NCBI GenBank assembly: GCA_905250025.1
Contig: CAJNOJ010000011.1
Span: 253,287-317,286 of the forward strand
Origin: Adineta ricciae
Lineage: Eukaryota; Rotifera; Eurotatoria; Adinetida; Adinetidae
Reading direction: 5' to 3'
Length of the DNA: 64,000 bases
The notes beneath the pieces are model-generated. The model saw only the letters and a program-made list of their open reading frames with translations. It was not told where the DNA came from and ran no database searches. Position numbers and translations under genes: made by a program. Of this stretch, positions 1 through 64,000 are shown in pieces (within the stretch, counting starts at the first letter, position 1; the number at the start of each line of letters is the position of its first letter).

Positions 1-179
1 TATTATCAAAAGAGTGTGTTTCGAATGACTTTCATTTGGAATGAAATTATACAAGTGATGAATTTATCTATTCTTTTATTGAATTTAATCGAGTATAAAC
101 AGCAAACACGAATATCTGCTCATTGCTATTTCTCCTATCATCGAAAAAGAATCCAAACGAATAGAACAGTTCACTCGTA

Positions 180-1735
180 TTAATCCAATAGATATGGATT
201 AATATACACATGTCGAAGTCGTGAATATAAGCCAATATGATGCACTAGATTAGGTTCTACTAAGTAAGTTTGCAATTGAGTTCGTTTTGGTAGATCATCA
301 AACGCTGTATCGATCGCGTATCCATTATGACATTTCACACTGTTCAAATAATCGATGACTTGCTGATAAGTTTGTCGAAAGTAGAGTACACCTGGTAAAC
401 AACAAGAGGGTGCTGGGTATATTGCGTAAAAGGACGGATGTAAGGAGCGCCATGACCAAGAGACATTGGAATGATTCAATAAAATAAGTGTCAATGTTAT
501 CAAAAGAAAATAAAAGATAAAATATTGTAGTTGTCTCGTAACAAAATCTATACAGATCAATTCAAATACTTGATAGATATTCGACGAAAAGTATCTTACT
601 GTAAGATGTGCCATGTGTATGATGATTACTATATTTACTCTTGTTCTGTAATTAAAGTTTACACAAAATAAACCCATTGAAAATGAAATCAACATACTTG
701 TTTTATCATTTGAAAGGTATGAAAAGCGATGAAAGACATGAATGTCAGAAAGAGACTTGTAGCAATTAATTGTACAATAATGTACAATGATGGATGCAGA
801 TAGTCAATTAACCATCTCGGGTGGTAAATTTTCACAAAAGCTGGATGTTTTCGTGGACCATCTTCTGGCCATTGATGTTTAACACGCGAGTCAATCAATG
901 ACACTAATCGTGAATAGAAGTTCTCATGAACCGGCTCCGCATCGTCTTGTAACAACAGGAAATAGTTCACGTGAGAAAATGATTGAAAATTTGCGAGAAT
1001 ACACTGTAAATGTGCCTGTTTTTCTTGTTCGTACATATCAAATATTCCATTCGGGGAAATCGTATTCACAATAAAAACAGGTACTAAACGTCGAATAAGA
1101 TCGATTTCATCGGAAATTTTATCATTCGAATTGTTATTCTCGCACAAGGTAATGATAAAACGTGAATGATAGTTCTTCAGTAGTTGATACAGTACTTGAC
1201 CAACATAAAATTTGCCTTCACGATGGTCGGTATCTTGTCGACTGTATAAAATCGAGATAACAATTTGCTCGGTGACACTTGTCACATTGTACACTGGTTT
1301 CGATACGGGTTGATGAAACAGTTGATATGACGATAAACGAGAATCGTATGACTTAATTTGTAAAAAATCATAAAATCGTGATTGTTCACTGTGAGTCGAG
1401 ATGATATGAGAGTAATTTCTCGGATTTTTCCACACGTTATCAAGCCATTCGTAAGCCTCTCGCTGCTCTTGTTTTTGCTTGAGAATTAACTTATTTCGAA
1501 CAGCATCAGTCGCCTGATTTTCTGGTACAACACGTGTTACATTGAATAAAAGACCAAATGGTTGATAATAGGACACACAACAAGCAATACATGTTACGAT
1601 TAGATACGTATATAGATGTATACGGTGATGCCAATGAAAGAAAATAAATGTCACATAGGATATGGCAGATTTAATGATATTACGACGATATTTCAAACGT
1701 GAGAAGAACATTTCTGGTAGGATGAAACATTTCAT
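180..1735 (-). CDS. PGAP4: PGAP4/TMEM246-like GPI-glycan N-acetylgalactosaminyltransferase
   Basis: Probable Golgi enzyme that adds the GalNAc side branch to GPI anchors. Three exons join in frame (1735-698, 645-600, 547-180; both introns 52 bp) to give 483 aa; human PGAP4 is about 403 aa. The sequence shows an N-terminal TM near residues 40-60, a glycosyltransferase core with LLLQDDAEP near residue 263 (the DxD-type metal site), then two TM segments splitting the core, followed by YPAPSCCLPG and LVEPNLVHHIGLYS. This TM pair inside the catalytic domain and the PAPSCC / VEPNLVxHIG blocks are PGAP4 hallmarks. An acceptor-like AG lies 6 nt before the chosen ATG; the frame stays open upstream to 1858 but without an ATG. 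Confident in family; the substrate is inferred from the family. Confidence 0.85.
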
Positions 1736-2173
1736 TAATTTCTGAATTGAAAAATTAAATGTTTTTACATTACTGCTCGTGAACAAATTCAAAATTCGAT
1801 TTAACTTCACTTCCGAATGAAAGAACGTACAAAAAAGAAAGATTACCGCAGCAAGCAACGTAAGTTATTCATCGTTTATTGACACATCATATCGTCTCTT
1901 TTCTCTCTCAATTCTGTTATTTACCATTCTTGTTTTATATTTGTCCTCTCATCGTCGATAGACGGCAACAGTAGTAGGTCGATGAGAGACTTACTTGCCG
2001 TTCCACGTACACACAACAATTGCATCGATCCAGCTCATATTTTTATTTGAACACGTAAATTTCACAAAACAAAGTAAAGAACATTCGCACTTAGAAGAAT
2101 ACAATAGAAAAACGACTTCTCTCATCTGCCTTTCAATATCAAATAAAACAAAACATTTCACTAAATCGAAATT
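1736..2173. other. Intergenic spacer between two minus-strand genes
   Basis: 438 bp between the stop of the 284-aa gene and the PGAP4 ATG. The only structure I see is a pyrimidine-rich splice acceptor (TTTTTCAATTCAG on the minus strand, AG at 1743-1742) just before the PGAP4 start. The plus-strand open frame at 1995-2222 has no gene-like composition. Confidence 0.5.
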
Positions 2174-3081
2174 CTACGTTTCTTTGTGTTTCTCTGGTAA
2201 ATATACAAAGACGATAGGATGATTGAATAGGTTAGACAACGACGAAGAGAATTTCGTCAAGTCAATTTGATTCGAATCACCTGTCGATTGAACGAATAGA
2301 TCCATTTGAATTTGTTCCTCATTCGATAATAAATTCGAATGGGAATTCGTCGCTTTACACTGATCATAATAGATATACCAACAGTTAAATTGAAGATTTT
2401 TGTAGAACATGATTTGACTGTTTGTTTCATTCGAATGACAGAGAATTGCTAATAGTTTATACACAAAAACGTGTTGATCTACATCTTTATCACATAGATT
2501 TTCAATCGAAAGAGTTGAGTTCGGTAGGAATACAGCTCGAGTCTTGGAATTTGTTCGAATTAATAAACATTCAGGAAGGGAGAGAAGTACTGTACTTGCA
2601 CTCGTCGGTTGATATTGCTGAATTGCTGTTTCTATAGTGACAAGTTCTGCACTGTCTGAAAATAATGTCAAATATGTCTTGGTACGACTGTCAGTGAATG
2701 TTAACCATTGAATTTTTGACCATTCATTGGCAATTTCATTGTAAATAGTCGATAATTGTGGATGCGAAAGAGTTCGTTTCACTGACTCATGAGAATTCGT
2801 CGTGTGGGCTGTATGCGATCGGCGAGTGTCAGGAATAGACTCGACTTGATTCATTGGAAAATAGTTATTCGGAGGTAAATGTATGGGAATCGGCATTGTA
2901 TCATCTAAATTCTCAGCGGATATCGATATCGATATGAATCAACATATCAAAACTTACCTAACGGATAAACACGTGTTGGACTGTTCTGTTGTTCATCTTC
3001 GAATTGCTCAAAACCGATATAAACCTTCATTTCATTAGAATAAATCTTTTCAAAACCAATCGGTGCGAGTTTCGCCGCCAT
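2174..3081 (-). CDS. Unrecognised 284-aa protein
   Basis: I do not recognise this protein. Two exons, 3081-2958 and 2904-2174, join in phase 1 across a 53-bp intron (donor GTAAGT) to give 284 aa. The N-terminus begins MAAKLAPIGFEKIY and is followed by a PIPIHLPPNNYFP segment, a hydrophilic stretch, then an alternating beta-rich region with LQFNCWYIYYDQ near residue 210. There is no signal peptide or TM segment. It looks soluble and intracellular. A clear acceptor (TTTTTCTTCAG, AG at 3092-3091) sits 9 nt before the ATG, and there is no room for more coding exons before the 7TM gene's stop at 3244. The 5' end may therefore be made by trans-splicing. The other possibility is the C-terminal remnant of a larger conserved protein. 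Confidence 0.6.
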
Positions 3082-3092
3082 AGATTCGATCT
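3082..3092 (-). promoter_or_regulatory. Splice acceptor 9 nt upstream of the ATG (candidate spliced-leader site)
   Basis: The minus strand reads GCATTTTTCTTCAG directly before nine bases and the ATG. No matching upstream coding exon fits in the 150 bp to the next gene, so this is either a 5'UTR cis-acceptor or an SL trans-splice acceptor. Confidence 0.45.
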
Positions 3093-3243
3093 GAAGAAAA
3101 ATGCACATTGAGTTATTACCAGATATTTCTAACAAGGTTAAAAAATGCAAATAAACTTTAGTTAAAGAATACCAAATCAGTGTTTTTTATCAACATAAGC
3201 AACGAAGAACGGGACAAATCAAATATTATTCCTTATCGTTGTT

Positions 3244-4278
3244 TTATATGACAGGAACACACTCTCGATATGAGCTTAATCTCCTTCCGATCTGTTGTTG
3301 ACGTAATTGAGTTTTACTTCGTATTGATCTTCTTGCGAACCATTTCGAGCGATTCAGTCGAATTTCATCGTAGAGGAGAAAACCAATACAATCAATCCAT
3401 GGTAATGTGGTCAGATAAAGAAACATTAACCTCGGATGATTCGTTAATGAAATTTTCAATAGTTTGATTGTGATTATTGGTAATATAACTAGAAGGTTAC
3501 TGAGAAGAAATACGAATATGTTGAATAGACGTTTTAGACTATGATTAACCATTGTTAAACGCTCATGTTCGGAGTAATGAGTGTAAATCAATGAGGAGAA
3601 GAAGACTGTTGCGAGACGTTTTCGTTTTAGATTCGATATATCTTTATAGGAGATGGAAATCCATGAAAATGTAATGAGATCTATTAATATAAATAGAATG
3701 TACGTGATCAATGTTGGTATCGATGATCTTTCCTGTCTCGGATGATCTTTTTCAGATGTTATTCGGCAGATTTCTATAAGAAACGGATTAGTTCCATTCA
3801 TTGTCATATGCACCGACAGGAAAAGTAGAGAAATGAAATAGTTTAAGAAGATTCCGAATGTTAAACAACAACGAGAATAAATTGTACTTTTCTGATTAAT
3901 AGTCGAATCCCAAAAATGTGCTGTTTCACCCACAATCATTAATAATAAATCAAATGTCGATAATAGTAATAAAAAATGAATAAAAACTTCAACTGATAAA
4001 CAATATCGAAAGACAACGATCGAAAAACAAGCGAGTAGGATGATACTACTTCGCATAATACAGATAATCAAATGATGGAAAAGATATAAGTTAAAAGTCG
4101 AAGGATAATTCGACAATTTCTTCGAATGCCAACTTTTCATTGCATTCCAAACGCCGAGAATGAGTTGAATGAACAAAATGATTGTCAAAAGCAAACTCAA
4201 ACCTAATAAGAACGATACATGGAAGATCGAGACGAGAAGTATTGCTGCCATTGATGAGATGTTTATTTCCCAAACCAT
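3244..4278 (-). CDS. Divergent seven-transmembrane receptor-like protein
   Basis: An intronless 344-aa ORF with about seven hydrophobic helices. They lie roughly at residues 10-40, 65-95, 100-125, 140-165, 185-215, 245-275 and 280-305, with a basic tail after TM7 (RSKWFARRSIRSKTQLRQQQ). This topology is that of a GPCR, and small intronless rhodopsin-like receptors are numerous in rotifers. Canonical motifs are poor: no clear E/DRY after TM3 and no NPxxY in TM7 (the TM7 end reads GFLLYDEIRL). I call it 7TM-like and not a defined receptor class. The start is the first ATG of the frame. A ligand cannot be inferred. Confidence 0.6.
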   Translation of the reverse strand: MVWEINISSMAAILLVSIFHVSFLLGLSLLLTIILFIQLILGVWNAMKSWHSKKLSNYPSTFNLYLFHHLIICIMRSSIILLACFSIVVFRYCLSVEVFIHFLLLLSTFDLLLMIVGETAHFWDSTINQKSTIYSRCCLTFGIFLNYFISLLFLSVHMTMNGTNPFLIEICRITSEKDHPRQERSSIPTLITYILFILIDLITFSWISISYKDISNLKRKRLATVFFSSLIYTHYSEHERLTMVNHSLKRLFNIFVFLLSNLLVILPIITIKLLKISLTNHPRLMFLYLTTLPWIDCIGFLLYDEIRLNRSKWFARRSIRSKTQLRQQQIGRRLSSYRECVPVI

Positions 4279-4348
4279 TCATTAACTGTTATGATCACAA
4301 ATCATATCAAATAAACTAATGGTTAAGCAAACACATCAGTGACATCCC

Positions 4349-4380
4349 TCTTCTTCTTCTTCTTTTCTTCTTCTTCCTCC
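4349..4380. repeat. CTT-rich simple repeat
   Basis: Imperfect CTT triplets (CTCTTCTTCTTCTTCTTTTC and onwards). Confidence 0.7.
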
Positions 4381-5164
4381 GCATTCGTCATATTTTATAT
4401 AACAATAATCATTTTTCCTCTCTTCTTCTGTTGATAAGGCTCATTAAATCAACGATATCGAACAGAGTTGATTCATTCTTAACGATCATATTAGATGTTA
4501 ATTAGAAACACATGAGATGAAGAAACAACAACAGCATGAAGTTAGAATCATCGCGGTGTAGGTTTGGCTAAGACAAACAATAATAGCTCGTATTAATCAA
4601 GAAATACCACATGAATGTATTTGAACAACGTCGAAGAATTTATTTGTCTTACTTTGATTCTTGTGTTTGAATAAATATTACATTACGGGGTTGAGAGTGA
4701 GATAGCGTCAGTTTTAAAAAGCAAATGGAACACTGATAAGCAAATAGGTGCGAGGTAGTTGTAAGGAAGAGAAAATTCCAGTAGCGTCATTATTGACTGG
4801 AGACAAACAGAAACAATAATATTTGCAAGATAAACGAATTTATCTGTGAACAAAATCAAAGTAAAATTTACTTATTTTACTTGTCTCGTTGACATGAAGG
4901 TTTTAATTGAGTTAATCAACATAATCGAATCATGGCACCGACCAATCACGACAAAGAACAAATCTTTTTAGGGATTGGTTAGATGCTGCAGTCAATTAGG
5001 ATCTTTTATTTATCGGAATTGTTGTTTTTTCGAAAGAAACTCTATCAGCCTTCGCCGAACGTCTGTATCACAAGATATAGTCGTGCACTTATTCAATTAT
5101 CTAAGCCTTTATTCATTATTAATGATATCATGGTTAATGTGCGCTGTCGGTAGTTCCCGAAGAA

Positions 5165-5200
5165 AAACAACGACAACAACAACACCACCACCACCATCTT
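5165..5200. repeat. CAA/CCA simple repeat
   Basis: ACAACGACAACAACAAC changes into CACCACCACCACC. Confidence 0.65.
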
Positions 5201-5331
5201 CTTTGTTCTCCTTCGCGCTCTACTGGATGTCATCAGCAAGAGGTTTTCATCGCGACTGATTATAGTCTTAATTAAGGTATAAGCGTTTGTTTGTTTTTAT
5301 TGGAATTTCAATGGAAATTTATGCAAGAAAA

Positions 5332-7803
5332 CTATTTCGATGTATATTTTTTATGCACCCAGTCCTTGAGTATGATTGATGCTGCATTAAATCCTGGCAT
5401 ACCCGTCACACCACCTAAAGCAATTTTAACACTACAGTGATATTCTTGTTGCTTTTATTTTATTTTCGTTTACCTCCGGGATGAGTTGAACTACCGCAGA
5501 GATAGAGTCCGTGGATAGGAGTACGGTGATTAGAACATGATATCGCCGGTCGGAACGAATAGAGTTGGTCAAGTGGAAGTGCGCCGTGAAAGATATTTCC
5601 ACCTGAAATATAAATGTTTCTGTAAAAAGTATTAATGAGGAAAGTAGTGTACCTGTTAAGGAAAATTGTTCTTCCAAGTCAGAGGGAAAGAGCATGTCAC
5701 GTCCGATAATTAGTTTTTCGAAGCCAGGTGCGTATTCTTCGATCGATTTAATCACACTTCGATAATAATTTTCCTTGTATTCATTTGTGATTTCGATATG
5801 TTTACCATTTGGTAAACGATAGGGCGTGTATTGCGTGAACAATAGAGCTACATGGCAGTTTTTTGGTGCTATAGTTGGATCGAGTGATGAAGGAATAACC
5901 TATAACAGAACATGAATAAATTAAACTTCAATCGGTTAGTTACGAACCATTTCAATTAATGGATTTTGACTTGGTTTTCCACCCAATGCTTCTTGATAGG
6001 CCGTCTGCAGGCCAGCTATCGATTCGCTGTTCATATGTATCGTGCATTGATGATGAGGTTCAAGTTCATTAGGTTTTCTATTCGGATCTGCTAGGAAATT
6101 TCTGAAAAACAATGGACACGATTATTTGGAACGTGTTAGTCGTTAGACTTTTACGGTAATCCGGATAATGCTAGATTGATTTTCGTCGTTCCACTAGTAT
6201 AATCCATTTGTGAGACATGTTGCTTCAGGTGACTTAATTCTTCGTTTGATTTCATGATATCATCAGAAATTAAGTTTTGAAATGTGATATAAGCCGTAGC
6301 ATTGGAAGCAACGAGTTTGCCTTTGATTTCTTCTCCATTGTCGAGAACGACACCTTCGACTTTCGAATTACGTACATCGATGTGTTTTACACTACAATTC
6401 GTTCGAATTTCTACACCAGCTGAACGAGCCGAGGAAGCTATAGCATTACTTATGCCACCCATGCCACCTTGAACATAATACCATGCGTCTAGGAATCGAT
6501 TTAGAATTTATCAGTTGTTTTTAAAGTTTGTTATGTCTTTCATGAAATGGCATGTTATACCTTAGTTAATCTTTGAGAAAAAACACGGCCTAATTTGTCT
6601 AAGCAACGATGAACTGTTCGAGAAAAATTTCCCGTGGGAAATAATCATATCTTTCTACTTCTAGTGTCTATATACGACCTTAAAAGTAAATTTGATTGTT
6701 TGGGTGTATATTTCTTTTTTTTCTTTCTTTCTTTTTGGTAATATGATCTTGTTACCAGAAAAATGTCTTTTTTCGATCATGTAAATCGTGACAATACAGT
6801 CGAATCAGAACGCCTACACGTTCCCATATTGCAGATGAAAATCCTTTTGTTCAAACTCAATACTCTTCAGCACACTCAGAAAGATACCAAATGCACTATG
6901 CACTGACTACTGCCTGATACTACATTGTAAGTAGGTCGCCTGCGAACAAATCTTATCTAGCTTTTCATACGCTTCACACTTTTGTAATAACAGAAGAGGA
7001 AAAAACAGTATAGCAGTTATCTTTTCTACCCATTCTAAATACATTATCTACTTACTAGCCTGCCCATCTAAACCGCCCATGACATGGTGAAGTAGGATAT
7101 AGCCCGTTCCTCGATCATATGGTCCCAGCATAGCACCAATGAGACCATCTGTAGCTAAAGTTGCTTTGATAACATCAGATTCGAACCATTGGTCTAATAT
7201 TCGAGTTGCCGATGAAGTTAATAGTTGATAGAGATCGGTGGAGCCTTTAAAACCGAGTTTGTTGAATGTTCTGTAAAAGAGTTTCGTTGTATATACGTAA
7301 GCTTGAAGGCGATTAGCGCGTTTGCTATTTTTACTCATTTGAGCGAGATCAGGTGGAGGCGAATGAATAAGTTCGTCAATATCTCGACAGATTTTCAGTA
7401 ACCATTCTTCGTATTTGTTAAAATTTTCTGCGTCTCGCTTGGAAAACTTGGCGATTTGTTTCAAATTGAATTGATTATCTGATGAGGATAATAACAACGA
7501 ACGTTGATCATGACTAACAGGATGTTTGATGGGTGTATAAGAACTCGGATCGCGAAAATAATATTTCAATCCGTGCTCGCGTAGATTTAAATCATCAATG
7601 ATTTTTGGACGAAATAAACTTAATAAATACGACGCACGAGAGAATTTGAAATCTTTTATAATCTCTTCTGTACATGCAGCACCACCAATAACCGGACGCT
7701 TTTCACAGACAAGAACCCGTAAACCTTGCCGAGCTAAATATGCCGAAGTCACTAAACCATTATGTCCAGCACCTACGATAATCGCATCGTAAGCTTTCTT
7801 CAT
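5332..7803 (-). CDS. PYROXD2: PYROXD2-like FAD-dependent oxidoreductase
   Basis: Six exons (7803-7056, 6488-6155, 6101-5948, 5899-5653, 5602-5474, 5414-5332) join in frame to 564 aa; human PYROXD2 is 581 aa. It is a phytoene-desaturase/amine-oxidase-fold flavoprotein, mitochondrial in animals, with an unsettled substrate. The N-terminus carries the dinucleotide-binding Rossmann motif DAIIVGAGHNGL (GxGxxG) and the following E of CEKRPVIGGAA. Further family blocks are YYVQGGMGGISNAIASS, NLALSGLP and the C-terminal FAD-contact block YLCGSSTHPGGGVTGMPG. Introns 2-5 are about 45-55 bp, but intron 1 (7055-6489) is 567 bp and includes a TTTC-rich tract. The start is the ATG just before the nucleotide-binding strand. 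Confidence 0.92.
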
Positions 7804-7969
7804 TATTTGCCTATTGATGTATGTGTGTTGAGGTGAATGTGTGTGTGTGCTTTGTTGTTATTTCGTTCTATATTATCTCCATCTTATCTTTTCTTTCAGA
7901 TAAATTATCCGAAAGAATGTTTGTCATGGTTATTACGAATGTTAAATAAGTTTATTAGCAGATCAAAGA
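7804..7969. promoter_or_regulatory. Divergent promoter between PYROXD2 and the POMGNT1-like gene
   Basis: 166 bp separate two divergent ATGs and must carry both 5' ends. It contains a TG/GTGT-rich segment near 7816-7850 and a pyrimidine tract (TCTCCATCTTATCTTTTCTTTCAG) ending about 7899. Confidence 0.45.
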
Positions 7970-10900
7970 ATGAGGAAGTGCAAGCGAGCTATACACAGAC
8001 ATTTCGGCGGCGTTGGCAACTTTTTTGCCATGTTGATTCTAGTAGCCATTTCAGTACTTTTTATTAATACATATGTTCTAACAAAACGGGATGGTGAGTT
8101 GTTACATGGAAACGAAGTTTTGCTTGTCAATGACTCTTTGTAGACTCGGATGAAATATCCAATGAGCGTTCAAATCGTGTAGTATTAGTCTACAGTCATA
8201 ATCAAACAATAAAACCTTCAAAAAACGAACCTATTGAACCACAACGAATCACAAGACCAGCAGTACCTGATGTTGGTATGTAGATAGTACATTGTGTACT
8301 TTCTGAAACGAGACACTTCACTTTCTTTCCTAGGATGTGAAATTGATGAAAAATGTTCAGATGATTCTATTCCATATAAGGTGGTTTCAGGTGATGGAAT
8401 AGACAAGTATCCCGTCATATGTTTTAACAATAAATTGTATGTATTTCATTGAGAATGATTGCATTGCACTGAAGGTTTTGTTCCACAGATTAGTGCACAA
8501 GAATTTGAAAGATTCAAAAGTTGGCCGAGGAGTTAATTTAGTTGCATTCGATGGGAAAACGTTTGAATTGAAACTCACCGAAACCTTTGACACGTATATT
8601 GAAGGTAAATGATATGATTTTTGTTCATTGAAAGCAATGCTTTTCTACGATTTAGAAACATTCTTTCTTCGGACGTTGAAATTGAATTTAAACGATGGCG
8701 ATATTGTTATTCTAAGCAGTTTCGATGAAATGACATATGGGTAAGGAATAAAAACCAAAAGAGAAGGTTTTCTTATGCTGATATTCTAGATTGAAAGAAG
8801 CGTCATTGTCAATATTAGAGAAATATGGCAGTCAATTGATCAAAGTGATTAAATTTCGAGATTCATTCGTTATGATCGGACAAAAAGGTTTAGCACGTGG
8901 AAAAGCGATCGAGACGGTACAAAATGAAGTGTAATTCTTCTTCATACATATCGTTGTTTTTAGCATCAACCAAAAGGTAATCGCGATTTTGCTCCAGCTG
9001 CGCATATAAGTGGTTGTGCGAAATTTCCCTGTACGTGCTTCACTCTCTCTCTCTATCTTCTTTCGAAAGTCAATTCTTTCACGATTTCTAGTGGGTCAAC
9101 TTACGCCACTCTCGTTTCCAACGGCAGATGTGAAAAAGGAAGGAAATATTGTTACAGGTACACCAATCAAAAACTGTGGTTTGCCAGAAATGTGCAAAGA
9201 AAATGAATTTCCCGTACATGTTTACACTGGCAAAGACAAGGATGATGAACCAAAAATATGTGTCGATGGAAAATATGTCATGGCAAAAGGAATCAACGAT
9301 GCTGGACGTGGTATCAATATCGTTGTCGTTTCCAATGGGAAAGAAGTGATTCGTACAGGACATTTCGATACATGGCAAGAAGGTTAATTGGAAAATGATT
9401 TCTTCCTCGAATTTCACGAGAATTTGTCATTTAGATAGTACAAATTTAGAGATCTTTCTGGAAAATCTTGAAGATAATGTGATCCTTATCGCTGTTACAT
9501 TCGATGAGGCATCGACAAAGTAAGTTCGATGTATAAATTCTTTCATAGCATGTTTCACAATTTGATCCTATTGTCTGTACATGTATATCTATCTATATAT
9601 TTATTTAGCTTACGAAATTTTACGCGAACTATTTTACAAGGCATTGGAAGTCAGAAAATAAATTCACTTAATTTTCGTGATTCGTGGACGCTCATTCATC
9701 ATTTCAAAACGAGCATCAATTTTAATTTCGAAGAGGTGATCATTTTGAGTAACACATGCATATTAAACTATTATTAATTATAACGAGAATGAGTGAACAG
9801 AAACTCCCAATTTTCCCATCGACATTTTTCAGCTCTTTCCATTTCACTTGTCTTTCTATTTATGTATTTAGGCTTAGTCAGCACAGTAGAAATCTCTTTT
9901 TTGATCTTGGCAGTGGAACTATTCAAAATTTAAAATATCGTGACGTTTGGGCGCTCGTGGGTCAAAAGGGCATCAAAGGTTTCAGCCCGTACGAAGAGGT
10001 TTGTCTTTCATTGAGCTTATAAATGACTGTTGTGCGAACAAACAACTACGAATACATACGCTTTTGTTGTAACAAGTGTTTTACTTTAACCCATATCGTT
10101 TTCTAGACACCTTCGTAGGTAATTTCGGGTGACGTGCGAGGCTTTTTTCTCGATTACTATAGGGAAATGGGATTCTGCTCACTCATTCATTCGTAATTTA
10201 TATGCATGTGATGTTGTAAATATGTTTTCGTACTTATCTGATACTAATTTTTAACGCGTAAATGTATGTGTGTTTAGATCTCATATGCAGGCAGTGGAAA
10301 TATATATGCAACTCCTATAGACAAACGAATGTGTGTCCCGCAGACATGTAAGTGGAAATTGGGAGGTGTTTTCTGAATGGTATCTGTAGCGATGATCTGT
10401 TTCTAGTGAAAGGTGTCAAAGTTCGTCCGGATCCATTACCATTTCGTAATGATAAGCGTCGCGATTTCTGTTCACGTTACGATGGTTACGGAGATTTTTG
10501 CAGTGGTAAGTCTGGTTATTTTCGAAACACACGATCGATCGCAGTTTTTTTTATATAGATGCCAATGTTGACAAGAGTTTAGCAAGTGTTCCATTATTAA
10601 ATAAGACTCTTGAAGATAATGCAATCTATTCAACACCAATTCTTGTCATAGCTGGTATGTTTTCTATTCATTTGATGGTAATTGTCTTGACTACTTTGGA
10701 GAATTGTAGGAATATCGCATAATTCTCTTCGAATGTGCTTGGAAACTTTACTAATGCAGCCGGGCATTGTTGTTGAAAATGTTATGGTAACCGATGGAAG
10801 TTAATTGAAATCAATTTAGACTTGAATATTTGTTTCACAGGTTGCTGTCGATGAGAAATTCTCAGAATCATTGGCGTTGATTGATTTGTTTGGTTTTCAT

Positions 10901-12090
10901 GGCGAGAAAACTACGAGTAGTTCGACCTATATGGGTAAGTTGAAGGCAACGAATGCGAATATGTATTTGAGCGAGTGAATGACGATCTTTTTTAGAACAT
11001 TATGAAAAATCGTTGAGCAAAATTTGGGAACGGCATCCGACTAGAGTAAGCGAAAGAAAGATTTACTGCTTCTTTCTACGAAGTAACTCTCGTTTTATAG
11101 GACAAAGTGATTGTTATCGAAGAAGATTTGATTTTATCACCAGATTTTCTCTATACATTGGCATTATTAAGTGAAACATTTCGAAAAGACGAAAGTATTG
11201 GAGCCATACAAATGTGGAATCCTAACTGTACGACAAAACATTATTGACGCTTGATTTCACATGATTTTCTGTTTAGCTTATGACATTGTCAACGGTTCAC
11301 TTGAACTAATCTATCGAGTTGATAATCTGTATGGTTTAGGATATCTTTTACGACGGTCATTTTACGAAAAAAATATGAAGAATTCGTTTAAACAGTGTTG
11401 CTCGAAACGGTAAGCTATTCGAAGGGCAATGTTAAATTGAGAAATGTCAATATCTTTGTTATTTGTAGAGTTTGGGATAAATGGACATTCGCAGATTCTT
11501 CGTCGTCATTTCTCATGCCAGATATTTCACGCGTATTTCGCCGACCTATCGATGGAAATCGGGTAAACACAAAATATTTGGAAGTATTGTTCAATCAAAA
11601 ACGAAAGACAAGTTTGTAAGTATCAATCAGATAATTTACACATCAACACCTTTCGCTTCTGCTCTCTCTCTTAGAAATCCATTTCCAGCTTTTTCCAATA
11701 TTGACACGCTTCGTAAAGATACATACGATGCATATTTAACGAAAACTATTCGTTCAGCTACATTGCTTAAATCGTTACAACAGTGTGATACACTCAATTT
11801 GGACATGTTCAATATAATCAGAAATCAAAATACGTAAGAAATTCGATTTGTAATGAGAAGAACTTCTATTCGTTTTCTTGTTTAGATCCGATACGTTCAA
11901 ATATATTTACGAACAACAGTCTGAGAATGATATAAACAAACTTCAGCCTGTTCTTCCTTGTTTTGGATTATTTTCACTTGAACCGCTCGGTCTTTACCAT
12001 GGCATTCTTCGATTCAGTTCCAATAAGTACAATTTCTTTCTCATTGGAACAAAATCACCTCTATATTCAAGTATTTCAACGACTGTCTAA
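7970..12090 (+). CDS. POMGNT1: POMGNT1-like O-mannose beta-1,2-GlcNAc transferase with two ILEI stem domains
   Basis: A type II Golgi enzyme in the O-mannosyl glycan pathway (dystroglycan in vertebrates). About 20 short-intron exons were traced. ATG 7970 gives a signal anchor (residues about 19-38, LILVAISVLFIN). Stem module 1 (about 8490-8935) has GRGVNLVAFDG and FRDSFVMIGQKG. Module 2 (about 9290-10340) has GRGINIVVV and YRDVWALVGQKG. These are ILEI/FAM3-type folds; human POMGNT1 has one. The GT13 catalytic part follows: VIVIEEDLILSPDF (metal-binding EED), GLGYLLRRSFY, VWDKWTF with the catalytic-base region, and MPDISRVF. Module 2 contains two alternative versions of one exon (9609-9735 and 9872-9998). 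The C-terminus (FGLFSLEPLG...) is unlike the human one. Family call is secure; the exact substrate is inferred. Confidence 0.85.
9609..9735 (+). other. Alternative exon A of the POMGNT1-like gene
   Basis: 127-nt exon flanked by AG and GT, phase 2 at its start and phase 0 at its end. It encodes LRNFTRTILQGIGS...NFRDSWTLIHHF...NFEE. It has the same length and phases as exon B, so only one of the two can be used in an in-frame mRNA. The position that is VGQKG in exon B and in module 1 is IHHFK here. Confidence 0.75.
9872..9998 (+). other. Alternative exon B of the POMGNT1-like gene
   Basis: 127-nt exon, phase 2 in and phase 0 out, encoding LSQHSRNLFFDLGS...KYRDVWALVGQKG...PYEE. It aligns without gaps to exon A (shared L, R, GS, RD, W, L, EE) and keeps the canonical ILEI motif, so it is probably the ancestral version. 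Confidence 0.75.
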
Positions 12091-13384
12091 GATATTTCTA
12101 CTCTCGTCAATGAATCTCTCTCTCTCTTTTGTTATACTACATTTAATCACCAATGGAACTTGCTTGAAAAGACAAATATCTTTTGCTCTAGTCGATCCAT
12201 AATTAAAATCTATTGATGAGAAAATGGCCGCAATACAAACCGACGATTACACCTACGTGTTACCATTCCATTTCAATCATTTTCTTGAATTCGTTTTACT
12301 TATACATGTAATTGACGATGATAGACACATTAAGTACCACCTATATATATACATATGTATTTTTCCTATGATTTTAAGAACCTATTTATTTTGCATATTT
12401 TTTTTTGTTATTCTCTTGTCGTTTTCTTTTTTTTTCTTGTTTTATTTCTCTTAAAGCGTTTGGATGTTAAATATAAAACCTAAGCGATATGCTAATCGTG
12501 TAAAGACGTTGTCTGATCATGCACTACAGATATGTACGACTAAATTCACGTTCATATTCGAACTCGAGCCAGACATTTATTCAAGGAGGTACATTCATCA
12601 TGTAATTGGAAGTGTTTACCGGTGACAAATCATTTCCGATTGGTATTCAAATAATATATAAGTTATGAGGGTTTTCTTATTGGTTTACATTCCTCATAGA
12701 CAAACATATGATCGTAGACAAAGTCTTGTGAGAAGAAAAAGAAATCTTCATAGTTAAGCGTCTGTAATATGTTTTTCTCATTGTTTTAGTAACAAAGTTT
12801 GGCTTGAAGTGATGCACCATAAGTGTGTCTCATTTCTTTTTCTCTTCTACTCAGTTTAATTTCTCGTGAAAGTTATTCTTCTCGATATTTTCTTTTTCAA
12901 GATGAAATCTTTTGTTTTAAAATTGAACGCAATTCCATTGGCCTCTTTCAAGTGTATCTAGATATTGTCAACCAGTGTTTTTTTCTATTCTTCGTTCTGC
13001 ACATTGACACTCAGTTGAATATACATATATTTGTTTATTTTGTGACTTTACCTTTAATGTCAAATCGAAATGTTTCAATGATCGAACAAATGGATTAGAA
13101 ATCGAAAGAAACAATTAGTATATATATATATATAAATAAATATAGACGCAAAGAAATCGGACACGTGAAGACGGGAGAAGGTAAGTATTCACTTAGAAGA
13201 GAATGGGAGGACAGGGAACAAATTGCTGATAATAAAATGTGTCGTTGTTTTTGTTGTTTGTTAAAACTATGTAGATTAATCAGTTGATTTCATCGGAATC
13301 GAAATAGTTTTGTTCTGTAGGAGAAAGAAACTCGCATGAATATTTCTTTCATCTGTTGACAACTTGCCAACTACACAATTTGAT
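12091..13384. other. Intergenic, 1.3 kb
   Basis: Between two plus-strand genes. It contains a TA-dinucleotide tract near 13120-13142 and T-rich stretches. Open frames at 12224-12454 and 12823-13098 are Phe/Leu/Ser-rich translations of T-rich DNA without domains. I see no supported gene. Confidence 0.5.
13120..13142. repeat. TA dinucleotide tract
   Basis: TATATATATATATATAAATAAATA, a simple AT-rich run upstream of the next gene. Confidence 0.7.
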
Positions 13385-15089
13385 ATGCGTTTAAAAACAC
13401 TACGTAAAAGTCGTCCACCATTGGAAATTGAAGGTAGGTAAATAGAAAATCACGAGTCTCGGAAAAAGTTCTCTTTCTGTTCTTCACTGGTCTCGCTCAT
13501 CAGGCGCTATTCTAAACGGTAATCGAATGGATATAATCAACACCGATCTAAGATCAATTCATCATCGATCGAATACATCATTCGCTCTACCTACATCTTT
13601 GGAACGAGATATCTCCTATCCACATCTGACATCCTATGACCAAATGCACGATATGAGTTCACATTCTTTTCAAGATCCTGATCTGTTAACCGAGTCCCAA
13701 TCATCGAATCTTTCGTCCTATAAGGCAATTCAACAAGCTTATCTTCAACATGGTATTCGAATACGGTTTAGTCCACGAAAGATCGTCTCAGCAACACATT
13801 CGAAATGTGAAAGACCATTGACGAGTAGTGCACGACCGCATACCGCCAGTGCCCGACAAAACTCAGCTAAACCGATGATCACCAAACAAAATCAAGACCA
13901 TGAAACTGAATCATACGATAGTCCACAGCAAGGCTCGTCGAATGATTTCGAACAGAACCATGTAAATAATATTTCCGAGGAGGAAATTCTTGAAGATTGT
14001 TATTCAACATCGTTCATCACTAGTCAACATTTTCACTCAAGTACTCCATCAGAGAAGACACATTTTACGAACACAAATACACCTACAACAGCAACGCTGT
14101 TAGATGACGATGATCCGGATATGCTTTACATGAGTTCTCTGTTGAAAATTGCAAGTGTGGAATCTTTTCGAGGTAGAACGCATTCAACTTCTATTTGATT
14201 ATGCTAGATTTGACTAATTCTTATTTGTAGACGCAAATCGTCGACATGGAGTGGTACGTCGAACATTTTCTGCTCGCTCTTATTCTATGAACGACCGATC
14301 GACATCAGCGAAGCTAAAAGAAGCCCATGAAAGATCATTGAATTATCATACAAGTTCACTTTCACGAAGTACAACAAATCCTTCCCTCTCAACACAACCT
14401 TCAAATAAGATCGACAGCGATATCCGTAAACATGTATCCAGAATGCAGAATTCGGCAAAGACTAGCTCAACTAAGCTCTCCGGCACACAAACAACACGGG
14501 CCAGTAGAGCCTCATCGAGAGACATGCCGATCACTAACAATGGAATTAGAAGAAACTCCAGTAATAAATCATCCAAATCGATGAACTTAGTAAGTATAAA
14601 AGTTCGTTTAATTTCTCAACCATTTGATTTCATTCTTCCTAGGAACCGCCCGATCATATTTTGACTCCATACCAACGTACAACATCCATATCAGTTGATG
14701 ATTTTCCCATCGCGAAAACCATCTCGATGACAGACCCTCGCAAAAGATCGGCCAAACATTTGAAAGCAACTGATGAAAATCAATCTCATCTCATTGCACA
14801 AGATCAGTCCACTTCACCATCTAACTCAACTAACGCAGATTCATTACTCATGCAGACATCTCCATGTGGCCCGTCTCCTCGAGTTCGTGTCTTCGATTCT
14901 AGTTGGTGTGAGCGTAGTAATAGCTTCGAAGGCGACGGACGAAGTTTATCATCATCAAGTGTTGTTCATATTCCCGGCTCAATTTTATCTGGACAATTAC
15001 CGACTCCTGCATCACGTCGAACGCATAAGAGGGTTTCATTCTACGAAGAACCTCAACCTGTTGTCCTAACAACCACAACTTTTGTATGA
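13385..15089 (+). CDS. Ser/Thr-rich disordered protein with a C-terminal PP1-docking-like motif
   Basis: Not recognised. Four exons (13385-13433, 13504-14172, 14231-14589, 14643-15089) join in frame to 507 aa. The N-terminus is basic (MRLKTLRKSRPPLEIEG). Most of the rest is low-complexity Ser/Thr/Arg/Asn (runs such as TSSTKLSGTQTTRASRASSR) without TM segments or a folded domain, as in cytoskeletal or signalling scaffolds. Close to the end, KRVSFYEEP fits the RVxF consensus for binding protein phosphatase 1; this is motif-level evidence only. The start is the first ATG after a pyrimidine-rich region, and the short first exon is supported by a phase-1 join. Confidence 0.65.
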
Positions 15090-15333
15090 AAGAAAAGAAA
15101 TCGCGTGCGCATTTGTTTGTAAACATCGTTCTTTCGCCTAATTAAAATGAAATTTGAAAGAAAAATATTATGTATAAATTCTTGAAATAATGATACTCAG
15201 AAGCATTGAAGCATGAATTAATAAAAGCCCATGATTAATTTTTGAAAAGAGAAAAAGAATTTCAAAGTATATCGATACGAAGAAGTGTTAAACATCCTTT
15301 ACTTTGTCAAAAGTTAGAGCACAGCCGACAATA
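15090..15333. other. Spacer and 3'UTR
   Basis: 3' flank of the disordered-protein gene, with an AATAAAAGC signal near 15220. Nothing else is recognisable. Confidence 0.45.
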
Positions 15334-17491
15334 ATGCGACGTAAGTCTTTTTTCGAGTGCAGAATCTTTCCGTGTCAGCCATAGTTCGCTAGATTAAGTA
15401 AACAAAAGGCACGCCTGCTCTCATACTCTAAATTTAACAATACAAGGTAAACATAGAATTGTGTGTGAATCATACAACTAAACCCTTCGTAAATGTTTAC
15501 ATTTTACTCCTTGAATAGTTGCCATTTATTTCCCTACAGATCCTATAGATTCAGAAAAGATACTTTTTCACTCGATTTGCTCAGTGCAATGCTTTCGGAG
15601 ACTACCAAGTCATCGAACGGACTGATATGGACCTTAGAATTACGTTTAAAGTTCAGCTTGTATCTGTGTTGTAGCTAGGGAAAACATTATTTAGAGCGAA
15701 TCATAATTTATAATCAGCAGAGCGTATTTGAGTTTTGTTGTTAGAATATTGTCAAGTTTTGTCGTCTATTACCGAAGAGTGCTGTTGTTGACTACCAGGC
15801 GAGTCCCTAGATCGATCTCTAGTTGATAATCAGGCATATAAATATGATTCTTTTGTTCTAGCGGGATCCAGCGAACGACCAGAATCAGCGAATTCAATTC
15901 GTCGAAGTACACGACAACTTTTACACAATCCGTCGACACGACGTGTTTATGCAGTGGCAAATGATCTAGGTGTTGATGATTCGGTCACAGTCATCAACAC
16001 AGCAACTACAATCAATAGTTCAGAAATACAAGAACGGAATCATTTCCATACGCCACCTAATCTTTTAAAAGATCTAGACTTGAAAAATTCCAAACAAAAT
16101 ATTCATGTACGTAGAACTTCGGCCTATTCTTTCGACACCTGTTTGGAAGAGACTAAGAATTTAGGTTCGAATTCGCTGCCTTTTCCTACGTGTGGGTGAA
16201 ATCGACACATTGAACGAACGATATTATGCCGAAATTTTACTTCAAGCATCATGGGAAGATCGTTCATTGAAGAAAACATCGCATTTCAGCTTCGATCCAA
16301 CAAGCTCCTGGACTCCTCAACTAGAGTTGATGAATGGCATCGGTGACTTAAAAGACGAAGTATCGTACACTGTTCGTTTCAATGATAAAGAAGTAGCTAC
16401 GGTAACGGAGCATCATCAATTGAAAGGTACACTATGGGAGCGAATGGAATTACAATATTTCCCATTAGATATTCAAGATTTATCGATTATAATCACTACT
16501 TCACATAAAGACACTGAGTTGATTTTTGAAAAGAATATGCAAAAACCGTCGGGTGTCAATCGACGAGTGTTTACTGATGAACAAGAATGGTACCTTTTTG
16601 AACATGTGGATATTAGAGTGACAGAACAAATTGATGAATATATTGATGATGGACATAACCATTCAGTCGTTATCTGTTCATGTCATGCAGCAAGGTACAT
16701 TCGTAGAAAAGACTATTTCAATTTTTGTTGAGCATTTGCCGTTTTAGACGATATGGTTACTACATGTGGAATGCATATTTTCTTATTTTCTTAATCACAT
16801 CAGCTAGCTTCGCAACGTTTCCCATTCCTTTAGCAAAGTATGTACCATTATCTTGGATTTTGATTCATACATTTCTTGTCCGTATTGAAATTAGTATCCA
16901 AGGACGAATTCAAATTGCTTGTACTTTACTTTTAACTTCAATTACATTTCGATGGTTGTGCAACAAAGCACTACCGTATGACTACCAACATTTTCATTCC
17001 TAACCTTATCTGTCTATCTTAGAACAATCTCGTATTTAACAGCAGTAGATATCTATGCTATCGGAAACATCTTTTCCGTTTGTCTTTTGAATATTTGTAA
17101 GTTAAACGAATGGTACACTCATTTTTTTCTTCTTGAAAACAATATTTCAGATCACGGTGTGATTGGATATGTGAATTATTATTTCGCGACGAATTTAGAT
17201 AAAGCAATAGTGGACACAGTCAGTGTGGCAAACATCATCGTTATCGACCGTTGGGCACTTGTAGTTTTTACAATCTTATTCTTCACCTACCAACTTGGGA
17301 CGTTCGTTTGGATGCTCTGTGTTCCTCTACGACAACGACGGCTGATGTTTAAAAAGGACAAAGAATGTCAACTGGCTATTGCATCCAGTTATAACAATGC
17401 GAATATTACCTTTAATCATGTATTAAGAGGTGCACAGAGATCATTGCATAATGCTCAGACAGAATTATCGATTATATCACATCGAGATTAA
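15334..17491 (+). CDS. Pentameric ligand-gated ion channel subunit lacking the Cys-loop cysteines
   Basis: A pLGIC subunit. Secure exons run from 15862 to 17491: 15862-16106, 16165-16694, then the TM exons. The extracellular domain starts at VGEIDTLNERYYAEILLQASW, and the loop equivalent to the Cys-loop reads LQYFPLDIQDLSI, keeping FPxDxQ but no cysteines, as in prokaryotic relatives. Four TMs follow: YFLIFLITSASF (M1), RIQIACTLLLTSITF (M2, pore), SYLTAVDIYAIGNIFSV (M3) and WALVVFTILFFTYQL (M4). About 80 hydrophilic residues precede the channel domain and no signal peptide is seen. The start is tentative: ATG CGA C then GTAAGT at 15334-15340 fits phase 1 to 15862, implying a 7-nt first coding exon and a 521-bp intron. 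Ligand and ion selectivity are not predictable here. Confidence 0.8.
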
Positions 17492-17733
17492 TAAGAAGAG
17501 AAATTTTGCAAAAAAAAGAAATTTTTGTGTTGCTTTTATTTAATTAAGAATTGATGTCGGTGTAAAACCATTGACAGTATCATTAATAAATACTCATTAG
17601 AAAAACAAATCAGTCGAAAATGAATGAAATCGAACGAGCCAAAAAGAAATGACATACTAGATATGTTTTCAAATGAGAAGAGGAAGAAATAAATGCACTA
17701 TGGCACGGGAATATCTGCCGAGATCGTCATCAA

Positions 17734-18800
17734 TCAAAATAAAATCGATTTTTCTTTTAAAAAAGGTACTTGAAGAATCAAATCGGGTTTTGAATAGAGA
17801 AATATTGAACACACGACCAAGAACGCACCAAGAGCAAATAGATTTGTCAGTTGGAAGTCAAATAAAATCATACTGACGATACATGAGATTATAATAGCCG
17901 CAGAAGTGGAAAAACCTTTCAAAATATTATCTGCATGTTTCATGACAAGAGCGACGAGAAGGCCACCCGCCGATTGGACTGTTATCGTAGTCCAAACAAT
18001 CGATGTGTAGCCAAATAAAAAGCCTTTGTTTTGAATTTCTGTTCCATCTTGGATTAACATCATAATCGAGCCGAAAATGATGCTAAAAATACCTAATTGA
18101 ATGTTCCGTATCCATAAAGGCACGTTACTGCCTTTGAGGATCTTTTCGAAATAGACACCAGCTAACCCACTCAATGTACCTGAGATTGAAGAGATATGAT
18201 TGACGAGACGAATTTGCAGAACAACAAACTTACAAGCACTAACAACGGAGAGAAGTCCTTTGATGGCATTGACATCTTGTTTAGGAACAGTGGAAGTCAT
18301 ATTTTCCAGTTGTACGAGAGATACACCAAGAAATAGAAGAAACAATGCTAACCATTGAACGAGTTTGAATGTTCGACCGAGGATCAGCATCATGAAGATT
18401 GCGGTAGTAAAAATTTTCAATTGAAAACTGACCTGAATTGAGAGAATATTCGAGTGATCTGTATCTTTCTCTGACTTACTTGAAATGTCGCTGCATCTAA
18501 GTTTGATATTGAAACGAAAAGAAGATAATTTTGTACTAAATAAAGAAAGGCTGGTACGCCTGTTTTAATCGTATCATGACTATCATGAAAAACTTTTTCA
18601 TAGATCAATTTCAATCCGTTAACAACACTTCGTTCTTCACAGATAACGAAGAAAATACTGAGAAGAGTCTTTTGAATTTCAGAGTTTAACACAGCTGTCG
18701 AATTGATAAATCGCGGTCCGGTGGTTGTTCGAACATATCGTAATAATAATATGCCGGCCACATTTTGAAAAGTTAACAGAAGTAAACTAACATATTTCAT
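17734..18800 (-). CDS. SLC35A: SLC35A-family nucleotide-sugar transporter
   Basis: A Golgi antiporter of nucleotide sugars, closest in motif to the UDP-GlcNAc/UDP-Gal/CMP-Sia branch. Exons 18800-18480, 18432-18234 and 18179-17734 give 321 aa (SLC35A3 is 325). Family blocks are MKYVSLLLLTFQNVAGIL, SNLDAATFQVSFQLKI at the first junction, and GLAGVYFEKILKGSNVPLWIRN after the second. Ten hydrophobic segments are apparent. I start at the ATG matching the family N-terminus; the frame is open to an ATG at 19025, which would add a Ser-rich extension starting with a hydrophobic run. The second intron (18233-18180) is 54 bp, stop-free and a multiple of three. Convergent with the channel gene, 242 bp between stops. 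Confidence 0.85.
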
Positions 18801-19385
18801 ATGAAGTGTAAATGACGTCGCTGACAGTGTCTCTTCTAAAAACAGGAAACAAGATAGATTCTCTTCGGACATTGCCAAAACACAAAACGGCATCCTATTC
18901 CACACCATGCTATTACTCATACTTTTCGTTTCCTTTCCCGCTTCATTTAGTTTAGTTGACGAACGTGTTCGTCTGTTTCTACACACTATAAATAACAAAA
19001 AAAAACCCAAAAGCAACAAAAACATGTTAGTTTGTTAATTTCCATACTCCTCTTCTGTCTAAACAGTCCTATGAAACTTCAAGAGTAAACAAAGAAATAC
19101 ATTCACTTATTCCCACACGAGCGTATGCGTACCTGTTTCGACATTCATGGTCGAGGAGTCTATCTTCCTAGAACAAACATAATCATGAATAAGAATGCGT
19201 CCAATCTGGTTCTTTTACCTAGCAAATGATTGTCATGAATGCTTCATTGACGCCAATATATCACGTGGCAAATTCTATACCGAACGACATTATCTGAAAT
19301 ACAAAAGAACATCACTATATCGTGATTATGTCCTACGGGTTTAAAACAACAATAATTATTTATATAAAATTTCGAAAACGTGACA
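18801..19385. other. Spacer between SLC35A and RFC1
   Basis: Holds the SLC35A 5' region, including the ORF extension with ATGs at 18920 and 19025, and the RFC1 3'UTR. No other gene is seen. Confidence 0.4.
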
Positions 19386-22002
19386 TTATTTCTTTCGTGA
19401 TTTTTTAGTCGGAACTTTCGCGACTGGTTTTTTTGCTACTTTGATCATTACGTCATTTTCAATCGGAGTACTTTCTTCTTCTTCGTCGTCGTCGTCTTCG
19501 TCATTCTCCTCCTCATCCATAAGTCCTTTCGATTTCTTTAACTTCTTGATGTCGATCATTGCGTACGGCACACGATGATTTGTCTTGTTGTAGTTTCTGA
19601 TTAATGCAGATTTGGTTTGTGTGTCGAGTTGATCATAAGGATTTCGACCAGTTTTACCCCATGTGTTCAGTTCCATGATTGTTTGAAAATCGTCTCGGTT
19701 TAAGTAATAATCATCCAATAGCGAAATGCACTGTTCGATACCATTGCTTTCATTCTTTTGTTGCAATGGAGAAATCAATGCTCGACTTAGATAAGGTAAA
19801 TAGTCCAAATTGAACTGTTGTTTATTCGCCGATGACGTTTTTAGACAGATATGTTTCTCGATCTCGTTTAATAATCGTTCGTTTTTGTTTGTACGAGATC
19901 GCTGTCCGAAAAATGAGGAGAAATTGACCATGCCACGAAGATGACCACGCACGTACGAGCACGGAGTTACCGTAGAAAAAATTGCCTAGAACAGAACTCG
20001 TCGCTAGATTTGATTTCGAAGAAAACAATGACTGTTACTTGGTAAGGCAACAACGACCAACTGTCGTTCTTGCTGAAAATCATCTGGGAGCAAATATCAC
20101 CTAAAGATATATGATCAGCAGCATTTGCGAGTAAATTCAGATGTTCTACATCCGTCAACTTTCGTTTTTCACTGTTCGAACTTGTAACGTGTGGTTGACA
20201 TTGTAGATAATTCTCTTGGATTAATAATGGCATTAATTGATAATCATAGAAGAAAATATCACTTTTATCTGCGAGAGATTTGTCACGAAATTCACTGGAA
20301 AATGACAAACGACATAACTCGAACGGATTCGTGTTCACTGTTTTGTCGATCATTTTCGCGGCTGTGGAATTGGTTTGACCTCCCTGAATAGACCACAGAT
20401 TTAACGAATGAATCGTCTGACGAATATCTTGATTCGATGATTTTATAATATCATCTAATGTTTGCGGCGAAATGTTTTGAATATGTTCGTGATGAAGAAT
20501 ACTTAACATTGCTCCGTGAATTTGCTGAATATTTGGACGGTGAAAACGTAGATCATAGCAGTAATTCGCCAAAGAACGAATCTTCTTGTGTTGTCGATCA
20601 TTGCATATACATATAATTGGAATTCGAGAGCGTTTGATTAAAGAAATTAATTCTTGTACACCACCGCGATCTGCATTCCCAGTCACGCCATCGACCTCGT
20701 CCATAATTAAAACATATTTCGACATGGATTTTTCGGTAAAATGTGCAACACTATAAGTATCACTGGAAAGAGTCGACATGGACTTTTTCGAACGTTGATC
20801 AGACGCATTCTTTTCAATATATTGATAATTTAAATGTTCACAGACTAGTTGAGCAGCGCTGGTTTTACCGATACCAGGTGGACCGCTAAGGAGAGCGGCT
20901 TTGAACATGGCAGGATTTTCGTTTCGAATAAAACCAACCGAAGGTTTAGCTTTGACTTTTTCATCACTTTGACTGTGGTGTTGATACCAGTCGCGTAACC
21001 AAATGATTAACTTTTGAACAGGCGACTTGTCACCTTGTTGACCGATGAGTTGTTTGATGGTCCGAGGTTTGTATTTATCAACCCCTGAAAGCAAAATCAA
21101 GAAGATCAGTTGAAATCTGAATGCAAGAAATTACATAGTAAAGTTGAGTCATCGGTTGTTGTTTTTGGAATGGTTGAAGATGATGAACTGGTTGTTTTTC
21201 TTATTTTGGAAGGAACCACTGGTTCTACAGCTGGTGTTTCCCTGATAGAAGACGACTTTCGTTTTAATTTTGTTGATGATGACGAAGCGACAGCGGGTTG
21301 TTCTGGTTCGGCAACTGTTTTTGACTTTCTGTTCGATTTTTCTGCTTTCAATGGTTCTTCATCACCTGGACGTGTTCGTATCAATTCTAGCAAATCATCT
21401 TCAGAGATTATTTTAACATTCAATTCGTGTGCTTTCTTCATCTTTGATTCTCCACCATCACGACCAGTTAGGAGATAATTTGTCTTCCCACTCAGTGCAG
21501 ATGTGACTCGTCCACCGTATTTTTCAATTAAATCTTTACATTCATCACGTTCCAAAGATTCCAATACACCTTGAAAGTTCAATCGAAGAAACTAGATGAA
21601 ATGAGTTTTTAAAGAATCACTTTTTTTCTCACCAGAAATAACAAATGCTAAATCTTTCAGGCAATTCTTTGCGCCATCGGGTATGTTTTTCGATCCGGGT
21701 GCATCGGGACCACCTCGATTCATGAATGACTTGTAATTTTCTGAGCGTCGCTTCTTTTCCACTGGATCAACTTCTTTTGTTTTTATTTTCTTCTGTGGAC
21801 TCGTTTCAACTGGCGGTTTTGCTGGTGAAACAACTGGCTTCTTTGGTGGTGACTTCGATACAACCACTGCTTCTTCATTATCAGCCTGTTCTCGTGTACG
21901 CTAGAATACGAAAAAGACACGATTTCAACAATTAATCGAAAGATCTTGTACTTTATTGTTAGGATTCGGCACTTTCTTGAAGAAATTACGAATATCGGCC
22001 AT
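19386..22002 (-). CDS. RFC1: Replication factor C subunit 1
   Basis: Large subunit of the clamp loader that opens PCNA onto primer-template DNA in the nucleus. Five exons (22002-21952, 21900-21633, 21569-21135, 21084-20039, 19985-19386) join to 799 aa; human RFC1 is 1148, so linkers are shorter. The N-terminus MADIRNFFKKVP resembles the conserved MDIRKFF start. The BRCT domain lies at about 90-190 (FVISGVLESLERDE...GKTNYLLTGRD). AAA+ begins at LLWVDKYKPR; Walker A is GPPGIGKTS near 318, Walker B LIMDEVDG near 380. The RFC1 C-terminal domain and an acidic then Lys-rich tail (KKSRKK) end the protein. The ATG lies 93 bp from the divergent SMG5 start. Confidence 0.95.
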
Positions 22003-22095
22003 CGTTCTCTGCTGAATGATAACAGTCACACGAATGATTGCTCAATAGTTGCTTGAGATGAGATGCACGGTTAACATAGAGTGTCGCGACAATCA
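22003..22095. promoter_or_regulatory. Bidirectional RFC1/SMG5 promoter
   Basis: 93 bp between divergent ATGs. On the RFC1 side an acceptor-like ATCATTCAG lies about 10 nt before the ATG. Confidence 0.55.
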
Positions 22096-25000
22096 ATGCT
22101 AATGGGCAGAGGCGAAGAAGAGAAAAGAATGCATACGGACTGGCCAATAAGGATTGATAAAGTATTGCACATTCATCAGTCTGAAGAAATTTTCAACAAA
22201 ATGATGGTCGTTCCTCAATCTCAAGCCGTGTCAACTGAATCGAAAATGGAATTAGATAAAAACAAACAGAATTACATGTAAATATCAAGCGACGGATTCA
22301 TTTCGTAACTTTCTTTTCTTCTTTTTCAGCCAAATTCTAACTCTATCGAAACGCTTATCCGATCGATATTCAGCAAATCAATCTCTACAGAAAATCTTCA
22401 ATCCTGAACCATGTCGTTTACGTGACAAGTTCAAACATATGTGCGAAACATTGTTACTCGACGATCCGATTGATTATGGACTGAAAATCATCGATCTTCT
22501 TTGGCGAAAAGCTGCTTACGAACCTATTCAAGTATTCAAACGACACCGGCAAGATTCCGACGAATCGGTGGTGAAAGAAAGTGAAATAATGTACCGAATG
22601 CATCTCTTGGCAATCTTTGGATTTTATTCGAATTTATTAATGAAATTCGCTGCGCTGATCAAACCGTATCGAAATCTGAGTCATTTCTTCGACTTTATTC
22701 AATTGTTTAATGATAATAAATGTATGTGGAAGTCAGTTTTGACGGATAAAATAAGGAATTATCTATTAGTTTAGCTGTAAACATGATCACGACAATGAAA
22801 ACGGACAATCTAATCGAATCATTGCTAAAACTCATTCACAAATGTCTAATTTGTTTGGGTGATATCAGTCGTTATCTAAGTGAATACGATGGTTGTACAC
22901 AAACAGCTGAGAAGTATTACACTATGGCAGTACTTCTTGATCATGAAGTTGGTAGGTGTTTGAAGTGAACAGTAAAGTTTTGCTGAGGTATTTTTGTGCT
23001 TAGGGATGCCGTTGAATCAGTTGGGAACGTTGTGCGGTCGATCGAATAGTAATTGTGATGCGGCTTTTTTCTATTTGCTTTGTTTGAGTACTGCACATCC
23101 ATTCGAGGGTGCTAAGGATAACTTACAGATGCTCTTCGAGCGCAATGAGAAACGTTTTCAAGAATTAAGCAAACAACATGGCAGAAATCGAAATGAAAAC
23201 TTGACGTATGTCATTGTGTTTCTATTTGGGAAATTTCGTTCATTAAAGAGATTTTAGTAATCGCGATATTCGTCGTTTTCTCGTGGAATTCTTACATGTA
23301 ACTCACCAATTACTTGAATCAAATAATATGTAAGTGGAATAGAATGCATCGTGTAGATGCCATCGACTCCTGTTTTTTTTTAGCGGGCAAATTCAAGACT
23401 GTGGTCAGCAAACATTGAATGATTTCAATGCTTGTATGTTTTCTCAAAATGATTCGATCCTTTCGCCGGAACTGATCTTTAAACTATTGTCGATATCGAT
23501 GATACTTGTGGATCGCATTCAACGCACCCGAAGTCGAACAGTGAAACGTAAATCGAACTTCTGCTGATCATCGAGATAAATAAAAACCTTTTGCTTGTTT
23601 AGAACCGATACTTTTTGCTGGAATAGCTTTTGCTATTGCGCTATTTTCCCATGTGGTTAACCATACGATCATTCGACTACAAAATGCTTTTTATCAGTTG
23701 CATGATGTGCGTACAAAAACGAACGAGACCGATTCGGAAGAGGAAGAAGAACGTCGACAGGTAGTTTGAGTTCTCCACCAAAATGATAATCGAATGCGTT
23801 CTCGTTTTGTCTTAAAGGCAGAAGCTAAAGAAAAGCGACGGCGAATGAAAATGGTCTTGTCGCGACGTCGCCGACGAAGTGCATCATCATCATCGAATGG
23901 AAGTGATCAAAGCGATGGTTCGCTTTCCAACGAACGAGATCCACGACGAGATGATTCGTCCGATGATTATCACTCTGAGGATGAAATACCAGATTATCTC
24001 TCCGGAGGTTCATCGTCGGACGAAAATGACGAAATCAAACAGGTAATTCGCGATGAAAAGGACAAAGAAGCTGAAGGTAAGATCATCTGATTTGATTTCA
24101 ACATCTTTCGATCCTTCAAATAGAATTGGCAATCAAAGTTGCGCTCGAAGAATTTATGGAGAAAATCAAACAAAGCGGTGCTGTTTTTCAAAATGCAAAC
24201 GATTCTCAAATACCACAAACGTCACTCTTTTCATTTACTGATCTCTCCACTCATCTGTTCGCAGCATTTGCATTACAAGATGGTGCATCGCCACTTTTCC
24301 TCGATCAAAATGCTTTCGATGAAGATCCGTACTCCATGTCGATGTACAGCTATGACCAACCGTACAAATCGATTCTAGTAGGAAATAAACAAATTAACGT
24401 ACCGCCAGGTAAAGAAAGGTACGTTTTGGAGATGAGCAGGAGATTTTCTTGTGGTTTAAGGATTCGAACAGAATAGAGATGCACTTGCTGCAGCAGAGAT
24501 CGAACAGAAAATGGCCGAATTTCCACTGGAACATATTGTGGACAATGCAACTAATGACGACGATGACGAAGACGAAGACGAAGACGAAGATAACAACGAT
24601 CAGTAAGTGTCTGAAGAAGGCTTTGTAAGAAATTTTTGGTATTTTCATAGTGCCACTCGATATCATGGGACAAAATTAATAATTGAACTCTTAGAAAACG
24701 AATATCTTTTATCTGCAATAAAAATCTTCTGTGATTGGCTCGCTGGCAACAAACGTCTTCTTCAAATGCTTTTACCGGTATTATCCTCATCTTCATTTAT
24801 TCTCTAAAGCTAACCTTTTCATATAGATCTCTCAGGGTTTATGGTCGAAACTAGCTTTACTACTCAACTTCCTCCCCCATGAACGTGACATTATCAGAAG
24901 TGGTCAGTTTCAAACAACAACTCTTCGTTGATAAGACATTTTATTTATTAGGCCTAGTTTCTGTCAATTCGTCGATTCATCCGCTGCTGAGTAAATTCGT

Positions 25001-26121
25001 TGAAACAAAAGTTTTTGTTTTCCCACCACCCATGCTTGACGAGGACATTCAACTGCGAGCATTTCAAGCGTTGAAAGTCGATCGGAATCATTTGAAATTG
25101 AACTTAAACCAATTATCATCATTAAGCAAATTTGAATCAGTAGGAGAAATCTCAGAAGAAAAAGAAGACAACTCTCACTTGTTTCATTTAGACAATTATT
25201 CGTATATGTTCCCTTCGACGATTTGGTTATTACGTTTCATCACTTCTGTCCAATTCACAATTTAGTTACGATAATAATAAGCTGTCCTTCGTTGCTGCGA
25301 TGGTTCCATCGGAACAAGCGCCAGTAGAAGCATCTGCAAGTAAAACAGCCGATCCGATTGCTGATGAAGAACGAAAATCGCGTCTAATGCGCGATATGGC
25401 AGCACTTCGTTTACAAGCGGAAATTAGTCAATTGGAAAACAGTTTAAAGAACGAAGAGTTCTCTCTCCCGCCTTATCTCGTCATCGATTCATCAGTTTTA
25501 TGTACAAATTTGAATCTAATACAACAGTTCGTCCAATCACAACGCTTCATCATTGTCATTCCACTCGTCGGTTAGTTTTATGAAAATATTATTAGACGTG
25601 TATTGTTTGTTTGATTGAGTTTAGTGATTGACATTCTTGATGAACTGAAGAAAGAACAACGTGAAGCACGTGATGCGATCCGTTGGCTTGAAACACAATT
25701 TCGACTTGGAAATAGGTATGCTCTCGATTTAATAATACGAGTATTTCTCTACAAATTCGATTAGATTCATTCGGACACAAGCTGCTCATGAACGATTAAA
25801 CAATCCGAGCAAGAAAAAAACGCATAAAAACAAAGATTTCTGCCGCTTTCAAGAAATTCTCGATTGCTGTCTTTATTTCTCTCAACAAAGTAATCGTGAT
25901 AAGCAATCATCAGCACCACCGACAGCAAATAGTTCCCTATCAACAGCAAATGTACTTACCGCCCGAACATTAACCAATAAAGAACAACAGACCGTAGATA
26001 AAGAAGGTAAATTAGCTTCTCTATATCTGATGTCAAAATATTTGCAATTCATCTAGGTGTTACTATCCAACACATCGATGATTTTCATCGACGTTGGAAG
26101 CAATCAACACCAGAGAAATAA
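22096..26121 (+). CDS. SMG5: SMG5 nonsense-mediated decay factor
   Basis: Works with SMG7 in NMD to recruit decay and phosphatase activity to phosphorylated UPF1. Many short-intron exons were traced. The N-terminal 14-3-3-like/EST1 helical region includes AEKYYTMAVLLDHEVGMPLNQLGTL, matching the EST1/SMG5 TPR block. A central low-complexity segment is rich in Arg and Asp/Ser (23820-24080). The C-terminus is a PIN fold: RLMRDMAALRLQAEISQLENSL, then YLVIDSSVLC, IIVIPLVVIDILDELK, RDAIRWLE and the closing VTIQHIDDFHRRWKQ. The SMG5 PIN domain is generally regarded as catalytically dead; only part of the acidic set is evident here too. The start is the first ATG in frame. An AATAAA signal lies near 26182. 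Confidence 0.93.
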
Positions 26122-26281
26122 CGACTAAATTTAGTTTTTTACTTTGTGATTAATGCATAGATAGAAAAGGCAATGGTTCAAATAAAACTGTTTAATTCTG
26201 AACAAGCTGATGTTTGCATTTATTTTATAATAAGCAGAAATAGCAAAAGCAAGATTGAAATGTTTGTCCTCACAGGGTCAG

Positions 26282-27565
26282 TTAAGTGTGAATAGTCGCC
26301 ATGACTGGAGCTACTTGATTTGGTGCTCGACGTATACAAAATAAAATCAAATTGGTTATCATCGATATGATTAATTTCAAGACCGGTAAAATACTACCAA
26401 TAATTAATGAAACAATAAATATAATACCCACCGTGTTATATTTCCACTTATTCTCCAGTGTCAGATAAGAACATGTAGGATTGCACTGTTCAAAATAATC
26501 TCCATATGAGATAGCAGAATACCATGATTCGACCATTAATGTATCAACTAGGATTTCTACTGAAACGTTGTTGTGAGGTAGAATCCGGGATAGTGGTTTC
26601 GGAAACTTCCAATGAACTCCTTGCGCTGGAAATGTCAAACGAGACAGAAATAGAATAAGACAACTTCGATCGTAAAGACACCGAAGATCAGATCGAAATA
26701 ATCCTTCAATTATAGTACAGCCATGATAAAAGCCGGGTATATTGATCGACTGTGTCACATGTGGGCCAGAATACATTAAAGCTTGCTGTGTGCAGTATGA
26801 GGAAAGGCTACAGTCACAGTCGTTATAAGATTGCGGTGCTATTGTAACGCTTGTGTTGTTTAAGGCATAGTTTGTCTTTAAAGCGGAGAATAAACCATTT
26901 ATATGAGTTGTTTTGCGAATCATATCGAGAGAGAATTTAAAACTTGTTTTAGTTGATAAACGTAATCGATCAAGTTCGAGAGCAATATCAATCTGAAAAT
27001 CCGCAGGAGATGACATTTCAGCAGCGTTATATTCGTTTGCATTTATTTGTTCGATTTGATGAGCAGCCAAAGTCTTGCTCCATGTGCAAAACATCTGCAA
27101 AGCCTGGAATGTTTGTGCAGCTGTTTTGCGAAAATCGTTGTCGAATAAACTTGCACGACTGTTTATAGCAAGTAGTTTAATCCAGTCGTCCGTTATGAAG
27201 TAACTACTGCAGATTTCATAAAAATGAAATTCCATTTTGACGAATGATTTATACGCGATCAATGGTTTCGAACATTTGCAGTGTAGGGATGTTGGAGAAT
27301 GTGACTGTAATTGGTAATATTGATCGAGACTAATAGAGCCCATCGTTTGCACATATAACGGCTCTGTATTGACACAGTATAGAACATAAACACATGGGAG
27401 TGTCAGCGCACAGATGGACAGTAGGATGTATACCACCGTCGAGAATTGTTGAACGAATAACTCGCGCTTATTAGTTGATGCGGGTGTTGATGGAAATAAA
27501 TTGTAATTACTTAGAAAATGAATGCAATTATTGCAAAATCCGGACGTTTCAGTCCGTGTGTTCAT
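26282..27565 (-). CDS. Orphan two-TM protein of a bdelloid-type expanded family
   Basis: No named function. A single long exon of 427 aa. One TM lies at about residues 40-65 (FSTVVYILLSICALTLPCVYVLYC), then a roughly 300-residue Cys-rich region with several NxS/T sites (NNTS, NNVS), then a final TM at about 385-410 and a short basic tail. Blocks such as GFYHGCTIIEGLFRS, ESWYSAISYGDYFEQCNPTCSYL resemble a large membrane family I associate with bdelloid genomes; this is recollection, not a search. The topology recalls ENaC/ASIC channels but no DEG/ENaC signature is seen. An upstream frame (27792-27617, donor GTATGT, acceptor ATTCAG) joins in frame and could add a 5' exon, though it lacks an obvious ATG. 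Confidence 0.6.
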   Translation of the reverse strand: MNTRTETSGFCNNCIHFLSNYNLFPSTPASTNKRELFVQQFSTVVYILLSICALTLPCVYVLYCVNTEPLYVQTMGSISLDQYYQLQSHSPTSLHCKCSKPLIAYKSFVKMEFHFYEICSSYFITDDWIKLLAINSRASLFDNDFRKTAAQTFQALQMFCTWSKTLAAHQIEQINANEYNAAEMSSPADFQIDIALELDRLRLSTKTSFKFSLDMIRKTTHINGLFSALKTNYALNNTSVTIAPQSYNDCDCSLSSYCTQQALMYSGPHVTQSINIPGFYHGCTIIEGLFRSDLRCLYDRSCLILFLSRLTFPAQGVHWKFPKPLSRILPHNNVSVEILVDTLMVESWYSAISYGDYFEQCNPTCSYLTLENKWKYNTVGIIFIVSLIIGSILPVLKLIISMITNLILFCIRRAPNQVAPVMATIHT

Positions 27566-28188
27566 CACTGAATATAAACAAGACAGCAATGAATGAAACT
27601 ACAATTTTTCAATGTATACATACTGTTCCCTACAACAAATGATTGTCCGTAATGCTGAATCTGCAATTGAACTGACTGGTTTATGTATGAAGTTTCTACG
27701 AGAAGTGATACCATTAAATAACTACTGATAGAGAAGTTATTTATCCGAGAGAAACTCTCTTGCCAACTGCGAATATTTAAACGGGCAAACAAGCTACTTC
27801 CTCTCTGGCGCGTGATATCAGCGCGTCGTTTTACCGATATTTATGAACATTCAACAAATAATATCTGACAATATTTTTCTATTCAAAATTAATGTTGAAA
27901 AATAATGGAGGAATTATTTGCCTTTACATCAGCATTGATGTAATCAAACATTCAAGCAAACTTGTTAATGTTTATAGAAATATTATTCACCGTTCGATCA
28001 TTATGTCTCTGTTTTTACAATCAAATAAATGTCGACAAAAGCGTGTATATCACGTTTCCTTTAGCGTCACACTGCCTGGTAGCATAATAATCAATCTACG
28101 TAGAATTAGATAGTTTCATTGAAAATTTGTTTTTGATATACAGAAATACACTAAAGTAAAAACATAAGGTTTGTGTTTGTGCAATTGA
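27566..28188. other. Upstream region of the orphan gene and TMEM272 3' flank
   Basis: Contains the possible 5' exon of the two-TM gene (about 27617-27792) and AT-rich DNA. The frame at 27892-28113 has no recognisable content. Confidence 0.4.
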
Positions 28189-28850
28189 TTAGGATTCTTG
28201 TTTGAACGCTGATTTTGCTTGAAGACAAGAACGAAAACATGAACAGCAACAGCTAATCACACACATAGCATAACTTATGATGAGGATAGCGAAAGCGAAT
28301 TGATATAATGTACGTTGACAGTAGTTCGGTGATGAGGCATCGTCTAAATCAACTTTTTTATGAACTCCAAAGATCCATACGTTCCCCTATATTCACCAAA
28401 AAAGACGTGAAGCAAGATCGAGAAATTCGTATTTACCGCAATGAACCACGCAAATAAGAAAAGACTCATGACGAACAAAAATATAAGAACACAAGCGATG
28501 ATACATGCAGCCGTCACAGCCGTCCCTGCAGTCTGTCTTTTGATTAGTAATATAAATGCAAGTACCTTAATAATAAAAAAATGAACGCTTTTTGTCTCGA
28601 TTTGAATGAAAGATTTTATTACGATCATTATGGTAAGAAGAATACTTGCAAGACCACATGCACCCGTGACAATCAAATATATCGGAATGTTTTGTTCAAC
28701 TGGACATTGACCAAGATATGCACCGCCGAAAGCTAATTGAAGTATCGGTATGATTAGTAAGATGCACAGAACAATAAGAGTATACACCGATCCAAGAATG
28801 AGAATTATAGGTCCGGGAATGAAATCGAGTTTGTTGTCTTCATCAGCCAT
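28189..28850 (-). CDS. TMEM272-like four-TM protein
   Basis: Two exons, 28850-28437 and 28386-28189 (50-bp intron), give 203 aa. Four TM segments with the family block LGQCPVEQNIPIYLIVTGACGL between TM1 and TM2, then FAWFIAGNVWIFGV spanning the exon junction, NYCQRTLYQFAFAIL, and a Cys-rich cytosolic end (ISCCCSCFRSC). These match TMEM272-like proteins, whose function is unknown. The Cys cluster after TM4 suggests palmitoylation (inference). Its closest neighbour, at 29571, is a divergently transcribed paralogue. Confidence 0.75.
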
Positions 28851-29570
28851 TTTTCTATTTGAAATCAAATGAGTTTTGTCAAAACTGAAACAGAGTATAT
28901 ATCTCGAGCTTTTCACCTTTCTCCTGATGTTGTTGTTGTTATTACAGATTTCAAGAGTAATGCAACGAAGATCAATCGAGTTATTCGAAAATAAAAAGAA
29001 AAAATTGTCGTTCTCTGGATTCGTTGATTGACATACACGAAAATAGCCCCATTTTATTCTTTCTTTTGCAGCTGTATTTCGAACAATCTGATCTTGTTTT
29101 TTATTTGGGATTGTTTTTGCCCCTATCGATGCGCCACACTGAAAATATAATTCTTCTACGCACGATTCATATAAAACGTTCCTCTTTCGAAAGAAACGAC
29201 AAGAAATCTATTCGATTATTTTTGAATGAATAATTCTAAGTGGCAAATTGAGTACAAAAAATGTCGAATGTTTAACCTAAATTTGACATTTACGAGTAAA
29301 ACTTTCCATGTAAAATAAAGTTTATGATAATATTTCAATGAATAATTCGATTGTAGTAGGCGGATGATGTTTGCAGAGGTGATGACATCATCTTCAATCA
29401 GTTTCGTTCATCATACGTTGAACATTGTTTGCTCTTGTCGATACAAGTAAATACAATTACGCAGCATCTTTGAATCGATGAAAAAGAGAAGAAGAAGAAG
29501 AAGTAATTGATGGTCTTTTTTTTGATCGAATTTCAAATTAGAACAGTATTAATTCGATGATTGAACAGCA
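28851..29570. promoter_or_regulatory. Shared upstream region of the TMEM272-like pair
   Basis: 720 bp between head-to-head paralogues. It includes a GAA-rich run near 29480-29505. No coding signal is seen; the frame at 29024-29233 is not supported. Confidence 0.4.
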
Positions 29571-30611
29571 ATGTTTTTTTATCGTGGTAAACCATTAACT
29601 TCGAGAGCGAGTAGTGAAACGTCGTTTTCGTCAGATAATTCGTTTTTATCCAACCGGAATGCCACATCCGCTGGTATTTTACGGCAGTTATCTGTTAATG
29701 AACTTGATGAAATTAATTCAACAGGTTTCAATCAAGAATATCCCGTACAACGAGAATTATTTGACACTTCACGGCCATTGTTTACCATACCGCGTCCGAC
29801 AATCTATCTTCCGATGAACAATTCCGAACGATCACGACGATTTTCTCGAACATCAACTCCTTCCACAATAACACATTCTTCCGAACGAGCGTTTTATCAA
29901 AACTTACCACCACCTCCTCCGCCTCTTCCATCGTTACCATCGCTTTCTACTCAATACCCGATCGATTCTCAGCTTCTGTTTCCTCCACGTGCCCAACGAT
30001 ACGTGCCATTGCCCATGAATTATCCGATCAAAAAGCGAAAAAAGTCCGCACGTGAAAAACCACCAGGTCTGTTCACCACTCTCTTTGCCGGTGGTCTAAG
30101 CACTCTCGCAGCATTGATCTATCTAATCGTAAGTCTCGCTCTACCTGCCGCCAAACTCACTTTCGGTATTCTCTACTTAAACGAATGTCCTGTAAATAAA
30201 AACATTCCGCTATACATGATTACTGCAGGTGCTTGCGGGTTGACTATCGTCATTCTAATCGTTCTCTCATCCGCATGTACGCTTTGTCGAACGATGTCCG
30301 ATGCCAGAAGATCAATACATGGTTTTATGATATGTACAATAGCATTGGTTCGTGGCATGCAAGGCGTTCTGACAATCTTTCTCATCATTTGGTTTTTCTT
30401 CGGAAATTTTTGGGTGTTCAGTGTTCGTTATCGTGTTCAAACGGAAAGGCCCAATGATGCGAACAATTATTGTCATCCTACACTTTACTGGTTTGCATAT
30501 TGGATTCTGATTTTTACGTACATTTATGCCGTGTTTACTTATTGTTTGAAATTTTGCATTAACTTTTTTTGTTGCGGTGCATTTGACTCGTGGTATAGAG
30601 CATTTTCATAA
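29571..30611 (+). CDS. TMEM272-like protein with a long Pro/Ser-rich N-terminal extension
   Basis: An intronless 346-aa ORF. Residues 1-165 are disordered and cytosolic in character, with a polyproline tract (LPPPPPPLPSLPSL) and many Ser/Arg. The TMEM272 core follows, with four TMs: LNECPVNKNIPLYMITAGACGL after TM1, WFFFGNFWVFSV after TM3, NYCHPTLYWFAYWILIF in TM4, and a Cys pair (NFFCCGAF) near the end. The shared CPVxxNIPxYxIxxGACGL block marks it as a paralogue of the 28189-28850 gene. The polyproline run could bind SH3 or EVH1 domains (inference). Confidence 0.75.
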   Translation: MFFYRGKPLTSRASSETSFSSDNSFLSNRNATSAGILRQLSVNELDEINSTGFNQEYPVQRELFDTSRPLFTIPRPTIYLPMNNSERSRRFSRTSTPSTITHSSERAFYQNLPPPPPPLPSLPSLSTQYPIDSQLLFPPRAQRYVPLPMNYPIKKRKKSAREKPPGLFTTLFAGGLSTLAALIYLIVSLALPAAKLTFGILYLNECPVNKNIPLYMITAGACGLTIVILIVLSSACTLCRTMSDARRSIHGFMICTIALVRGMQGVLTIFLIIWFFFGNFWVFSVRYRVQTERPNDANNYCHPTLYWFAYWILIFTYIYAVFTYCLKFCINFFCCGAFDSWYRAFS

Positions 30612-31931
30612 ATCAAAGGATGAACCAGTTCAATGATGAAAAGTTGGTCAATTGCTTTTGTCGTCGCATATTTTTTTTCTTTCGTTCGGATGTTTCGAAA
30701 GAAAGAAGGATACAGAGAGCGAGAGAGAGATGCAGTTCACTTGTCACGATGTGCATATATACGAATGAATAGAAAAATGAAACGAACTCGATATGCAATC
30801 ACTTTGCTGCTTAGATGTTTCATTTGATTGATACAAAACAGTATGTATTCAACGATATAGGGTCGATGACGTCAAATGAAGCTTTTATGTTCAAATGATC
30901 AACCGAGTAATGACTTCTTTGAGTCATATATCTCCATCCAACGCGATTGACGAGAACAAGTGCCTTTTCCCCTCATTTAGTTGTAATCATAAGCCTAAGT
31001 GTACTTTAGTCCTGTCTACGATGAAAATGGAGATATAATAAATCGATGGAAGTTAGTGTAGTACAAGGATTTCTCTGTCGGTAATAGAATTCTCGAATAG
31101 GATATTACGTCTTTCGTAATCATAGTCCTTCCTGTCTTTGAATGTCTTCTATTCATAGGTTAGATATCAACAACGAAGGTCATTACATTTAGCAAGGAAA
31201 TATGATAGATGATATTTCTACCGCTAAGCAAATTACTTGTCACAATATTCATCAGCTTTCTTTTTCCTCTTGTATACCTTCAATCATTGCGTTACATAAG
31301 TAGATGATGCATTTTGAAATACGAATGGATGGCTGCATTTGATGTATATCCCTACTTTTTTCGAGTGAGAGTACTTGTGGAAGAAATAAACAAAATTCTT
31401 TCTTTAGATTAGTCATCTAGATCAACAATTGACTCATATGATTGTTCATCCGTCGAAAGAAATCTTCCTAAGCTGACGAACAGGTCAATCGAGGAAGAAA
31501 TTGTTCATTCTTTCTTCGACATGATAGAGCAATAAGCAAGCTATTTCTACTTATTTACACATGTAGATATATTTCTTCCTTTCGTTCAACGATAGGAAAG
31601 AATTGTGTATACACACAGTGTCTCGTTCAATGTCATTCTTTCACTCGTACCCTATTATTCAACATCAGTCAGATAATTACATCACATTCACAGAATAGAA
31701 GCAGGTCAATTATACAGTTTCACACATCGAGTTCGAAATATTCTTTTCATCTCTCTTTGTCATACATTTACTTCTTCTTCACATGCCAATGTAAGGTATA
31801 GATCGCTATCAGTGTACACCGTCTAGACATGACTGTTCGTATGTCGTTAGATCGTATTATCAAAACAAGAAGTTGTAATTTCTTCATTTTCATTGTAGAT
31901 TGATTAATGAAATAAAACTTTTTCTTAATCA
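30612..31931. other. Intergenic, 1.3 kb
   Basis: No supported gene on either strand. A GA-rich segment lies at about 30715-30730. Short open frames on both strands lack domains. Probably the 3'UTR of the upstream gene plus the promoter of the next one. Confidence 0.45.
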
Positions 31932-33312
31932 ATGGAACAGTATTTGAATTTAGTGTGGAAAAATTATACAGCATCACTCGCTGATGACTCAGACGACAAT
32001 GACGATAGTAACGTTTGACATTGATTGTCTTCTTTGTATCACTTTGATTAATCTTTTTTTAGCAGCTGATCTATTTGTTCATAATAATCTTCATTACAAT
32101 GTTCCTTTTTGGGTTGGTGCAGCGGTGATTATTGTTTTTGCTCTTTCTGTAATTATTGCAACGATACGTTATTGTATTTACACATTCTGTTCACCATCGA
32201 ATGGTAAGTTTCATACAATTTTACCTTGACTCGTTCGGACGGTTCATTCTTTTCTCTACTTATGCTTTTAAAAAAAACGAAATTGAATCGAAATGTCTGT
32301 CATCGAATGTCAGACTACGATTGTGTACAGAAGGATTGAATTACATCGAGATCGGACAATGTCCTAATCATATAGAATAAGCAAATATCGGTGAATTGGT
32401 TTGAATTTAGATATAGAAAAGTTGGCTTTAACACCGCCGCGATCACCGAACTGTTCGTCGAGTCAACGTCGACAACGTCAAATATCTGATGCCATATCTC
32501 ATCATTTATCGGATGAAACAGAGGTTTCCTCATGTTCTCCTGCACGATCACGTGATCATTGCTCGGATATCTCGATTATGCCGATTATTCGTCATCGAAC
32601 TGAATTCGAGATTGACAATGAAAAAAGACATCAATTCCCATCGAAATACATCGACGCCTCCCGAACACATCGAGATTATCGCAAAAAAATTCATGATATT
32701 TATGTTCTGCCTGTTTCACCGTCTCTTTCATCCTCATCCTCCACAGCTCACACAGATGATACGATTAGAAATGGTTCGAATACTATGCCCATACGATTTC
32801 AACGGCATTCTCCAAGAAACCAATCTGATTCTCCGTACTGTGGCGTGAAAAACGTCGGTTTCGCCGATTCACCTCAACTGAAAACTCGAACCCTACCTCG
32901 TTCACATCATGGTACCTTGCACCAAATCTCCGCACCTTCTCAGCCACCACCCCTACCACCACCTTTAACGAATCCGTCATCATCGATTGTACTAGATCCA
33001 GACACAATTGACTTTCGTTTTCATCACTCAGAAGAAAAATCAGTGACTAAACTGACACCACCACCGATTCCATCTCGATCACAAAAGCCAACGATACTAT
33101 CGATACAATTCGACGAAATCGAACAACAACAATCAGAAACATCACCTCAAGACGACCTTTCTGAAAATACATGGCCTAATCCACCCGAATCGCTGACCAC
33201 GTCTCAAATAAGTGGACCATTATCCATCCCATACGATCATCTTATCCCCGCAGTTATTATGCATCCATATCGGCCCATTGAACATTCAATATTACCCTTA
33301 GCCGACTCTTGA
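31932..33312 (+). CDS. Single-pass membrane protein with proline-rich cytosolic tail
   Basis: Not recognised. Exons 31932-32007, 32063-32203 and 32411-33312 join in frame to 372 aa. A short N-terminal domain (MEQYLNLVWKNYTAS, one NYT sequon, then an acidic run) precedes one TM at about residues 38-60 (FWVGAAVIIVFALSVIIATI). The remaining 300 residues are disordered, Ser/Pro/His-rich, with LTPPRSP, QPPPLPPPL and LTPPPIPSRSQKP, which are typical SH3-ligand shapes. No signal peptide, so type III (N-out) topology is the simplest reading. The 207-bp second intron is longer than usual and could hide an alternative exon. Confidence 0.65.
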
Positions 33313-33773
33313 TACAAACAAGCACAGGTCATTGTTTTTCTTTCATAAGATTCGACATTTATTTGAATGAATTATAATAATAAAAGAGATATATTGAATA
33401 TATAATTTGTTTTTAGTAATCTTAGGAATTCTCCTATGCATAACATACAATCAACGCCTACATGACTGATTCCGGTTATATAAACATGAATATTACAAAA
33501 CAAATTATATTCAAAGAAGCGTACAAATCTTGTCAACGTTTATTTCTGAGCAAAGAGAAAAAAAATCTATTTCGATTAAACTGAATCGAACATCCATTTA
33601 GTCTAATTGAATGCACTCGACCTATTGTACGGAGTTTTGTTGTTAAATCTCGATTCATCTTTTCCTCGGTGTCATGTCTTTGTAGCTGTTCATTTGAAAA
33701 GTAAATGAGCAGTTTAATCGAGCATTATTGATGTGATGTTCGTGGTAACTGTCATATTTACAAAAGAAAAGGT
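33313..33773. other. Convergent 3' region
   Basis: 461 bp between the stops of two convergent genes, holding AATAAT/AATAAA-like sequence near 33378-33385. Nothing further is seen. Confidence 0.45.
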
Positions 33774-35482
33774 TCAAAATTGACTCCAGAAGGTTGATGA
33801 AGGCATTGTTGATTGACGAAAAGTTGCTAAATAAGACATGCGCAGATAATTGCGAAAGTTTTTTTTTTTCTACATTGGGCAGTACGTACATGCATTTGAA
33901 GAGAAAGAAGTACTATCTGATGGATAATATGAAGGGGGCGGTGGTATTTGCGAAAATGGAAAGTTTTCATAAGAATTAACTGAAAGAAAAACCAAAGTTT
34001 CGTTAGTGACTTATGGAAAAAGAATTTTCTTACCCGTCGGAAATGGATATGAATAATTCAGGGACTGTGTCGGAAAGTTTTGTCCACTATCCGTTGGAAA
34101 ATAGTATTGAGAATTGTTTGGCTCTGTGTTATAATCTGATGAAACCATCGTTTGAGTATTTGGATTGCTTAGTGATGAATCGTTCGTAGTACTTGCACGT
34201 TTTTGATCGCGAACTTTCTCTTCGCGACGCCACTTTGCACGTCGATTAGAAAACCAAACCTAGTTTCAATCATTCATCGTTTTGTTTTGTTTTTCGTCTA
34301 TTTACGAACGGAAACTTTACTTGTATCCGGTTTTCTTGCAAATCGATTGCTTTGCCCAATCGTTCGCGTGTATACACATCGGGATAATGCGTGTGTTCGA
34401 ATTCTAAAAATGATGAAGATAAATAACGGAAATGACTCACATTCGATGTGGACGAACCTTGTTCGAGAGCGAGAATCTGTTCCTCGGTAAACGCAGTTCG
34501 ATTTCGTTGGATTCGTTGCTTCACTGAGCTTTTCGAATCATGGTCGCTGCTGTTACTATGTTCATCAACGTCGTCACTGTTGGTACTTTCATTCAGAGAA
34601 TCGTTTTTCGGTTCTTCGGGTAAATTGTTTGTATCTGAAAGGCAACCGAATGATTGGAATGACTAATCTACTTTTGGTATCAACTACTTGTTTTGTGTGT
34701 GTTTGCTGTTGTCGGATGAAGATAAGGCCATGAATGTGATGGATCAGCTCCTCGTAAAGCTGGCCAGATTGTTGATGTCGTTTGAGAATTTAACAAATTA
34801 TTGTAGGGAAAATCTCGTGTTGGATACGACAAGTTTGCGATTGATTTAGGTGATGAAATGTTACGTATAACGCGATTAATTGATGAAACCTAATGAATGG
34901 AAAACCAATGAATACAAATTGCATCTAGGTGTAATGATTTCATTACACTAGGTAGATTGTCGTGAGTGCAAATCGATTCATTGAGGAGTTGTTCGCGTAT
35001 TTCCCAAGCAAATATCGAAGGGTTTTGTGCTTTTATTTGTGCAATTCGAGTGACCACATCTATACAAAAATTTTCTTCTAGAAAAAAACAAACAAAATTC
35101 TATCATTCGTCATCACCTGGTGTTGCTACACGTGGCTTCGAACCACCGATGGCTCTCGGCTTGACAGAACCAGTTTCATAGAATCGCCCGAGGATTTTCG
35201 AGACGCATCCATTTGAGACTAAAATATGTTCGAGCACAAGATTTACTTCGTACAATCTTAGTGATATCTACCTTGTAATTTACGTGAAATTTCGCATGGT
35301 CTAGCACCTTGTCGGGCCATTTCTACAATTCGATAGCGAACTTTTTCGGGTAATGGTCGTCCGTTGACAAAAACTCCGCCTAATTGATTAACTCCGCTGT
35401 GGCCTAAATAAACCATTTCATAGATGTAGTAGATGACAGGAATTCTACCTTCTAGAACAATTTTGTACATCAGCGGAGGCAT
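33774..35482 (-). CDS. PAX6: PAX6-type paired and homeodomain transcription factor
   Basis: Master regulator of eye and anterior neural development in animals. The gene is very compact: all exons fit in 1.7 kb with introns of about 45-70 bp, and every junction checks in phase. The N-terminus [11 protein letters not shown] leads into the paired domain: [19 protein letters not shown], then [17 protein letters not shown] (Q and N at the PAX6-diagnostic positions, K where PAX6 has I), then [13 protein letters not shown] and [11 protein letters not shown]. The acidic Ser-rich linker is followed by a paired-class homeodomain ([32 protein letters not shown]; recognition helix [19 protein letters not shown] with Ser at position 50, as in PAX6). 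The Pro/Ser/Thr-rich C-terminus ends PSSTFWSQF. Confidence 0.95.
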
Positions 35483-35505
35483 TACATTTCGCACAACCAA
35501 CACAT
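35482..35505 (-). promoter_or_regulatory. Seven-codon uORF overlapping the PAX6 start codon
   Basis: On the minus strand ATG TGT TGG TTG TGC GAA ATG TAA ends so that the last A of TAA is the A of the PAX6 ATG (TAATG). This arrangement favours termination-reinitiation. It applies only if this stretch is in the mature 5'UTR. Confidence 0.5.
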
Positions 35506-36411
35506 GAACAAAATGGAATATGAACTTCGCTTTTTTTTCTCGTCTATTATCTCATGTAAATGAACGCGATATCTAGATCCATCTTTTTCTTCTCAAGAAT
35601 AATTAAAAAGTCGAAATCAATGAGAGATATACACATTAGCGCAAATTCCCCGAAGAAAGAAAGTTAATAGACTTGTCAAAGCGATTCGAATCGATGAGAT
35701 TTCAGAAAATCATTCTTATCCGAAGAGAAAAAAGCCATTTTCATCTACTTACGAAAATATTCGTTAAATATCTTGTTTGTTGATCGGCAAAGGCAATTCA
35801 AGTGAAATCAAAACGTCGAATGCTTGTCACTTTCAGTTACCTATTTCGTTTTTCTCTTTTGTCTCGCTTTTATCTAATGATTTGATTCGAGAAAAAAACA
35901 AATCATGTCGACACGCATCCTCAATCAGAAGTTTTGTTTATTTCATTCAGTCCAAGGGTTTCCATAAGCCGTTGAGCGTTGAATTCAACCATAGATTTTA
36001 CAAAATCTCGATCTTAAATCAAATCGATATCATTCACAGTTCAGTTTTTTTTCTCCCTTCGGAGTGATCATCACTGATTGGTGGATAATATTTTTTCTTC
36101 TCCAATTATCAATCGCTGTTGAATGAATAAAAAGACGAGCGAGAGAGAAAAAGAAAACGATAATATCTTGATTCTTTCATCCATATCAAATCGATAGTGT
36201 GTAGATTAACAACGTTTGTATGTTGACATGTCCTCCAAGTGTCCATCGAAAGAAAAACGCCCACACACGTGCTTTTACATGAAGTACTTTATTGGAAAAT
36301 GCAATGTATATCTTGATCGAATGAAAAAAGCTTAAAACTCAATTATAAAATATGATTTGTTAAGGAAAGAATGATTTTACAGGAAAATGTATCACAGTCA
36401 TTTTGCGCGTT
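35506..36411. other. PAX6 upstream region
   Basis: 906 bp holding the PAX6 promoter and the 3'UTR of the hydrolase gene. The open frame 35777-36067 (+) is not supported. I see no repeats beyond short A/T runs. Confidence 0.45.
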
Positions 36412-38419
36412 TTAACTCGATTTGTCGGCAGGAGGCATATGAACAACTGCAACTGCAAATGCACTTAAAGTGATCTGATCGGATGTCAATGCTACGAGAG
36501 TAGGAGGTCCAAAACCTGACGCTTCGTTAATGATTTGCATTTGACCACCCGTGCAATTTGCTATTGTTACATCGACATTGGCGTAGCGTTTATTAACGAT
36601 TAAAACCCATCGGCGTAAATCTTTACGAACAAATGCTTGACTGAAGATATTTCGATCACCAACATCTGTTGTTTGAGTCACCACTGCTTGATCATTGTCA
36701 ATGTCAGCTGTGTCGATCAATAATTTCGATGTCCAATACTTCGCTGTACCTTCACCTGTTGTCCAATTTAGTAATGCTACACTGGGATATTGTGGTTCAA
36801 GTTGAAGATCAGGTAAGTGTGGATAGCCTATTCATAGAGAAATGTCAAGGTTATTCTTTCTCTGTGACGACGAAATACTAACCAACAAGTTGACTGTGGC
36901 CGACTACATCGATACCTTGTCGAGATAACTTTCCCCACGAATAAGCGTAGAGTGCTGCGGCAGCATTCCAATAAATTAATGGAAATAATGGCGCGCTTGG
37001 ATTATTGTCATCGGGAAGGATGACGCCTAACTCATCGATTGTCGTTCGAGTTTGTGGTGAGAGATTTTTTCGGATCTGTTCGATTTGTTCAACTTCCACA
37101 GTAAAATTATCGAGTTGTGGAAATAGTAGTTCATAACTGAGTGGATCGACGCGCGAAGTTCCAATAGCATAAAAGTGGTACGATATCATATCGATCGGTA
37201 TATCAGGAGCATGATTGGAATGATTTAAGAAATATTTGTAATATGAAAATTCATTATGAGCTATTAGAAAATAAAGATATGACTTTTCAAGAGCTAGATT
37301 TTCTTCGTACCTGCCAATGCCATGCCTACATATTTCATATCGTAATTATTCGTATGTCTTCGAATACCTTGAATAACTGCATCATACGCTCGTGTGTAAT
37401 ATTCAATACTCATCTGATGTTCGCCTTCAATTTCATTGAAGATTTCCGTATAATCCCAATTATATAGATAGCCGGAGTTATGTTTTAAACCATATTCATC
37501 AATAAAACCAGCTCGAGTATACCAAGCAACTAAACGTCCGTAATAATCACCTAGTGCTTGCATCGAGTCGTCAACAAATTTTGTTCCAACCGGATAAGAC
37601 CAGTCAACATGTGTCGCATTGTCGGGATAGATATGTGGTGTGTCAAGTTGAAAAAGCCAATTCGGTTGAGTGGAAAATGAAATAATACGTGAATGACCAT
37701 CGGTTGCAGCAAGGAAATCTTCTAACATAGGATCGATATATGTAAAATCCCAGTAGGTGTTATTTTGCGGTGGATTGCATTGAATTTGAACCAATAAACG
37801 TTTCGGTGTTCCTACACCTGAAATATATTTAGAAAAACGATTAATTTCAGATGTCCGATTTATCATTACAAGGATCTCCGAAAATATCATCTGTGGCTGG
37901 AATGTCACATCGCTTTTGTCCAACACAAATTCGTTGAACAACGCTTAAACTATCTGTTGCATGACATGCTCCTTGTTTCATTTGACCACAAGCACCAGCG
38001 GATGTTCCAAATGACGCAAAATCAATTTGACTGATGACACCACCGTTACGTTCACAAGATAAATGAATAACGGAATCTTCGCCAACATTGCCGCACTGTA
38101 ATGAGCCAGACGGTGGATTCAACTCAGCAACGGCCAGTTTCGGATAAGGAAACCACACAGCGTACCGAGCATATTCCGCATTGAGTTGTTTCAAATTAGC
38201 AAATATCTGTTTGCTTACAGGAGAAAATTGACGGGATACAAGAGGATTTGTCACGAGTTGCAAAGAAGGAATCGTATGAAGATCATAATCATGACTACTC
38301 CATGATACTTTAATTGCAATGGGACCATCATTGCCAGGTTTCTGTACGGATAGCAAGCTGACAGACTGGAGTAGTAGAAAAGGGGCAAAAACCACGAACC
38401 AACGTTTGTTGATATTCAT
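36412..38419 (-). CDS. Secreted clan GH-A-like glycoside hydrolase with inserted SUEL lectin domain
   Basis: Four exons (38419-37870, 37817-37311, 37260-36883, 36827-36412) give 616 aa. A signal peptide opens the protein (MNINKRWFVVFAPFLLLQSVSLLS). A SUEL/galactose-binding lectin domain lies at about residues 105-195, with SCERNGGVISQIDFASFGTSAG, C-rich spacing and FGDPCVGTPKRLLVQIQC. The hydrolase barrel continues with YTEIFNEIEGEH, whose N-E pair fits the acid/base of clan GH-A, and TIDELGVILPDD, where E could be the nucleophile. A beta-sandwich-like C-terminus follows. The exact GH family and substrate are not certain; beta-galactosidases and heparanase- or GH39-type enzymes are alternatives. 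Likely digestive or lysosomal; foreign origin is possible. Confidence 0.7.
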
Positions 38420-38656
38420 TATTGCAAATGATAGCAGACAACGTCGAGTGTCAGTGCTTTATCTTTGGTCTAGAGACAACAGAAGTTGGCTGTTGTGCTT
38501 TGCACACCTTATATTTTATCTTTTCTTTTTTTTCGGTGACGACTGGATAGCAAAAATCTGAAAAATAACAAAATTTATTAGGCAAACTGTTTTTTCTCTA
38601 TTTTGATTAATATCAACAATCACAAATAAAAAATGACTGCACTTCTCTTGTTCACC
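38420..38656. other. Spacer between NAE1 stop and hydrolase ATG
   Basis: 237 bp. A weak acceptor-like GTTGTCTCTAG lies about 51 nt before the hydrolase ATG. It cannot be decided whether this gene belongs to the upstream gene cluster. Confidence 0.35.
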
Positions 38657-40360
38657 CTAAAGTTTGAACACGCTGATCGATTGTTCAATACCATTGTAAA
38701 CCATCGTATTATCGATGGGAACATATTGATGCGTAATTAATTTGATTGCTTCTTGAGCACAACATCCACCGACAAAAGCAGCAATAGAATGAATTTCTGA
38801 TGCACCGTACCGACATAATTCTTCAAGAATTGATTGTATATCTCCACTGGTGAGAGACTTATTTGAACGTTGTTTGTGGAGTTCTTTTAAATCATCGAGA
38901 TCGACATCGAATTGTTCAGAATCAGAAAGATATTCTCCAGGATAACGATCGTATTTTTCATAGAATAAATCACAGAAATGTAAACCAATGTACCTAAATA
39001 TTCGGCTCGTGTTTTCAAAAATTGAAGCAGAAGAAGCACAACTGATTACCAAGAGAGATTAGAACTTGTTTCTTCTTTGAATTCATCTATTTGTTTCAAT
39101 GCAGATGTTCGTAATACTTTGAGAAAAGCCGCATTTTTACAATAGATTTCAACGAGAGGATACAAATTGATACAATCATTCGACATTCGTTTATGCTTTT
39201 CCAATAGATCAAGCAAATAATTATGAACAATTTCACGGTCTTTTTGCGCTTGTCCCTGAAAAATTTCGAGCAGCTTAACGTACGAATTTGTACTGGTTAT
39301 CATATCCGGCACATCCCCACGAACTGGTAATAGACCTTGTCCTTCATTTTCAGTGAATTGTTTCAATGCGTGAACAATAAACCAGAAAATATTCGATTGA
39401 GAAGTTAGTTCTAAACATGCATGGTCTTGAAATAGATCTTTAATTGTCGCTGGAAGATTTGCAGTGACAAGACGTGATGGAACAGTTCGTTTAGCCTCCT
39501 CGAAATTCTCTAAAGATTTATGTTGATCTTGCGTGTCATACGCTGAATGGTGGGATAATTGTTCGAGGATTTGCTTGAATTCGTCCTTTTCACTACGTGT
39601 GCGAGGTAAGTCACTTCGATGTGTTTGTTTTTGCCACAGTTGTAAAGCTTTATAAAGGATTATCAATGATGGCAGATGTAGATGTTCTTCTCGCGTCAGA
39701 GAATCGAAATCAATCGAATTGCAATGCTCAACAAATCTTGTCAATGGTCGATCAAGACGAAGATCAGGTATCGTATCATCAGGATGAGCCTCGATTACAT
39801 AATGTTCGACTACTTGAAGGCGAATCATACCAATAAAACTAGCAGAAGACCATGCATTTCAAAAGAAAACTTTTCGTCTCTTACCCATAGTTTCGTGCGA
39901 TAAGTAGAGGTACTTTAATTGTCCATAAAAGACTAGCAAGAATAGATAACGTCTTATATGGAAGATTCGCGGTGATAACTACGCTAAATTGGCTAAAATC
40001 GAATGTATTTTGTTTGAGTAGTTCATCTATAGATGGTTTATCGATATATGTTCCACGAACATCCGGATTGAGCTGAGAAAGGAATTCACAGGTAATCCGA
40101 GCGCGTGGCTGATCAACCATCGAAGGATGAACAAAAAAATTCGAACCACAATCGGCTAATGTAACGGATTGATGGTCGATGATCGTGAACGAACCGAGAC
40201 CCGGTAGAACAAGTGCTTTGAGAATTTCTGTTCCCAAAGCATTTGCACCAATTAGACAAACACGGCCGGATTCTAATGCCTTCTGACCATGATCACCCCA
40301 TAGACGAAGTTGACGATCGTACTGAATTTGTTTCGTATCCGGTACTGATGATTTACTCAT
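38657..40360 (-). CDS. NAE1: NEDD8-activating enzyme E1 regulatory subunit
   Basis: Partner of UBA3 in the E1 that activates NEDD8 for cullin modification. Three exons (40360-39885, 39838-39050, 38993-38657) join in frame to 533 aa; human NAE1 is 534. The N-terminus has KQIQYDRQLRLWGDHGQKALE and the adenylation-fold start CLIGANALGTEILKALVLPGLGSFTIID. The C-terminus ends with EELCRYGASEIHSIAAFVGGCCAQEAIKLIT and NTMVYNGIEQSISVFKL, both NAE1 signatures. No catalytic cysteine is expected in this subunit. An AG acceptor 6 nt before the ATG and a 103-bp gap to PAXX suggest a downstream operon position. Confidence 0.95.
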
Positions 40361-40463
40361 TCGAATCTAAAAGAATTGACGAGATATTTATTCAATAATT
40401 GAGATCATGTCAAAAACAATGATATCTGACGCGAATAGATACATATTTACATTAAAACAAGTC
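40361..40463 (-). promoter_or_regulatory. PAXX-NAE1 intercistronic region with splice acceptor
   Basis: 103 bp. On the minus strand it reads ATTGAATAAATATC (poly(A)-signal-like), then CAATTCTTTTAG (AG at 40368-40367), six bases, and the NAE1 ATG. This is the order expected of an SL-processed intercistronic region. Confidence 0.55.
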
Positions 40464-41232
40464 CTAATCACTATTATCATCGTCATAATTAACACCAGTA
40501 GCTGCTTTGCGTCGTTTAAGTGTCGGATTAATCAAACTCATTTGTAGACGTTCAGGAACTTGACTTTTGTTTCCTTTTGAATCATTCGAATCGAACGAGC
40601 TGTTTCCATTAAAACTACGATTACCACTGCCATTTGATCTCGCTTGTGCACGTTGTGTTTTCGTTGACAATTCTTTAATACGTGCTTGTTGCGTTTTCAC
40701 TTCCGCTGCCAATTGTTCATTACGTTTACAAACATGGAGAAGAACCTTGCTTAAAAACGATGCCTTCTCACTTTCATCAACATGTTCGTATAGTTGGAGA
40801 GTAATCGACTGTTTGTTTTTCGGATGCGTAAACGTGACATTTACTTGAGAAACTTCGTATTGACCATTGCTATTCGCTGACGCCGCTTTTGCCAGTGTAT
40901 AATCCGATTCATTGATACGATCCGAGAGAAATGTCATCGTTTCACCTAATTCAGCGATATCCAGAAGACGTGCGTTTAATTGAAATGCACGTTCATCCAA
41001 CGATGTTGACCATATGGTTACTGAATCCGGCTTATCAAGACACGCGATTAACTAGAGAGAATTTATTGTATTTAATTTCGATTTAAGAAAATTCTACTTG
41101 TAGTTTCTTGGTGGTCATGTCGATGAATGAGGCGAGTATGATGTCATCGCTACGCGATCCGATTTTAAACGGTTTTCGAGAAACACTGTAGTCGAGATTG
41201 CATTTACGAAGTAGTTCGACGAATGCGGACAT
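40464..41232 (-). CDS. PAXX: PAXX-like non-homologous end-joining factor
   Basis: XRCC4-superfamily protein that stabilises Ku at DNA double-strand breaks. Exons 41232-41098 and 41051-40464 give 240 aa (human 204). The head domain contains DSVTIWSTSLDERAFQLNARLLDIAE, resembling the LWxTxLxxExL block of the family, followed by a coiled coil at about residues 125-165 (LLHVCKRNEQLAAEVKTQQARIKEL). The C-terminal tail SLINPTLKRRKAATGVNYDDD matches the PAXX Ku-binding motif (S-L-x-N-P...K-KxxxG-V-x-[FY]-D). That tail separates it from XRCC4 and XLF. Its ATG lies 38 bp after the PARG stop. Confidence 0.82.
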
Positions 41233-41270
41233 TTATGGTCTCTTATCTGAAAAGCAGTAAAGAAAGCAAC
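41233..41270 (-). promoter_or_regulatory. PARG-PAXX intercistronic region with splice acceptor
   Basis: 38 bp. The minus strand reads TAA (PARG stop at its edge) then GTTGCTTTCTTTACTGCTTTTCAG (AG at 41248-41247), fourteen bases, and the PAXX ATG. Too short for an independent promoter; typical of SL trans-splicing. Confidence 0.6.
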
Positions 41271-42734
41271 TTATAGAGCACTGGTTAAATGCGAAGAAAT
41301 AAGTTGTTCTAATTGAGGAACAGTTAAAACCGGTACGTTAAAAACGCGAGAAAATGGTACAATATTTCCTTCAGGATTATGACTTCTCGCTGAGTTATGA
41401 TCTTCAATAATTGCAAAGATGATATACTTGAATGCATGCGAATATTTTGAATCGATCACTTCTTGGAACAGTTTTGCTAATAAAGATAGAAATCAGAAAT
41501 AGAGAACGAGAATCACGAAAGATGTCTTACCCATATGTTTAGGTGGATTTCGAAAAGCACCACTAGAATATATTCATCGAATGTTTCTTTTTCATAGCAA
41601 AATTGTGGTTAACCTTACCATCCAAATGCTGATAAAATCACAGTATCATGATTATTATCCAAGGCGATTTTTAAAATCGTTTCGATTTTCTTCTTGGTTC
41701 GGAGGATTGTATCCTCGCCGTAAAGCTCCAATTCTCCATATGCATTCATCTTTGTATTTGGAAAAGAGTAAGCAGCACATGCAATAAATGAGATGTATTC
41801 CGGACCGTTAGGGAAGAACGGATAACCATTGATTTCTGAACCACGGAAAACGCTGACATTGGGTGAATAGATACCACCAAACTATTCGAAGAAAGTATAT
41901 CAGTGATATTGGTATGTGCTTCGTTCCTACCTCGGGTATTGGATAACTCCAATTTCGTTTGTCACTGAGTTGATTATAAGAATCTTCGAGACATTGAAAT
42001 AAATTCGTACGGCGATGAAGATTTTCCTCTTGTGCGCCAGAGCCTAAAGAAAATCGAAAACAAGTTATAGAGACCGATAGGAAGAAACCAACGTACCATC
42101 ACGCCATCCACCGCCGGGAGTAAAAGCGTTAGCCATGTTGAGTACCACTGGATTGCAATTCGAACGGTTTTTTTTTAAACACAGAACTGCATCAAGACAA
42201 TCTCCATCGGCAACGTAAATTTTCGCTATTTCTTCATACAAATGCTCCTGTTGTGTTGGACTATACTCATCATCATTATAACCTTCATATAATTTAGAAT
42301 TTTCAGCAGCCCAATTCATTCGATTGATATCTAATCGTACTTTAGTCCCATCGGATAATCGATAGAAACTAGATCAATAAAAAAAACGAATGTTTTAATA
42401 ATTCTCCTTTCTCTCAACCAAACCCATTGAAAACAGCATTGATTGTTTGTATTTGTATCAATTTCCTCATCCAACGGCGTGTTTCAGGATGAATACTATC
42501 AGATTGCCAAACAGATGCAAATTGTTGATCATCGTGCAAATACTCAAGTGCTAATGCCATGGTTTTATCCTTATTTTTCAAACTCGTCAATTCATCTGTC
42601 GGAAAAGGCGATTTCTGTGGGTCACTGAGTGACGATTGAATTTGGAAACCGAATGGTGCATTCGATGTAAATATACCTGCCAAGTGAGTTGGGCAAATTC
42701 TACACAACTGGCTTCCCATATTCAAATCTGACAT
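41271..42734 (-). CDS. Microbial-type poly(ADP-ribose) glycohydrolase
   Basis: Hydrolyses poly(ADP-ribose) to ADP-ribose after DNA-damage signalling. Exons 42734-42424, 42368-42097, 42043-41931, 41881-41619, 41562-41531 and 41476-41271 join in frame to 398 aa. The PARG signature spans an exon junction: NMANAFTPGGGWRDGSGAQEENLHRRTNLF (GGG plus the catalytic QEE). Upstream are a helical accessory part and FYRLSDGTKVRLDINRMNW; downstream are the macrodomain strands DTVILSAFGCGAFRNPPKHM. The compact layout is that of the bacterial/fungal (TIGR02452-like) class, not the large animal PARG. Horizontal origin is therefore plausible, although the introns show adaptation to the host. Confidence 0.85.
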
Positions 42735-43318
42735 ACTTCCTTGTTTGTTCTTTGTTCTATTTCAATAGGTCATGAGATACATTCTTCTACTATTGAACAC
42801 ACCTTCATGCAATTAGAGACAAGAATAGAGGGCGCACAGTCATGATGCTGGTATGACAAGAAGGAGGGAATATCATATCTATCTATAGCAGAGTGTATCG
42901 CATTTGTACTTGCGTGAATGACGTCAACACTACTTACTTGGTCTACGACACAAACAATGATCACCGGATATCAGAATCAATATGCATAGCACACGTTTAC
43001 TTCTAATGAAGATGAACAATAGAATGAAGAAGAGCTGCGTTAAACATGAATAGAACAACTTCATTTGATGAACTATTGTGAAGAATGATAGAGTAATAAA
43101 AACAGAAATTTAATCAGCATAGAAACTATTGGAAAGTATTGTTTCAGCAATCAATATACAATTGAACTAAGCATGAAAAGAAATCTACACCCACGACATT
43201 GATGAGACATGTAGACACAAATATAAGACGAGACAAATAGAACAGATTGCTTACATTTCAACACACTTTTTTTAGAAACACTTAGAGATTCCTTCAACTC
43301 GTCATCATCATCATCATC
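42735..43318. promoter_or_regulatory. Divergent promoter region of PARG cluster and neuropeptide gene
   Basis: 584 bp. A TCA trinucleotide repeat (about 43301-43320) runs directly into the neuropeptide ATG. No other gene is seen. Confidence 0.45.
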
Positions 43319-43320
43319 AT
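43301..43320. repeat. TCA microsatellite abutting a start codon
   Basis: Six consecutive TCA units whose last AT forms the start of ATG at 43319. Confidence 0.7.
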
Positions 43321-43791
43321 GAAGCTTTCCACAGGTACAGAGATAAACTTGTCCTCCTTGTATAAGTTCTCATCATCTTCATATATAGGTATCAGCATTG
43401 CCGCTATCCTTTATGGTATGTAGCATTGTTATTCGTCTCAGAGTTTTTCTTAAGAATATTTTGTTTAGTTTGTTTCGTTTGTATTAACTCAAAACCAACT
43501 GATATTGAACAAATCAACGAACATCAAACTCTTGATAGTCTCTACCCAACTATCTTATTCACTGATGATATTGTTGAACGAGCAGCCCCACGTCTTGGCC
43601 GTGCTTCACCTCGACTCGGTCGCGCATCGCCCCGCCTCGGCCGCCACGCTCCAACATATGTTGTTTCGCGATTAAATCACGCTGGTCGATACTATATCGG
43701 AGATGATGATTCTGTCAATGATTCTGCCTACGATCTCGACTTATCTTCGAATGACAAACGAGCAGCTCCACGTTTGGGTCGCTCTCTTTAA
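43319..43791 (+). CDS. PRL-amide neuropeptide precursor
   Basis: A secreted 121-aa precursor from three exons (43319-43334, 43389-43415, 43469-43791). The two small exons build the signal peptide MKLSTGISIAAILYVCFVCINS. A short acidic spacer follows, then three tandem units (R)AAPRLGR, ASPRLGR, ASPRLGR, a stretch HAPTYVVSRLNHAGR, an acidic spacer, and KRAAPRLGR near the C-terminus. Each PRLG ends in Gly-Arg, the signal for cleavage and C-terminal amidation, giving AAPRL-amide (two copies) and ASPRL-amide (two copies). HAPTYVVSRLNHA-amide may also be released. The PRL-amide end recalls the pyrokinin/neuromedin-U-type families (FxPRL-amide), but the Phe is absent here. I know of no named family with this exact repeat. 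Confidence 0.82.
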
Positions 43792-44089
43792 TTTGTTAAC
43801 CAATCAAGAAACTAACTTTCTTTATACATGTATTCTAATACTTCTTCGTAAATATAAGAGAAAATATAAACATCAGATAAACAAATATTCTCGAAATATT
43901 AGCAAATAAATGATTGAATGCCATCTGCTCATCTTCATATCGTTTCTCATTGATTTCTGTGCAGACAGTGAGGTCAATCGTGTTCTTGAATGGATATATT
44001 TCTAGATTTTTATAATAATGAAAGTATGCCAAGCGAAAAGAGTGAATCTGGAAAACACATGATTCGTAGTTGAAGTAGGATCTAAAGTG
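43792..44089. other. Convergent 3' region
   Basis: 298 bp of AT-rich 3'UTR shared between the neuropeptide gene and BRAP; AATAAA-like motif near 43906. Confidence 0.4.
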
Positions 44090-46777
44090 TTATTTCTTTC
44101 GTCGTCTGTTTTTTGTCGGATTTGTCGTGGGAGTTAAACCAGTAGCAGCCATTGTTGTTGTTGGACTATTTACAGTAATTTGACTGGATTCAAGTTCGTC
44201 GACCGATAGATCAGTCATTTCTTTTAGTTTCTGCTGTCCGTCAATGTAAAACATCAGATCTCGCAGTTGATCTTTGAGTTCATCGATTTCCTAGAAGGAA
44301 AATATGTTTCCTTTGTAAATACACGAACAGATTCTTACTTGGTTCTTTGCTTTTACGGTGTTTTCGTATTCCTCTTTGGTTTTCTGAATTTCTGTTTGGA
44401 AATAATTTTGATTTTGTCTTAGATGTTCATTCATTAATCTTTCTTCGTCGAAATTGTTCTGAATGCGAGTCATTTTCGTAGAAGAACGCTTCTCCTGCTG
44501 CTGTCTCTCCTTTGAAATAGTATCGAGAGTGGCCTGCAATTGTTGAGCATGTTCTTTCAATAATTGATTTGATCGCTCGAGTTCTTCCAATCGTTCGTGA
44601 GTTGAATCTTCGACAAACTGAAGTTTGTCTTCGAAGAATCGCCGCTGGGATTCCAATTGACTTGTTAACAAATACGTATACTAAAACTCACTTGTCAAAA
44701 TCATCAAAATCACTTCGCTTTTCTCACTTCAAGTTCCATCGAATCGATCTTTTCTTGAGTATTACCTGTTTTTGATGTACTTTGATTAAGATCGTCCTAC
44801 ACGACGCGTGAAACATTTCAAATCGAAAATAAATAAACCAAAGACTCGCTTACGATATCATAATTAACAACGCCTTCGCCACGAAGTTCAACGAGTTTAC
44901 CGTCACTTTTATTTTGTATCAAACGATGAACATAATTGTCACCAACATAATCCCAAACATGTTGCCGTTTCAAATCCATTGTATAAGTATGTTGAGTTAG
45001 TTCAAAATGTCTAATATAAAAGAATCCGATCAACAGCAATCGACAAGATCAGTCAAAACATACCCAAATGCGTGGCCTTGTTTGAATCGACTACAACCGA
45101 CATGACCACAGATTAAACATATCCAAAGATCCTAAAATACTCAGTTTTAGTGAATAAGCTCTTTTGTATTTGGATTTTACTTCTTGTGAGCCACATTCAA
45201 AGCATGACTGACCATCGATTACTTCGGGAGTTTGAACATAACGACACACCGGACAACTAGAAACTCGCAAATGATTAAAAACTAATATCAAAACAAAATC
45301 TTCTTACCAACTATCGCCCCATTTGATGAGACAATCACCATGAAATGAATGATTACAAAGAATCGTTAACACTCCTGACAGACTTTCATCCTGAATAGTA
45401 AAACAATCTTCATTATAAAATAAACATATTCAATGAGACATCACCATTCGTTCAAGACATATGTAACAAGGTGGTAATTCAGTAAGACCAGGAATTGGAC
45501 ATGATCCTTCCTACGCATAAATCCATGGTAGACAAGTGACAGAGAAAGACAAATCTTACTTTTGCTGTACTAGTAATGTCAACTTTCGCGACAAATGCTA
45601 AATGACAAACACCTTTTTCGATGGAATTGAATTGACGATTGTTATAATAATCATAGAACGCATCGGCTTCTTTCTATTATGATAAAGCCGTTTTAGCAAT
45701 TAGTCAAATCAATGTAACTACAAACTAACTTGAGATTTGAATTTAATCAAACTCATATATTGGTTTGGAGTCGGATCGCGAATTATTCGCAAATATTCGA
45801 TGCTATGGCTGAAAAAGTATCGCATGTTCAGTAGATGAAGATCAATATTTGATGACATACTAAACAGGATTGATAAATGTGATCAATTCTCGGCATGAAA
45901 CATCAGCTGGAATAGCTAACATGGCTAACATTTCACTATGTTTTGGTTCATTATTTGCATCCAAAGCTTGGCTAGAATAAACATACGATTTTCTCAGATT
46001 TTCGATTCTATTTTTGCTTTACTTGTCTTTGTATAAATGTAAGATGCCTTTTGTTATATCAACGAGATGATTGCCACAGTAGAATGGAATTTGTACATCA
46101 GGTGATGTTGATACATGAGTTGATAACTCTACAGAATGGAAATCAAAGACGAACAATGGAAATCAATTCGAAAGTCTTTACGCGTTGTATCGTTGGTTGT
46201 TGTCGATACTTTACGATTTGTTTTAGTCTTCGCGTTGTCTTTTATCGTTGGGAGATCACTGATGTCTGGAAAACTGGATTGGGTCGTTAGTTGTTGAGAA
46301 TCGTCTGTCGACGATGTTGATTTGGGAATAACATCGGTTTTATTCGTACTGGAAGAGTTCATTTCTTGTTGTTGACGACGTTTCAAAAGATCTAAATATG
46401 TCATTTCAATTGCATCGTTCATAACGTTAGAAATGGGCGAACGGTGATCTGGTAATGACAAAGAATCTAAATCGAAGAGAATGAAATCAGAAATTTAATG
46501 AAAAATCGAGCTCTTGTACCGTCAAACACGTAAGTTTCAATGAAAAGTTCACGAGGTTCACGTTGTCCTATACTCGCCGCTCGTACAGTTGCTAAATCGT
46601 TAGTTGTCTTGTTTGTAGGTACTGTAAATTGAGTAGAATCGTGGAATGGTGCTGAAATATAACGACATATAATTTCGATGGCAATATAAGGACACTACCT
46701 TGATAGACAATATATTTCAAAGTATCTAAATTTGCTTCAAACTTGTCATCTATCTCTAATCTGAGGCAAATGACCAT
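44090..46777 (-). CDS. BRAP: BRCA1-associated protein (BRAP/IMP) RING E3 ligase
   Basis: A cytoplasmic E3 ligase that limits KSR-dependent Ras-MAPK signalling and retains NLS proteins. Multiple short-intron exons were traced from ATG 46777. Order of domains: variable N-terminus; BRAP2 RRM-like domain ([15 protein letters not shown] ... [12 protein letters not shown] ... NNRQFNSIE); C3H2C3-type RING ([43 protein letters not shown]); ZnF-UBP ([24 protein letters not shown]...[13 protein letters not shown]...[13 protein letters not shown]); and a long coiled coil at 44290-44700 ([16 protein letters not shown]...). It ends in a basic KNRRRKK. All blocks match BRAP in order. Confidence 0.93.
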
Positions 46778-47457
46778 TGGAGTAAATGAGGAAAAATCTT
46801 TATGGCTTATTTCATAAGTCTAAAGATTGGGAAATGCACGCAAACGGACAGAGTTTGAATATTTATCCATGCTCATGACACATGAATCTGTTGATTGGCG
46901 CGTCCTGTAACCAGTTAGATACAATGGTGATGCAGGAGATCAGAAACGGTGACAAGAGCGACACTTTGATCTAAGTAATTCTGCAATTTAAATTAGTCAA
47001 GTGCGTTAGTCAAGATATGACAAAAAAAACGAGAGAGCTCAGACGAGACAGTGGCATTACAATGAACTGTCCACATCACAACCAAGCGAAGCTTTCGCTC
47101 ACTAATCAACCGAAAGACACAACAGACTAGACTTTGGTTAGTTTAATGTAATAGCAACGATGATTAATACTGCTGTAAGATTTCGTGTTATATTTTATCA
47201 TGTAAACAGAGGATATGGTTTGAGAAGACCATCAGCACACAGAAGTAAACTTGAGAGCTTCGCAGATGAAAGTCGATACGAAGCATTTCTGCATCGAAAG
47301 ATATATTCGATTGATTCTATAGATTTTTTGAGAAGAATTTCGTGAACATTTACTCTAGACTATCTAATCGAACTGCCTGTTTATTATATATAAACACAGA
47401 AATAACAACAAGAAACAAAATACAGTCATTTTCATCGTTCATTATGCCCAGATAAGT
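46778..47457. other. Intergenic, 680 bp
   Basis: BRAP upstream region and 3' flank of the CsbD-like gene. The frame at 47160-47345 has no recognisable features. Confidence 0.4.
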
Positions 47458-47730
47458 TTATTGTTTTTTCTCTTTTTCTTCGCCATTGTGTACCATACCT
47501 TCACAGCCAACCATATTGCCAATTTTCTTCTCTGTAGCTCCACTGATCAATGTTGAATCGGCCGGTCCTTGATTAGCTGCTCTCATTTTTTCCACAGCCT
47601 CTTGTTTATCATGTGCACCTGATTCCGACCATGCTTGGCTACCTGTGACATTTCCAATAGCTTCTTCAACCACTCCTTTCGCATACTGAGCATGTCCACC
47701 AATAAGACTTGCATTAGTGTTGTCAGACAT
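47458..47730 (-). CDS. CsbD-like stress protein
   Basis: An intronless 90-aa hydrophilic protein. It shows the CsbD/UPF0337 pattern twice: GGHAQYAKGVVEEAIGNVTGSQAW at about 11-34 and a shorter ATEKKIGNMVGCEG at about 66-79, with a Lys/Glu-rich tail EEKEKKQ. CsbD proteins are small general-stress proteins of bacteria, and similar ones occur in fungi, some described as binding cruciform DNA. They are unusual in animals. Absence of introns in an intron-rich neighbourhood fits recent acquisition, and a stress role would suit a desiccation-tolerant animal; both are inference. Confidence 0.75.
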   Translation of the reverse strand: MSDNTNASLIGGHAQYAKGVVEEAIGNVTGSQAWSESGAHDKQEAVEKMRAANQGPADSTLISGATEKKIGNMVGCEGMVHNGEEKEKKQ

Positions 47731-48228
47731 AGTTGCACTTAAGGTTTAGAACGTGTATGTCGTAGTAACTGAAAATGTGTGAGTGTACGAGTTGATCTAG
47801 TACACGTAGGAGAGAAAGTAGAAGAGAAAAAGCAGAGCGAAAGCGCGCATATAGCTAACGATAGAAGAGGAAAGAACGATGAAGAATAGTCATCACGTGT
47901 TATAAACATTAAGAATACACGGGATGTTTGGTTGACATGAATTCGCGGTTAAAAAGAACGAACTTATTTCCTTTGGATTTCATTTACTAGTAAAGATTAA
48001 GCTATTGGATTGTATTTTCTAGTTGAAACATAAAGAGATTTTATTAAAAAAATAGATCTTTCCTAGAAATAAGTATTCGATAATAAATCTTCTCAGTACT
48101 AGTTCGACATATTTAAGAAATTTGCGTTTGTTTTGTGTACTAACATGAACATTATGGAAGGTTTAGGAAACAAACACGCAACAACGTGAAAAGATATATC
48201 CAGTCTATTTTCTGATCATAGTCACTAA
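47731..48228. other. Intergenic, about 500 bp
   Basis: Upstream region of the CsbD-like gene. A GA-rich run lies at about 47808-47880. No gene is seen. Confidence 0.4.
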
Positions 48229-50786
48229 TTAATTCTGATTCACAGTGATCGTATTTGACGATTCTTCTTTATTCTCTTTTTCTTCTTGAGCATCAGTCGA
48301 TTGATCAATCTAAACACGAGATTTCGTTTGAAAAGCAACGCAGAGCGAAGAAAACAAGACTTACTTTGATATTATTTTCTAATTGTGTTGCTTTGCTGAT
48401 TAACTCCTTTTGATCGTTGTTATTTGCTTCGATGAGATATGGAATGGATGTCGAATGACCTTTGGATTTGTTGCATCGACTTCTTCCCACAAGTCGTTGT
48501 TGTTTTTTCGCTGCATTTTCTTCTGTGGCAATGCGAATTTTGTCCAGTTTGTCAATTAATGAATCGAATATATCTTTCGACGCGTCATCCAATGCGTAAT
48601 AGTATTGTTTTTGTATCCAAAAGCCGTCATCGGTGCTACAATCGATTTCTTTCGTTTCCGGACATGTGCGTTTCGACTTGTGTCGTGGTGAATAGGATAA
48701 AATGTTTTCGTATTGACAAGTTTGAGGTTCGGTTGGTGTTTTGATATGATCGTGTAATTCTCCACGGCGTTTGTCTGTTTTTCGAGATGCGGACGTTGCC
48801 TGATGGGTAAAATCGAATGAGGGAGTGTTTTGAAAATTGTACGAGGGCTGAGGATAGGATTGGGTTTGAGGAAAGTTCAATGATTTGGCCAAGAAACCTG
48901 GAAATAAACAAATTGTTACGAACGATTTTGCCAACGCGGGGTTTTCTTACCTGTTTCTGTGTTTGTTTGATTCGATTCAGTTGGAGTCTGTTCTGTATTT
49001 GGAGGAACTAATTCGTGCACATGTGGCGAGTTTTCTGGATAATCATTTTCACGGTTTGGATCACAAACCAAGACAGCATTGGGATCTTCGTTGCGTAAGA
49101 AATTTCGAATTGTGTTAATAGCAAAATGAATATTCCGCAGTTGATATGCAGACAACGTACATTCGATATAACCGTTTCCATCAGGTTGACGACCAACAAT
49201 CATGTCACGTAAATGACATTTGGTTTGAATGCGTTTGAGATTTGCAGCTCGTGTGCCTGAACGATGAAATAGGAGAAATGTCACGAGAATGTGAGAAACT
49301 TACCGACTACACGTGGAACGCAATCGCTTCGAATGAGAATAAGTTGTTCGAAGGCACCGTTACGATTCCGACTGAAAAATGGTCTCTTTTGTTGATGATT
49401 TAATGCGACGGATGATGGATCTTGAGGTGTATCAGTTGCTTCTTCACCATCTGGAATGAAATCATCAAAAGATTTTGTTTAAAAAAAACGGGAATTTTTA
49501 TTTACAGTGATATGGTTGAACTGGCACACCGAGAACATCATTGATGAAAGCAGCGACTTGCAAGACGGCATCCGTGATGCTTTCAATTGATTCGCCAGCT
49601 ATTGAAAGCTCGTTTTGAACCTGCTTATCACCGAATTTCGGTAATTTTACCGGCTAGAAAACATCCAAGTAATAATTCAAAAACGAAGCTGAAAAACATC
49701 ATCTCACATTTGCCACAATTATGTTCAAACGTTGCTGTAGTGCGTCTGCGAAAAACTTCCAGTTTTCTAAAACAATCATACCATCATAACCATGGAGAAA
49801 ACCAGCAACAAGTCTTTACTTTTAAGAGCTTCTTGACCTTGGCTCGAGATTAACAGAATAAATGTCCACTGAGATTTGCGTTCCGCCAATGGAGGTGACT
49901 CGTTGTTTGGCGTGCTTGGGATGATCGTCTTCTTCTCTTCAGTAACTGAGGAATCAGGATTGATTGTTGTAACGAATATCGATGTTGGATGTGAAAGACA
50001 ATCATCTTGCTCGTTCTTCTCTTCCGCTAAAAATCGATTTGAATTAACTCCGAAAATTTTCTCCCATTGATATTCACTCGTTGATTCTTTCGATTTTTCA
50101 GCGTCGGTCGATGGTTCTGGTGCCACTTTCCCTTCATCAATTGCAGATGATTCTGAAATCATAACTATAACGATCGAAATCAGCTTTTCGAACGCGAAAT
50201 CGAACCTGTAGAGATTTTCGTCTCTTCGTTATTCGACACTGCTGGTTGATCCGATCGTTTAAACATTCGATTCATAATTTCTACCAGACATTTACGAACG
50301 TTTGCTTCAGTACCGAATATTTTATAAGAATGTTTCGTTGCGTTTTGATAACCAGGCTGAAAAACCATACAAATCAACAGCGACAGCACGATCAATCGTA
50401 ATACTTACATATAAATTCACAAGGAATGTTTTGGCAAAAGAATTCATATTGGATTTTTCTTCTACAATAGCAAACAAAGGAATATTCGCAAGAAATACTA
50501 TTCATCGTTCGAGATGGTTACCATCTTTTGTACCGAATAAAGTCTTTTTCTGTCGACTATCGGTTAAAAATCGTATATTACAGGCATTGGTATTGGAAAT
50601 TTCGTAATTATTGTATTTTTCCGTTAATTTTGTTCGATCGTCTTCGTCAATTGCATAACGAACGTCTTGTGGCATTGCGGTCACTCGACATGAACGTTCG
50701 TTAGTCGATTGATTTTCCGTGTTTTCCAAGGCAGAATTTGTTGGCGAGGCCGGAGTTTCGATTAACTGACTTTGTTGATCACTCAT
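48229..50786 (-). CDS. Protein with tandem KH-like RNA-binding modules
   Basis: Not matched to a named gene. About nine exons join in frame from ATG 50786 to the stop at 48229, about 640 aa. Three regions have KH-like alternation. The first lies around CNIRFLTDSRQKKTLFG with HSYKIFGTEANVRKCLVEIMNRMF. The second has WTFILLISSQGQEALKK and ESIESITDAVLQVAAFIND. The third, and clearest, is FEQLILIRSDCVPRVVGTRAANLKRIQTKC followed by GYIECTLSAYQLRNIHFAINTIRNFL. In the third the GxxG loop reads GTRA, so one glycine is missing. Disordered, Glu/Ser/Thr-rich linkers join them, and a short coiled coil (DIFDSLIDKLDKIRIATEENAAKK) lies near the C-terminus. FMRP-like or vigilin-like relations are possible; confidence in function is low. 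Confidence 0.6.
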
Positions 50787-52249
50787 GATTTAATGTACAG
50801 AATGAACAATGATATGTGACTATTACTATTGTTAGGTCGTAATAACACAAGTACTTTAAACACTGGTCAACACAAAAAAATGCCAAGGTGAATGATGGAA
50901 ATATTCCATTGATGAACAAGTAAGTTTAGACAACGTTGAGGATGTTGAAATATTCTTTTTATTAAAGAAAAGATATAAAATGCAGGTTTCAAATGCGAAA
51001 TAATGACAATCACTAGATGGCAGCGGTTTGCATGTAAAGAATGTTTCATGATCGGAGGTTTCACGCTCGATGACGAACTGGTAAGTATAGTACATCATCA
51101 TTTCGAGAAGAAATGCAAATGTTCTTCGAAATCTTCACTGACACCAGACACTTTTGCATTCGTTGCTATGAGATCACGAAAATCGGTATCGAGAAAACGG
51201 AATAGATCGTCGTCAGATTTTCTATCAATGCAGGGTTTGTCTATGAAACTTGAGCTAACATCTAGCTTTTCATTATTTCAACTCTTCGTTGTAAAATGCC
51301 GTTAGTTCCAAGAGTAAACCAGATGTCTCGTAGTCGTAGTAGCAACTTGTTACAGATGCCGCTTATGATCAGAGAGTCGTCAGTGTCGCAATTACATAAA
51401 CATCAGCTGTTTTATCGTCTGAAGACGATTTTCTGGTAAAATCAATGAAATAATTGATTATTTTCGAATAAAAAAATTCGCTATTTTGTTGTTGTCAATA
51501 AACATTGGTTTATTGCTGAATATAGATATTTTTACTTCTGCAGCATCTAACCAACTACAACTATCGCTACCATATGAAAAAGAGGGAGAAAGAAAGAAAA
51601 AGAAATAGAGAACATAAGGAGTAACAGCGTAGTGTAAACGACGTAGGTACATCTATTGAACAAAATCAATCAATTGAAGATGAACGGAGAGAAAAGGAGA
51701 GTGCTGAGTAACCTTTTCGGGATTGTTGTTTCATCTTCAACTAGCGTTACAAATATATTTCTCACTGTTCTTTACGACTGTACAGTTGATCCAGACGTAG
51801 ACATTGATTGATTTGTTTTTGTTGTGAAGGTCGAACTATCACAACATCTTGCCATATGAACTGTGTACTCGTTTGTTGCATACTTCATTTCTGACAGCTA
51901 TCTTCCATGTGATTTCTTGTTTTAGATTACTATTCTGTCTATCTATCTCAAATGACCGATATATTCTTGGCAGAACACGATTAACATCATTATCGAATTC
52001 ACAAGAAGCTCAGCGCGTTGCCTTTTGCTATAATTCAATAAAAGTCTATTTTAGATATGATATGTTGATTTATTATCATCATTATTTATTGTTTTCATCT
52101 TCATCTATGGTATTAACTGTATTTCGATCATGTCTATGAGTTATCTTTTCGTATTATTAGGTATTTAATTCGTTTATCTGAAAGACAACGAGCAAAATAG
52201 GAATTCTTTTGTTGACTATCTAAATACATCGAGCCTTTTGATTTTGTCA
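50787..52249. promoter_or_regulatory. Divergent intergenic region, 1.46 kb
   Basis: Between divergent starts of the KH-like gene and N4BP2. Frames at 51003-51305 and 51849-52139 lack domains and are not called. I see no repeat or RNA gene. Confidence 0.45.
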
Positions 52250-55200
52250 ATGACGACGGAAAGTGGAAACGATCACATTGATGGACTTCAGACAGACAAT
52301 CAGTCGATCACAGATGTAACACAGTAAGTTATTTTCATGAGTCACGTTCTTTGTTCGCATTCTGTTTCGTTACAGATCACCATGCGATGAATCGAATAGA
52401 AATTCAGACGTTTTAAGTACAACAACTGATAATAAGTCAAAGTGAATGTACCGATGATGTCGATATCAAACAACGTTCGTGGTTCTTTTTTCATTCTAGG
52501 GACAATCCAACCAATGAAACAGAAGAAAACGATAATAATAATGATGATGATATGGTGACGACTACGATGCAGCATAATAATGGTGCATCAGAACAACAGC
52601 AAGAAACACAAGCTAAAGAATCAGCTGAAGATGATCATCGATCTAAAAGATCATTTACTTCGAAGGCAAAGTATTCGTATCATCGGGCCCCATACTATGC
52701 CAATGGTTATTCGTACGGACCAGCAGCGCCCTATTATTTTTATCCAATCGCACCGATGAATGAAAAACCAATACCGTTGATGGTGATTCCAACTCAACCA
52801 GCAACGACAGCATCAGATAATTCAACTAGTAACTCAGCAACAGTTTCACCTCAAAATCTACCACCACGTTTGCGACAAACGTCTGCCACTGAAAACGACT
52901 CGAATGCACAACAATCATCATCTCAGGCACCGACAGCATCACCGTCGCAAGCTCCGACAAGCAATGGTCGTCGACATCGAAGTATTTTACCACGCGGTAG
53001 TTGTAATTATTATTCTCCACATCCACCACCCCTGATGGCTACACCTCCTGGTGTTCTTTTTCCTTATCCATCATCTGTTCATCAACCAGGTCATATCGCA
53101 TATAACATTCGAACACCAGACGAACTCGAATTGCTTGCTTTTCAACAACAGCTAATGAACATGCCACCTTCAGTTCTATGGCCACCGGGATCAGCATACC
53201 CTCATCTTCCACCTTACTCTATGTACGAATCATCCCCATACATGTACAATAATCCATCGTTAATGAATTCGAACAATTCATTACTTAATCCGGAAGCTGC
53301 TGAATGGATACCGATTAGTACAGATACGGATGCATCTTCATCAGATAACAACATTTTAATTGATGATGAAATCAATTTTCCGCCACTGAATAATCATCGC
53401 ACAGAAGAGAATAATTCTGAACCAAAAGCTTCAATGGAATCCTCACAAGATACACCTACAGTTACTAAAATCGATGATCTTACAAAGATAACTACATCAA
53501 AAGTCGAAACATCTACTACTTGTCCATTGTCTAGTCAGGATGATAATAAACCTGTATCGTTATTAAAGGCAGCAACAGTAACATATTCAACTGTCATTCT
53601 TCAAACACCTGCTGCTAACAAATCAATGAAAACTCATCAGGGTCAACAACAATCAACGAATTCTGCACAAGTTTCCTCGTTAACGAAACAAAAACAACAA
53701 CAACAGCCGTCAGCGGCTCGAAACATGAAAGACAATTCCTCTCGTCAACGTCCATACCCATCGAATCGAAATAATTTCAATCGAACACGAATTCTTCCTT
53801 CAAACGAAACAACGAAAGCACACGAACAAGTGACGGACGATTGGATTGAAGTTAAATCGAAGAAAACGAAAAAGTTCGACCGTTCCGCCAATGGCAGTCA
53901 TAAAAAATCATCGAAATTCACGTCAGATGAGCAAACGCATAAAACCATCTCACCACCCTCATCACTCTCATCAGCCGATGAACGCACGACAGCAACGTGT
54001 TCATCCGAAGAAGAAGACGACGACGACGACGACGATGATGTAAATAATTTATCTGATGATAAACTTCCACTACCTGTTGAAACCAAAACAGATTACAATC
54101 AATTAATTATCAATGATATACATAAACGACTCGATAATGATGAACGATTGTTGATTCTGATGAGAGGATGTCCAGGTGAGTGTTGAATTTTTATGTTCAG
54201 CTGATTTGCATAGATTTTCTCTTTCGATTCAGGCTCGGGTAAATCAACATTGGCTAAGTAAGATTTAGAATGTATGAAATTCGATGCATATGTACTTTTC
54301 TATTCAACAGATCACTCAATCATGGTTATAACGGGCAAATCTTATCTACAGATGGTTATTATAAAGATCATAATAATCTAAATGAATACTTCTTTGATCC
54401 ATCCAAACATGAAGATGCTCATTATTATTATAATAGTCGATTAGGTTGGATCCATACGCATATTTTCGAAATACTCATTTAGTAATTGTCTATATTTAGC
54501 ATCAGATGCGTTCAAACAGAATATTTCTCCCATCATTATTGACAATACAAATGTCACAACATGGGAAATGAAGCCATATGTTTTAATGGTAAGATTTCAT
54601 GGAATTCCTTCTCTTCTCATTTTGAACTATATCGAATTCTTTATTAGGGTAAAGAAGCAGGTTACAATATTCTTCTTCTCGAACCGCAAACACCTTGGCG
54701 TTACAAAGCGCATGAATTAGTCAAGTAAGTTCGTAGTTGTTTTCCCGGAAAATGTTCATCATCCTCTTCCTGTACAGATATTCATTTAGTTTATCGTTTG
54801 GTATGTTTCTCTTTCATTGATATTCACCGACTCGGATGTTTTTCTCTGGAAAGCTTATTTTCTTAGGCTTATTGCATTGACCCTATATTTAAGCTGTCGA
54901 AATTTTCATTGATCTTATCTGAATACATTCGTCTCAGGCACTAATGCTCTTTTTAACGAGAGGAACTTCGTCAACTGAAAGTCGAAATTCTAATATTGCT
55001 CGTTATTCTCAAAGCTTAACATACGCAGGGTATGCCGTGATAACCTCTATGGAAAATGCTTGGTTCATACGAAAGAATGAAAAGAGCTACATAGTATTGA
55101 AAGTCTTTTCTAAGTCTGAACAGTTTCTTCGTCTTGAAATCTAGTTCTATATCGATTAATTAAGTCTTTTTCTTCTGTAATTTAGGCGAAATGTTCATAA

Positions 55201-58088
55201 TTTGTCATTACAACGTATTCAAGATATGTTAGATCGATTCGAACATAATGTTACTGTTCAAAGCATTCTTGATCAAACGAAAACAAGTGTTTACATCCCT
55301 TGTTCATCTGCGCAAGTATCTGATCAACACCAGACTGATACCGAATCCATCGATCCCATCCTAACATCGAAGAAGTTCTACGAAACCATCGATGATTCGA
55401 ATATTCTCGACGATGTTCGTCTTTGCATTAACGACATGATCTTATTTTTGACATCGACCTTCTATCAAGCATCACAACCATTCGCGATGTCGTTTTCTGA
55501 TCTCTCGTTGATTCCATCGTCACCGACAACCCCGACAACATCATATTCACTATTTCATCGATCTATGTCGCGTTTTCCATCGACGACAACAAGTCAGGAA
55601 CATTCATTTACAAACGAGCATTTCCTACGTTTACCATCAACGTCCTATTCACGTTGCTTGGAAAGTCTATCGCCACCCTCATCGAACAGTTCGAGTCTGG
55701 CCGGTAAAAAACGACGAAAAAGTAAAAATAAGCAATCGCCACATCAATCTGATGAAATGTTATTCAATACAAATAATAACAATAATTACAGGATCAACAC
55801 AGAAGATAATTATTCTCGGCAATTCGTGTATAATGTTTGTCTTCCAGAAGATTGCACTGATTTTGTTGTTATTGATGAACAGAATCAACCTGATTGCTCG
55901 CATAATTTCATTCGCGAAGAGAAAACTTACCGGTAGGCAGACGTTTATTTTCATTTCAAAGCAGATTGGCTATGACTCATCCGTCCTTCATCTTTTCTTC
56001 TTCCTGACATGAAACAACCCACTGTCTGTGGCGCTCCTTTCTGACTGAGCGAAGAACGAAATAAATATTTGTCTTGTTTTGACTGTTGTCACTCTCACAT
56101 GATTATTTTTCTCGAGTAACATATACAGAATTCAGCAATGGAAAGTACTTTGAAGAAAATGTATAAGGAAACGATGAAGTAAATCTCTATTATTGAAACA
56201 GGCTGTTTTCTTTTTGGCCAAACTTATCCAATGAGATTTTGTTTACTTTAGGGATCATTCATCCACGTTGCCAGTACAACAAAAGCCCAATCCAAATAAG
56301 CAATCTCAATTGTTGAACATAATTCGTGACGAATTAGTTAAGCCATCGACTGAACAGCGTTCACTCGTGTCAACGAAACATATCGCGGTTCAATGTTCAG
56401 CAGTTGACCTCAAGCAAGATATCACTAATATTGATTGCATCCTAATCGGTCATTTATCTGCTGGAAGCATTGCTTCGTCACCTATTTCGCCACCTCCTGG
56501 ATTCATAGAGCGTGGTATACAAGTCGATCTCAACGAATCTCACATTGATTCGCTAGCAGACTTGATTGAATTCTATTCCGACAGCGTACTGCCAGAAATA
56601 GTGAAACAGTTTTATGAACTTTGTAACGCAGATATTCCTTGGGCCCGAACACAAATCGATGAATACCTTCGACATCCTCCGAGCGCATCAAGCGTTCCAA
56701 CACTTCGACAATTGAGTTTTAATGCGTTAAATCAGTGGAATGAACAGATCAAACATTCGAATCCATCATTTGACACCATCTCTATCGGAGACATCCTTCG
56801 AGATATCAATAACGGAGATATCTTTGACGAATTGACCATTGACGATGAACCAGATGCGAGCGCAATTCCGATTAGCGATACCAATCATCTGACAATCCCA
56901 TGGCCAGTAATCAACTCTATACAGGAATTGTATGGTGAATTACCAACGAAAGAATCATTTCACTATGATGGCAATGGGTTATCCTTACCCTTGGATGATG
57001 AACTTTCGTTCAATATTTATCAATCGTTGCAGCGGTTTTTAGGAGTATCGAATCAAATAACTAAACCGGTGAATGAAAAGAAAGTCACGAAGGAGAATAA
57101 GAAGATCAACAAACAACAACGAAATCTGCCGAAAGCGAACGAATCGAGTACGAATAGTTCAACTAAGAAAGGCAATACTCCATCATTACAAGAGATTATG
57201 GACGAAGAATTAAATTACATCCAAACACAAAAAGCAATACCAGTATGCTCATATCTCAAACGTTTCTTTCCACACTTCTTTCTATCTTCTAGAAACGTCA
57301 ACTTGATTATGCTAGTCAACATAAGCTAAAAGAATTAGAACGTCAATTTCCCACTATTTCATCGGACGTTATCCATGAGATCTTTCTGGCCAATGAATCA
57401 GAATATGAATTAACACTCGCTTGTATTTCATCGATGCTTGACGAAACAGCGTCGATTACTCCAACACCTAAATCTCAACGACTACCACTTGCAACTACAA
57501 CAGTAACAAAGCCGTCTTTACAACAACAACAGCAAGCAAAAGTTGAACCGTACGAGATTGCTAGACGCGACGCTCTTAACTATGCTTCCAAGCGAAAAGA
57601 TTGCTATCTCAAAGCTGACCAAGCAAATCGTCATGGAATGACTGGTGTCGCCTCGTATTATATCAATCAAGCGTGTGAACAAACTCGGCTGATGAGAGAC
57701 GCAAATCGTATCGTATTTGAGCATCTCTCGCGAAAACGACTTGTTCAATTTCGTCAGACACATCGACTAGATCTGCATGAATTACATGCTGATGAAGCAT
57801 TGAATTTATTCAAACAAGTCGAACAGGAACTGTGCGAAGGAAACCGACGAACCACACCAAAGTCAATCGAGATTATTACAGGTTATGGTAAGAATTCACC
57901 ATATGGCGGTGGATCTGGAAAAATCCGTTCAGCCATTCTTGCTTATCTACGACAGAAAAACTATAAGTAAGTGACGGCACGAATCGGCTAATGTGCAATG
58001 AAGCGACGTGTAAGATAGATTATTAAATGAATGCGTATATTTTAGATACTCAGAAGCAAACAAAGGTGCGATTCTAGTGCAATTTTAG
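52250..58088 (+). CDS. N4BP2: N4BP2-like polynucleotide kinase with CUE and Smr domains
   Basis: Related to NEDD4-binding protein 2 (B3BP). A long disordered N-terminus (about 580 aa, Ser/Pro/Gln-rich) is followed by the P-loop kinase domain LLILMRGCPGSGKSTLAK, LSTDGYY, SPIIIDNTNVTTWEMKPYV and RIQDMLDRFEHNVTV, which are strongly N4BP2-like. A CUE-like helix bundle comes next (LKELERQFPTISSDVIHEIFLANESEYELTLACI). The C-terminus has the DUF1771 region (ALNYASKRKDCYLKADQANRHG) and the Smr domain, LDLHELHADEAL and ITGYGKNSPYGGGSGKIRSAI. Roles proposed for the family are 5'-kinase and nicking activity. The intron after 54725 is about 460 bp. The junction between 55935 and 56260 is unresolved; a 9-nt microexon would restore the frame. 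Confidence 0.9.
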
Positions 58089-59154
58089 TTGATGCACCCG
58101 ATCTCTTGGATAAACTCTTTTTTGAAATCGTTCAAAGCTATGATTGTGCTTTTGTTTCTCTATGTGTGTTACATGTAGGTAGCGCGATTTGTGCGCAGTG
58201 ATCTTTCTCTACTATTTCACACTAGATTTATTAGTTCTTGTTGCTGTTGTTTTCTTTCTTGTGTTTAGCGCGAGTCTTTCACTAGTTTTGTTTCTCTTTA
58301 TTTAACTCTATTACTTTGATACACATACATTTACTGTTGGTTGTAGTACTCCGTTGTTTACTTGCAAGAAAAGAAACTAAAATTTCTGTTTGAAAGTGCT
58401 CGATTGAATCTTGTTCAGTTGTGCTCTTTTGTTTTTTCTTCTTTTGTTCACCGTGTGATTGTTTGTTTCCTATTTTTTTTCTCTTTTGTTTATTTATTTC
58501 ATCGCTTATCCGGTTAGTTTCAATTTTGCTCTTTCTTCGTGTTTACAGCTCAGGAACTTTGCGGTTTTTCAGCTGCTTCAAGAAGATGCACATATACTCA
58601 AGTATTCGAATGCTCCTTCAGGTGTTAATTGATCAAACAATCACCCTCAAGACGAAGATACCATGTGTGTGTAGTTCGTTTTTTTTTGTGTCTCATAACA
58701 ATTCAACGTGAATGATGACCAAAGGGAAACGTAATTGATTGAGAAAGTGTCATTTCTTTTTCTTGTCGTGTGCATGTGTTTGTGTGTGGTATCTAAACGC
58801 CCCGTCCGTGATTAGAGTTATTCATGCGTGTGTGTGTTTTCGAGTAGAGCAAAACAGCAATCACTTGCGTTCTCTTGTAGAAAGATTTTGTTCAATTATA
58901 ACCATACATGTGTGTTTTGTTCGGTTATTTTTCTAGTGAAAACAGTCGTTGTTTTTCTTCTCTTGGCTTTCATATACCTTACGTCATCTGGCTTTTCGGT
59001 TTTGTTTTGGTGTGTAGAAAAAGAAAAAAAACAAACATTGAGAAAAACAATAAAGAATTAGGCAAATAAAACAAGACAAAAGCACGCGTTCTTTTCTTAT
59101 TTGACCGTGATCTGTTTGCAGATATAAATAATAACATTTGATAACGATACAAAC
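58089..59154. other. Intergenic, 1.07 kb, T-rich
   Basis: 3'UTR of N4BP2 and UBE2K promoter. It is rich in T and TTTG/TTTC runs and GTGTG motifs on the plus strand. Open frames such as 58421-58711 translate these runs and are not supported. An acceptor-like CTGTTTGCAG lies about 35 nt before the UBE2K ATG. Confidence 0.45.
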
Positions 59155-60123
<969 letters not shown>

Positions 60124-63100
60124 ACAACTACGTAGAATCAGACTGCGACGTTTTTTTCTAATCATGATGATTTATTCTCTTAATCTTTCTCTTGTCCTAT
60201 TTTTCTAAGGAAACATCAACGTGGATAAAAGAATGTGTGCATGATATGTAAAAGACTGTATGTTTCTTTTTGCAGCTCATATCTGTGAATGTGAAAATCA
60301 TTCGATTGTATCCATTTTTTAAAAATATATGTTCTAACAAAATCAAACGAGAAGAAAAAAAAATACTAGAAAGAAACCTTATCTGGTACGACTCTCTAAG
60401 ACCAATGAAGAGAAATTGATTGAATCTGACACCCGTAAAGTGAAGTTGCCCTTGATGCAAAAATGAACATGTATTAACATATTAGAATAACACTCCATCT
60501 TGATCTTACTCACGCACAAAATCAATTATATCGATCTTTTTAACTATATGACTGTCATTCGCTGGCATTTTTCTCTCGAGAAAATATTTATATACGAAAA
60601 CACTTGATCTTGCTACTGATCATAGTCAACAAGAACAATTTATGAAAAGAAAACATCCGTTGAACTCATCGACAATGTCTATTGTAAGTTACTTGTTGTC
60701 CACGGGCATACATTTTTAATTATAGACTCAACGAATTCTTTATATCAAGAAGATATGTCAGAAATAGATCGACAAATCGTCTACTCGTTTACATATTTAT
60801 ATATTCAGATCGTTCTCAAAAAGAAACTCATCTTGAATCGTCATCAGCATTCGTAAATCTGTTTTGATTCGTTTGTAATATCTTCTATTTATAGGCTAGC
60901 ATCTATTTTTGTGACGCAAAAGATACATTTGTATAAATAGAGATAGAAAGGAGACAGACGATAATGATATAGTGACATAAGAATAAGTTTCAAATAGTCC
61001 CCTCACGAACGTGATCCTAGTGAAAGCGTTTATTCTAAGAAAAAAAAAAGAAGAAGAAAGTAAGAGAACACATTTATATCCCTCTAATGACAAAGCACTA
61101 ACGATGACACTATTAGATTTGCGATTGTCTGGGAAAGACGCGAACACATCATCTTTCATCGCATAATTTCGCTTTTATTTACACATCTATATACTACCCA
61201 TCGACTCCGCCGAAATGTTCACTCTGAATTGATTCACAGTATATTACACCACGAAGATTGTTGTATCATTCATGGCTGGTGCATGTGGCCGTTCCAACCG
61301 TAGTCAATCGAAAGCAATGATCTTTTCATCTTCAGTAAGCCCATTGATTCTCTTTTTCGAATTTTGCTCAGTCTGACATGGCGAATGGAATGTTGACGAA
61401 TCACCGCGCGTTTTCTGTACATCGATAGTTGAGAAATACTCATTGGGTAGTTGTACTTAAAATATGTCAAGATAGAAACAATCCCGATATAATCTTTTCT
61501 TTTAATTGATGTCATTTGTCGGTAAGTACGTCATTATGTTTCGGATTATCTAAATAGTTAATTTTTCAACGAACATAAATATTCGTGTACGACTCACCGC
61601 GATTCTAGCCTGTTTTTATAGAAACAATTAACCAGTTTAGCGTTTCCGGGAAAGATTCTTACATTTGAAACCTTTCGTTCACTTCACTGAAGTTTGTCAC
61701 TCTGACTAATGACACAAGTAAATTACTGACTGATCTTCAACGTCAGAGATTTCAAACATGTTAAGTATTTACCCTTCAAGTCATTTGCGTCATTGGAAAA
61801 ATAAGAGCTAAGAAGGATTATCTATCTTTATCCCCACTACGCAATTAATAATTAATAAACGTAGGAAATGAATTCTCAATCAACATGGCAAGTTTCTGAA
61901 AAAAAAAATGTCCGTCGATGAGTCGTTTTTCTCTGAGAGCGTAGTCTATTGTTGAAATGTTGATTAAGATTTGTTGAAATCATGATTGAAGAGAAAAACA
62001 TCTCTCGACCTCGTCAGTCGAAAACGATGCATTATTGAGACCATTTGTATATTAATATTCATTCTCTGGAGAATTATTGTTACGAAGAAAAAGAGATGAA
62101 ACAAGCGTCTATCGAAGAACAATAATTGACACAATGAATTCGAGGAAAAGTTTTTTTTTGCTTCAAGTCTAATGAAAGAATTCGCATGTTGCTTGAATAG
62201 AGGATAATTTTGTGAAATTGTTGATGCACGACAGACGCAAGAAGAAAAGATTTCTAATACAACTCGACAAGTTGCATGTGCGTCATACGCTTTTCTTCTA
62301 ATTAAAACTAAGACGGCATGCTCGTTGTGGTAATCGAGTCGAAAACCTCTCTATAATGCATTTCCATTATCGATTTATCATTATTTATTTACCATTAAAC
62401 TCTCATCTTTGTCAAATGGAATAGGGTTTGACTGAGATTTCGCCATCGAACATCGATTCTGTTTTATGAGCAGTACACAAATATGATTATTCAATCGCGA
62501 AAAGAGAAAGAAAATGGCAAACGACGTTGCCGATGTAGAAAATAAAGAGAGAGAGAAGCTTTGCCCTGATTAGATTGACCAGACTTGCACATGCATCGAA
62601 ATGTGTCGGATTGTGATCGTTTCTCCGCTCGTCATTTTATCGATTCATACAAATCAAATCAAATCAAAAAGAAAAATATCGAGATCGCGACATGCTACAT
62701 CAGTTTGTTTCGAAGGAAGGAACAAATCAAGGTGCGAATTCTTTGTTTGATTGCATGATTGTACGTCGAAGCGAGAAAATGTCTTTTCTCATAGCTTAAA
62801 TCGTTCGACTAACTTCATCTACGATGCCATTGAGTTTCCTACTGATAGCACCGAGTCTTTTGAGCAAAACGTTCTCTCTTGTTCTTCGTCTCCTTGTCAT
62901 ATTTCTCTCGGAGAAAAACCCGCGCGTATTTTCTCTCGTTTGTCGTTATAATATTTCCTCTCTCTCTCTCTGTCTACTGGGTGATTATTACTCAAAAAAA
63001 AAAGATAGAATACATAGAAACAAAGCAAGTCAGGATAGAAGATTTTGAAAGTTGCTCTGGTACGTTCATGTGCGTGTGGATATGCATGTCGATCTAACCT

Positions 63101-63817
63101 TTCCTATCAATCGATCTAGTCAAGAAGAACTCGGAACGATTTTCTTTATTTAATTTGCTGGTCGAATCGAAACTCAAATGGCACTCGATAAGGTAACACA
63201 ATTTCATGCTTAATTATACGGCAAATATCGAGTAGTTCAGTCTGACCTTGGAATAAAACAATTTGTCGTCTTGTCTTCTCCATACATATATTTATCTTCT
63301 GACTACATGTTCTTTCAGAGATCAAATTAACTAATGTAACTGATACATGCATAGCTGTCCCTGGATAATCTAGTCGAAGTTTCGAGTTGATGAGCAGTGC
63401 GAAGTTTTATTGACCGCTTAATTAACGGTAATTCGTTTGCTTCTCAAATTTGTCAATGGAACGATGTAGCCAGAAAGAAAACGACTGCGAGTTTGACATG
63501 TTTTGCCAAGAGACGAGGGATGGGCTTTCTCGTTACTGATGATGACGCCTATACTAAAAGATGGCGAAGAACTAGAAAAGTTGACTACGTTAAACAAGTG
63601 TGAATAGATTTTGCTTCAATTATTCGTCTATTCACGTTAGTTTTTTATCGCTAAGTAATTGTCCTAAGAAGAAATACTTGACAGTTAAGAGATGTTTTTC
63701 AGACTATCATCTGATATTTATCGAGATTTCTTTTTCAAATTTATTAAATAGAATCAGTTCGTCTTATATTTATCTTTCTTCTAGTCAAACAAAGATCCAT
63801 CAACGCCCTTTCGGGCT
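60124..63817. other. 3.7-kb gene-poor interval
   Basis: The longest stretch without a supported gene in the window. AT-rich with A/T homopolymers (for example near 60350, 61035, 61905, 62990). The open frames at 60896-61159, 61270-61515 (-) and 63397-63603 (+) show no domain, and I do not call them. The last part ends in a splice acceptor (TATCTTTCTTCTAG, AG at about 63782-63783) before the GTPase start, so at least one 5'UTR exon and an intron of the downstream gene probably lie here. Confidence 0.5.
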
Positions 63818-63824
63818 ATGCCCG
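63805..63824 (+). promoter_or_regulatory. Overlapping hairpins around the GTPase start codon
   Basis: GCCC TTTC GGGC (63805-63816) can pair, and CGGGC TAT GCCCG (63812-63824) can pair instead with the ATG (63818-63820) spanning its loop and 3' arm. The two stems share GGGC, so they exclude each other. Confidence 0.4.
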
Positions 63825-64000
63825 ATCAAAGTACAGATTATCGGATCGTCGTTCTTGGTGGTGCTGGCGTTGGTAAACTTTCACGAGGAAACAATCGATC
63901 GATCGCGTAATCAATGTTGCTTTCGTCTTAGGTAAAACAAATTGTGTTCTTCGATTTGTCAATGGACAATTCCGTGAAAATTATGTTCCAACGATTGAAG
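63818..64000 (+). CDS. DIRAS-like Ras-family small GTPase (partial, cut by window end)
   Basis: Only the N-terminus is present. Exon 63818-63872 and the exon from 63932 (59-bp intron) read MPDQSTDYRIVVLGGAGVGK then TNCVLRFVNGQFRENYVPTIE. The P-loop GxxGxGK[ST] is complete and interrupted by the intron at its second-last glycine. The start MPxQSxDYRxVVxGxxGVGK and FRxxYxPTIE in switch I fit the DIRAS branch, which signals slowly and is often neuronal. Other Ras-branch members cannot be ruled out without the rest. Confidence 0.8.

Follow-up and report, generated by a model that had tools for sequence, protein, structure and literature searches.

Exons A and B of a POMGNT1-like gene in the 64,000-nucleotide stretch of Adineta ricciae DNA analysed here (the window) probably form a mutually exclusive pair that originated when an ILEI exon was duplicated, with B as the default exon and the use of A helped by an RNA helix. 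The pair had already been proposed in a first-pass annotation of this DNA; new here are a 127-nt exon of the first ILEI module (module 1) in the same phases, a duplicate gene without A, and a pairing between flanking introns. The features concerned are:

7970..12090, + strand: POMGNT1-like gene, modelled by hand from GT-AG sites and reading frame
8790..8916, + strand: 127-nt exon of module 1, a homologue of A and B in identical phases
9435..9519, + strand: constitutive 85-nt exon 5' of the pair, which holds the Asp aligned with D179 of POMGnT1
9609..9735, + strand: exon A, alternative, with FRDSW retained and the GxKG motif gone
9736..9871, + strand: A-B intron (136 nt) and left stem arm, with its core at 9753-9763 and 9787-9802
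9872..9998, + strand: exon B, canonical, with YRDVW and VGQKG
10103..10244, + strand: right stem arm, within the intron that follows B, with its core at 10173-10188 and 10200-10210
10278..10347, + strand: constitutive exon 3' of the pair

The gene product begins with a short part that includes a hydrophobic stretch, continues with two ILEI modules in tandem and has a GNT-I catalytic domain. Pfam ILEI and GNT-I are both matched within the one chain, as expected of a POMGNT1 member, and a 553-residue query that runs from module 2 through the C-terminus aligns over residues 9-547 with human POMGNT1 (5ggf, E 2.6e-54), which bears out the earlier placement of the pair in a POMGNT1-like stem. The catalytic domain retains its acidic EED motif, and by homology the product is a POMGNT1 homologue with a predicted O-mannose beta-1,2-GlcNAc transferase activity. 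Both ILEI modules are cut alike, into an 85-nt exon and then a 127-nt exon; the 127-nt exon of module 1 together with its downstream exon reaches 25.2 bits against Pfam ILEI, slightly under the cut-off of 27. An adjoining gene on the minus strand (window 5500-7803) has an N-terminal GAGHNGL motif, and we take it to resemble an FAD-dependent oxidoreductase.

The first-pass description of the two exons holds in its particulars: equal length and phase, ungapped homology within an ILEI module, loss of frame when both or neither is used, and VGQKG in B as against IHHFK in A. Each exon is 127 nt long, enters in phase 2 and leaves in phase 0, is directly preceded by TTTAG and directly followed by GT, and thus has GT-AG borders. 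Either exon alone continues the frame into the exon at 10278, whereas A together with B runs into a stop in codon 2 of B (EEA*), and omission of both leads to a stop at the 14th codon past the junction codon. Aligned without gaps, A and B are identical at 12/42 residues and 55/127 bases, and both isoforms match Pfam ILEI: the full module scores 77.3 bits with B and 71.8 bits with A (curated cut-off 27), the latter score taking in the first half of the module, which is common to both isoforms. With the downstream exon only, B scores 27.7 bits and A 20.8 bits (E 5.5e-4), so that A falls below the cut-off. The exon of the duplicate gene that corresponds to B is identical to it at 37/42 residues, and both retain GQKGI where A reads HHFKT. 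A and B are therefore neighbouring internal exons, equal in length and phase, homologous, open, bordered by GT-AG and frame-breaking when jointly used or jointly skipped, as is characteristic of mutually exclusive exons.

The differences between A and B are distributed as expected of a conserved protein segment. Identities at codon positions 1, 2 and 3 number 20, 22 and 13 of 42, respectively, compared with about 11-12 per position in codon shuffles; the observed value for positions 1 and 2 together is reached by 0/20000 shuffles, whereas position 3 is at chance level (p 0.42). Thus, silent sites appear saturated while the protein has been conserved. Simulated neutral drift of B to the A/B identity gave a mean family score of -34 (sd 12), compared with 46 for A, and 0/3000 simulations reached A, as was the case (0/3000 each) for seven other drift settings with other identities or with the B exon of the duplicate as ancestor; the family used for these scores is a small set of four FAM3/POMGNT1 segments and two module-1 exons. 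An open frame in A would arise by chance in 3.5% of base shuffles and in about 6% of drift simulations at the A/B identity. As judged from these simulations, A is not a drifting relic, and the constraint at the protein level is strong. The first 27 residues of A score 52.0 against the family, compared with 47.2 for B, whereas the last 15 residues score -6.0 and 26.8, respectively, and the loss is confined to this part (permutation p 0.003). The absence of the GxKG motif from A, and its sub-cut-off Pfam score when joined to the downstream exon only, count against the pair.

Among the best candidates scored, one other copy of the gene was found, at 272.6-276.2 kb of contig C37. Within the window, 62 of the 433 open stretches (at least 50 residues, both strands, antisense shadows included) match ten stretches from C37:225-326 kb, with their order mostly preserved, indicating that this region is a segmental duplicate. 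Window positions 1-44000 and C37:258-314 kb form a largely collinear block, consistent with an ancient genome duplication; Adineta ricciae is described as having old duplicated blocks and a GC content of 35.6% (PMC5916493), and the GC content of the window is 34-38%. A telomere-repeat pattern, used as a check of lineage, was matched in frequency by its reversed control and so carried no information. The tandem ILEI modules ahead of a POMGNT1-type catalytic domain (window 8334-10347) are present in both gene copies. The EED motif reads EEN in the C37 duplicate (L024:5200-5259), and the activity of this copy may therefore have been changed or lost.

In the C37 copy the sole exon at this place is of the B type, and its adjoining introns of 52 and 51 nt leave no room for A. 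This counts against the pair, since just one of the two gene copies in the genome has A. Comparison of the copies implies that A was either lost from the C37 copy or gained in the window gene. Silent identity is 13/42 between A and B and 17/42 between B and its C37 counterpart, sites too few to order the events. In a tree of nine exon segments (42 columns), none of the groupings A with B and C37-B (p 0.43), A with module 1 (p 0.42) or A with B (p 0.19) is rejected, so that the sequence does not settle whether A derives from B or from the module-1 exon. When the A protein was searched against the same genome it matched only itself, in a search that is weak because it also missed B. A search for related loci among genome contigs and viral contigs yielded none.

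The introns at the pair are unusually long. They measure 89 nt (before A), 136 nt (between A and B, 9736-9871) and 279 nt (after B, 9999-10277), compared with 47-61 nt for the remaining 37 introns counted in both copies (18 in the window gene and 19 in the C37 gene). The median intron of the window gene is 54.5 nt; PMC5916493 gives a median of 55 nt for Adineta ricciae, the table column being assigned via the mean of 104 bp in the text, and describes long introns in bdelloids as a minority class. Simple steric exclusion is unlikely, as the 136 nt that separate A from B far exceed the length of the other introns. Six-frame translations inspected by eye revealed no third exon in the 279-nt intron, and this intron matched only itself in a search of the genome that ignored very common words. 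The top-scoring acceptor-like site listed in the A/B region lies at 10106 within this intron (score 10.3), where TAG and GT follow (window 10103-10120).

The acceptors of A and B are ordinary, ranking 14 and 23 of 35. The donor of A (GAG/GTGATC) scores 0.6, lower than all 35 training donors, which counts against the pair, compared with 4.9 for B and 0.8 for the donor at the same place in the C37 copy. The other open, frame-keeping GTs there (L024 4261-4387) would shorten the C37 exon to 73 or 79 nt, and its weak donor is therefore probably used. A low score thus does not rule out use of the donor of A. These features could also be those of a recently dead exon, one that was long an alternative to B and has yet to accrue stops, with only B being spliced now. 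The weakest donor of the set, the lost GxKG region and a duplicate without A would all fit such a history, which we nevertheless consider unlikely, given that A is open over its full 127 nt, with an intact acceptor and a GT donor, and that its divergence lies in the last third alone and not all along the exon.

Alternatively, A could act as a poison exon, whose inclusion with B lowers the enzyme level through the immediate stop at the second codon of B, and whose own protein sequence has no role. Such an exon would have no need of conserved ILEI residues, yet the family-level constraint on A exceeded that of all simulations (0/3000), making this explanation highly improbable. We regard it as very unlikely that A is an alternative last exon, read through at its weak donor into a short tail of 13 codons and a stop to give a tandem-ILEI protein without a catalytic domain, since the ATTAAA at 9762 that might serve it precedes the stop, since chance alone would place 0.26 copies of AATAAA or ATTAAA in every 136 nt of the window, and since donor position, exon length and phase of A all match those of B.

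The mutually exclusive pair proposed in the first-pass annotation remains the best reading because of the strong constraint on A and because only mRNAs with one of the two exons keep the frame, while the absence of A from the C37 duplicate weighs against it. According to this reading, A and B would descend from a duplicated exon that encoded the second half of an ILEI (FAM3-type) module, and only mRNAs with exactly one of them would encode the full enzyme, whereas mRNAs with both or neither would meet an early stop and presumably be removed by nonsense-mediated decay. Exon B is the probable default, since it has the better splice sites and is the sole version in the duplicate gene. We suggest that a long helix, formed by the A-B intron with the intron downstream of B, could loop out B and bring the weak donor of A close to the downstream acceptor, such that formation of the helix would favor A.

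The best computed duplex between the 136-nt and the 279-nt introns, the latter via 10103-10244, comprises 88 pairs, with core helices between 9753-9763 and 10200-10210 (11/11) and between 9787-9802 and 10173-10188 (15/16). The duplex of 9736-9871 with 9999-10277 has an energy of -75.4 kcal/mol, and 0/500 dinucleotide shuffles are as strong. Within the window, this energy is reached by 3/1039 places of the same geometry and 4/1485 random pairs. Among GC-matched pairs 1/800 reach it, and the plain alignment score of the stem is reached at 2/2490 places, both near 52 kb. Inverted complementarity near window 52026 equals the A-B stem by alignment score. The helix core is present in both minimum-energy folds, with mean base-pair probabilities of 0.95-0.99. 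The comparison covered four intron pairings, including one of an intron with itself; among the three between different introns, only that of the A-B intron with the intron downstream of B is above chance (p 0.45 and 0.13 for the others), and the first intron with itself is stronger than all 500 shuffles, an AT-rich self-pairing.

Some features of the predicted folding count against this reading. The outer ends of the duplex, at the donor of A and the acceptor of B, have pairing probabilities of 0 and 0.01, and folds of the whole region barely surpass their shuffles (z -1.83, 3/100 as good; z -1.42, 2/20). The predicted pairing does not clearly hide the splice sites of B more than those of A. 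An opposing helix that would loop out A was not found, the acceptor region of A pairing with the arm at chance (p 0.61), and hence nothing structural enforces B. The much shorter introns of the C37 copy have no similar pairing (-8.8), and Rfam gave 0 matches at the gathering score over the whole window.

The part of the module encoded by the alternative exon adjoins a known sugar-binding site. The human POMGnT1 stem binds GlcNAc via R129, D179 and R207 (PMC9802357). In the alignment to 5ggf, the whole triad is present: R129 corresponds to GRG (exon 9092-9382), D179 to FDEAS (exon 9435-9519), and R207 to the arginine of RDxW within the alternative exon, which is retained in both A (FRDSW) and B (YRDVW). 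The conversion of the 5ggf chain index to human numbering uses an inferred offset of 91 that fits all three residues. The first-pass suggestion that the isoforms would differ in stem surface, and possibly in glycan or partner binding, thus calls for some refinement: the last 15 residues of A have diverged, whereas the R207-equivalent arginine is common to both. Because of this shared arginine, A more likely tunes the surface beside the GlcNAc site than abolishes the site itself. The A isoform would keep the ILEI core and the arginine and differ in its last third, which may tune the binding of glycans or partners by the stem.

A bolder proposal, which we put forward tentatively and consider possible at best, is that splicing would edit the lectin-like stem of this O-mannose glycosyltransferase: by looping out the default exon, the helix would yield a stem that retains the GlcNAc-contact arginine but has a new rim, thereby changing the preferred glycosylation sites, and that the duplicate, which would have lost or never had the choice and reads EEN, would have divided roles with the window gene. 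The POMGnT1 stem reportedly modulates O-mannosylation sites, to judge from the title of Kuwabara 2016. If the stem here is indeed switched by splicing, it would provide a natural experiment on this modulation. The pair would also lend itself to testing how RNA structure controls the choice of exons where introns are generally very short, and how duplicated genes share out work among splice variants and gene copies.

Among the literature matches listed, there was no report of mutually exclusive exons in POMGNT1 or rotifers, and nothing relevant on bdelloid alternative splicing in the passages of one paper; the POMGNT1 splicing events in the passages of another are retained introns. The window gene resembles 5ggf across the stem and catalytic domain, with the R129, D179 and R207 positions and EED kept, and differs from POMGNT1 in having a tandem pair of ILEI modules rather than a single one, with two exon versions of the second. 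C. elegans FAMP-1 also has two FAM3-like domains that precede a POMGnT1-like C-terminal domain, which, however, is said to bear only minimal resemblance to the POMGnT1 catalytic domain (PMC9802357), whereas that of the window gene matches well and keeps EED. In the 14-3-3zeta, Mhc and MRP1 clusters, PMC6071210 places a docking site in the right intron, and the A/B pair is similar in that a long intronic duplex involving the intron 3' of both exons could loop out one of them. However, docking-site/selector systems have at least two competing selectors per docking site, whereas the A/B pair has one pairing, with no competing second selector found. As PMC5740500 cautions, there are many pairs of similar adjacent exons whose use is not mutually exclusive, which counts against the pair. 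Like the tandem-duplicated mutually exclusive exons described in PMC5740500 and PMC9741552, A and B are neighbouring internal exons of the same length and phase, are homologous, and break the frame when doubly used or skipped, and they differ in that exclusive use is here a prediction from genomic sequence. The pair thus fits a known kind of splicing, and is most likely a real mutually exclusive pair and a new case of it.
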